Shown here piece after piece: positions 1 to 37,728 of a stretch of DNA of 37,728 nucleotides. The translations under genes and the position numbers were made by a program. This DNA comes from a virus. The stretch spans positions 1 to 37,728 of the IMG/VR virus record IMGVR_UViG_3300036985_001420, one strand, 5' to 3'. The notes beneath the pieces are model-generated. The model was given only the letters and a program-made list of their open reading frames with translations. It searched no databases and was not told the DNA's origin. Positions within the stretch are counted from its first letter, which is position 1. Each line of letters opens with the position of its first letter.

Positions 1-90
1 CGCAAGAAAGGCGGCCTTGCCGACCTACAGAAAGCCAAGCACTATGTCGAACTACTCATTGAACTGGAAACAAAACATGCCCGAATTTAA
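1..90 (+). CDS. 3' end of the DUF3310 gene (duplicate of the right-end copy)
   Basis: These bases encode the last 29 residues of the DUF3310 protein that is complete at 37449-37709, ending at the TAA at 88-90. The fragment is here only because the window wraps round the circle, so it is not a second gene. It shows that the small gene starting at 77 overlaps the 3' end of the DUF3310 gene by 14 bases and belongs to the same plus-strand operon. Confidence 0.85.
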   Translation, partial: RKKGGLADLQKAKHYVELLIELETKHARI

Positions 91-109
91 GACATGGGAA
101 CGCGCGAAC
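1..109. repeat. Left copy of the 109-bp terminal redundancy
   Basis: Bases 1-109 match 37620-37728 with one difference: C at 42 versus T at 37661. The repeat lies in coding DNA (end of the DUF3310 gene and start of the next small gene), and the difference is synonymous (His CAC versus CAT). The simplest reading is the overlap left when a circular or circularly permuted genome is written as a linear contig. A genuine short terminal repeat is possible but less likely for a P22-type headful packager. Confidence 0.9.
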
Positions 110-244
110 CTTGACACGTTTGCTGCGGAGGCGTACCTGAAGCTGTTGGAGCAGGAAGACCTGATCCAGCAGCTCAATTGCGACCTCAAGGACGCCATCG
201 AGGCGTACCGTGAGCTTATGCGGCGTGGTACTCAGCATCAGTGA
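77..244 (+). CDS. Small acidic protein, function unknown (55 aa)
   Basis: I chose the ATG at 77 because the upstream part of this frame lies inside the DUF3310 gene and reads as an out-of-frame shadow. The product (MPEFKTWERAN...) is 55 residues, acidic and mostly helical, with no membrane segment and no motif I recognise. It overlaps the DUF3310 stop by 14 bases, which suggests translational coupling; no strong Shine-Dalgarno is seen. It is the last gene of the rightward operon that starts at 33292. Its 3' end overlaps the convergent endolysin gene by 29 bases, so the two transcription units collide tail to tail with no spacer. Confidence 0.6.
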   Translation: MPEFKTWERANLDTFAAEAYLKLLEQEDLIQQLNCDLKDAIEAYRELMRRGTQHQ

Positions 245-671
245 GGATGCCAGGCTTGTACTTCTTTTCCGGCGCGAATGTGGTCAGTGTTTGCTGACGC
301 ATTTCAGGCGCGAAGGAGATGTGCATCCATGCGCCGAACTCATGGATGATCTGATCGAACTTGACGCCGGAGTTCATGACGATATGGCACAGCTCGATCG
401 GCGTATATGTAGAGCTCTTTACGTCGATCGCCCAGCCGTCCATGTGGCTAGATTTACCGCTGCTGCCTGGCACTGCTGCGTTTACCGCCGGCAGACGCAA
501 CCAAGAGTTGACTTTTAATGGGCCAGTGAGCTCACGGACTTTCTCAAGTTGCTGGGCTGCGTATTTCATGTTCTCCAACTGTAGCGTGCTGGGCTGGTTA
601 CTCACGCCTAGACGTGCAGCGGTTTCGCTAAAGGTGGCTTCTTCAAGCGTAAAGTGATCACTTAGGTTCAT
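216..671 (-). CDS. Endolysin, peptidase M15 family (D-Ala-D-Ala carboxypeptidase-like)
   Basis: This 151-residue protein would cut peptide cross-links in host peptidoglycan at lysis. It fits the M15A/M15_3 phage family along its length: an N-terminal segment (LSDHFTLEEATFS), then the zinc motif H-x6-D (His76, Asp83) and a C-terminal EFGAWMH segment with a third zinc ligand at His117 and probable catalytic Glu111. There is no signal peptide, so release should depend on the holin encoded just upstream. Its ATG overlaps the holin stop as ATGA. It is the last gene of the long leftward late operon. Family call firm; exact bond cut is inferred. Confidence 0.88.
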   Translation of the reverse strand: MNLSDHFTLEEATFSETAARLGVSNQPSTLQLENMKYAAQQLEKVRELTGPLKVNSWLRLPAVNAAVPGSSGKSSHMDGWAIDVKSSTYTPIELCHIVMNSGVKFDQIIHEFGAWMHISFAPEMRQQTLTTFAPEKKYKPGILTDAEYHAA

Positions 672-1141
672 TTGCTTCTAGCCTTCATTACGTTTTCAAC
701 AGTTTTGCCACCAAAATATGCAAGCATCACGATCTGGCCCCACTGACCCAGCAAGGTGACGTAGGACTCATTCACGGTGTGCCCGAACGCCGACATCAGC
801 GCGAACAAGTTGTAAGTAGTCAGCAAGTAGACCAGCGTGGCAGGTCGGATGTTTTTGTTAAGCCAACCCTCGGACTGGTTGTCAGACTCCCAGCGCTTGG
901 TGATGGCTTCGTTTTCGCTCTTCTGGGCTTCCAGCACCACCTTGGCGAACTCAAGATCTAACTCTTGGAGCTTGGCGGCTGCCGCTGGATCGCCAGCGAT
1001 AGCCTTAGCCACAGCTTCAACGCTGTCAGACACGCCAAACTTAGCAGCCAGAGCAGTAACGGCAGCGCCACCCAGTGGGCCGGCAACCGCTGTCGCCAGT
1101 GTCGGCGCGAGACCTTTAAGTAGGTTGAGTAGGTCATTCAT
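668..1141 (-). CDS. Holin of the three-transmembrane (GTA-type) family
   Basis: The 157-residue product matches the 3TM holin family: a small-residue-rich hydrophobic segment at about 10-30, a soluble middle with a conserved-looking SDNQSEGWLNKNIRP stretch at 86-100, then two transmembrane helices at about 100-120 and 127-145. It should form the membrane lesion that lets the M15 endolysin reach the wall. I chose the ATG at 1141, not the longer frame, because GAGGAG lies 8 bases upstream and this start overlaps the previous stop as ATGA; the extra upstream residues are very polar and un-holin-like. Confidence is high for the family and moderate for its timing role. Confidence 0.85.
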   Translation of the reverse strand: MNDLLNLLKGLAPTLATAVAGPLGGAAVTALAAKFGVSDSVEAVAKAIAGDPAAAAKLQELDLEFAKVVLEAQKSENEAITKRWESDNQSEGWLNKNIRPATLVYLLTTYNLFALMSAFGHTVNESYVTLLGQWGQIVMLAYFGGKTVENVMKARSK

Positions 1142-1329
1142 TTCTTCAGCTCCTCTTTCAGTTTGCGTAGTTCTTTGGCTTCTCGTTTGATCTCTTCTTT
1201 CATCCACAGCGTCTCGACGTATGAGATGAACGAAAAGGCCAGCACGACGACCAGCACCAGCAGCACCATCAGGTGAGCCAGAAAGACGCCCGTGCCACTG
1301 TTTGAATTTTTATCTGCCACATTATCCAT
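1138..1329 (-). CDS. Small single-pass membrane protein of the lysis cassette
   Basis: The 63-residue product has one strongly hydrophobic helix (about residues 14-37, LAHLMVLLVLVVVLAFSFI) followed by a charged Lys/Glu-rich helix to the C terminus. It stops in an ATGA overlap with the holin start and itself starts inside the 3' end of the 221-residue gene upstream. Position and build suggest a holin partner, antiholin or inner-membrane spanin-like protein. There is no nested outer-membrane lipoprotein (o-spanin) visible, so the spanin idea is only a possibility. Confidence 0.65.
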   Translation of the reverse strand: MDNVADKNSNSGTGVFLAHLMVLLVLVVVLAFSFISYVETLWMKEEIKREAKELRKLKEELKK

Positions 1330-1934
1330 CCAAGAAAAAGTAATGCAGCCACTGCTACGCCCGCGTCGATCGCTCGGTTCTTAGCCTCCAGCATCAGCGC
1401 CTCTTGGCGCTTCGCGTCTCGGACGTCCTCACGCGCCGTCTTTTGCTCGGCTTCTATCTTACCTCGCATCGCCTCGAAGTCAGACCACAGTGAGCCCAGC
1501 TCTGGCGGTGACTCGTAGATCATCACATGCTTGATCTCGGCGTGCATAGCCTGCAATTTATTGCGTATCAAGATCCGCTTGAGGGCCAGCCGCTTGAGTG
1601 AGCCTGTCTGCACCTTCTTGGCATCACGTTCCTGCTGCCAAAAGATGGCCTCGAGGGTGTCGAAGGCGTCGAACATGGCGCCCAAGTTGTCACCAATCGT
1701 GAACATCACCTCGGTGGGGTCAGCCTTGGAGACAGTCTCGACCCGCTTCTTCTCTTTCGTAATCTCATCGGCTTGGGCCTTTGAGACCTTCTTGCCTGCA
1801 AACTGCCCGTTGATCTCGTCGTATATCTGCTTGACGTTACCAGCGACGCCTTTGATCTCTTTGTACAGCGCACAGCCGTCCTTGACGAGCTGGAACGCTG
1901 TGGTCGCGGCGAATAGGGCGGTACCTATCGGCAC
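1269..1934 (-). CDS. Conserved-type unknown protein with C-terminal membrane anchor
   Basis: The 221-residue product starts at GTG 1934, the only usable start here: an in-frame TAG lies shortly upstream, and the overlapping ATG at 1936 runs at once into a stop. The protein is helical, with a Lys/Glu-rich coiled-coil-like centre (about 50-70 and 155-187) and one transmembrane segment at about 191-208. It sits between the small TM protein at 2202 and the lysis genes. I do not recognise a domain. It may be a virion or lysis accessory protein anchored in the inner membrane. It overlaps the 63-residue gene by 61 bases. Confidence 0.7.
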   Translation of the reverse strand: MPIGTALFAATTAFQLVKDGCALYKEIKGVAGNVKQIYDEINGQFAGKKVSKAQADEITKEKKRVETVSKADPTEVMFTIGDNLGAMFDAFDTLEAIFWQQERDAKKVQTGSLKRLALKRILIRNKLQAMHAEIKHVMIYESPPELGSLWSDFEAMRGKIEAEQKTAREDVRDAKRQEALMLEAKNRAIDAGVAVAALLFLGWIMWQIKIQTVARASFWLT

Positions 1935-1935
1935 A

Positions 1936-2202
1936 TTACTTGTCTTCTTTGTTATCTAACTTTTTGAAGATCAGGCCCAGAATCTTGTCGGAGTTGGCGA
2001 AGCCAACTTTCATGTCGGCCTTGATTTCTTTGACTGCGTCTTTGAAATCATCGCGCCTTACAAAGTCTTCATGCATCTTGTCATCCATCTTCTTTAAGTC
2101 TTCTTGAAGTCGCACGATTGCGTCCCAAATCACTTTGAGAATCCATCCGCCCAGAAATCCAGCCACTGCGATAGCCCAGTTGAAAATAATTTGATCGCTC
2201 AT
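1936..2202 (-). CDS. Small membrane protein with coiled-coil tail
   Basis: The 88-residue product has an N-terminal hydrophobic helix (about residues 7-25) and then a long charged helical tail with repeated Asp/Lys/Phe spacing, typical of a coiled coil. The architecture recalls XhlA-type hemolysin/holin accessory proteins with the order of segments reversed, but I see no family motif. Its stop is 3 bases before the GTG of the next gene, and its start lies 2 bases after the stop of the 890-residue ejection-type protein, so it is fully within the late operon. Confidence 0.7.
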   Translation of the reverse strand: MSDQIIFNWAIAVAGFLGGWILKVIWDAIVRLQEDLKKMDDKMHEDFVRRDDFKDAVKEIKADMKVGFANSDKILGLIFKKLDNKEDK

Positions 2203-2204
2203 TT

Positions 2205-4877
2205 TTAGTCTTCACGCAGTGCGTTTACCGATTGACCGACACCAAAAGCGGGCGCTTTCTTGACGCCTTCGGCTATCGCTTTACTTGTCGTGCCTACGCT
2301 GGCCTGTTTAGCTTGCACTTTACCAATAGCAGCAGCGGTAGCAGATGAGTTAGCCAATTCTGTAGCAATCTCAACAGCTAACTTCTTGTCAATCCTGCCT
2401 TCAAGCCTAGTGAGCACCGCGTTTGCGATCGCCCAGACCTTGTTGAGAGGGAACATATGCGGCTTTGTTTCAACGCTAAACAGCTTAGAGACGTTTTGTT
2501 CGCCTTGAGCAGCCAATCGTTTAAACGTCTCAGCGTTTTGTATTTGCGCTTGAACTTCTTCGACAGCAGCCCTAACCTCAGGTAAGCCTTGTGTCAGCTT
2601 GTTGAGATTTTGCTGTGTCGCCATAGCGTTAACTGGCGCTTTGACACCTAACTTGTTGCCTGTCTCTTCGACAATTTTTGTCAGCTCAGCGATATTCTTT
2701 GCTTCTTCAAACGTGGCTTTGGCGGTCTTAGGGTCGTGCGCCTTAAGAACTCGCATGATGCCCTGTTCATTAGCTACCAAATGTTTCAGTGGATCACTGG
2801 CTTTACCTACGTCTTGCATAACGCCGCGCGCCAAGGAAGACTTAGCGGGCGCGTCCATACGTGCCAACGCCTGCCCAGCCACTTCCGCATCTTTAACTAC
2901 CGCGCTACGCAGCTTGTCGGTCTGTTTGAAGCCCAAAGTGCTTGACGCCAAATTCAGCGCTTCATCTTCGGCTTTGAACGCCTCGGTAACTTTGGATGGG
3001 ATTGTCTTAGCCTGCGCAGCAAGTGCTTTTTCGGCTTCCGTTACGCCCTTGACTTGCGACCCAATTTCGCTCAATCGACCGCTGATATTCATGCCGGCGG
3101 AGTCTAGCGCGCCAAGCTGCTTGGCGTTGTCAAACATAAACTTAGCGTGCGCTTCAGGTGTAGCGGCTTTACCGCCAGCCATTACTTGTTGACGGTACAA
3201 GTCTTCTACGCCAGTTTTTAGTGTTTGCATTGCCTCTGGGTCTTGCTTAAAGACTTTAAGAAACTGCAAAGTACTGCCCTCATCGACCATCGCCTTGGAC
3301 ACAATGTCACCAGGCTTAAGCATAGGCTCGTTCAGCGTGCTAGTACGGGTCAGGTTAGATGGCTGGCCAGTACGATGGACGCCAACAATTCGCTCTTTAA
3401 ACAAATCATTAGCTTTTTTGAACAGCGTTTGCGCTTCTTGTGGAACGTCGCGCTCGATTGCTTTGTTAACCGAGTCGTACAGTTCATTCAAGCGGCTGCG
3501 CGTAATGTTTGCGCCAGCTTCGTTGGACCCTTTTAGCGCAGCGCGGTCGATGTTGATCGCTTGTCGGATTGCGTGGGCTTCCGCAAGTGTGATGGGCGCT
3601 GGCATGACTGTCTGTTTGACAGGTACGCCTTGAATTACCGATTCCACTTCGCGGGGGCCGTAGCGTTCTAATAACGCTGCTGAGTTAGGTGCAAGCCCTT
3701 TGAGCTGAGTAAGTAGCTCTCCACGCTGTTCTTTGGCAACGCCAGCCAAGTTGGTTAAGTCAATTGTTGCGTCAGGGGCGGCGGCAAAGGCTTTTTGGTA
3801 CGCAGGGCCGGTAACGGTTTTCTGAGTATTTTTCAAAATCTCTTCGTTTGCTTTGGCCAACGCTTGGCCAGTTTCTAGCTGACTGACGTTTGAAATACCG
3901 CCTTCAACCGCTTGACGTTCGCCTGCAAGCGCGGCTTCAGCAGCTTGCTGCTCAGCAGTCAACTGGCTAGTCATTGCAGCCTGCTTGCCTTTCAGTGCGG
4001 CGGCTTCGGCGGCGAGCGACTGCTTAACCGCACGGCGAGGTGCGGTAGGCGACGCAGTAGCAACAGGAATGTTCTTCTGGTTCAACGCGTTCAGATTTTG
4101 ACTAGCGGTCGCAAGTTGATTAGTTTGTGTAGCTTTTAAGGCTGCATCAAGCTCGTTGTACATGCGCTGCGTAGTGTTGTTGGCGCCCTTTGCCTTCTGA
4201 GCATACGCCGCAAGACCAGTGCTGCCGGTAATAGCCGCTGCTTCGTCAACAGTTTTACCTTGCTCAAGCAACGCTTTTACGCGAGCCATCATCTCGGGGT
4301 TATTCTCCAGCGCGTCGGCAAGACCCGACACTTTGAGCCTAGACGGCATAAGCACATCGGCCACACCGCTTGCAGCTTTGCTGAGTTTTGGACCTGCGTA
4401 TTTAACAAAATCACCAAGAGCGTTAGCAACAACTCGCCCGCCAGCTTCCATTGTGGAGCCTTCCAGCGCATTCTGGGTCTGACGGACAGCAGCCTGTTGC
4501 AAAGTCTCAGGCTTGGCTTCGCCAGATACGTAGCGCATCAGTTCTTTTGCTGCGGCATAGCCAACGCCAGCACCAGCAACAGCTCCTGGTGGACCACCCA
4601 TTGAGCCCACTGCGCCGCCGCCAGCAGCGCCTAGCGCTTCAACCGTAGGGGTAATGAAAGCGGCTTGCTCAGCGCGAGGCTTTTGCGCCAAATTAGCCCC
4701 CATCTCAAATGGCATGGACAGAATATCCCCCAACCCAAAAGTTCGTTCTTGGGGTGCTGCGGGCGCAGGCTTCCACGTAGATGCAGCAAACGCAATTGCT
4801 TGCTGCTCTGTTGCACCATCAGGAGCGTCAACAGGGATGATTGAGCCGTCGGGCGCTGTGACGTTAAAACGGGTCAT
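2205..4877 (-). CDS. Large ejection/internal virion protein at the P22 gp16 position
   Basis: At 890 residues this is one of the two largest genes in the window. The sequence is Ala/Gln/Lys/Glu-rich and should be almost all helix. Near the N terminus (about 80-110) there is a Gly/Ala zipper (GAAGGGAVGSMGG...) of the kind used by ejection proteins to enter membranes. By order it is the third of three such proteins after the gp10-like hub, as in P22 (gp7, gp20, gp16). I infer that it is packed in the head and injected ahead of the DNA to build a channel through the cell envelope. No lytic transglycosylase motif is visible. One base separates it from the gene upstream (TAATATG). Confidence 0.7.
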   Translation of the reverse strand: MTRFNVTAPDGSIIPVDAPDGATEQQAIAFAASTWKPAPAAPQERTFGLGDILSMPFEMGANLAQKPRAEQAAFITPTVEALGAAGGGAVGSMGGPPGAVAGAGVGYAAAKELMRYVSGEAKPETLQQAAVRQTQNALEGSTMEAGGRVVANALGDFVKYAGPKLSKAASGVADVLMPSRLKVSGLADALENNPEMMARVKALLEQGKTVDEAAAITGSTGLAAYAQKAKGANNTTQRMYNELDAALKATQTNQLATASQNLNALNQKNIPVATASPTAPRRAVKQSLAAEAAALKGKQAAMTSQLTAEQQAAEAALAGERQAVEGGISNVSQLETGQALAKANEEILKNTQKTVTGPAYQKAFAAAPDATIDLTNLAGVAKEQRGELLTQLKGLAPNSAALLERYGPREVESVIQGVPVKQTVMPAPITLAEAHAIRQAINIDRAALKGSNEAGANITRSRLNELYDSVNKAIERDVPQEAQTLFKKANDLFKERIVGVHRTGQPSNLTRTSTLNEPMLKPGDIVSKAMVDEGSTLQFLKVFKQDPEAMQTLKTGVEDLYRQQVMAGGKAATPEAHAKFMFDNAKQLGALDSAGMNISGRLSEIGSQVKGVTEAEKALAAQAKTIPSKVTEAFKAEDEALNLASSTLGFKQTDKLRSAVVKDAEVAGQALARMDAPAKSSLARGVMQDVGKASDPLKHLVANEQGIMRVLKAHDPKTAKATFEEAKNIAELTKIVEETGNKLGVKAPVNAMATQQNLNKLTQGLPEVRAAVEEVQAQIQNAETFKRLAAQGEQNVSKLFSVETKPHMFPLNKVWAIANAVLTRLEGRIDKKLAVEIATELANSSATAAAIGKVQAKQASVGTTSKAIAEGVKKAPAFGVGQSVNALRED

Positions 4878-4878
4878 A

Positions 4879-6066
4879 TTATGGTGTTCCAGGAGTTATG
4901 CTAAAGCCAGGGAACTGAGGGTTTGTGATTGCGTTAGCTGGCACTCGTACAACAGAAGGCACCGGCGTTGCAGGGGCTACTGGTGTAGCAGGAGCACCGG
5001 CCGACTTACTAGCCCGCTCCACGCCTTTGCGTACAACGTCTTGGAACTCGCGAGCAGCTTGAACAAACTCTTTTTCGCTTTGGGCTAAGCTCATACGGTT
5101 AAGCGCAGCCGTACCCTTGTCGCCTTCGATGTTGGTGATAGAACCGCCGCCTTTGAGCGTTTCAAACGCTTGCAAGAATGCGCCGCCCTTGACTTGATCA
5201 AAACGCGTTTTAAAGTCGGCCGCGTCGGTTCCTGGCACAACTTGAGCAAGACCAGGAATACCAAACGTGCCCAGACCGCCCATACCTACCGCAGGTCCAA
5301 AGCCTGCGTGTGGTTTTTCACCCATAAGCAGTCTGCCGTTTTTATCCCGTTTACCAATCAGCGCGTCAACTTCATTAAGCGCCATTTCGGCAGTGTCCAA
5401 GACCTTTGGTAATTGCGTTTCACGCAACACTTTGTCTTTGGCCATGTTTGCGCCCAAGGCTTTAGCTTCAGCCAGCTTCTGTTGAAGTGCAGGGTCGGTC
5501 TCAGTCGCCAAACGTTCGCGTGCGCGGGCGTCGGTCATGTTCTGACCACGGCGGGTAGTGTAATCAGCTGTTGTTGCGCCGCGTAAAGACATAGCTTTTT
5601 CACGTTCGCCAATAGGCATTGCCAACATCTCAACAGCACGTTTTTGTGCGGCTGCTTTTTCTTGCGGGCTAAAAAGATTGCTTGCTTGTGTATCTTCGGC
5701 CCAAGCGGTAATGTTTGCGTCAGATGGACTCCGCGCCAGATCACGTTCACCTTGCGCCATAAAATCATTGCGTGCCTTTGCAGCAGCTGCCTGATGCACT
5801 TGTGTTTGCGCTACATTGGCTTCGGCTGCGGAACGTTCTTTACGGTACTGGATACCAAGCTGTGGATTTACCTTAAACAGCTGATTCTCGTAATCAGGAC
5901 TTGCAGGGTTGAGCTGACGCAAAGCGTTGCGTTCTTCAGCCGCAGCTTGCGCTTCTTGCATCTTCATCTGATTGGCTTGCAACTGTTGCACTTGGCCATA
6001 CTGCGCCAGCTGATTCGGCACTTCAATGCCGCGATAGCCCATCGCGATGTTTGGGTCTAATGGCAT
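4879..6066 (-). CDS. Internal virion/ejection-type protein at the P22 gp20 position
   Basis: The 395-residue product begins with a Gln/Ala-rich helical half and has a glycine-rich middle (about 250-280, FGPAVGMGGLGTFGIPG). A C-terminal block follows, reading GGAFLQAFETLKGGGSITN, that I recognise from many phage structural proteins of unknown function. The tail is Pro/Ala/Val-rich. It lies between the gp7-like and gp16-position proteins and its ATG overlaps the upstream stop (TAATG), so I assign it to the ejection set by context. Its biochemical role is unknown. Confidence 0.65.
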   Translation of the reverse strand: MPLDPNIAMGYRGIEVPNQLAQYGQVQQLQANQMKMQEAQAAAEERNALRQLNPASPDYENQLFKVNPQLGIQYRKERSAAEANVAQTQVHQAAAAKARNDFMAQGERDLARSPSDANITAWAEDTQASNLFSPQEKAAAQKRAVEMLAMPIGEREKAMSLRGATTADYTTRRGQNMTDARARERLATETDPALQQKLAEAKALGANMAKDKVLRETQLPKVLDTAEMALNEVDALIGKRDKNGRLLMGEKPHAGFGPAVGMGGLGTFGIPGLAQVVPGTDAADFKTRFDQVKGGAFLQAFETLKGGGSITNIEGDKGTAALNRMSLAQSEKEFVQAAREFQDVVRKGVERASKSAGAPATPVAPATPVPSVVRVPANAITNPQFPGFSITPGTP

Positions 6067-7091
6067 TATGCAGTCCTCTTAGAAAGCGCGTTTAGTAAGT
6101 TTTCATTACCCGCATAGTTCAGATACTGACTCACACCGCCGGCCAATGCATTAGCGCCGCCCATTTGACCAGCAGCTTGGACATTACCGATATTGGCGAT
6201 ACCTTGACCTGCGGTATCAGCGTAGTTGCCCGCATTGGCGCCCATCACGTTTGTCGCACTTTGGCCGATGCCAGCCAACGATTGCAAAGGTTGCAGTTTG
6301 GCAGATCGCTCTGTCTGGTAACGGTTAAATGCGTTGGTGTACTCTTGTGAACCCATTTCTTGGCCGTAACCTGTAGCAGCCTTCAATGCAGTGCCTGAGA
6401 TCAGGCCACCACGAGCGGCAGCACTTCGGTCCAACGCCTTTTGGCCTTCACTTAAGCGAAATGCGTAGCCAGGGTCAGCTTTGAACTGATCCATGCCAAA
6501 GGGCGTGTAATCGGACGCAGCTGACAGTTTACCCAACGCGGTCACACCAGCTTGACGCCAAGGTTCTTGTTGCGCGTTCTGTTGCTGGAACATCGAGTAC
6601 GCCAATTGGTTGGCTTGCGATTGCGCTGCTGCTTGCGTGTCTGCTGCTTTAGATGCGGCTTGCGCACCAAAAATCGAACTACCCAAAATGGCGGCGGGGG
6701 TTAGATATTTTGATAACCCCGCACCGCCAGACAATAGCCCTTGCATTGTTGTGCCGGCGCCGTTAGCGATAGCTTCAAATTCAGTCGGGCTGATCTTACC
6801 CGCGTTAAACGCATCAACGGCCTGCTGGCCTGTGATCTGACCGCCTGTACCGCCGCCAAATACGCCGGCAACTTTGTCATGCGCGGTACCATAATTGGAT
6901 AGATTGCCTTCATAGCCCCCTGCCCCAGACGCGCCCAAACGGGCTAATTTACCTAAGTTGGAGTTCAGCTGCGCTTGTGACCCCTCGCTGGTTAGCTTAG
7001 ATGTAACCAGTGAAGAACCAGGCAAAAAATAATCGCCCGCAACTACAGCGGCTGATTCAGCTGTATCTCGAATGTCAGTCCATAAACTCAT
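6066..7091 (-). CDS. DNA transfer/ejection protein, P22 gp7-like position
   Basis: The 341-residue product has a glycine-rich N-terminal half, a probable hydrophobic segment at about 125-150, and a C-terminal part with QEPWRQAG, FKADPGYAFRLSEGQKALDR and Tyr/Gln-rich helices. That arrangement is common to proteins annotated as phage DNA transfer or pilot proteins. It follows the tail hub and is the first of three ejection-type genes, which matches gp7 in P22 order. I infer that it leaves the head early in infection and helps DNA cross the envelope. The function is inferred from family resemblance and position. Confidence 0.7.
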   Translation of the reverse strand: MSLWTDIRDTAESAAVVAGDYFLPGSSLVTSKLTSEGSQAQLNSNLGKLARLGASGAGGYEGNLSNYGTAHDKVAGVFGGGTGGQITGQQAVDAFNAGKISPTEFEAIANGAGTTMQGLLSGGAGLSKYLTPAAILGSSIFGAQAASKAADTQAAAQSQANQLAYSMFQQQNAQQEPWRQAGVTALGKLSAASDYTPFGMDQFKADPGYAFRLSEGQKALDRSAAARGGLISGTALKAATGYGQEMGSQEYTNAFNRYQTERSAKLQPLQSLAGIGQSATNVMGANAGNYADTAGQGIANIGNVQAAGQMGGANALAGGVSQYLNYAGNENLLNALSKRTA

Positions 7092-7427
7092 TTAGGTCAC
7101 CTCACGACCGCTGACGCGGATGTTGATTGCGCTTGCTGTTCCGGCGATTGTACTGATGAAGTCGCCAGCCATCAACACTTGGCCTACTAATTCGGGGAAA
7201 GTGTAGACCTCAGCAGGTTGCAAGGTCTTGGTCTTGGTGATCAAGTTGGTGTTGCCAGCAGTGCCAGCAGTCGTCACCAAGTTGACGGAAACAGTCGCCG
7301 CTGAGGCGCTGATGTTCGTCGCGGTGAACTTGTCGATGATGGTGGTCACGCCAGTAGCGGTGTACTGGGTGGTTTGTGTATTTTCGGCGTATTTGGCCGG
7401 TACGAGGACGCGAACAGTTACGGTCAT
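7092..7427 (-). CDS. Small beta-rich virion protein
   Basis: The 111-residue product is rich in Thr, Val and Ala with alternating hydrophobic and polar residues, so a beta-sandwich is likely. It reads like a conserved phage structural protein (YTATGVTTIIDKFTATNISA, then FPELVGQVLMAGDFIS and a C-terminal INIRVSGREV). It lies directly between the fibre/needle protein and the gp7-like protein, with 3 bases before it and none after. A tail-attached decoration or plug function is plausible; I cannot name one. No membrane segment or catalytic motif. Confidence 0.65.
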   Translation of the reverse strand: MTVTVRVLVPAKYAENTQTTQYTATGVTTIIDKFTATNISASAATVSVNLVTTAGTAGNTNLITKTKTLQPAEVYTFPELVGQVLMAGDFISTIAGTASAINIRVSGREVT

Positions 7428-7430
7428 GGT

Positions 7431-8372
7431 TTACTCCAATAAGAGACAGTTGTTGGCGGCAGCGTGCATGATGACCCAATTAGTGCCGTCAGACACCATT
7501 GTCGCCCAATTTCCTACAACTGCCAAAAGAATTGCTGTACCTGCTGACGCGCTGTCAATTGGCACGATGTTACTAGATGCCGAATTGACCAGTTGCGCTT
7601 GCAAGTTCTTGACCGTGATCGAACGGCCAGTCCACGATGAGGCTGCGGGAAACGTCAACGTCAAGGCCGAGCCGGTCTTGTTGTTGATGATCCACATGTC
7701 AGTGTTCGTGATCGTGTAGTCAGCCGTCTTGGTCAGTACCGTGGACAGCGGCACATAGTCTGTGTTGGCAACCGCAGCCGAGATGGCTGTACCGTTGCCC
7801 TTGAGAATGCCAGTGACCGAAGTCGATAACGTCAGCGCAGGCGTAGCCCCGCCGCTTGAAGTACCCTCCAGCCCGTTGGCTGAGACGACTGAAACAGACG
7901 TGACCTTACCATTAAAAGTATTCCAGTCTGTGCTGGTCAAGTAGCCGCTGACCGACGTGGTGGCCGCTGGCATACTGATGTCAGGCGCTGTGCCGCCGCT
8001 AGACACGACAGGCGCTGTGCCAGTCACTGCTGTGACCGTACCTTGTGTCGACGAAGGTGCTGATGCCAGTGCTTCGATCTGCTTTTGCATCTCGGCGACA
8101 GTGGACAGCAGACCGTTATCTACAGCAGGGTCATCGCCAACAGGCGTCTGTACTGCTGGCGGCTGCGTACCAACATCTTGCGCCAGCGCTTGCAGTGCTG
8201 CGTCGTAGGACGCAATCAGTGATTCAGGGCTAGGGCCAACATCTGGGTTTTCAATGACGGATGTAGCTGCGTTATTCAGCGACAGAAAAAACATGTACCA
8301 CGCACGGTCAATCAGACCCGTGCGCTCGTCGATCAACGGCACCCGTGGGGGTGTGATGGGGACGTTAAGCAT
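7431..8372 (-). CDS. Tail fibre or needle-like protein
   Basis: The 313-residue product begins with a short conserved-looking head (TPPRVPLIDERTGLIDRAWY) seen at the N terminus of many podovirus tail proteins. A short helical linker follows, then Ser/Thr/Gly/Val-rich repeats, including a fibre-type GYLTSTDWNTFNGKV element. The C-terminal 100 residues form a probable beta domain (WTGRSITVKNLQAQ...). It sits where P22 has its tail needle gene 26, directly after the gp10-like hub, so it may be a trimeric needle or a short fibre. It overlaps the hub gene by 8 bases. No autoproteolytic domain is visible. Confidence 0.65.
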   Translation of the reverse strand: MLNVPITPPRVPLIDERTGLIDRAWYMFFLSLNNAATSVIENPDVGPSPESLIASYDAALQALAQDVGTQPPAVQTPVGDDPAVDNGLLSTVAEMQKQIEALASAPSSTQGTVTAVTGTAPVVSSGGTAPDISMPAATTSVSGYLTSTDWNTFNGKVTSVSVVSANGLEGTSSGGATPALTLSTSVTGILKGNGTAISAAVANTDYVPLSTVLTKTADYTITNTDMWIINNKTGSALTLTFPAASSWTGRSITVKNLQAQLVNSASSNIVPIDSASAGTAILLAVVGNWATMVSDGTNWVIMHAAANNCLLLE

Positions 8373-9903
8373 TTGTTCCGCTTAGGATGAGTTCAGCACC
8401 CATAATGCTGATCTTCACAGGGTCAGTGCCCGACAGCTCGTACACACGGTCGCGCAACTTCATCGTCATACCCAGACGACGCCAGAACACGCGGCGATAG
8501 TACTCGCCGATCTTGCCAATGGGCGCCCAGTGCTCATTGGACCATGTGTGGCCACCGTCATCCGACCAACGCAGCATGACCTGTGGGTCGCTGCCTTGCA
8601 CAGCTTCTGACAATTGTTCTGTAATTAAATAGTCACTAGATTCTGTAATTAAATAGTCTTCGTTTTCAGTTGTCAAATACAAAGTTTCAGTTGGAACAAA
8701 GCCGTTCAAACCAACACCAGCCTCAATGTCGAGTTGCAGGCTGTGCTGCGCAGTGCGCTTGAGGTTGTTCTGGCCTTGAGGCAGAGCACGCCACGACCGC
8801 AACCACTTCTGAATCTGGCCATTGTCCGAATAGTCGGTCATGTCAAACGAGTAGATGTTGCCGTTCTCGAAGTCGCCCACAATAATCTTGTTGTTGAACG
8901 CCGTCTGGCAGTTGCTACGGTGGCGTGTGAACTCGCCGTTGACCCAACCTGCACGCTCATGCCACGCTTGCGTGGACGCGTCATACACCCAAGTGGTGTT
9001 GGCCGACGGGAAGATCAGCACGTAGAAACTGTGGCCGTCCTGCTGGTACGAGTACCCAATGGCGTCCGACAGGTCAGCGTACTGCTGGATCTGCCACTCG
9101 ACAGCGTGCGTCGAGATGCGCTGGCCGGTGTAACCGTTGGCGCGGTAGACAATACCTTGCCCACGGCGGTCGCGGCCCAACCAGAAAATGCTGTTGTCCA
9201 TCTTAATGACGGAGAATGGTGCAGCGCAGCCCAGCTCGTTAAAAGCACCTTGGATGCGTTGCAGAGGAAAGCCAGTCCCACCAATGTCGTACCAGACTTC
9301 AATTGAGTTAGTTCCAAAGGCCCAAACTTCACGAAAGTTGGACGCCACGGCGATCAAGCCGTCAGGCGAACCTTCGGTGCTGGCGAAATCCAGTGGGTCG
9401 ATGGACGTACCGTTTAGGATAGAAGTCACCCACATCTTCTGGCTGTTAGGCTCGTTGAAGACGAAGTAGCCATCCAGATAGCAGACAGTTAGCGCGCCAG
9501 GGAAGTCAACGTCCGTGATCTGTCCAAAGGCGGCGGTTGTGTTGTTGTAGATGTAGCTGGGTCCGCCGCAGGCCACGAACAGTTGCGTGCCGTTGTCAGC
9601 CATGCTGACAGGGCCGGTGCCTGACACGTCGCCGATTTTGGTCGGCACGTAAGCGTTGTTGATCTTGTATAGCTCAGTTCCAGACACCACGAAGGCCACA
9701 CCGTCGTCAGACGAGAACGCCCACAGACCACGGATGGGGCCGAAGCCTACGGAAGCCAGCGTGTTCAGACCAGGCGCGCGGTTCAGGAACGCAGGTGCTT
9801 TGCCCGCCTCGGGGACAATTTCTGGGTATAAATTGATAAGCCGATTGTCCGCAGCATTGACGCTGCGGGCCACATAGCTAGAGCCGAGGATAGGCGTTTG
9901 CAT
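8365..9903 (-). CDS. Tail hub / packaged DNA stabilisation protein, P22 gp10-like
   Basis: The 512-residue product starts with a diagnostic stretch of this family (ILGSSYVARSVNAADNRLIN, then a PGLNTLASVG region and VSMADNGTQLFVACGG). These are beta-propeller-type repeats of the gp10 hub that closes the portal channel after packaging and carries the tail parts. Near the C terminus three 8-residue units in tandem, ending in YLTTE, YLITE and YLITE, form a small repeat. It is slightly longer than P22 gp10 (472 aa). The ATG overlaps the gp4-like stop as TAATG, which fits co-translation of the two adaptor proteins. Confidence 0.88.
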   Translation of the reverse strand: MQTPILGSSYVARSVNAADNRLINLYPEIVPEAGKAPAFLNRAPGLNTLASVGFGPIRGLWAFSSDDGVAFVVSGTELYKINNAYVPTKIGDVSGTGPVSMADNGTQLFVACGGPSYIYNNTTAAFGQITDVDFPGALTVCYLDGYFVFNEPNSQKMWVTSILNGTSIDPLDFASTEGSPDGLIAVASNFREVWAFGTNSIEVWYDIGGTGFPLQRIQGAFNELGCAAPFSVIKMDNSIFWLGRDRRGQGIVYRANGYTGQRISTHAVEWQIQQYADLSDAIGYSYQQDGHSFYVLIFPSANTTWVYDASTQAWHERAGWVNGEFTRHRSNCQTAFNNKIIVGDFENGNIYSFDMTDYSDNGQIQKWLRSWRALPQGQNNLKRTAQHSLQLDIEAGVGLNGFVPTETLYLTTENEDYLITESSDYLITEQLSEAVQGSDPQVMLRWSDDGGHTWSNEHWAPIGKIGEYYRRVFWRRLGMTMKLRDRVYELSGTDPVKISIMGAELILSGTNA

Positions 9904-10619
9904 TAATAGTTACCGGCGTAGATGTTGAAGCGCTGGCGAGTCGCCACAATAGCGTAAGGCATCGACATCACGTCGTCTGGGTTGTTGATGCGCTTCAGAT
10001 CACGCTTAGACACCATTGCGACGCGCTGCACTTGTGGGCTTGGCTCAACGCCGAACTCAGGCGCGATTTCCATCGCCAAGTTGTACGTGAACGCACGCAG
10101 GTAGCCTGGTGGGTAGTACAAGACCGTAGACAGACTAGCAGGCTTGTCCAGCTCTTGGACAGACACAAAGTGCCACTCCAAGTCGCGTGTTGGCCGAGGA
10201 TAAACTGTCAGTGTTACGTCAGGAAAGCCCATGTTTGTCCACAGCACCTGTGGGTACGTGGACGACACGGTCTTGACGGCGATGCCGTTGTATTGCTGCT
10301 GGTTGATGAACTTAACGCCGAAAGACACGTTTGTGCCTGGGTCACGAAAGTAAGTTGCATCGTCCAACAAGACGGGGCGCAAGCCAATGAAGTCGCCGCT
10401 AGGGCCAAGAGTACGCGAGACAAGGCCAGCTGGCCAAGTGAAGATCTGGTCTTGGGTAACGAATGTGGAGAGACGCTCAGTGTTCCATGAATCTATTAGC
10501 TGATTCATAGCCATCAAAGCGTCTTGGGATACGGAAGCAGACGGTGTTTCACCTTCGGCAAGCACGCCGAGCAGCCTAAGCGCCCGATTGATTTGTTCGC
10601 CAGCGGTGTACGTGGTCAT
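9903..10619 (-). CDS. Head-tail adaptor, P22 gp4-like
   Basis: The 238-residue product has the gp4 family signature near its start: a helical segment (INRALRLLGVLAEGETPSA) followed by LMAMNQLIDSWNTERL. In P22 gp4 binds under the portal ring and carries gp10. Here the gp10-like gene follows directly with a 1-base overlap, which supports the assignment. P22 gp4 is 166 residues; this version has an extra C-terminal part with a beta-rich YPRPTRDLEWHFV region. There is no cell-wall hydrolase motif that I can see. Confidence 0.82.
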   Translation of the reverse strand: MTTYTAGEQINRALRLLGVLAEGETPSASVSQDALMAMNQLIDSWNTERLSTFVTQDQIFTWPAGLVSRTLGPSGDFIGLRPVLLDDATYFRDPGTNVSFGVKFINQQQYNGIAVKTVSSTYPQVLWTNMGFPDVTLTVYPRPTRDLEWHFVSVQELDKPASLSTVLYYPPGYLRAFTYNLAMEIAPEFGVEPSPQVQRVAMVSKRDLKRINNPDDVMSMPYAIVATRQRFNIYAGNY

Positions 10620-10621
10620 GT

Positions 10622-10807
10622 TTAAACCTCTTCGGTAGTCACTTTACGACGGCGCTTAACTTCCAGCACGTTCACAGGAGCCGCTTCAGGTTCCGAAGGC
10701 GTGTCAGGATTATAGCGAGTCCAGCCGTTCTTTTCATCAGCTTCAGCTTCTAAATCCATCGTCGCTACTTTAGCGCCGTGGATGGGGTGTGTTAGGTAGA
10801 TGACCAT
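10622..10807 (-). CDS. Small conserved-type phage protein, function unknown
   Basis: The 61-residue product begins MVIYLTHPIHGAKVAT and has a KNGWTRY motif, a pairing I recognise from many short phage proteins found between coat and adaptor genes. The C terminus is basic (EVKRRRKV). It is probably a small virion or assembly factor. The start follows the 10816-10835 hairpin, so its expression should be lower than that of the coat gene unless readthrough is efficient. It ends 2 bases before the gp4-like start. Confidence 0.65.
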   Translation of the reverse strand: MVIYLTHPIHGAKVATMDLEAEADEKNGWTRYNPDTPSEPEAAPVNVLEVKRRRKVTTEEV

Positions 10808-10815
10808 TATTTAAG

Positions 10816-10835
10816 AACGGGCCCGAAGGCCCGTT
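10816..10835 (-). terminator. Hairpin with UUCG loop after the 78-aa virion gene
   Basis: An 8-bp perfect stem (AACGGGCC/GGCCCGTT) encloses a loop that reads TTCG on the transcribed minus strand, the extra-stable UUCG tetraloop. The following bases (CTTAAAT) give only a weak U tract, so this is probably a partial terminator or an mRNA 3' stabiliser. It is one of three similar hairpins after the coat region. Confidence 0.6.
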
Positions 10836-10839
10836 TGGT

Positions 10840-11076
10840 TTAGCCGATGAGCCAAGCCGAGCCGTTACAGAAGACTGGAACGACGTAAGAACCACCAGTA
10901 GCAACAGCAGCGCCAATACCGGCGGTATAGGCAGCGTTTGAGTCGCTAACGGCGGCGCGTGTACCAGCCAAGGCTGTAGACGCAGCAGGCAAAGTGCCTA
11001 CGGTGTACAACTTGAACTGGGCAGAGTCAAGAGCAGGGTCAGCGAATGCTACGCCAACAGCTTTAGTGTTTGCCAT
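10840..11076 (-). CDS. Small virion-type protein downstream of coat
   Basis: The start is ATG 11076: AAAGGA lies about 7 bases upstream, whereas the longer reading frame runs back into the terminator hairpin. The 78-residue product is rich in Ala, Gly, Ser and Thr (TLPAASTALAGTRAAVSDSN, then GSAWLIG at the end), typical of small capsid decoration or fibre-end proteins. It is flanked on both sides by UUCG hairpins, so it is effectively its own transcription segment. No motif identifies a function. Confidence 0.65.
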   Translation of the reverse strand: MANTKAVGVAFADPALDSAQFKLYTVGTLPAASTALAGTRAAVSDSNAAYTAGIGAAVATGGSYVVPVFCNGSAWLIG

Positions 11077-11094
11077 GATATTTCCTTTAAGAAA

Positions 11095-11110
11095 GGGGCC
11101 CGAAGGCCCC
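11095..11110 (-). terminator. Intrinsic terminator with UUCG loop
   Basis: On the minus strand a 6-bp GC-only stem (GGGGCC/GGCCCC) with a UUCG loop is followed by UUUCUU. It lies between the 142-aa gene stop at 11119 and the next start at 11076, and is the strongest of the three similar hairpins. Confidence 0.7.
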
Positions 11111-11118
11111 ATTCAGGT

Positions 11119-11547
11119 TTAAGACACGCGGTAGATAGAGTACGCTGCGTCGCCCGTTTTGCGGAAACGGAATGTGCCAGATGTGTTGCTGGTTTTAGTC
11201 ACCGCATCTTGGATCACGTCGTTACCGACAAGGGTGTTGCCTGTGCCAGCAGTAAAGGTCACATCATTCGCTGCGTTGTCACCAATGTTGATGAAAGAGC
11301 ATTGGAATGTTGAACCAACTTTAAGGCTAGGGAACGCTGCGTCGAGCAACGCGCCTGTTGGGAACACGTACGCGCCTGCGTCAGTGCCGCCAGCATCCAT
11401 CGTACACACGCCAGCAGCCAAGTCGGCTGCGGTGATAGTGACGGCTGCGCCGGCCAATGCGACAGGTGCGCTAGAGTTAGAAAAGCTGATTTCGCCGAGG
11501 TTGCCGTCACCAACTTGGTAACCGCCTGCGCCGTTAGGGAGTGCCAT
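11119..11547 (-). CDS. Head decoration/fibre-like protein next to the coat gene
   Basis: The 142-residue product opens MALPNGAGGYQVGDGNLGEI, a start I recognise from small phage proteins encoded next to coat genes. The rest is Thr/Ala/Gly-rich and beta-type, with TFTAGTGNTLVGNDVI and a C-terminal RFRKTGDAAYSIYRVS. It could be a capsid decoration protein or head fibre. A GGAA ribosome site lies about 8 bases before the ATG. UUCG hairpins separate it from the coat gene upstream and from the 78-aa gene downstream. Confidence 0.65.
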   Translation of the reverse strand: MALPNGAGGYQVGDGNLGEISFSNSSAPVALAGAAVTITAADLAAGVCTMDAGGTDAGAYVFPTGALLDAAFPSLKVGSTFQCSFINIGDNAANDVTFTAGTGNTLVGNDVIQDAVTKTSNTSGTFRFRKTGDAAYSIYRVS

Positions 11548-11581
11548 GATAAATTTCCTTAAAAAAGATAGAACGAAGAAA

Positions 11582-11595
11582 GGGGCCGAAGCCCC
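11582..11595 (-). terminator. Terminator-like UUCG hairpin after the coat gene
   Basis: A 5-bp stem (GGGGC/GCCCC) with UUCG loop is followed on the minus strand by UUUCUUCGUU. It sits 9 bases after the coat stop, so it should cap most coat transcripts while allowing some readthrough into the decoration gene. Confidence 0.65.
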
Positions 11596-11603
11596 GTTTC
11601 AGA

Positions 11604-12803
11604 TTAGCCCCACAGACGAACGCCCATTTGAGGACGGATCGTGCTGTAGCCATAGAGAACGTCGATACGGCAAGGCATACGGTCGTTGTTGATGTCGTAC
11701 TGACGAACAACGCGCAAGCTGATACCGTTGTGAACAGCGCGAGAAGCCATGTCCACGCCTTGAGGCAACAACAAGTCGGCAGTAGCGAATGTGATCGCAT
11801 CTTTGTGGTACACCAAGTTTTGAGCGTACTGAGTAGATGCAGCACCAACGAACACAACAGCTTTGCCAGTAGCAGGCAATGTGTTCACGGTAGCCAAAGC
11901 GTTAGAAGCCGAGTAGATCGGAGCAACGGTCACGGTAGCAGTTGTGGTGCTTGTCGAAGAAGACAAAGCAACGAACTGGAACAATGAACCAGTGGACTCA
12001 CGAGTTTGTGGGTTCACAGCGTAGCAATCGGCGATAGTGAACACGTCACCAGCAGCGATCAACTCACCAGAGCCAACAGTCAATGTGAGGGTAGCTGCGC
12101 CTTCAGAAGTCACAGCAGCACCAGTAGTGTTGCCAGTAGCAGCACGTGTACCAGTTGTGAATTGCTTGATAGACTGAGACATGTTGATTTCTTCGAAACC
12201 CAACACGCCAGTGCCCATCATGCCGTTCTTGAATTGACGGCTGACGGTGTCTGTTGGGTTGAACAGACCTTTCATGCCTTCAACCAAGCCAGCGTTAGCA
12301 GCAGGGTTCACAGTAGCGTAACGTGGAGACATCACAGCAGCGTTTTCGTTCAACTTTTGTTGGGCTTGCAACAAGACCAAAGAAGTAGAAGGAGTGGTGC
12401 CAGGAGTACCAACAGAGTTACCGATGGTTTTGTAGGTGTTAGCCACGTCAGCGTCGATAGACGATGCCAATTGGCTGATACGAGGCTTCAACACACGCTC
12501 AGCGAAGTCGTCCAATTGCATGGTCAATTCAGCTGATGTGAAGTTGACACCGATGTGCTTTTGGTTGTTCACAGTCAAAGTTGTGTACTGTTCATTGTCG
12601 TCTTGCACTTGCAAGGCGGCGCCGTCAGTCACCAGAGCGCGGTCGGGCAAACGGATACGCAGTGTAGAACCGATCTTGGCGCCTTCAACAGCGAAGCTGT
12701 CGTCGTACTGGCGGTTCACGTTACGGGTCAAAACAAGGTTGTTTTCCAATATTTCCAAAGACTTGCGTGTGATCATGTCAATGGTTAGGATCGAGTTACT
12801 CAT
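11604..12803 (-). CDS. Major capsid (coat) protein, P22 gp5-like
   Basis: The 399-residue product matches the P22 coat family from its first residues (ILTIDMITRKSLEILENNL, then VLTRNVNRQYDDSFA and KIGSTLRIRLPDR) to the C-terminal RVVRQYDINNDRMPCRIDVLYG. It should form the icosahedral shell with an HK97-type fold; P22 gp5 is 430 residues. Translation starts at ATG 12803 after a TTAAGGAA site. It follows the scaffold gene, as expected for co-assembly, and is followed by a hairpin terminator. The repeated Thr/Ala/Val-rich stretch around 220-310 is likely the inserted surface domain. Codon use looks optimised and GGCC is rare or absent by eye. Confidence 0.92.
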   Translation of the reverse strand: MSNSILTIDMITRKSLEILENNLVLTRNVNRQYDDSFAVEGAKIGSTLRIRLPDRALVTDGAALQVQDDNEQYTTLTVNNQKHIGVNFTSAELTMQLDDFAERVLKPRISQLASSIDADVANTYKTIGNSVGTPGTTPSTSLVLLQAQQKLNENAAVMSPRYATVNPAANAGLVEGMKGLFNPTDTVSRQFKNGMMGTGVLGFEEINMSQSIKQFTTGTRAATGNTTGAAVTSEGAATLTLTVGSGELIAAGDVFTIADCYAVNPQTRESTGSLFQFVALSSSTSTTTATVTVAPIYSASNALATVNTLPATGKAVVFVGAASTQYAQNLVYHKDAITFATADLLLPQGVDMASRAVHNGISLRVVRQYDINNDRMPCRIDVLYGYSTIRPQMGVRLWG

Positions 12804-12825
12804 ATAAATTCCTTAAGAAGTTGTT

Positions 12826-13578
12826 TTAGCGGGTCTGGCCAGCAAATTTCTTCAACTGTCGTGCACGTTCAGCTTCAATCCATTGCGAGGTCGTCATGGT
12901 CTTGATAGACCGTGGATCCGTAGTATCGTGAGCTGGCGAACCAGAGGTTCGTGCAGAGACAGGTGAAATCGGCGCTGGCGCAGATGTGGTTCGTTTTACT
13001 GGGGGGTCTGAAGCTAATTTAGCCTCAATCTTCCCAATTTCCTTCGCCTGACCGAGTGGCGTCATGCGTGAGATGCGTTCCGCGTCCTTGGGGTTGGAAC
13101 CGAGGTAGTAAGCTAACTCAGGGCCAATGTCCGAAGACTGGATCGTTTCAGCCATCACGTTTGTGATTGACAGTTTGGGGTTGTACGCGACTTGCTCGAA
13201 GTCATCGTATTTATCCCGAGCTGTTTCTTCACGCTCTTGATAGCTTTCGAGAATAGCGGATTGCTGCTTTGCGGCGTCACGTTTAGCAATGATTTCTTCA
13301 GCCTTTTGCAAGACTGTTGCATCACCGCCCTCATATGAATCCACTGGCGCTCTCAACACTTGTGTTTCCACAGCGCGTTGTGCTTGCTCTCGTTCCCACT
13401 TACGTTGCTCTCTTGCGAGGCGTTTGCCGATTGCAGCGTCAAGGTCTTCTTGCGAAAACGTCTTGGCAGGCTGGGTTTCAGCGACTTCCGGCGTACTTTC
13501 AACACTTTCAGGAGTGGCCGTCACTTCTGGTGCAGACGCGGAGTCAACTTCCGCTAAGGCTTGGACTTCTTCAGTCAT
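12826..13578 (-). CDS. Scaffolding protein, P22 gp8-like
   Basis: The 250-residue product has an acidic, low-complexity N terminus (Glu/Ala/Pro/Ser-rich, 1-38) and a charged helical centre (DAAIGKRLAREQRKWEREQ, about 47-65). A helical region follows, with ITNVMAETIQSSDIGPELAY, and a basic C-terminal helix (IEAERARQLKKFAG) that would bind coat protein. That is the standard plan of P22-type scaffolds, and the gene directly precedes the coat gene. P22 gp8 is 303 residues. It would be released intact after procapsid assembly; no protease gene is visible. Confidence 0.85.
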   Translation of the reverse strand: MTEEVQALAEVDSASAPEVTATPESVESTPEVAETQPAKTFSQEDLDAAIGKRLAREQRKWEREQAQRAVETQVLRAPVDSYEGGDATVLQKAEEIIAKRDAAKQQSAILESYQEREETARDKYDDFEQVAYNPKLSITNVMAETIQSSDIGPELAYYLGSNPKDAERISRMTPLGQAKEIGKIEAKLASDPPVKRTTSAPAPISPVSARTSGSPAHDTTDPRSIKTMTTSQWIEAERARQLKKFAGQTR

Positions 13579-13623
13579 TTACGAATCCTTCGATTCCTCG
13601 GTCTACTGGGCCGATACAGTTTG

Positions 13624-13641
13624 TGCCGCTATTATGCGGCA
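13624..13641 (-). terminator. Hairpin between the 78-aa gene and the scaffold gene
   Basis: A perfect 6-bp stem (TGCCGC/GCGGCA) with a 6-base loop lies just after the stop of the upstream late gene and 46 bases before the scaffold start. No U tract follows on the minus strand, so it may be a pause, processing site or weak terminator. Confidence 0.35.
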
Positions 13642-13649
13642 GGAATTTG

Positions 13650-13886
13650 TTATTCTGCAAGTTTTTTTTGATAAGCAGCAATCACTTCAAGTGTGTGGAT
13701 AGATGCGGCAATGGCTTTCACTCTGGCATCTTCACCGCTGTAGTCAGCACCAGGCGCAACAACATGGCGGTGGAACTTGCTATTGATTTCCACGCCATCT
13801 TCTTTAATAGCGGTTTTGGTGCGCACTTGAATTGAGCCGTTTTCAGCAACTTCAATCAAATCAACAGAGATAATTTTTTCCAACAT
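13650..13886 (-). CDS. Small conserved-type phage protein near fibre genes
   Basis: The 78-residue product (MLEKIISVDLIEVAENGSIQ, then FHRHVVAPGADYSGEDARV) is a type I recognise as common in phages beside tail-fibre genes; its function is not known. It has an N-terminal beta half and a C-terminal helix (VKAIAASIHTLEVIAAYQKK). An AAGGA site lies 6 bases before the ATG. It sits between the S74-type fibre and the scaffold and marks the right edge of the inserted fibre module. Confidence 0.7.
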   Translation of the reverse strand: MLEKIISVDLIEVAENGSIQVRTKTAIKEDGVEINSKFHRHVVAPGADYSGEDARVKAIAASIHTLEVIAAYQKKLAE

Positions 13887-13959
13887 ACATTTTCCTTGTT
13901 TCCAGCCTGACCATCCAGCCAGGCATTAAGGTTTCCAGTAAACCGCACTGGTACAGTTA

Positions 13960-15675
13960 TTACGCTTTTAATGCCGCAACTTGTGCAGACAGTTCTTGAA
14001 CTGCTTTAATCAAAGGTGCAATTAGTTCCTCATATCCAATTGAAAGAACATCGTCCCCACCTTTAACACTGTGGTCTTGGTAGCCGCCAAACTCTACGCC
14101 AGCAGCATCACAAACAGCTTTTACTTCTTGAGCAATCAAACCATGATGGAAACGGTTGCGTTTTTTGCTGCCGTCACGAACAACATTTGAAAGTTTGTTC
14201 TTTTCTTGCCATTCAGTTTTCTGAGCCTTGAAAACAATCAAAGCCGCTTTGTATGCGTCTTTTTCTGCTTTGTCAGCTTTAACGCCTGGAAAATTTGGTT
14301 CTTTTGGCGCTTCGTCTATGCTTTTTCTATAATCATCACGATAGTCCCATTTAAAATCAACTGGACGTAACGCATTAATAAAAGACAGCCCAAGTTCAGT
14401 GTTACGAACGTCTGTTTTATCCCGCGCATCCGACCTATTTTGGACTGCGCCATATGCGTAAGTTGTAACAGCGCTATCTCCCAGTTGACCTTGATTGCTA
14501 CCAGTAACTTGAGCATTAACACCAATACCAAAACAATTTACAACTGTTGTGGCAGAAGCCAAGCAACTAGTACCCACAGCAGTATTATTATCGCCTGAAC
14601 TTAACGCTAGTAACGCTTGAAAACCAATTGCTGTTGTATTTGTACCGCCACCAGTAGTCATCTGTCCAAGCGCCTGTGTGCCAACTACTGTACATTGATT
14701 CGCCCCAGAAACAACATTTTTCATTGCTTCCGAACCTACAACAACGCAATCATTAATTGCAAGTGAAGAACGCATTGCATCTGCGCCATAAACTGAATTT
14801 CCAGACCCAGTATTATTAGCGTTCATTGCAACAAATCCAACCGCAGTATTGCCGCCTGTAACTTGGTTTTCTAATGCAGCCCAACCCATTGCAGTATTAT
14901 TAGCCGACAAGTTTGTTACAAGAGCATATGCGCCAACTGAAGTATTGCTATCGCCAGTTTGGTTAAGAATTTGGGAATCGTGACCTACGGCTACGTTCCA
15001 TGCGCCAGTTGTCAATTGCTGGAGTGTCAACGCGCCTACGCCGAGGTTTTCAAAGCCTGTTGTAATGTCGCGGCCAGAGGTATCACCAATGCAGATGTTG
15101 TTCCAACCTTCGCAGGTAAATGTACCTACAGGCACGGTTTGCGTGCCTTGCACAGTCTTGAGCGTGTCATTACCGATTGCAATGTTGCTGCTTCCAAGCG
15201 TGTTAGACCTAAGAGCATTTGCGCCCCAAGCAAAGTTATTGGTTCCTTCTGTATTGGATTCAAGTGCATTGATGCCAATGGCATAGTTGGAATATGTCAA
15301 CCAACCGCTAGGTGGCGGGGTCAAGGTAAACGCATCTTTATTTTTTACCGTCAATGTACCCGTGCCAGAAAAGCAATTGTTTATTGTTGTGCCCGTTTCT
15401 ACGTTTTGTGGCAACGTTACATTAAAGGTGCTATGACTTAAAACGGCGCCTTGATAAAAAATAAAAGTAACGTTTTTGTATGCAGACCAATCTGTGTTTG
15501 TATTTACAATCCATGTGCCTTCGGGAAATACCAATGAAGCAGGGTTTGTATCACCTATGGTAGTAAGTGCTAAATTAACAGCGGTAATAACATTGCTACC
15601 AGAAACAGCGCCAAAATCTAAAATATTATAGACTTCGCCATTTATCATTGAATACGAAACTTTTGTTAGCGACAT
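13960..15675 (-). CDS. Tail fibre/tailspike with C-terminal S74 intramolecular chaperone
   Basis: The 571-residue product has four parts. An N-terminal domain with an NILDFGAV element (about 17-24), typical of pectate-lyase-like tailspikes, comes first. A beta region to about 125 follows. Then about 130-400 consists of repeated N-x-A-x-G-x-x-A-L units, like the left-handed roll of YadA-type adhesins. The C terminus is a peptidase S74 chaperone (from about 413) with the SDARDKTDV start; Ser415 is the expected self-cleavage residue. The last residues form a coiled coil. It should trimerise and bind the host receptor, losing the chaperone on maturation. The gene is more AT-rich than the surrounding head genes, which suits an exchanged host-range module. 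Confidence 0.87.
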   Translation of the reverse strand: MSLTKVSYSMINGEVYNILDFGAVSGSNVITAVNLALTTIGDTNPASLVFPEGTWIVNTNTDWSAYKNVTFIFYQGAVLSHSTFNVTLPQNVETGTTINNCFSGTGTLTVKNKDAFTLTPPPSGWLTYSNYAIGINALESNTEGTNNFAWGANALRSNTLGSSNIAIGNDTLKTVQGTQTVPVGTFTCEGWNNICIGDTSGRDITTGFENLGVGALTLQQLTTGAWNVAVGHDSQILNQTGDSNTSVGAYALVTNLSANNTAMGWAALENQVTGGNTAVGFVAMNANNTGSGNSVYGADAMRSSLAINDCVVVGSEAMKNVVSGANQCTVVGTQALGQMTTGGGTNTTAIGFQALLALSSGDNNTAVGTSCLASATTVVNCFGIGVNAQVTGSNQGQLGDSAVTTYAYGAVQNRSDARDKTDVRNTELGLSFINALRPVDFKWDYRDDYRKSIDEAPKEPNFPGVKADKAEKDAYKAALIVFKAQKTEWQEKNKLSNVVRDGSKKRNRFHHGLIAQEVKAVCDAAGVEFGGYQDHSVKGGDDVLSIGYEELIAPLIKAVQELSAQVAALKA

Positions 15676-15684
15676 TGTTTTTCC

Positions 15685-16506
15685 TTAAATATATTGGCCT
15701 GTGATTTGAAAACGTTTTGTAGACAAAGCGGCATTTGTCAATGTAATTCCAGCATTAGTTAACAGTCTTACTATGCCTACTGAACTTGCCACGTTAACAA
15801 ATAATTGTGTTGCATAAGCAATATTGTTATACCCAATACTACCCGCACCATCGGCAGTTGGGGTAAATGGTAAAGATAAATATGCGTTGCTTGCATTTGC
15901 AGTTGATGGATATGTAACATCAAGATAAAAATTGATTGTTCGACCAATTTTTGTGTAATAAGCGGCGTTTACAGTAATTGACAAACTTGCACCGCTTGCG
16001 TCGGTAGGCGTCCAAGTGCCTTCTTCATAGTCAGCAAATAATTCACTTGTGCCTGTGCCTGGCGTAGCAGAGAAATCAACTCCCTTGCCAGATGTGCTAA
16101 GGATTACATTTCCTGTGCTTAACGTTACATCCCCCACCAATGTTGGTGTTGTAATTGACGGGCTTGTAGAAAAAACTAAGTTTGTGCTTGTTGTTCCAGT
16201 AGCACCAGAAGCTGTGTAACCAGTAATATTGTTAAACGCAATAATGCTTGCGGCAGATGCGTTTGTGCCGCCGTTAGCCACCGGCACTACGCCAGTACTG
16301 GTCAAGAGTTTGCTTGCATCTGTAAAAACAGGCTTACTGGCGGTTAATCCAGTATTAGTTAGCCCAGAAACACTTATTGAACGTCCGGTTGTTAAGTCAC
16401 TGACTGCAACTTTTACCGTAGCGCCTGACTGAACAAGCGGCAAAACTTCCGTACCGGCAAGCGGCGTGGTTGCGCCAGTTAGCGCGGAGATTTTTGTGTT
16501 GGCCAT
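15685..16506 (-). CDS. Tail fibre / receptor-binding protein
   Basis: The 273-residue product starts with a common fibre head (MANTKISALTGATTPLAGTE) and continues with Thr/Ser/Gly-rich repeats (VPVANGGTNASAASIIAFNN). It ends in a beta domain beginning near YEEGTWTPTDASGASLS, which resembles C-terminal receptor-binding domains of phage tail proteins. It lies 9 bases upstream of the S74-type fibre and 11 after the short adaptor-like fibre protein. The three together look like a branched or sequential fibre assembly. Specific receptor unknown. Confidence 0.75.
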   Translation of the reverse strand: MANTKISALTGATTPLAGTEVLPLVQSGATVKVAVSDLTTGRSISVSGLTNTGLTASKPVFTDASKLLTSTGVVPVANGGTNASAASIIAFNNITGYTASGATGTTSTNLVFSTSPSITTPTLVGDVTLSTGNVILSTSGKGVDFSATPGTGTSELFADYEEGTWTPTDASGASLSITVNAAYYTKIGRTINFYLDVTYPSTANASNAYLSLPFTPTADGAGSIGYNNIAYATQLFVNVASSVGIVRLLTNAGITLTNAALSTKRFQITGQYI

Positions 16507-16517
16507 AATTATTCCGT

Positions 16518-17018
16518 TTAGTTAAACATGACTTCAATTTTTGAAGTTGTGGGCGGCGCTTCAGAAAAGGTCAATGTAGTACTATCAACGGCGTATGTGT
16601 TTTTATTTTGGTAAACACCATTTATGTACACAAATGTGTAATCTTCGCCAAAAGATGCCGCACTTAACGTAAATATAGCTTGTGATCCAGTGCCCGTAAA
16701 ATTTTGGATTTGGTAAGCCGCTGCGCCAACTCCAGAAATATTGTTGTAAGTCGCAATCAATACGTCTGCTGAATCGGTAAGAACAAACTTATATGACGCT
16801 GACGTAATCCATATTTCGCCGCCGTCAGGCACACGCCCAGCAGAATTTAAAACAATGGGGTTTGTGCGCGCAGTGCTACCGGCAGATGTTGTATAGCTGG
16901 GCAACGGTGTAGTCGTGCCCGCAGCATATGTGTACAGCTTACCGCCAGTTAACGGAACACCGCTATTGGTAAAGAACTGGGCCGCAACGCCGCCCACGGG
17001 GGAGAGAAAGACGGCCAT
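16518..17018 (-). CDS. Short tail-fibre N-terminal adaptor protein
   Basis: The 166-residue product carries the widely shared fibre attachment domain: FFTNSGVPLTGGKLYTYAAG, then NPIVLNSAGRVPDGGEIW and a YKFVLTDSADVLIATY strand. In most phages this domain is fused to long fibre repeats; here it ends after a small beta domain (VYINGVYQNKNTY). It probably links a fibre to the tail. A split from an originally longer fibre gene is possible, since the next gene downstream supplies fibre repeats. Confidence 0.75.
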   Translation of the reverse strand: MAVFLSPVGGVAAQFFTNSGVPLTGGKLYTYAAGTTTPLPSYTTSAGSTARTNPIVLNSAGRVPDGGEIWITSASYKFVLTDSADVLIATYNNISGVGAAAYQIQNFTGTGSQAIFTLSAASFGEDYTFVYINGVYQNKNTYAVDSTTLTFSEAPPTTSKIEVMFN

Positions 17019-17027
17019 TATGAGTCC

Positions 17028-17294
17028 TTATTCGTAGCTAATAGTTGCGCTCACTGTACCACCGAGCACCACATAAATCCCTTTGCTAAGGTACAAACCT
17101 TGGAAAAAGTTGTGGTTGGTGTTTGCAGTAGGGATAAAAGTGGCCAAAACCACAGGATCTGAATTGCTGGACGCGCCAGAATCATAAACCGTGATCGTGG
17201 GTGAACCCGAGACAGAGCTTACAAAGATGCCGTTCAGTTTGCCTGCCCCGACTTTAATCTGTTTGGTTGCGGTGATGGCGGTGTAGTTTGACAT
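17028..17294 (-). CDS. Small virion protein in the fibre module
   Basis: I take the ATG at 17294, which follows the upstream stop by 2 bases; a TTG at 17300 is a less likely alternative. The 88-residue product is beta-rich (KLNGIFVSSVSGSPTITVYD, then FFQGLYLSKGIYVVLGG) and resembles small phage structural proteins seen near tail genes. No enzymatic motif. Context suggests a virion surface or tail accessory part. Confidence 0.6.
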   Translation of the reverse strand: MSNYTAITATKQIKVGAGKLNGIFVSSVSGSPTITVYDSGASSNSDPVVLATFIPTANTNHNFFQGLYLSKGIYVVLGGTVSATISYE

Positions 17295-17296
17295 TC

Positions 17297-18037
17297 TCAA
17301 TACCCAGTTTCATTTTTAATCAAAACGCCGATTCCCAAGACGCCAATGCATAAGCCTGCGCCACTAGATTTACATTGCAATTGAAAGTCCACCTTTTCAG
17401 CAAGTACATTCGGGTATGGCCGTGTAACCGCAAAAGTGTTTAAAAACGGAGCGGCAATAACGACGTTACTGATACCTGTAGAGCTTGTAATAAGTGCTCT
17501 GATGGTTGCAAATACGCCGGAAGTTACCGATGTAGATGAGAACCCATCAAACTGAGTCATGTACGCTGTGTAGCCTGCGGGGACGGTGTAAACAGACATG
17601 TTAGTTTTGCCATTGCCAATAGCGATTTGCGCATAAGTTGTGCCGCCAGCATCCTTAACGTACATGGTGCCAACGGCAGCGCCTGCGGTAGTTATCACGT
17701 TGTTAATGCGGAAATAAGACTTTGTTGTGGCCACATCACTTGTGCCATTCAACGCAACTACTTCCGTAATGCGGTTGTAGTCTGCGTCTAAGCCGAAAAT
17801 TTGAACACTGACTGCCGTGTCGGAAGCGGAGCTACTAGACACAACCATAGTCGATGCAACAGTAGGAAACACATACGCAGCGTTGTTTTCCCAGACAGAT
17901 ACAAAGCTGGTACTGACAGCAGATGCAAAGCCAAACACGTTGACTACTTCATGCCCTTGAATTTGATTGCGGGCAACTTGAAGCGCGAAATCTTCATTTT
18001 TACCGTATTGGGTTTGTGAAACAAATGGTGTAGTCAT
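17297..18037 (-). CDS. Beta-rich virion protein of the fibre module
   Basis: The 246-residue product is Ser/Val/Thr-rich with repeated beta strands (FVSVWENNAAYVFPTVASTM; VSVQIFGLDADYNRITEVVA) and a hydrophobic C-terminal segment (AGLCIGVLGIGVLI). I recognise the general type from virion proteins of small podoviruses but cannot name the role. It overlaps the DUF5856 stop as ATGA and is followed closely by the 88-aa protein. It could be a tail or capsid decoration protein. Confidence 0.65.
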   Translation of the reverse strand: MTTPFVSQTQYGKNEDFALQVARNQIQGHEVVNVFGFASAVSTSFVSVWENNAAYVFPTVASTMVVSSSSASDTAVSVQIFGLDADYNRITEVVALNGTSDVATTKSYFRINNVITTAGAAVGTMYVKDAGGTTYAQIAIGNGKTNMSVYTVPAGYTAYMTQFDGFSSTSVTSGVFATIRALITSSTGISNVVIAAPFLNTFAVTRPYPNVLAEKVDFQLQCKSSGAGLCIGVLGIGVLIKNETGY

Positions 18038-18396
18038 GCTAAAAACCTTAGTTTGTACAAGGTGGTCAAGTACAGCTCAACGATATTATCTATCAATTGC
18101 TGCAACGATGAGTCGGATTTATCACATACATCGTACCGACCTTTTTCGATCTCAGCAAGTTGATCTTGCAAGAACTCGATGATGTTAGTTGTCTTCTTGG
18201 CTGCTGGAATAGCAATCGGCCCAATCAGGCCATGACGGCCTTGATAGGCTTCAGCAAACGCGTCAGCAACGTCAATGACTTCGTCATAGAACGTGTTGAG
18301 GGCCACATGCTTAGAGTAACTACGTGTGTTCAGATGCACTGAATGCGCCACGTTGCGGCCCAAGAACAGCAAACCCATCAATTGTGCGGCGGTCAT
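18034..18396 (-). CDS. DUF5856 family protein
   Basis: The 120-residue all-helical product matches a phage family often found beside portal genes (FLGRNVAHSVHLNTRSYSKH, then YDEVIDVADAFAEAYQGRHG). The His/Glu/Asp pattern on long helices recalls ferritin/Dps-like four-helix bundles, but I see no complete metal site. It is joined by ATGA overlaps to both the portal gene upstream and the next gene downstream. Role in virion assembly or DNA protection is unproven. Confidence 0.7.
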   Translation of the reverse strand: MTAAQLMGLLFLGRNVAHSVHLNTRSYSKHVALNTFYDEVIDVADAFAEAYQGRHGLIGPIAIPAAKKTTNIIEFLQDQLAEIEKGRYDVCDKSDSSLQQLIDNIVELYLTTLYKLRFLA

Positions 18397-20582
18397 TGTG
18401 GCATCTCCATCGGTTGCATAGGCTGCGGCTCTTCAGGCATACCCTCCATGCCAACATCCATTTGTTGTTCTTCCATCTCTGGAATACCACCAATTTGACC
18501 GTTGGATTCCATTGCAGCCGCCACCACGCCCATAGCGATGTCTTGAATCTGCTGCTCGTTCATGCCCGCCTGCGTAGCTGTAATGCGCTGTGTCTCAGCT
18601 TGGTAAGCCTTGATCTCAGCTTCGTAGTCTTTGCGGCGCTGCTCTTGCACTTCGATCGATTTGCCCACGTTCTGGATCATCTGGTGCATTTGCTCCATCT
18701 CCGCGCCCATCGCTTGGATCTGCTGTTCAGCAGCTTGCAGTTCTGGTGGCTTGTCGCCAGATTCGAGGATTTTGGGGTCAATGGTCTTCTTGAATCGAGC
18801 CGACATCTCTTGAGCACCTGGCCAGTCCATGTTCTTGACAAACAGGTCGCCGGCCACTTGCCAGAGTTGTGGGTTGCCCTGCAACAGCTGAGCCATAGCT
18901 TCCAGCGCTTCTTGGCGTTTGGTAGCGTAGCCTGGGCCAGTCGTAGCCACCACGTCGTACTTGCCAACGCTTGGGTTGTAGATCTTCTCGATCACAATGC
19001 CTTGCTCGTCCACGATCTTGTTGACCGCTTGATCCTGCTCAGGGTTGATCTTGACCATTTTCGTGTCGCCATCTTCACCGATGATACGGGCCACACGTTG
19101 CGTGTCGTAAATCTTAGGTGCCAAGTCGATAATCTGACGGGCGATATGACGCACGCCGCGAGCCAAGTTGTCACCGTAGTGGTAAGTACCTACGTCACCC
19201 TCGCGCTGGCGGGCCAAGATGGCTTTGCCTGAGCGTTCGTTCGAGCCCATGCCCAAAGATGCGTTGTACTGACCAGTCGTTGCTTTGATGTCTTCAGCAG
19301 CGCCAGCCTTGGCTTGCAGAAGGCCGCTAGATGCCATAGGAGGCTGCGCACGCTGTGGCAAGGGCAACATATTACCTGCACCGTCCGTGACGTCAGGGTT
19401 GACCTCTAGGTACGGCCAGTTGTTGGTGTTAGCTGTCTTCCACTTGTCTTCGTAGCCTTCAAATTGACCGCCGTAGCCTATGAATGGGGCTTTAGGAGCC
19501 AATGCAAGCATCTCGGCCTCTTGGGACACCCAGTAGTTGTACATGCGTTGTGCATCCTTGGCATTACGCACAAGACCAGACACATACAGACGGCCATCAA
19601 CTTCAAACTCATTACCGACAATACGGATGACTGGGATCCACTTGCCCGCCCATTCGCGTTCTTCGAGGATTTCATATCCGTTGATCTTGCAGTATTTGAC
19701 CTTTGGGCGGTCGGACTCGCGGGTGCGCTTAGGTTTGCCGTACACGGCGCGCAGCTGTTTGTCTTCGGGAGTGCCCTCGAACGCCGTGGCATTGCCTGGG
19801 TACAGGTTCAATGTCGTGCGGTCGTAGTCGATGTAGTAGTAATCCGCAATGCGGACGGTGTCTTCGTTCAGCCAGTTGCTGATCGACTGGTCGCCCACCC
19901 CCAACGACTGCAAAGTCGTGATGGGTGTCGCATCTGGGTACATACGCTCGTATTCGAGCTTGGTGACGTCTTCAGTAATGAAGCACCACTTGGCATCCGC
20001 GCCAGTAGGGTCTTGGATCAGCGGGTCCATGTAGACGGAGAAGCTGTTACGCACGCGGCCAATCTTGATGTCCTGCTCAAACGAGTTATCGTCGCAGTAT
20101 TCAGTCAGCAGGCGAATGTAGCCCTCGCCGTACGCCACTTGGTTCTCACAAGCAGTGTCATAGGCCACGTCAGCGTCGGAAATGTACTCAATATGGCGGA
20201 TCAGACCGTTGAAAATCTCTGCGATCTCCACGTCGGCGTTGTCATCCACGGGGATGACCTTAGCGCCTGGGCGGTTCTGCCGCTGGTCGTTGGTCACCTG
20301 ACGCACGTGCTGCGGCAGCTTGTTGATTGTCAGTGTGGGTCGCGCGTTGATCGTCTGACCCTGCACAGCACCACGGGTCGCCAGCACGTCGGCTGGCCAC
20401 TGCCAATGGTTGTCAGGCGAGCCTGCGTAGAACTTCAAATCGTCAATCTCATCCTCACGAGACTCAGAAAGCGCAGAAACAGCCATATCAAGACGCGTGC
20501 GCGCAAGCGCCAGCACATCTGATTGACTGTTCTTAGGCTTACCGCCAGCGGCTACCGCTGCTGCGGAAGTAATATCACTCAT
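18393..20582 (-). CDS. Portal protein, P22 gp1-like
   Basis: The 729-residue product is close to P22 gp1 in length (725) and type. It starts with a helical clip/wing region (ARTRLDMAVSALSESREDEI, GSPDNHWQWP), has the family stretch RPTLTINKLPQHVRQVTNDQ, and ends with a long Gln/Glu/Met-rich helical barrel-like tail (about 600-729). As a dodecamer it would form the DNA entry vertex, the platform for terminase and later for the gp4-like adaptor. An AGGAG site is 6 bases before the ATG. It overlaps the co-chaperonin stop by 8 bases. Confidence 0.92.
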   Translation of the reverse strand: MSDITSAAAVAAGGKPKNSQSDVLALARTRLDMAVSALSESREDEIDDLKFYAGSPDNHWQWPADVLATRGAVQGQTINARPTLTINKLPQHVRQVTNDQRQNRPGAKVIPVDDNADVEIAEIFNGLIRHIEYISDADVAYDTACENQVAYGEGYIRLLTEYCDDNSFEQDIKIGRVRNSFSVYMDPLIQDPTGADAKWCFITEDVTKLEYERMYPDATPITTLQSLGVGDQSISNWLNEDTVRIADYYYIDYDRTTLNLYPGNATAFEGTPEDKQLRAVYGKPKRTRESDRPKVKYCKINGYEILEEREWAGKWIPVIRIVGNEFEVDGRLYVSGLVRNAKDAQRMYNYWVSQEAEMLALAPKAPFIGYGGQFEGYEDKWKTANTNNWPYLEVNPDVTDGAGNMLPLPQRAQPPMASSGLLQAKAGAAEDIKATTGQYNASLGMGSNERSGKAILARQREGDVGTYHYGDNLARGVRHIARQIIDLAPKIYDTQRVARIIGEDGDTKMVKINPEQDQAVNKIVDEQGIVIEKIYNPSVGKYDVVATTGPGYATKRQEALEAMAQLLQGNPQLWQVAGDLFVKNMDWPGAQEMSARFKKTIDPKILESGDKPPELQAAEQQIQAMGAEMEQMHQMIQNVGKSIEVQEQRRKDYEAEIKAYQAETQRITATQAGMNEQQIQDIAMGVVAAAMESNGQIGGIPEMEEQQMDVGMEGMPEEPQPMQPMEMPQ

Positions 20583-20817
20583 GTAGGACTCCTAATACGT
20601 GGGGCTCGCGCATGACAATGTAGCCTATCTTCTCGTATGTAAATTCTTGCCCTACGCCGAAGTATACGTGATCACCGATCTTTAAGTCCTTGCAATCAGG
20701 GCCAGCGGCTACCACGATGCCTGTTTCCTGCTTTTCACTCGACAGAAGTTCAAGAAACGCGTGTTTTTCAACGTCGCGCTCAATGATTGCGCAGTTTTGC
20801 AGGGCTTTTAGTGCCAT
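20575..20817 (-). CDS. GroES-like co-chaperonin (Cpn10 fold)
   Basis: The 80-residue product has the Cpn10 pattern: an N-terminal strand (LKALQNCAIIERD), a flexible segment where GroES has its mobile loop (EKQETGIVVAAGP), then KIGDHVYFGVGQEF and the C-terminal strand EKIGYIVMREPHVLGVL. It is shorter than bacterial GroES (about 95). It could act with host GroEL to fold the coat or portal, as T4 gp31 does. The gene abuts the large terminase stop directly and overlaps the portal start by 8 bases, so it is made with the packaging proteins. Fold assignment is firm; action on GroEL is inferred. Confidence 0.78.
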   Translation of the reverse strand: MALKALQNCAIIERDVEKHAFLELLSSEKQETGIVVAAGPDCKDLKIGDHVYFGVGQEFTYEKIGYIVMREPHVLGVLHE

Positions 20818-22341
20818 TTAACTCCCCATCCAACCTGTTGCGACGCTGCTACGCTCGTAGACAGTACGGCGTTTGGCGTCAGTATACTCCCTGTGAGCCA
20901 CAGGGAAGGCAAAAGTCACGCAGATAGCATCCGCCGCGTCGGGAGAGGCTAAACCACGCGATTTCATGTCTTTTTTCGACTCTAAGAAGATTGTTCCACG
21001 TGAATCAGGCTTCATCATAGGCGAAATCAAATCGGTTTTCAAGAACCTATCCTTCGGAATACTAGCTGTTTTCAGCCAGTCCCTCATTTTCCCCCACATT
21101 TCAGCCCTTTTGTTGCCGTACATGATCGGTGACGACGACTTATTTCCAAAGTTCACGCCCTTGACCTTGTAGCGCTGTTCCTTCAGCCGGTCCACGATGC
21201 CAGCGCCCAGTCCGCCCTCGTCGATCACCACCAGCGCCGGCTTAAACTCCTCGATCGCCTCGATCACATGCCCCACGACCGTCATCGTGTCGTCGCCTCG
21301 GTGGCGCATGATCTTCACGATGTCCCGCCCCTGCCTGACCGCGATCACCGTCGCGTCAGCCCCGAACCGAGCCGGATCCACGCCGATGATGATCGGGGCG
21401 CTCATGTCCTGATACTTAGTCCTGTTCATCGCGTCGTCCACCACCGTCGCGCCGATGAACTGGTCATCCCCCGCGTTCGGGAACTGACCGTACACCTCAA
21501 CGTGCGCCTGACTGGAGTCGGGGCCGTACTCGTCGATGATCTGCTGGTAGACCTGCTTGTCCGTCCCTTCGACCGACCGCGCGTCCACTACCTTGTTTGT
21601 CCAGAACTCCCGCTTGGAGTTGAAGCACTCGTAGAAGTACCCCGTGTTGCGCCGTGGGTTGCTAAACGCCATCCAGAAGCGGTTGGGCGTGTTCTCAGTG
21701 AAGAAGCCGGCGGTCACCGCCCAGATGGCGTCGTCGATACCACTGGCCTCGTCGAAGATCACCATCACGCCGTCGTAGTTGTGTACCCCCGCGTAGGCGT
21801 CGGGATTCTCAGCTGACCACAGCCGACCCTCAACGCCCCAGTAGCGTGTGCCCTTTTTCAAATCCCGCTCGACCAGTTCCGTGATCCACTTGGCCGGCAT
21901 CAGTCGCGTCGCCGAGACTTCAAACCAGTGCGAGTTGAGTGACATCGCCAGCCACTTAGTAATCTCCGCCCATGTGACCGAACGTAGCTGTGCCTCACTG
22001 TTAGCAGAGATGATGGTCGTCGAGCCGATTCTAGTCGATAGCATCCAGATCGTCAGCCAGCTGACCAGCGCTGACTTGCCGATACCGCGGCCAGACGAGA
22101 TGGCTTCCCGTAGCGTGTTGAAGTCGATCTGCCCTTGGTTCTGCTTGATGTGCTCGGCGATGTCTTGCAGCACCTCCCGCTGCCACTTGCGTGGCCCACT
22201 GAAGTTTTCCAGCGGTGTGCCTGGCTGACCCCAAGGGAACGCGTACATCACGAACGCCAGCGGGTTGTCTTTGAGCGAAGGCGCCCACAGGCGCGCCATC
22301 AGTTCTTGTTCGTCTTCAGCCGAGTAGATTGTTGTTTGCAT
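20818..22341 (-). CDS. Terminase large subunit (ATPase-nuclease)
   Basis: The 507-residue product packages DNA into the procapsid. The ATPase half shows Walker A SSGRGIGKS (82-90) and Walker B VMVIFDEAS (192-200, Asp197-Glu198). The RNase H-like nuclease half shows GVDPARFGAD (Asp322), VVIDEGGLG (Asp374) and a C-terminal SPDAADA (Asp468/Asp471). Length matches P22 gp2 (499), consistent with headful packaging and with the circular permutation implied by the window ends. Its start overlaps the small terminase gene by 26 bases. Confidence 0.93.
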   Translation of the reverse strand: MQTTIYSAEDEQELMARLWAPSLKDNPLAFVMYAFPWGQPGTPLENFSGPRKWQREVLQDIAEHIKQNQGQIDFNTLREAISSGRGIGKSALVSWLTIWMLSTRIGSTTIISANSEAQLRSVTWAEITKWLAMSLNSHWFEVSATRLMPAKWITELVERDLKKGTRYWGVEGRLWSAENPDAYAGVHNYDGVMVIFDEASGIDDAIWAVTAGFFTENTPNRFWMAFSNPRRNTGYFYECFNSKREFWTNKVVDARSVEGTDKQVYQQIIDEYGPDSSQAHVEVYGQFPNAGDDQFIGATVVDDAMNRTKYQDMSAPIIIGVDPARFGADATVIAVRQGRDIVKIMRHRGDDTMTVVGHVIEAIEEFKPALVVIDEGGLGAGIVDRLKEQRYKVKGVNFGNKSSSPIMYGNKRAEMWGKMRDWLKTASIPKDRFLKTDLISPMMKPDSRGTIFLESKKDMKSRGLASPDAADAICVTFAFPVAHREYTDAKRRTVYERSSVATGWMGS

Positions 22342-22762
22342 GTCGTGGCGCTGGTCGGGCCTCTAGGACCTCGGCGTTGATGAACTCCAGTACGCGCTCG
22401 TTAGCCTTAGCTAGTGCGCCTGTGATGGAGATGCGTTGGTCGACTTCGACCGAGATAGCCTGCTTGGCCACCCAGCCGTGTTGATGCTTGAGGATCTCAA
22501 GCGCTGCTTTAGCGTCGCCTTCGAGGGCGGCCTTGTGCATGACTTCTGAGAGTTGGCGCTCGCCGTCGGCGCGGCCCTTCTGCTCAGCCATCTCGGCAAC
22601 AGGGTCGAGGACGCACAACTGGCGGTATTCGGCGGGGAGCATACCAGCAGCTAATGCGAGTGAGTCGCCTTTAAGCCCGAGCTTGGCTGCGTCGTAGATT
22701 GCGTTGAGTCGCGCCTCAGTGGCTTTGACTTCGCGGATGGTGAGAGGTAGAGACTGAAACAT
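22316..22762 (-). CDS. Terminase small subunit (putative)
   Basis: The ATG at 22762 is preferred: a GGAA site lies about 8 bases upstream, and the longer frame crosses AT-rich non-coding sequence. The 148-residue product has an N-terminal helical region (TIREVKATEARLNAIYDAAK) and then an acidic helical middle. A block with EGDAKAALEILKHQHGWVAK follows, of the sort seen in small terminases that bind pac DNA. It directly precedes and overlaps the large subunit, the usual place. It is the first gene of the late leftward operon. Confidence 0.72.
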   Translation of the reverse strand: MFQSLPLTIREVKATEARLNAIYDAAKLGLKGDSLALAAGMLPAEYRQLCVLDPVAEMAEQKGRADGERQLSEVMHKAALEGDAKAALEILKHQHGWVAKQAISVEVDQRISITGALAKANERVLEFINAEVLEARPAPRHANNNLLG

Positions 22763-22793
22763 TTGTTTTCCGTGCCTGCGGCATGTGGGGGTG

Positions 22794-22830
22794 AGTATAT
22801 ATAAAAAATTTAAAAAATAAAAATTGTTCG
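22794..22830 (-). promoter_or_regulatory. AT-rich tract, possible late leftward promoter
   Basis: An almost pure A/T run lies 30-70 bases upstream of the small terminase start. On the minus strand it reads as T-rich blocks ending in TATATATACT, which contains -10-like hexamers (TATATA, TATACT), but no good -35 is present. It could be a late promoter needing an activator, or a bent/unwinding segment beside the repeat region. Confidence 0.3.
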
Positions 22831-23000
22831 TAATCCGTCCGTAGCTGTCGGCCCTTCGTCGTCGGCCCTGGGTACCCCCCACAATGTGGAATGCACGCGG
22901 CCGGCCAGCAGGCAGGCAGCGCGGCCAGGCGCCGGCCAGGTGTTGGCTATGTTGGCTATGTTGGCAGTCGTTTTAAAGTCGATCGGCCGCGGCCAACTAT

Positions 23001-23049
23001 TTGTTGGCTATGTTGGCTATTTGTTTTTGATAGCCAACATAGCCAACAA
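23001..23049. repeat. Perfect 20-bp inverted repeat with 9-base loop
   Basis: Bases 23001-23020 pair perfectly with 23030-23049 around a T-rich loop (TTGTTTTTG). Each arm holds two head-to-tail copies of the 9-mer. In single-stranded DNA or RNA this gives a very stable hairpin; in duplex DNA it gives four symmetrical binding sites. No U tract follows on either strand, so it is not a typical terminator. Confidence 0.85.
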
Positions 23050-23133
23050 CTGACCACAATTTATAGTTATCAAATTGATTTTGTTGGCTATGTTGGCTAT
23101 TTGTCACGGAAATTAAATCGCTGGCTGCGTCCT

Positions 23134-23162
23134 GTACTATATACTGTATACTACTATAGTAC
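23134..23162. repeat. AT-rich palindrome (GTACTATA ... TATAGTAC)
   Basis: Eight-base inverted arms at 23134-23141 and 23155-23162 enclose 13 bases made only of alternating T, A, C and G steps (TACTGTATACTAC). It lies inside the iteron-like region and could be an operator or the unwinding element of an origin. Confidence 0.5.
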
Positions 23163-23326
23163 TACATAAAAATCTACTTTAGATTCAACCTTATTTCATG
23201 ACAATATAGCCAACAAATGTAAAAACCCCTGTATTTATGCGGCCCGCAGCGTCGGCACTTTGGGCCGCGCCTATAGCCAACATGGCGACAACATAGCCCA
23301 CGGGAAAACACCTAGTAAATAAATCC

Positions 23327-23354
23327 TTGACAATGCTAGAAAATCCCTTACAAT
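23327..23354 (+). promoter_or_regulatory. Sigma70-type promoter for the early rightward genes
   Basis: A perfect -35 box TTGACA (23327-23332), a 16-base spacer and a good -10 box TACAAT (23349-23354) predict a start near 23361, giving a leader of about 36 bases before the ATG at 23397. It is the best promoter I see in the window and suits early expression by host polymerase. Confidence 0.75.
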
Positions 23355-23396
23355 AACTACATACCAACAACGGTATGCATTTATAAGGTGTTTATC

Positions 23397-23627
23397 ATGA
23401 TCGAAGTTACCGCAATATATAACGGCGAAGAAATTAGCAGCGGCGAAGGCGACGGCTACCGGTATGCAATAGAAGACTGTATCAACAACATGCCAGAAAT
23501 TTTTACGGCCGACGCCGACACGATACATGATGTGCAGCTCGAATTCGTCGACGTTAACCCAGGCGCCGGTCTACCTAAATATTGCAGCCTGGCCGACTAT
23601 TTCTATCAAGCTCGCGAATACTTCTAA
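23397..23627 (+). CDS. Small acidic early protein, function unknown (76 aa)
   Basis: The ATG at 23397 has AAGGTG 6 bases upstream; a GTG at 23388 is less likely since it would lie inside that ribosome site. The 76-residue product is acidic and has a probable beta-alpha start (MIEVTAIYNGEEISSGEGDG), then YAIEDCINNMPEIF and a Tyr/Phe-rich end. It is the first gene after the strong promoter and is followed by a hairpin, so it may be made in excess very early. Small acidic early proteins of phages often inhibit host enzymes, but nothing here shows a target. Confidence 0.7.
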   Translation: MIEVTAIYNGEEISSGEGDGYRYAIEDCINNMPEIFTADADTIHDVQLEFVDVNPGAGLPKYCSLADYFYQAREYF

Positions 23628-23630
23628 AAA

Positions 23631-23674
23631 TGCAGCCTGGTGCACTACGTGTAGTGCACTGGGCTGCAATTTTG
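23631..23674 (+). terminator. Long hairpin after the first early gene
   Basis: TGCAGCC pairs with GGCTGCA (7 bp) and inside it, after a 2x2 mismatch, GTGCACTAC pairs with GTAGTGCAC. ATTTTGC follows, a short U tract. It is probably an attenuating terminator that makes the first gene more abundant than those after it. Confidence 0.6.
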
Positions 23675-23699
23675 CAGCGTAGCTAATAAGGTGTTGGCC

Positions 23700-23807
23700 A
23701 TGTTGAATTTTTTAGAAGTCGCCGCGCGCGTTGTCGCCGGCTTAGTCGTCGCCGCGGTCCTGCTCGCGTGCATGTTGTCTTATTTTGACGTTTTGGTGCA
23801 GTCATGA
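23700..23807 (+). CDS. Tiny membrane protein (35 aa)
   Basis: ATG 23700 follows an AAGGTG site by 7 bases. The 35-residue product has a hydrophobic Val/Ala/Leu helix over most of its length (about residues 11-29) and only a few charged residues at the N terminus, so it should be a single-pass inner-membrane peptide. Its stop overlaps the next ATG as ATGA, which is good evidence that it is translated. Function unknown; superinfection exclusion or membrane stress are possible for such early peptides. Confidence 0.6.
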   Translation: MLNFLEVAARVVAGLVVAAVLLACMLSYFDVLVQS

Positions 23808-23971
23808 GATTAACTATTAAAGAAGGCACCACGGCCGAAGAGATCGGGCTTGATTTTGCCCGTTTACTCGACGAGTTGGCTGCGGCCGGCGTCGAATACT
23901 CGATCATTCAAAAGCATACAAACGCGCGCAGCCCGATCCGGTCTTACTCAACCTATAAGGTGGCAGCATGA
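23804..23971 (+). CDS. Small early protein, function unknown (55 aa)
   Basis: The frame begins at an ATGA overlap with the preceding peptide and ends in an ATGA overlap with the next gene. The product (MRLTIKEGTTAEEIGLDFAR...) has an acidic helical centre (LLDELAAAGVEYSI) and a basic, Tyr/Ser-rich end. Overlaps on both sides make it a real gene in my view, but it has no recognisable motif. Confidence 0.65.
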   Translation: MRLTIKEGTTAEEIGLDFARLLDELAAAGVEYSIIQKHTNARSPIRSYSTYKVAA

Positions 23972-24720
23972 AAATTCTAGGATATATCGCATATGAGGGG
24001 CCCAGCGAGATCGACGGCCGGCCGATTGTCGTTATCGTCAACAGACTGTTAGGCAGCGCAAACGAGAAAACCGGCGCCGATCTCGTGCAAACTTTCATTA
24101 TTCGCAGCGACGTCGGCCCAGTCGAAGCACTTAAAACCGGCCAGGATCTAAGCATCTGCGGCCAGTGTGGCCACCGGCCTATTTTGGCCAGGGAAACCGG
24201 CGAGATTCCCTGCTATGTAAACGTCAGCCGGTCCGTACGTAGTGTATTTGAAGCATATAAGCGCGGCCGATACGTTAAGGTTACGCCCGCGCAACTTCGC
24301 GCGGCCCTCGCCGGCCGTAAAATCAGACTAGGCACATATGGGGACCCAGCGGCCGCGCCAGTGGCCATGTGGCAGGAAATATTAGCCGACACGGCCGGCC
24401 ATGTTGGCTACTCGCATCAGTGGCAGTCGGTCGGGTTCGATCACGCCGCGTGGGCGCCCCTGGTTATGGCCAGTGCCGACACGGCCGACGAAGCAGCGCA
24501 GGCTAATCTTTTTGGCATGCGGGTTTTTCGTGTAAGTGTCGGCGTTGATCGTCAACCAGGTGAGATAACGTGCCCAGCGTCGGCAGAAGGTGGCAAAAAA
24601 GCCACCTGCGACAAATGCATGTTATGCGCGGGTACGTCGAAGGCCGCGCGCGACGTCGTGATTGCGGATCATGCGCTAGGCCATAAGCGCCGCGTGATCA
24701 TGCTGCAGGCGGCCGCGTAA
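23968..24720 (+). CDS. Cys-rich early protein, probable zinc-binding, function unknown
   Basis: This 250-residue protein is the largest early product. It starts with a beta strand pair (KILGYIAYEGPSEIDGRPIV), has a first Cys cluster CGQCGHRP with a further Cys after about 14 residues (near 64-82), and a second cluster in the C-terminal third (CPAS...CDKCMLC, near 200-220). The spacing suggests two metal sites. I recognise the type as a recurrent hypothetical in phages and plasmids of proteobacteria, but know no function. GGCC occurs in it far more often than expected. It overlaps the upstream gene as ATGA and is followed by a structured leader. Confidence 0.75.
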   Translation: MKILGYIAYEGPSEIDGRPIVVIVNRLLGSANEKTGADLVQTFIIRSDVGPVEALKTGQDLSICGQCGHRPILARETGEIPCYVNVSRSVRSVFEAYKRGRYVKVTPAQLRAALAGRKIRLGTYGDPAAAPVAMWQEILADTAGHVGYSHQWQSVGFDHAAWAPLVMASADTADEAAQANLFGMRVFRVSVGVDRQPGEITCPASAEGGKKATCDKCMLCAGTSKAARDVVIADHALGHKRRVIMLQAAA

Positions 24721-24731
24721 ATTTTCCAGTG

Positions 24732-24787
24732 TAGGGCCGCGTGTCGGTCCTATGCTGGGCGATTTTGCCCAGTAACCTAGAAGGTTA
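24732..24787 (+). ncRNA. Three back-to-back hairpins in a leader (candidate RNA element)
   Basis: Stem 1 is 24732-24739 with 24745-24752 (8 bp with one G-U). Stem 2 is 24755-24760 with 24767-24772 (CTGGGC/GCCCAG). Stem 3 is 24773-24777 with 24783-24787 and includes part of the AGAAGG ribosome site of the next gene. The block fills the whole gap between two early genes. It may control translation of the 59-aa gene or stop part of the transcription; no ligand-binding class is recognisable. Confidence 0.4.
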
Positions 24788-24791
24788 AATT

Positions 24792-24971
24792 ATGAGAGCA
24801 CGATATCCTGGCCAGTGTAGTAAAACCGGCGCGCCTATAAACCCAGGGGATGAAATACGGTTAGATGCGCAGCGTCGGCCGTACCTAGTCGACGAAGATA
24901 CGCCCACGCTGCGTAGGCAGTACACCGGCCCGCGGCCGCTGCATTACATTAAAGGGAGAGGTTATATTTAG
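24792..24971 (+). CDS. Small basic early protein, function unknown (59 aa)
   Basis: The ATG has AGAAGG 7 bases upstream. The 59-residue product (MRARYPGQCSKTGAPINPGD...) begins with a short motif seen at the start of several small zinc-associated proteins (PGQCxxTGxPIxPGDEI), but with one Cys only, so metal binding is doubtful. The rest is Arg-rich with RRQYTGPRPLHYI. It is followed after 19 bases by the next start. Confidence 0.6.
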   Translation: MRARYPGQCSKTGAPINPGDEIRLDAQRRPYLVDEDTPTLRRQYTGPRPLHYIKGRGYI

Positions 24972-24990
24972 CACCTACTTAAGGCTGCGC

Positions 24991-25155
24991 GTGCATACCC
25001 ACGCCGGCCCGCGCGACGTCATACGCGCGTTATACGGCCGCATGCGGCCAGAATCACGCCTGCGCGAGCATAGGCCCGCGCGGCATTCAATCATTCGCGA
25101 GATGCTGGGCCACCACGCCCAGGCCCAAAACCTACACTGGAGAGTCACAAAATGA
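24991..25155 (+). CDS. Small Arg/His-rich early protein with GTG start (54 aa)
   Basis: GTG 24991 has AAGG 6 bases upstream, and the frame ends in an ATGA overlap with the next gene, as its neighbours do. The 54-residue product is strongly basic (RMRPESRLREHRPARHS, then HHAQAQNLHW). It might bind nucleic acid. The start could also be the in-frame CTG at 24985. Supported mainly by the overlap and ribosome site, so moderate confidence. Confidence 0.5.
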   Translation: MHTHAGPRDVIRALYGRMRPESRLREHRPARHSIIREMLGHHAQAQNLHWRVTK

Positions 25156-25313
25156 AAATATTAACTTACGCGCCTGAGCACGCGGCTTACTTAGGCAGCG
25201 AGCACGCCGACGGCAGCATAGAAGAAGAGCTGGCCGACGTTATCGACGCGGCTATAGAACCCGTCGCATACCGCGACGAAGAAGGGATAAGGCATTATTT
25301 TGACCTACTTTAA
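25152..25313 (+). CDS. Small acidic early protein, function unknown (53 aa)
   Basis: It starts at the ATGA overlap at 25152 and encodes 53 residues (MKILTYAPEHAAYLGSEHAD...), very acidic in the middle (EEELADVIDAAIE) with an aromatic end (HYFDLL). The next gene begins inside its 3' end. No motif. The strong charge contrast with the basic protein before it is notable and could reflect a complex, but this is speculation. Confidence 0.6.
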   Translation: MKILTYAPEHAAYLGSEHADGSIEEELADVIDAAIEPVAYRDEEGIRHYFDLL

Positions 25314-25455
25314 AACAAAGGACCAGGCCCAGCGCCTGGCCGATCAATTGAATTACGCCGACGCGCAGGGTTACTCTTACCGCGTGCATGCTTCGCGCGG
25401 TGGCTTCTACGTCGCCGTTTTTGATATGGATTTTGAACACCAGGGGAATATATGA
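25300..25455 (+). CDS. Small early protein with TTG start (51 aa)
   Basis: TTG 25300 lies 14 bases inside the previous gene and has AAGG 8 bases upstream. The frame stops in an ATGA overlap with the next gene. The 51-residue product has an N-terminal helix (KDQAQRLADQLNYADAQG) and a C-terminal beta hairpin (YRVHASRGGFYVAVFD), a compact fold I have seen in small phage proteins of unknown role. No other start in this frame fits. Confidence 0.6.
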   Translation: MTYFKTKDQAQRLADQLNYADAQGYSYRVHASRGGFYVAVFDMDFEHQGNI

Positions 25456-25766
25456 CTAATTCAGAACGAGAGCGCCTAGCATATGCCGAAGGCTACACCG
25501 AAACCGCGGCCGTGCTGGCCCGCATTGACGACATGCACGCAGCCCTGGGTGATGAGGTGGCCATGCAGGCCCAGCTTGACGACCTGGCCACCGAGCGCGA
25601 CGGGCTCAGGGATGAATTGGACCTCGAGCGCGCAGCCTATGCGGACCTGCGCATTGAGGCCGACGAATGGCACGAAGGCTACAAGCAGCTGCGCGCAGCC
25701 CTAATGGCCTTGGAGGCGGAGGTTAGCCCAGGCGTGCGCGCGTTCATTCGTGAGGTGCTGGCATGA
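25452..25766 (+). CDS. Coiled-coil early protein (104 aa)
   Basis: The 104-residue product has a long acidic coiled coil over about residues 28-90 (Asp/Glu/Leu/Arg heptads such as DDLATERDGLRDELDLERAA), with short caps at each end. It starts in an ATGA overlap and ends in another. Likely a dimerising accessory protein; no catalytic motif. It closes the group of soluble early proteins before two tiny peptides and the terminator. Confidence 0.7.
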   Translation: MTNSERERLAYAEGYTETAAVLARIDDMHAALGDEVAMQAQLDDLATERDGLRDELDLERAAYADLRIEADEWHEGYKQLRAALMALEAEVSPGVRAFIREVLA

Positions 25767-25816
25767 TTGTGGCCATTATCATTGCGGCCCTGCTGGCCAT
25801 ATTGCTGGGGCTTTGA
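25763..25816 (+). CDS. Tiny hydrophobic peptide (17 aa)
   Basis: ATG 25763 overlaps the upstream stop as ATGA. The 17 codons give MIVAIIIAALLAILLGL, almost nothing but a membrane helix. Such leader-sized peptides are hard to prove; the overlap and composition are the only evidence. Confidence 0.4.
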   Translation: MIVAIIIAALLAILLGL

Positions 25817-25818
25817 CT

Positions 25819-25890
25819 ATGTGGCCATTCCCGACGCAGCCCCCACCAAACGACTACACGCGCCCGCCCCCGCCTGACGCGCCCATGTAG
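25819..25890 (+). CDS. Proline-rich peptide (23 aa), doubtful
   Basis: A 23-codon frame (MWPFPTQPPPNDYTRPPPPD...) follows the hydrophobic peptide by 2 bases, with GGGG 8-11 bases upstream. Ten of the 23 residues are proline. It may be a real short gene, or chance in C-rich DNA just before the terminator. Confidence 0.3.
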   Translation: MWPFPTQPPPNDYTRPPPPDAPM

Positions 25891-25913
25891 ATAAAATGAT
25901 AATTAAATAGCAG

Positions 25914-25941
25914 AAGGGCCCCAACTAGGGGCCCTTTTTTT
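25914..25941 (+). terminator. Strong intrinsic terminator of the early block (partly bidirectional)
   Basis: A 9-bp stem (AAGGGCCCC/GGGGCCCTT) with a 5-base loop is followed by a run of seven T on the plus strand. It ends the rightward early block. It also abuts the stop of the convergent primase-helicase gene and could weakly stop that leftward transcript. Confidence 0.85.
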
Positions 25942-28219
25942 ACGTCGATACCTTCTCACCCAACCTGCGCAGCTCTGACTTGGTCAGGCCGGCCAGCTCA
26001 GGCGCGCAGAATATGTGCTTCTTGGTCCCGTGCTCGCGTGATGCCAGGCGGCCACAATCAATCCAACCGGCCTCCTTAAGCGCGTGCATCAGTGCAGCGG
26101 GTACCAGTTTGATGCCTGGGGCCGCTTGGCCTTGCAGACGATCGCAGAGCGCATAGAAGGGCGCAGCCACCACGCCCTCCGAGAAGTCACCGAGGCGGCG
26201 CGTGATGACGTCGACGAGGTAAGACTCACCGATTGAACGACCTTGCTCGACCATGATCATCTTGGCTTCGGTCATGGGCGGGGGCGCGCTCGGGTTGAAC
26301 GCTGACACGTCACGAGCGTGCAGGTGGGCAGCCACGGCAGCGAAGCCGCCACAGTTGGTGTACCAGTTCCACAGAGCGGTTGCCTCTTGCTCGGGCATAC
26401 GAGCGACATCTGCCCACAGGCAGAACCAGCGGCGATCATCCGAAGGGATAGCGATGGCGGCGCGCTCGTTTGAGAAGGCCACCACGAGCACGCGGTTCAA
26501 GGCCATGTACGGGTGCAGCCCTTTACGCTGGATTGATAGCAGCTCAGGCGGGGCGGCGATGATGGGCTTCAACGTGTTCTCGAGAGCGCGGCGATCCTTG
26601 GCGTCAGATTGGCGCAGCTCGGCGATTTCCATCACTTCGCACTCGAGCGCATATCCCCACTGCTGGGTGAGCTCCTCGTTGCGCACGAGAGAGCAATTCG
26701 TCTTGGCGTTGCCACCGATGGCCCAGAAGAACGGCGCGAGCAGGGTGTCCTTGCCTGAACCAGGGTGGCCACCGATGAGCACGGCGTGGTTGATCTTATG
26801 GGCGGGGTACTGCACCTTATGGGCCAACACGTTGAGCAGGTGCTCGCGCTCGTAGGCGATCGGTACCATGCGCTCAAGGTGCTTGAGCCACGGCGACACG
26901 TCACCGGCGACAGGTGCAGGGCGAGCGTCTTTCCAGCGGTTGCCGTAGACCAGACCCTCACGGGCGACCAGCACGTCCGAGCCCGCAGCGTAGGTGATGC
27001 CGACGAGCGACTTGGCGCCCTTGGCTTGGCGGTTCTCATCAAAGCAGATCGACGCTTCGATGCGGCGCGGGGTCTTGCCACTGGCGTGCACCGACAGGCA
27101 CTTGATGTGGCGAAACAGGGCGTTGAAGGTAGATCGTGCGATCTCGCGGCGGTCGGCTAAGTCGAAGAAGGCTTCGTCGTCTTGCAGGTAGGCGAAACGG
27201 TCGTACCAGCCGTCACGCTCGATGCGGCCCAGCTCCTTGCGCTCCACCTCGGCGACGAGCGTGGCGGCCACGTCGGGGAACTCAGCCGTGGGCGCCAGCT
27301 TACTCAATGCTGACTCCATCGCAGTGGCCAGCAGTTCCTCGCGCAGACCAGGCGTGTGCTTGGGGCCACCGTTCTGAGCGACCCATTCGAGAAACGTCGC
27401 ACTGTCAAAGTCGACGCAATGGCCATGCAAGCAGCAGAACGCACGATTCGACGCCATGTAGCGGCCCTCGGGGTTGCCGTCGGAGTGCTGGGCGTTGTTC
27501 GGGCAGATGATGCCGGCCCAGCCTTGAGGGTTGGGGCGTGAGAGCACCATGCCTTGGTCTGACAGCCATGCGAGCACGTCGTCAGCACCGTCGTCCGACA
27601 GGCGGATGGGTGAGTAGACGGACTCAGGCGCGGCAGGCGTGACACCGAGAGCGTCGCAGATGCCGGCCAGCGTGAAGTCGCGCTCGGGGTGGAACTCGAC
27701 CAGCGCAGAGCGGAACATGTCACGGCCAGGCTTCAGATTGACCGAGCCAGGGATGCGGAAGTTGCGCACGGCGTTGATGGCGCCAGGGTCGGTGTAGCCT
27801 GCGTCGGCGATGGCTTTGATAGCTGCGGTGAACTCGGCCTTGGGCGGCTGCTCGCTGAAGACGTAGCCCCACTGGTAGGAGCCCTCGGATGTCTCGATGA
27901 TCCACGTCGGTTGCAGGGCGGGCGTCTTGGCCTTGGTGCCCACGTCGTCCAGCACCATGACGAGCACGTACTCACAGTTGGCCGCTGACGCTGACGGGTG
28001 CCCGTCGATGAAGCGGTCGATGATGAACGAGGCGGTGTTGCCGTAGATAGCCCAGTCATCCTTGACGCGGGCGGTGGGCAGCATGGCGGGCCATGTGCAC
28101 TTGAGCGCTCCGTCGGCGTGGTAGTCGTACTGACCGTCTTTTAGTTTTGGTTTTTGACGCACGATTAGTGCGGTCTCGCCTTCAGGGGCTAATTTTGATA
28201 TAAAATCGAGGAACGCCAC
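25940..28219 (-). CDS. Primase-helicase (AEP-type primase plus SF3-like helicase)
   Basis: The 759-residue product combines two replication activities. The N-terminal third looks like an archaeo-eukaryotic primase of the RepB-primase type: VLVMVLDDVG (Asp91-Asp92), ETSEGSYQWGY (109-119) and RIPGSVNLKPG (155-165). A Cys/His zinc cluster follows (CPNNAQH near 239-245 and CCLHGHC near 262-268). The C-terminal part has Walker A GGHPGSGKDT (483-492), a probable Walker B (EVMEIAEL) and the layout of phage D5/DUF5906-type helicases. Start is GTG 28219 with AAGGAG 6 bases upstream. It is the last gene of the leftward replication operon and is flanked by two near-identical hairpins. Confidence 0.87.
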   Translation of the reverse strand: MAFLDFISKLAPEGETALIVRQKPKLKDGQYDYHADGALKCTWPAMLPTARVKDDWAIYGNTASFIIDRFIDGHPSASAANCEYVLVMVLDDVGTKAKTPALQPTWIIETSEGSYQWGYVFSEQPPKAEFTAAIKAIADAGYTDPGAINAVRNFRIPGSVNLKPGRDMFRSALVEFHPERDFTLAGICDALGVTPAAPESVYSPIRLSDDGADDVLAWLSDQGMVLSRPNPQGWAGIICPNNAQHSDGNPEGRYMASNRAFCCLHGHCVDFDSATFLEWVAQNGGPKHTPGLREELLATAMESALSKLAPTAEFPDVAATLVAEVERKELGRIERDGWYDRFAYLQDDEAFFDLADRREIARSTFNALFRHIKCLSVHASGKTPRRIEASICFDENRQAKGAKSLVGITYAAGSDVLVAREGLVYGNRWKDARPAPVAGDVSPWLKHLERMVPIAYEREHLLNVLAHKVQYPAHKINHAVLIGGHPGSGKDTLLAPFFWAIGGNAKTNCSLVRNEELTQQWGYALECEVMEIAELRQSDAKDRRALENTLKPIIAAPPELLSIQRKGLHPYMALNRVLVVAFSNERAAIAIPSDDRRWFCLWADVARMPEQEATALWNWYTNCGGFAAVAAHLHARDVSAFNPSAPPPMTEAKMIMVEQGRSIGESYLVDVITRRLGDFSEGVVAAPFYALCDRLQGQAAPGIKLVPAALMHALKEAGWIDCGRLASREHGTKKHIFCAPELAGLTKSELRRLGEKVST

Positions 28220-28249
28220 GGTATCTCCTTATTGTGTGGTTGCCAACTT

Positions 28250-28282
28250 GGGCCCCGTCTAATCCACGGGGCCCCTTTTTTT
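28250..28282 (+). terminator. Strong intrinsic terminator facing right, inside a leftward operon
   Basis: An 8-bp GC-only stem (GGGCCCCG/CGGGGCCC) with a 9-base loop is followed by C and seven T on the plus strand. On the minus strand the same run is A, upstream of the hairpin, so termination should act on rightward, antisense transcription. The T run includes the stop codon of the leftward gene that ends at 28281. It closely resembles the terminator at 25914. Confidence 0.8.
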
Positions 28283-28619
28283 AAATAACGCGCATATCGC
28301 GAAGCAACTTTTCAGCCTTCTCAATGTACTGCTCAGAGCCTGAGTGGTGCTTTTGAGAACAACCCACGCCTGCTACGCCGCTGGTCGTCTGGTATTCGTA
28401 GAACACCCGCAGGCGCTCTAGGCTTGAGTCGAGGTGGCTGTTCACCACTTCGTTCTCAGACATGTCGAGCAGGGCCTGCACATAAGCGCAAACCGCAGCC
28501 AGACATGTTACGTCTTTGCCGCGCAAAACCATGACTGGTTCGTCCTCGGAGATAAAATAACCCCCCCCCCTGTGATAAAGACGATCTGTGTCGCCGAACT
28601 GGTATTTGGGATCATTCAT
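28281..28619 (-). CDS. Small replication-block protein with a G10 tract, function unknown
   Basis: ATG 28619 overlaps the DNA polymerase stop as ATGA, so I prefer it to the longer frame. The 112-residue product has a short N-terminal part, then a G10 homopolymer on the coding strand (28570-28561) giving Arg-Gly-Gly-Gly-Tyr near residues 17-21. A C-terminal helical half follows (SENEVVNSHLDSSLERLRVF; IEKAEKLLRDMRV). The homopolymer could slip during replication or transcription and shift the frame early in the protein. No domain is recognised. Confidence 0.65.
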   Translation of the reverse strand: MNDPKYQFGDTDRLYHRGGGYFISEDEPVMVLRGKDVTCLAAVCAYVQALLDMSENEVVNSHLDSSLERLRVFYEYQTTSGVAGVGCSQKHHSGSEQYIEKAEKLLRDMRVI

Positions 28620-31414
28620 TTGCCGTACCTCGTCATAATTTGAACTTCTACATTTAAGGGGAGCCCTTCGGCCCACGCTGGTGGGGTGCACATTATGCGC
28701 TCCATTTCTTGCACGACTGCTTCGGGTTCCGCAGTTTCGATCACGATTTCGTCATGCACATGTGCGATCACGTTATCTAGATTTCGTAGGGAATGGCGGA
28801 GCAGGTCATTGGCAGCGGCTTGGGCTATATTTTCGCACGCCAAGCCTTTCCACAACCTTCCACGCGGCCACTCTTTTGCATCAGCGGCTGGTTTCCACGC
28901 AGCCTTGGCGTAGGTCACATTGCCCTCGGCGTCGAACTTGGCGAAAGGGTAATTCAGCACGCGGCCAGAAGGCAGCATGTACCACAAATGAACACCATCG
29001 TAGTAATAGGTTACGCGTCCGGCTTTAAACTCGCGGTTTTTGTTTCGCATGGCGCGAAGATATGCCGACTCAAGAGACTGCCAGTAAGTAGGAGCCCAAG
29101 GGTTAGCGCGCCGCCAAGCATCTACCATACGGCGGGCATCACTCTCAGGAAGCGAGACACCATAGACACGGCCCATAGCAGCAAAAGCACCAACGCCACC
29201 GGCAAAACCACAGTTATGAACAATTAAATGCCCTTGGCGGGTTAGCACAGTAAAGCTATTACGCGGGCCGCTGTTCAAGATGTCGAATACGGGCCTCAAG
29301 TTCGAGGATGTATCGCTGCATTTCTTGAACCGAGCGTTTGTTGTTGCAGTTTTCTTTCTTTGTAATAAACCGCAAGTTGCCAGGTTCATAGCCTTTGCTG
29401 ACGTCGATGCGGTCAAGTTCAAGGTGCGGCTTGTCCCAGCCATCCAGCTCCATAACGTACCGTAAAAAAGCGGCTTTGTCTGAACGCCAAGACATGTGTA
29501 CGTGAATGCCGCGCGCGCCATAGTTTGGATAGGCCCTGTCTTTTGGGTTATGACATCGGTTTTTGCACGCGGATAGCCGATTGAGTAGGCGCCTGCGGTG
29601 GTCATCATCTGGGCACGCATCGGCGTACTTGAAAAAATCTTTTCGCCAGAAACCAGACGCTTTTTTAGCGCAAACAGGGCATCGTGTGGAGGCGCCTTTG
29701 AGAAGGTTGTGTATATAGACCAAATGCGGTGCAGCTCCGCAATCGCATTGAACACGAACGAGCCGCATTCGACATGCACCTTGGTGCTTAACCTCGGTGC
29801 CCAATACGGTAAGTTGACCGAACCGAGCGCCAATGCTTGGGTCAGCAACTGTTTGTTTGAACCGAGTTGCTGCGCCTGCGCCCAAGTTGTTGGCGTTTTT
29901 ATCAAATGATCCGGCGTTACTTCCATGCCGCACACGTTGATAGTCTGCCGAAATCCTTTGCTGATTACGCCCTGATGTGTTACCCATGCTTGCCCATCCC
30001 AAAGAAGGTCTGTTGTTAGAACTTCCACTATAGCCTTGTATCCGTTATTAGTCAAGACTTGAGTATACGGGCCCAAACAAGCCAGCTCCTGAACCTTTCC
30101 GATCTGACGCTGGTCTTTGGTGACTCCATCCACACTGCATCCGAAAGTTGCTGCTGCGTTGACTTTGTAAACGTCGGCACCTGTTCGGAATAGATCCAGC
30201 TTGGCATCTCCAACGCCTGAAAGCCAAGGGTTGGCGCGGGCTTCGATGGCCGCCCAGTCGGCGACGACAAGGTACTTGCCTGCGGCGGGGACGATAGTGG
30301 GGCGGAGCATCCCCTTGAGGACGTCGGTGACACGCTCGCCATACTTGGGGACGATTGAATGCCCTCGAACCATCGCGTCTCGGACTGCTTGGGGCTCGGC
30401 TGCGCACTTTCTTGACATATTGTGCAATTGCGCCCCGTAGCTAGAAGCTCGCCCAGTAGCGCTTCCTCCAGCGAAGACAAAAGCCCCACGGACTCGTCCG
30501 TCTTCGACGTCCGCCAGATCCGCAAGGCGGCTGAATTTCGCAACCGAACTCGACCAGAGGTCATCGGCGCATTGAATAACCTCGGCAACAGCGGGCGGTA
30601 TCTCATCTGGGTTCTCCATCAGTAAAAGGTTAGCGCGGACGGTCTTGTCGATCGAGTATTTCTGCTTGCCGTCTTTAAAAACAACCATGAGCTTCTTGGC
30701 TTCCTCGCCGACGCGGTCGAGTACCCACTGCTTCATCTTGGGGGAGCGCACCGACACGATGGCGCCCTCAGTGACTTCCTGAACGATCTGTTGTATTTCT
30801 ACAACTTCATCTGACGCGTACTGGATGGCCGCCTTGCACAGGGGCACGTCGACCAGCACACCACGGTCGTTGATGCGCTCGTTGACGTGGTAGTCGCCCA
30901 GCTCCTCGGCTGACAACGGGCGCATAGCTTGGCTGATCGCACGCATGGCACGAACGTCCTGCTCGCAGTAATCAACCATCTCCTGCATGAGCTTCTCATC
31001 TTGACGAAAAGTGCCGTCAGCCTGCGGGACAGACAGCAGACGAATCAACTGAGCACCACGGTGGTCCTTACGCATAGACGAGCCACTAAAGCGGCCGACG
31101 TCTTCCAGCTTGCCAGGCGCGCAGTTGGCAAGGGCTTGGGTTGCAGTGCAGACGAACTGCTCTAACTTGAAGTTGACCTGCAAGACATACCAAAAGATCA
31201 GGCGCTCGAATGCAGCGTTGTGGGCGTAGATGGGGCCACCCCATTTGGCCACCTCATCGGGGAATGGCTGCGTAGGCAACCACGTCTGCACCTCACCATC
31301 GCCGAAAGCGTAGGACATGCACAGCACGTTGGTGCTGGCGTCCTGAGCGTAGTTGTACGCGCCGTGTTTGGGGAGGTCGCACTTGGACCGCGTTTCAAAA
31401 TCTAACCAAAGCAT
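28616..31414 (-). CDS. DNA polymerase, family A, interrupted by an intein
   Basis: The 932-residue precursor should splice to a 643-residue replicative polymerase. ATG 31414 has AAAGGAG 7 bases upstream; the TTG at 31432 lies in front of that site. The proofreading domain shows LDFETRS (Asp5, Glu7), YAHNAAFE and YCEQDVRAM. The polymerase domain shows motif A VVADWAAIEARA (Asp386), motif B split by the intein (R436, K440 before it, CGFAGGVGAF after it) and motif C HDE (887-889 of the precursor). Before splicing motif B is not continuous, so polymerase activity should depend on protein splicing. Neighbours are a Cas4-like nuclease, a putative ssDNA-binding protein and the primase-helicase. Confidence 0.93.
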   Translation of the reverse strand: MLWLDFETRSKCDLPKHGAYNYAQDASTNVLCMSYAFGDGEVQTWLPTQPFPDEVAKWGGPIYAHNAAFERLIFWYVLQVNFKLEQFVCTATQALANCAPGKLEDVGRFSGSSMRKDHRGAQLIRLLSVPQADGTFRQDEKLMQEMVDYCEQDVRAMRAISQAMRPLSAEELGDYHVNERINDRGVLVDVPLCKAAIQYASDEVVEIQQIVQEVTEGAIVSVRSPKMKQWVLDRVGEEAKKLMVVFKDGKQKYSIDKTVRANLLLMENPDEIPPAVAEVIQCADDLWSSSVAKFSRLADLADVEDGRVRGAFVFAGGSATGRASSYGAQLHNMSRKCAAEPQAVRDAMVRGHSIVPKYGERVTDVLKGMLRPTIVPAAGKYLVVADWAAIEARANPWLSGVGDAKLDLFRTGADVYKVNAAATFGCSVDGVTKDQRQIGKVQELACLGPYTQVLTNNGYKAIVEVLTTDLLWDGQAWVTHQGVISKGFRQTINVCGMEVTPDHLIKTPTTWAQAQQLGSNKQLLTQALALGSVNLPYWAPRLSTKVHVECGSFVFNAIAELHRIWSIYTTFSKAPPHDALFALKKRLVSGEKIFSSTPMRAQMMTTAGAYSIGYPRAKTDVITQKTGPIQTMARAAFTYTCLGVQTKPLFYGTLWSWMAGTSRTLNLTASTSAKAMNLATCGLLQRKKTATTNARFKKCSDTSSNLRPVFDILNSGPRNSFTVLTRQGHLIVHNCGFAGGVGAFAAMGRVYGVSLPESDARRMVDAWRRANPWAPTYWQSLESAYLRAMRNKNREFKAGRVTYYYDGVHLWYMLPSGRVLNYPFAKFDAEGNVTYAKAAWKPAADAKEWPRGRLWKGLACENIAQAAANDLLRHSLRNLDNVIAHVHDEIVIETAEPEAVVQEMERIMCTPPAWAEGLPLNVEVQIMTRYGK
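29213..30079 (-). other. Intein (289 aa) in polymerase motif B
   Basis: Translated in the polymerase frame, residues 446-734 of the precursor form an intein. Block A starts at Cys446 (CLGPYTQVLTNNGYKAIVEV). Block B has the T-x-x-H signature (GMEVTPDHLIKT). Block F is VFDILNSGPRNSFTV. Block G ends LIVHN and is followed by Cys735, the +1 nucleophile. All residues for standard class 1 splicing are present. Between the N-terminal splicing domain (about 90 residues) and block F lie about 165 residues that read like non-natural sequence in this frame, because that DNA encodes an HNH endonuclease in the -1 frame. The intein is thus a full-length insertion with its endonuclease in the wrong frame. 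Confidence 0.9.
29259..29987 (-). CDS. HNH homing endonuclease nested out of frame inside the intein
   Basis: In the -1 frame relative to the polymerase, the intein DNA encodes a complete HNH endonuclease of 242 residues from ATG 29987 (a TTG at 30002 is possible). The core is typical: IGARFGQLTVLG at about 52-63, then CDC...CPVC zinc-type cysteines (81, 83, 103, 106), then NRLSACKNRCHNPKDRAYPN, YGARGIHVHMSW, ELDRIDVSKGYEPGN and ENCNNKRS. This is a common free-standing/intron HNH family. The first 45 residues overlap the splicing domain and are unlike the family, so a later start is possible. A weak GGGA lies upstream of the ATG. The frame is closed by a stop at 30047-30045, and its own stop lies in block F, so it is confined to the intein. 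Confidence 0.85.
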   Translation of the reverse strand: MGNTSGRNQQRISADYQRVRHGSNAGSFDKNANNLGAGAATRFKQTVADPSIGARFGQLTVLGTEVKHQGACRMRLVRVQCDCGAAPHLVYIHNLLKGASTRCPVCAKKASGFWRKDFFKYADACPDDDHRRRLLNRLSACKNRCHNPKDRAYPNYGARGIHVHMSWRSDKAAFLRYVMELDGWDKPHLELDRIDVSKGYEPGNLRFITKKENCNNKRSVQEMQRYILELEARIRHLEQRPA

Positions 31415-31469
31415 ACTGTCGCTCCTTTCCAATGCCCACTGTCACCAATGGGCATCAGAAAAAAGCTAC

Positions 31470-32090
31470 TTAGGCTGCTGCACGACGGCGACGGCCTGCT
31501 GGCGCTTCTTCAGCTTCTACTTCGGGGGCTTCACCATCCATGCCAACCCATTCGACGATCTCAAACACTGGCGTGTAGATCTTGCCGTATGACTTGTGTG
31601 CGTAGTGGTCTTTCTTCAGACGCACGATCGGCACGGGCTTGGACTGGTCAGCCTCGACTTGGTTGGCGATGGCCACGGCCAGTGCCTGCACGCCGCGCTT
31701 GCCGCCCACCGAGGTGGAGGAGAAGCGCGCCTCCATGTCTTTGTCTTCACCAGACAAACACTTGAGCGACATGCCGACTTGGGTTTCCCAACCACGCTTG
31801 GCACCAGATGGTGCTGCGTCTGTCTCAGGCAATGGGTTTGACACGCTGGTCATCTTTTCGCCCAACACTTCGCCGTCACCCCAAGCGATGAAGCCGTGGA
31901 TGAAAGAGAAAGGGTTGACGGCCCAAGTGGTGTCTGGCTCAACTTCAGTCTGGTCAGCGCCGAACACCCAGTGGCCGGTCTTGTCCATTTTGATGATGAC
32001 CACGCCAGTAGGACCGGCTTCTGCTTCGAGAGCACGCAGAGCAGTGGAGAGGCTGGTAACGGGAGGGAGGTTTGCGAGTGCGAATGACAT
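31470..32090 (-). CDS. Putative single-stranded DNA-binding protein
   Basis: The 206-residue product lies between the Cas4-like nuclease and DNA polymerase genes, where phages usually encode their ssDNA-binding protein. It has mixed beta-type sequence with several aromatic residues (GHWVFGADQTEVEPDTTWAV, then NPFSFIHGFIAWGDGE). A Lys/Tyr-rich region follows (RLKKDHYAHKSYGKIYTPVF). The C-terminal tail is first acidic (EAPEVEAEEAP), as in many SSBs, but ends GRRRRAAA, which is odd for an SSB and could add DNA contact. I cannot see an OB-fold motif directly; the role is from context. GGAAAATA lies just before the ATG. Confidence 0.55.
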   Translation of the reverse strand: MSFALANLPPVTSLSTALRALEAEAGPTGVVIIKMDKTGHWVFGADQTEVEPDTTWAVNPFSFIHGFIAWGDGEVLGEKMTSVSNPLPETDAAPSGAKRGWETQVGMSLKCLSGEDKDMEARFSSTSVGGKRGVQALAVAIANQVEADQSKPVPIVRLKKDHYAHKSYGKIYTPVFEIVEWVGMDGEAPEVEAEEAPAGRRRRAAA

Positions 32091-32101
32091 ACTATTTTCC
32101 T

Positions 32102-33211
32102 TTACATGATTTTATTAAGAGCAGCAGTTAACTGTTGCCCGATGAGAACGACGGCAGGACGAGGATCATCCTCACTTGCCATCGTATTGCCCGAAGAGAT
32201 GGAAACGACCAGCTCCTTGGGTAATTCTTTGCCTTCTTTCTTGAGCAGCTTCTCAGCCTGCGCAGGCGAAATGATCTTTTGATCATACATCGGTAGACCT
32301 AAGAAGCGCGGGTCTTTTGCGACCACTGCTTCATCAACCCACTGACGTGTTGAGCGCTTAGCGACCAACTTGTAGCCTGGCACTTTACCACCTTTGTCGA
32401 GGACTTGGTGGGCAAGTGCACGAATATCTTTTAACCACAGCTCCAGCAAGTCAGCGCTCTGTAAGAGTTCCGACATCTGCACTGTATCCAGCTCGATCAG
32501 TTGCGACTTGAGCGCGCGGTCCACAGCACCGTTCATAACGGGGCAGATGGGCTTGGCGGTGCACCAGCGGCAGTGGTCGCCTGAGCTGAGCTTGGCGTTT
32601 GGTATCTGGGCCTGCTTAACTGCTGACACCAACTCAAGCTCAAACGCAGCGATGCGCTCTTTGGTCGTCACCCAGCGTTTGATCATGGGCGGCTGCACGA
32701 TGATCATCTCGATCTCGTCAGCACCGTCGAACGCCCACTTGACCGAGTCGGTGCGCATGGCCGCAGCTGCGTAGAACATCAGCTGTGGGTTTTCTATTGC
32801 ATCCACAACAACGCCATCGCCGAATTTCCAATCCAGAACGACGGCACGGTTTCCAACCCGACCAATAAGATCTGTGGACCCGAACACGCCAGGCAACAGA
32901 TCGCCAAAACCGACACGGGTTTCGACTTCGTACACCATATTTTGCGTAGGGTCCACTTCGTCAAGCGCACGAAGCGCGGGCGTGATTTTGTCATCGACCA
33001 GATCTTGCGTGAGTGTTTGGGATTCGTACTTAGCACCCAGCGTGATGGGCTTGCCTTCGAGGTGCTCAGCGATGACGTTGTGCAGCAGAGTGCCACGGTC
33101 AGCGTGTTCGCTTGAAGGTTGACGCGGCATCTTCTGAACCAAGGCCACAGAGCCTGGGCAGTTGATGACGCGCTTAGCGGTTGAACCGCCGACGATGTTT
33201 GAGTGAAGCAT
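32102..33211 (-). CDS. Cas4/RecB-like PD-(D/E)XK exonuclease with Fe-S cysteines (DUF2800-type)
   Basis: I choose ATG 33211 with AAAGGA 5 bases upstream; the longer frame would start beyond the promoter. The 369-residue product has the Cas4/AddB plan: a first Cys at 18 (INCPGS), GTLLHNVIAEH with His44, GSTDLIG with Asp114, VVLDWKFGD with Asp127 and Lys129, NPQLMFYA, and C-x2-C-x5-C at 214, 217 and 223. The four cysteines would hold a [4Fe-4S] cluster. It should act as an exonuclease in replication or recombination. First gene of the leftward replication operon. A Lys-rich C-terminal helix follows at about 320-345. Confidence 0.82.
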   Translation of the reverse strand: MLHSNIVGGSTAKRVINCPGSVALVQKMPRQPSSEHADRGTLLHNVIAEHLEGKPITLGAKYESQTLTQDLVDDKITPALRALDEVDPTQNMVYEVETRVGFGDLLPGVFGSTDLIGRVGNRAVVLDWKFGDGVVVDAIENPQLMFYAAAAMRTDSVKWAFDGADEIEMIIVQPPMIKRWVTTKERIAAFELELVSAVKQAQIPNAKLSSGDHCRWCTAKPICPVMNGAVDRALKSQLIELDTVQMSELLQSADLLELWLKDIRALAHQVLDKGGKVPGYKLVAKRSTRQWVDEAVVAKDPRFLGLPMYDQKIISPAQAEKLLKKEGKELPKELVVSISSGNTMASEDDPRPAVVLIGQQLTAALNKIM

Positions 33212-33237
33212 TACTGTCCTTTCGTGTTTGAAGTTGC

Positions 33238-33264
33238 AGTGTACAGCAAAATAAATGTTGTCAA
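33238..33264 (-). promoter_or_regulatory. Leftward promoter of the replication operon
   Basis: On the minus strand TTGACA (33264-33259) and TACACT (33243-33238) are spaced by 15 bases, a perfect -35 with a fair -10. Transcription would start near 33231 and run into the Cas4-like gene at 33211. Its -35 shares bases with the rightward promoter. Confidence 0.55.
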
Positions 33265-33285
33265 GAACTTTTTTCATGTTATATT
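33258..33285 (+). promoter_or_regulatory. Rightward promoter of the VRR-NUC operon
   Basis: TTGTCA (33258-33263), a 16-base spacer and TATATT (33280-33285) with an extended -10 TG two bases before it. The predicted start is at or next to the ATG at 33292, which has no Shine-Dalgarno, so a leaderless message is likely. Confidence 0.55.
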
Positions 33286-33291
33286 TCAGCC

Positions 33292-33579
33292 ATGAGAGAA
33301 AAAGAAATCGAAAAACACTTCTGCTGGGCAGTCGAACGGCTTGGCGGCAGGACGTACAAGTTCACCAGCCCAGGGCGCAAGGGTGTAGCTGACCGAATCG
33401 CATGTTTGCCTGACGGCTCGACGTGGTTCGTGGAGCTTAAGACCAAAGGTGGCCGACTCAGCAAATTACAAGAGCTATTTGCGTCTGAAGTGCAGGCGCT
33501 CAATCAGAAATACGCATGTTTATGGACAAAGGAACAAGTTGATGCTTTCGCTACGTCCGTACCAAAATATTGCCGCTGA
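33292..33579 (+). CDS. VRR-NUC domain nuclease
   Basis: The 95-residue product is a minimal VRR-NUC nuclease of the PD-(D/E)XK class: GVADRIA with Asp34, WFVELKTKGGRLSKLQ with Glu48, Lys50 and Gln60. Such single-domain phage versions are held to be structure-specific, possibly Holliday-junction-type, nucleases. It is followed by an overlapping SNF2-type helicase gene, a pairing I know from other phages, so the two may work together on branched replication DNA. No ribosome site precedes the ATG. Confidence 0.88.
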   Translation: MREKEIEKHFCWAVERLGGRTYKFTSPGRKGVADRIACLPDGSTWFVELKTKGGRLSKLQELFASEVQALNQKYACLWTKEQVDAFATSVPKYCR

Positions 33580-34885
33580 TTTCTTGTACGAGCACGACCG
33601 CGCCATGATCTTGGCGCCAGTCGGTGCTGGCAAGACAGCCATCACGCTGACCGCGATGGACGCCATGATCAAGGACGGCCACGTCAAGCGTTGGCTGGTT
33701 ATCGCGCCTAAGCGCGTGTGCACCGACGTGTGGCCAGTCGAGATGCCCAAGTGGAGCAAGAACCTGAAGATAGCCGTTGCGATCGGCACACCTAAGCAGC
33801 GCAACGCCGTGTTCAGCAGCGACGCCAACGTGATCGTCATCAACTACGACAACCTGCAATGGTTGGCCGGCATCTGTAACGTCATGGGCAAAGGCTTGCC
33901 AGTCGACGGGCTGGTGTTCGACGAGCTGACCAAGCTGAAGAACCCATCAGGCGCACGCTTCAAAGCGTTTGAAAAAATCATCAAAGCCGTGCCAGTGCGC
34001 TGGGGCCTGACTGGTTCGTTCACATCGAACGGCCTCGAGGACGTCTTCGGCCAGTGCAAGATCGTCGACGAGGCGCTGTTGGGCCGCAGCAAGGGCGCGT
34101 TCATGCAGCAGTACTTTGTGCTGGTCAACAAAGACTTCGGCGAGTGGGCGCCGCGCGCCTCATCTCTGCCGCTGATCATGGACCGCATCAAGCCGGCCAC
34201 CTTCGTACTGGACGCTGGCGAATACGCCGACAAGCTGCCGCCGTGTCACCACGTCGAGATGCGTTGTAAGTTCCCTGACAGGGAACCATACGAGAAGATG
34301 AAGTCCGACTTTGTAGCGTTAGGCGTTACAGCCCTGAACGCCGCAGTCGTGACTGGCAAGCTGCAACAGATGGCCAGCGGTTTCGTGTACGACACGCAGA
34401 CGACCGCCAGTGAGGTGTACGGCAAGTTCGTCACCGTGCAAACGCCGGTCTGGTTCAGCAGCCACAAATTCGATTTACTTGACGACTTACTAGAGGAAAA
34501 CCAACACGCCAATACGATCATTGCTTACAACTACAAAGAGGAGCTGGCTGAGCTTAAGCGACGCTACAAGCACGCAGTCACCCTTGACGACGACCGTGCC
34601 ATTGAGCGCTGGAACAAAGGTGAAGTCGAGCTTCTCTTGGTCCATCCCAAGTCAGCCGGCCACGGGCTCAACTTGCAGCACGGCGGCAGCCGCATCGTCT
34701 TCGTGTCCCTGCCCTGGTCGCTCGAACTGTTCGAACAGACAGTCGGGCGGCTGCATCGTAGCGGCCAGCGGCATGACGTGTGGGTCTACGTACTGATGAC
34801 TGAGAAGTCAGTGGACGAGAAAATCTGGGCAGCGTTGCACGACAAGCGCGCTATTTCTGAAATCGCAATGGAGGAATTGAAATGA
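33542..34885 (+). CDS. SNF2-type (SF2) DNA helicase/translocase
   Basis: I choose ATG 33542, which lies 38 bases inside the VRR-NUC gene with AAGGA about 9 bases upstream; it gives MLSLRPYQNIAADFL, the usual start of the Q-motif region. The 447-residue product has Walker A PVGAGKT (26-32), motif II DELT (127-130, in place of DEAH), a TGS motif (RWGLTGSFTSNG) and motif VI (EQTVGRLHRSGQ). It lacks long SNF2 insertions. With the VRR-NUC partner it may remodel forks or branched DNA. Confidence 0.88.
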   Translation: MLSLRPYQNIAADFLYEHDRAMILAPVGAGKTAITLTAMDAMIKDGHVKRWLVIAPKRVCTDVWPVEMPKWSKNLKIAVAIGTPKQRNAVFSSDANVIVINYDNLQWLAGICNVMGKGLPVDGLVFDELTKLKNPSGARFKAFEKIIKAVPVRWGLTGSFTSNGLEDVFGQCKIVDEALLGRSKGAFMQQYFVLVNKDFGEWAPRASSLPLIMDRIKPATFVLDAGEYADKLPPCHHVEMRCKFPDREPYEKMKSDFVALGVTALNAAVVTGKLQQMASGFVYDTQTTASEVYGKFVTVQTPVWFSSHKFDLLDDLLEENQHANTIIAYNYKEELAELKRRYKHAVTLDDDRAIERWNKGEVELLLVHPKSAGHGLNLQHGGSRIVFVSLPWSLELFEQTVGRLHRSGQRHDVWVYVLMTEKSVDEKIWAALHDKRAISEIAMEELK

Positions 34886-36036
34886 AAGAAGCATTGAAGC
34901 TGGCGCTTGAGGCGTTGGAGCGTAGTGTTGCATTTTACCAGTATGCACATCAACAGGTAATGAGCCAACCTGACCACTTTATGAATCAAGCCATCACCGC
35001 CATCAAAGAATCCTTGGCAGAGCCAGACAACACCTCAAAAATGTACGAAGAACTGCGCTCAATCATTGACGGCGGCTCAGAGTCGTTCACGCATGATGAT
35101 GCTGTTCAGTACTTGAAAGACAAGTTGGCACAGCCAGAGCAGGAAACACAAGCGTATCGTGAAGCTGCACAACTTGCAAAGTGGTTGTTTAAAACTCACT
35201 ACGCACAAGAAGAACACTACGCATCTGGTCGTGTTGTTTGGGGGCTATGTGACACAACCGCTGGTGTGATTTCGCAGATTGACAACATGGTTTGCAAGCT
35301 GGTTTTGCCCAAAGAGTTAGAGCAGGAGCCTGTGGTGCACTCTGTCATTACTGGCGCACTGTTTGACTTTATGGGTTGGCTTACATCACGCAAGGAGCGC
35401 CTTGTCTTGTCCTCCGCTGACGAGGCGTCACCAGCAGTAGATGCAATCAGAGACTTTGCAAAGATGCGGGGCATGTCTTTGGATGACGCAAAGGTGCAGG
35501 ATTGGAACACCACCCCACCACAGCCCAAAGAGTTAGAGCAGGAGCCTGTGGCGTGGTTGCACACAAAGATAGAGGGTGTCGCTGTCCCTCATCGACCTGC
35601 TGACTTGGATAAACATCCTGACAGATGGGAAGCCTTATACAAAGCGCCACCGCCATGCCCAACGTGCGAAGCCTTAGCCCGCACTGTGATGCTCGATCAA
35701 ACGTATCACGACAACATATCACCACAGCGCACATGGGTTGGGCTGACGGAATCAGATAGGCGCTTGATAAGCTATCAATGGCAAGACGGCAACGGAACAG
35801 CGACTGAAATCATTGATTTGGTAGAAGCCAAACTGGTAGCAGCTAAAGCAACAGATGAAGCCAACGCAAGGTCAAACACATCGTGGACATTGATGTGCAA
35901 GAAGATGGTAGAGGATGAACGTGAGGCGTGTGCAAAGGTGTGTGATGACTTAAATGCGGTTTACAACAAGCCTGAAGATGCAGCAGAACGGGTTGCAAGT
36001 CAGTGGTGCGCTGAACGTATCCGAGCAAGATCATGA
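34882..36036 (+). CDS. Modular repeat-containing phage protein, function unknown
   Basis: The 384-residue product starts in an ATGA overlap with the helicase. It opens with a helical module (MKEALKLALEALERS, AITAIKESLAEP) that I recognise from many betaproteobacterial phage proteins. It contains QPEQE/PKELEQEPV linkers, twice in identical DNA, and modules such as PVAWLHTKIEG, TWVGLTESDRR and a Cys-containing C-terminal helix (EDEREACAKVCDDLNAVY). It looks like a mosaic built by recombination at the linkers. Each module occurs alone or in other orders in other phages, to my knowledge. No function can be assigned. Confidence 0.75.
   Translation: MKEALKLALEALERSVAFYQYAHQQVMSQPDHFMNQAITAIKESLAEPDNTSKMYEELRSIIDGGSESFTHDDAVQYLKDKLAQPEQETQAYREAAQLAKWLFKTHYAQEEHYASGRVVWGLCDTTAGVISQIDNMVCKLVLPKELEQEPVVHSVITGALFDFMGWLTSRKERLVLSSADEASPAVDAIRDFAKMRGMSLDDAKVQDWNTTPPQPKELEQEPVAWLHTKIEGVAVPHRPADLDKHPDRWEALYKAPPPCPTCEALARTVMLDQTYHDNISPQRTWVGLTESDRRLISYQWQDGNGTATEIIDLVEAKLVAAKATDEANARSNTSWTLMCKKMVEDEREACAKVCDDLNAVYNKPEDAAERVASQWCAERIRARS
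35307..35335 (+). repeat. 29-bp direct repeat, copy 1
   Basis: Identical to 35523-35551, 216 bases (72 codons) apart and in the same frame. It encodes the PKELEQEPV linker between modules of the 384-aa protein, and is a likely site of module exchange. Confidence 0.9.
35523..35551 (+). repeat. 29-bp direct repeat, copy 2
   Basis: Second exact copy of the linker repeat at 35307-35335. Recombination between the two would delete 72 codons cleanly. Confidence 0.9.
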
Positions 36037-36188
36037 CACCTACACCTTGGACACCCATTGAGGAAGACATCCTACGCACAGCACGGAGCCGTGAACAGGC
36101 GTACCGGACGCTGAAGCGTGAAGGGTTCAACCGAACAATGGCGTCAACTTACAGAAAGATTACGGAGCTGAAAAATGACAAGAATTGA
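36033..36188 (+). CDS. Small HTH/SANT-like protein (51 aa)
   Basis: It starts in an ATGA overlap with the 384-aa gene. The 51-residue product (MTPTPWTPIEEDILRTARSR...) has a tryptophan-led WTPIEEDIL start, then EQAYRTLKREGFNRTMASTY, a pattern like a short Myb/SANT or homeodomain-like helix-turn-helix. It could be a transcription factor or recruit DNA. It overlaps the next gene by 14 bases. Confidence 0.6.
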   Translation: MTPTPWTPIEEDILRTARSREQAYRTLKREGFNRTMASTYRKITELKNDKN

Positions 36189-36333
36189 ACTTTATAAACA
36201 GAAACTGAAAGCCGCGAAGGCTGAGCTGCCGATGCGCAAAAAGCAGTTCAACAGCGCCCAGCGCTACTTATTGAAAGCCGTGACAACCATCAACACACTG
36301 GAGACGAAAATTGAGCACTTGGCGAAGCATTAA
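36175..36333 (+). CDS. Small basic helical protein (52 aa)
   Basis: ATG 36175 has GGAG 8 bases upstream. The 52-residue product (MTRIELYKQKLKAAKAELPM...) is Lys-rich and wholly helical, likely a short coiled coil. It overlaps both its neighbours. No motif. Confidence 0.6.
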   Translation: MTRIELYKQKLKAAKAELPMRKKQFNSAQRYLLKAVTTINTLETKIEHLAKH

Positions 36334-36496
36334 CCACACCCTCAGCAGCAAGACCGAAGCCGAATTGCTTGACATGCTGAATGAAGAACGAATTGGCCCG
36401 CGCAGGATAACCGTCCTCGAGCGTCTGCACCAGCGCTACAACACTGTCCGCGTCGCGCGCGAGCGCATCGAGCTAATGAAAGAAGCAACAAAATGA
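36311..36496 (+). CDS. Small helical protein with TTG start (61 aa)
   Basis: TTG 36311 has GGAG 9 bases upstream and lies 23 bases inside the previous gene. The 61-residue product has a helical region (TEAELLDMLNEERIGPRRIT), then VLERLHQRYNTVRVARERIE. The charge pattern suggests a helical hairpin. It stops in an ATGA overlap with a tiny membrane peptide. Function unknown. Confidence 0.6.
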   Translation: MSTWRSINHTLSSKTEAELLDMLNEERIGPRRITVLERLHQRYNTVRVARERIELMKEATK

Positions 36497-36552
36497 ACCC
36501 TTTACTTATCACGCTGCTGGTATGCGCGGCGTATTACTTTGCAAGGAATTAA
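36493..36552 (+). CDS. Tiny membrane peptide (19 aa)
   Basis: ATGA overlap at 36493; 19 codons, MNPLLITLLVCAAYYFARN, a single hydrophobic helix with a basic end. Real translation is supported only by the overlap and by the next gene starting 1 base after its stop. Confidence 0.4.
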   Translation: MNPLLITLLVCAAYYFARN

Positions 36553-36553
36553 C

Positions 36554-36655
36554 ATGTTCTCTAACCTCTTTTTGCTCTGCTTCGTGATGGCCGTCGGCAT
36601 CTTTGCAGTCATCGCAGCTTTAATGGCGTACATAGTTGCGTACATGCATGATTAA
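36554..36655 (+). CDS. Small membrane protein (33 aa)
   Basis: ATG 36554 follows the previous stop by 1 base, with AAGGA 8 bases upstream. The 33-residue product is hydrophobic from residue 4 to 30 (NLFLLCFVMAVGIFAVIAAL), a single transmembrane helix. Unknown function; a partner of the preceding 19-aa peptide is possible. Confidence 0.5.
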   Translation: MFSNLFLLCFVMAVGIFAVIAALMAYIVAYMHD

Positions 36656-36866
36656 CGCGTTCCACACTGATTACATCAAGACCCACGAGCCTCAGCTGAT
36701 GAAGTCGTTTCGCACTAGTGAGGCTAACCGCAAGGCGTCCGAGAAGCTGACCAAGCATGTGGCCAAGAAGCGCGAGACGAACCCGTTGCACGGGTTCTTG
36801 CACGGCATCCAGAAGGCCCGTCCGTCTATCGACGTCAAGCCGTTCCACATCTACAGCAAGGCCTAA
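36648..36866 (+). CDS. Small basic protein (72 aa)
   Basis: I prefer ATG 36648, which overlaps the membrane peptide stop by 8 bases; a TTG at 36636 is an alternative. The 72-residue product is Lys/Arg/His-rich (FRTSEANRKASEKLTKHVAK) and could bind nucleic acid. It ends HIYSKA directly before the GTG of the next gene. No known domain seen. Confidence 0.6.
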   Translation: MINAFHTDYIKTHEPQLMKSFRTSEANRKASEKLTKHVAKKRETNPLHGFLHGIQKARPSIDVKPFHIYSKA

Positions 36867-37310
36867 GTGAGAAAGAAATACAAGCCTAAAGGTGTCAGGG
36901 CTGATGCCCTCACCTATGTGCTGTCAGGCATCCGCCCGTTCGCTAATGTCTCGTACGGCATAACCCTGCGCATTAAGAACCACGACGCGCTGGACAAGCT
37001 GCGCAAAGGCGAAGCAGACAAGGAGACGATCGACATTCTGATCGGCACGTACAACGTCGCTGAAGGGCTTGTACGTCAGAAGATAGGCATTGAGTACCGC
37101 GAGGAGCTGCGGGCCGGCCAAGACGCTCTGCTGGCCGCGGCGAGGCGTGGTGGCAACTTCATCCTGAAGTCGGACGAACTGAACGCGCTCAACCTAGCGA
37201 TGGAGGTGCACGACGCCCAGCTGGACGTGTGCACGGTCGTCGAACTGGAACGGGCCATCGACATTGTTCACGGAGACGTGATCCACAAGAGAGCAAGGTC
37301 GATCAAATGA
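36867..37310 (+). CDS. Conserved-type phage protein of unknown function (147 aa)
   Basis: GTG 36867 follows the previous stop with no gap. The 147-residue product begins with a basic segment (RKKYKPKGVRADALTYVLSG), then has RIKNHDALDKLRKGEA, a helical NVAEGLVRQKIGIEYREEL and a C-terminal helical half. I recognise this layout as a frequent hypothetical in phages of betaproteobacteria. Its stop overlaps the next ATG as ATGA. Function unknown; a regulatory role is only a guess. Confidence 0.7.
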   Translation: MRKKYKPKGVRADALTYVLSGIRPFANVSYGITLRIKNHDALDKLRKGEADKETIDILIGTYNVAEGLVRQKIGIEYREELRAGQDALLAAARRGGNFILKSDELNALNLAMEVHDAQLDVCTVVELERAIDIVHGDVIHKRARSIK

Positions 37311-37570
37311 AATGCCCAGAATGCGGCGCATGGTCGACCGTCAACACCACAAGAGAGTCGCCTATCTACGGCACGATGCGCCGGCGAGAATGCGCCAACA
37401 ATCATCTCTTCAGCACAGCTGAAGTTCACATCCCGCAGGAGCAATTAAATGAAGAACGAAAAGCCCGTGGTAACTTGTACAACGATCGAAGAAAAGCCGC
37501 TGCTGTATCAGGTAGCAGGCAACCACTACAAGGACATGCCCATCCAGCCAGTGGAGTACATCCACGCTAA
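37307..37570 (+). CDS. Zinc-ribbon protein, NrdR-like N terminus
   Basis: It starts in an ATGA overlap at 37307. The first 45 residues are a zinc ribbon: MKCPECGAWSTVNTTRESPI, then RRRECANNHLFST, the pattern of NrdR- or Ogr-like DNA-binding ribbons (C-x2-C ... C-x4-H, with the fourth ligand His in place of Cys). The 87-residue protein lacks the NrdR ATP-cone. It may regulate transcription. The last 40 codons overlap the DUF3310 gene in another frame and look low-complexity, so the useful part may be the ribbon alone. Confidence 0.65.
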   Translation: MKCPECGAWSTVNTTRESPIYGTMRRRECANNHLFSTAEVHIPQEQLNEERKARGNLYNDRRKAAAVSGSRQPLQGHAHPASGVHPR

Positions 37571-37709
37571 CGCGCTGGGGTACCTAGAAGGAAACGTGGT
37601 GAAATATATTTCCCGCTGGCGCAAGAAAGGCGGCCTTGCCGACCTACAGAAAGCCAAGCATTATGTCGAACTACTCATTGAACTGGAAACAAAACATGCC
37701 CGAATTTAA
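37449..37709 (+). CDS. DUF3310 family protein
   Basis: ATG 37449 has AGGAG 7 bases upstream. The 86-residue product shows the DUF3310 pattern: YQVAGNHYKDMPIQPVEYIH, then ALGYLEGNVVKYISRWRKKG and an acidic helical end (KAKHYVELLIELE). The family occurs widely in phages near nucleotide and replication genes, with function not settled. It overlaps the zinc-ribbon gene by 122 bases in another frame and the next gene (at 77 on the other end of the window) by 14 bases. Confidence 0.88.
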   Translation: MKNEKPVVTCTTIEEKPLLYQVAGNHYKDMPIQPVEYIHANALGYLEGNVVKYISRWRKKGGLADLQKAKHYVELLIELETKHARI

Positions 37710-37728
37710 GACATGGGAACGCGCGAAC
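37620..37728. repeat. Right copy of the 109-bp terminal redundancy
   Basis: Matches 1-109 except T at 37661 in place of C at 42. Bases 37696-37728 repeat the first 11 codons of the small gene that is complete at 77-244. Confidence 0.9.

Follow-up and report, generated by a model that had tools for sequence, protein, structure and literature searches.

A class-1-type intein in a phage DNA polymerase gene with a predicted HNH homing endonuclease gene in an overlapping reading frame

Inteins that encode a homing endonuclease, such as those of the PI-SceI type (LAGLIDADG; some HNH), carry the endonuclease within the same protein. In the split-intein 'fractured genes' that Dassa et al. reportedly described in 2009, a free-standing endonuclease is said to lie between the intein halves. 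Another arrangement is found in phage methylases, where the ShiLan domain and the Pacc40 insertion contain an out-of-frame 'hidden HNH endonuclease' in an element that has no intein or intron and whose insert is thought to remain in the methylase (Arsenault, Gosselin and Gogarten 2025, PMC11855218). An internal start (GTG) has also been proposed for the ShiLan endonuclease. A literature search returned this paper as the sole directly relevant one; a 2025 preprint on actinobacteriophage inteins lay outside the search. By its title ('Actinobacteriophage Inteins ... Non-Canonical Architecture'), that preprint, reportedly by Gosselin, Arsenault and Gogarten, may overlap with the observations below; it is said to concern actinobacteriophages, unlike most of the phages sampled here.

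The segment analyzed here lies in a DNA polymerase gene on a 37,728-nucleotide stretch of viral DNA (IMG/VR record IMGVR_UViG_3300036985_001420, positions 1 to 37,728), which we call the window. We conclude from comparative sequence analysis that it is very probably a class-1-type intein in which an overlapping frame hosts the gene of an HNH homing endonuclease, with predicted splicing, internal initiation, cleavage and site specificity. The segment shares blocks A, B, F and G, the HINT fold, a homing-type distribution and the position of the endonuclease DNA between blocks B and F with canonical inteins, but here the endonuclease is a separate overlapping gene, and an in-frame endonuclease was found at 0 of 194 loci and 0 of 65 in a second scan. 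The fractured genes likewise reportedly have the endonuclease and intein halves at one locus and the endonuclease expressed alone; there, however, both the intein and its host gene are in separate pieces, whereas here the intein frame is continuous and the endonuclease overlaps it. Compared by layout, ShiLan and this segment have in common an HNH frame that differs from that of the host gene, a stop-free host frame, a sporadic distribution and a phage host. Unlike in ShiLan, the host frame here has a complete splicing domain, located in an essential-looking polymerase motif and present across many lineages. Among the features tested, the segment differs from known inteins only in lacking an in-frame endonuclease; an out-of-frame HNH, without an intein, is already published (PMC11855218). 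A preliminary description made from the window alone knew of no named class for this layout; the layout proved to be widespread. Two GenBank records, of APSE-1 (P45/P46) and Sodalis phage SO-1 (gp38/gp39), have the same architecture and already list nested ORFs, but do not recognize in the nested ORF a homing endonuclease that is out of frame with a surrounding intein. Annotation in the Ent1 record is limited to an intein 'encoding splicing domains'.

Table 1. Features of the polymerase locus, in window coordinates.
Feature	Position	Strand	Details
DNA polymerase (family A) ORF with intein	28616..31432	-	938 aa; PF00476 E 5e-16, phrog_17 E 1.5e-85
Exteins of polymerase ORF	30080-31432 and 28616-29212	-	
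Intein, polymerase frame	29213..30079	-	289 aa; Cys1 ... His288-Asn289 / Cys+1
N-terminal splicing half, intein residues 1-98	29786..30079	-	block A WDGQAWV, block B TPDH; pLDDT about 95
Spacer, intein residues 99-257	29309..29785	-	open, unconserved, predicted disordered; pLDDT < 50; DNA shared with most of HNH
C-terminal splicing half, intein residues 258-289	29213..29308	-	blocks F and G; pLDDT about 95
Proposed internal start ATG	29985..29987	-	formed by block A Ala-Trp codons GCA TGG
HNH endonuclease ORF	29259..29987	-	242 aa, +2 (-1) frame relative to intein; phrog_374 HNH E 3.5e-33, with further HNH family matches
Conserved folded HNH core, HNH residues 50-221	29325..29840	-	

The intein boundaries given in the preliminary description were right (Table 1). 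The intein corresponds to polymerase residues 452-740, inserted between RQIGKVQELA and CGFAGG. It interrupts a GK-x-x-E-L-A-C-G-F stretch that we take to be polymerase motif B, so the polymerase should need splicing. As the preliminary description had stated, splicing blocks A, B, F and G with their key residues are all in the polymerase frame, where blocks F and G read RPVFDILNSGPRNSFTVL...GHLIVHN, and this frame runs through the HNH segment with 0 stops. T55 and H58 of the block B TxxH are invariant in 37 sequences. In an AlphaFold2 model made with 37 homologues, residues 99-257 have almost no predicted secondary structure. The ordered remainder matched the Mtu RecA intein (3ifj) with Z 14.6 over 113 residues at 2.3 A, and the top rows of the structure comparison were inteins, with other HINT domains lower. 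The splicing residues are conserved in the 99 non-redundant relatives that have the +2 layout: all 99 have Cys1, 97 have the His next to the end, 98 end in Asn and 98 have Cys/Ser at +1. A sequence search of solved structures with the intein gave weak intein matches (NEQ068, E 0.002), and Pfam and NCBIfam searches matched no intein or HNH family, Pfam being blind to both frames. By every feature tested, namely Cys1, terminal His-Asn, Cys+1, block B TxxH, a modelled HINT fold and empty homologues at the same site, the segment is a class-1-type intein, and it would be expected to splice. A match to the phrog_93 family ('endonuclease') in the polymerase frame begins in the intein and extends into the C-extein, and the family perhaps contains such inteins. 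The neighboring ORFs, at 31470-34885, resemble a DUF2800/PD-(D/E)XK nuclease and an SNF2-type helicase, in jerseyvirus-like surroundings.

The HNH ORF was recovered in the -1 frame exactly where the preliminary description had placed it. It runs from an ATG at 29987 to a stop ending at 29259, and its frame is open upstream to 30044. HNH homologues at the matching position are 42-79% identical, and 23 residues are invariant across 42 HNHs. The family motif comprises invariant D192-R193, N204 and N213 and a nearly invariant N216. It lacks the canonical first HNH histidine, which is replaced by Asp-Arg in the window (LELDRID; family pattern LxxDR), and this makes catalysis uncertain. An AlphaFold2 model (mean pLDDT 80) has residues 1-28 disordered and the remainder mostly ordered. 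Its best solved match was an HNH enzyme, PacI, although the match was weak (Z 5.8 over 86 residues), and Foldseek with the model gave no HNH enzyme at E<=0.001. A sequence search of solved structures with the HNH likewise gave weak matches only, mostly coiled coils on its C-terminal helix. We conclude that the HNH is real as a gene, whose product would be translated as a separate protein and may cleave DNA.

In a tblastn search of phage records, 180 isolates matched, most of them Salmonella jerseyviruses, and in 166 of these the match covered >=80% of the intein frame; an HNH was at the corresponding place in those records that were compared. For a larger locus set, alignments of the HNH and of the intein were scanned against IMG/VR and GTDB contigs, and phage records were added; a scan with the window's intein alone gave zero matches, and alignments were needed. 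At the resulting 194 intein-HNH loci, the HNH was at +2 in 173, at +1 in 21 and in frame in 0. Certain contigs contributed overlapping pieces and so more than one of these loci; the non-redundant set contains 113 (99 at +2 and 14 at +1). The intein frame was interrupted at none of the 194 loci; stops in this frame in relatives would have counted against the preliminary description. Because the queries of the first scan were taken from out-of-frame examples, the scan was repeated with the intein N-domain alone. This second scan, which partly re-finds contigs of the first, gave 72 inteins: 47 with an HNH at +2, 18 at +1, 0 in frame, and 7 mini-inteins without an HNH. By these comparisons, the predicted out-of-frame HNH in an intein is a widespread class with two offsets in more than 100 diverse phage lineages, and is not confined to the window's phage.

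The +2 inteins occupy three nearby positions within one polymerase motif. In polymerases with two inteins, the +2 intein is in motif B and the +1 intein is at a second site, such as between GGK and CEN. Eight polymerase loci have two inteins that each hide an HNH of a different offset (L032, L034, L035, L115, L120, L121, L140 and L148). A +1 HNH from Caulobacter matched a free-standing HNH of Serratia phage PCH45 at 42%, compared to about 30% for jerseyvirus +2 HNHs. This closer relationship to free-standing phage HNHs suggests separate acquisitions. In a jerseyvirus-like record (L074:3700-4750; IMG 638275545), indels that are most likely sequencing errors break both frames.

Substitution rates per codon position were compared in 94 pairs of related +2 inteins. 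In the first ~60 and last 30 intein codons, intein position 3 was fastest (0.23-0.27 vs 0.07-0.12), whereas in codons about 70-258 the fastest was intein position 2, the third position of the HNH codons (0.37 vs 0.09 and 0.14). This change implies that the intein is the selected frame until shortly past block B, where the HNH takes over, and that the intein frame resumes at block F. HNH third positions in the central stretch changed ~4x faster than second positions, and the central amino acids of the intein are consequently unconserved. By these rates, the middle of the intein frame merely avoids stops, and the protein sequence there is not conserved. Selection to keep both frames open, as proposed in the preliminary description, was borne out, with the refinement that the central intein frame is just kept open.

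Stop avoidance was measured by recoding each HNH core synonymously with the codon usage of its own extein. Recoding is expected to place a mean of 4.9 stops per copy in the intein frame of the +2 family and 5.4 in that of the +1 family, compared to 0 observed in 113 copies; the third frame has an average of 10.7 stops. Since the lineages are related, products of these stop-free probabilities are not to be read literally. For the window, the intein frame stayed open in 1 in 1000 synonymous HNH recodings with polymerase codon usage, and in 0 of 1000 when the HNH's own codons were permuted instead. The (61/64)^165 estimate of the preliminary description is of the same order as the recoding result, but is a cruder figure.

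The preliminary description had also proposed that one segment makes a splicing precursor and, by internal initiation, an HNH enzyme, and the comparative data point the same way. The +2 codon on the second block A tryptophan is ATG in 67 of the 99 lineages, GTG in 26, TTG in 5 and CTG in 0; given codon usage and the amino acid before it, an A at that codon would be expected in 35.3 +/- 4.5, with lineages that share ancestry counted as separate. The ATG excess (61 vs 26.9 expected) was gone in 21 lineages with an ATG two codons downstream (6 vs 8.4), and 16 of these 21 have GGAGG, GAGGA or GGGAG at a suitable distance before that downstream ATG. By contrast, the +1 family has no ATG excess at the matching codon (5 vs 4.0). 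The selection of this codon as ATG suggests internal initiation. Moreover, in 25 lineages the +2 frame is closed by a stop one or two codons before the proposed start. Together, the start-codon bias and these nearby stops favor internal initiation as the probable route over frameshifting. Compared to recoded sequences, anti-Shine-Dalgarno pairing across lineages was slightly improved (p 3.5e-4); a clear Shine-Dalgarno is missing at the window's own start (duplex -6.9 vs -6.7 on recoding). A promoter-like match at 30055-30027 was within chance expectation. There is also an excess of A at the base before the first block A tryptophan (W27), with 60 of 99 lineages compared to 16.5 expected, though not in the +1 family. 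This excess persists where a stop separates W27 from the proposed start, and where W27 therefore cannot be the start; it perhaps reflects an unstructured initiation region or tandem starts.

If ribosomes instead shifted by -1 within the N-terminal half of the intein, the HNH would be made as an intein-N/HNH fusion. Such a shift equals the HNH offset, and many lineages have some open +2 codons ahead of the HNH start. However, just 12 of 99 lineages have an in-phase slippery heptamer, the positions vary, and the window has none; the upstream +2 stops exclude shifts upstream of the stop in the lineages that have them; the proposed HNH start codon is under selection; and the +1 family would need the opposite shift. 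Programmed -1 frameshifting, for which a conserved slippery site was absent among the 99 lineages, was rejected, and we consider frameshifting in general unlikely. The HNH frame might instead be decaying or untranslated, with the segment persisting as an intein with a tolerated insertion, as the existence of mini-inteins without an HNH (7/72) and of an HNH remnant in one of them (L310) would allow. Against this reading stand the substitution pattern across the center, the invariant HNH residues, the selected start codon and the movement of the element between divergent polymerases, and a majority of close relatives with HNH-frame stops or relaxed substitution was not seen in the sampled set; we judge it quite improbable.

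GenBank describes SO-1 gp38/gp39 as containing a type I self-splicing intron (L005, GQ502199), which would be consistent with an RNA element (group I intron) carrying an ORF and an incidental intein-like frame. This sequence is, however, an intein with an out-of-frame HNH. The window stretch gave no Rfam match at E<=1, and no intron was found in six relatives, SO-1 among them, at gathering scores, on which basis a group I intron was rejected. The intein frame is also stop-free in all copies, with conserved splicing residues and a predicted intein fold, so that an RNA element has a very low probability. Displacement of an in-frame HNH by sequencing or assembly indels, which the preliminary description had wished to exclude as paired errors, has one broken record in its favor (L074). 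Since isolates and metagenomes sequenced independently have the identical HNH offset, the artefact was rejected and its probability is negligible.

The intein with an overlapping HNH gene also appears to be mobile. The 80 nearest polymerases retrieved with joined exteins (76-89% identical) have an empty site in 80/80, with the sequence RQIGKVQELACGFAG in those listed, although joined-extein retrieval favors uninterrupted genes and 80/80 thus gives no frequency. Two loci (L011 and L103) are 77% identical in the HNH and 61% in the intein N-half, but only 32% in the polymerase; conversely, L088 and L089 have exteins that are 95% identical, yet their HNHs are 47% identical. We conclude from the empty sites and from intein relationships that conflict with extein relationships that the element is mobile and has undergone horizontal transfer, as judged by sequence. 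In the mini-intein L310 (L310:2143-2574), the intein frame is open, and the +2 frame consists of two HNH ends with the catalytic middle deleted, a decay state that the homing cycle predicts.

In the cycle that we propose, translation from the polymerase start would yield a precursor protein in which a splicing domain forms from the two intein ends, with some 160 disordered residues linking them. The intein would then excise itself and the exteins join, restoring polymerase motif B. Ribosomes starting at the ATG or GTG nested in block A would produce a free HNH enzyme, which may cut polymerase alleles that lack the intein close to the insertion site; the segment would then move when the break is repaired from the copy that has it. 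More generally, we think it rather likely that inteins have split splicing and homing into two overlapping genes, that this arrangement is widespread and arose two or more times (at +2 and at +1, each from a different lineage of free-standing HNHs), and that the offset is kept since the free endonuclease gets its own start inside the splicing domain.

Here, one DNA stretch serves two coding demands, and the well-sampled relatives allow measuring how each is satisfied. The two offsets, the free-standing HNH relatives and the decayed mini-inteins are snapshots of a cycle that bear on how homing endonucleases colonize mini-inteins. As Pfam sees neither frame, the endonuclease is missed in annotation, implying that counts of HNH homing elements in phage polymerases are too low. 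Related inteins are present in about 180 isolate genomes, mostly Salmonella jerseyviruses, which offer easy bench systems. HNH matches also occur under dUTPase, ERF protein or DNA polymerase annotations in four phage records (PP767789 32507-32995, OP596615 35736-35945, MH358458 35614-36147 and MT104472 10076-10435), which are possible further hidden HNH insertions.
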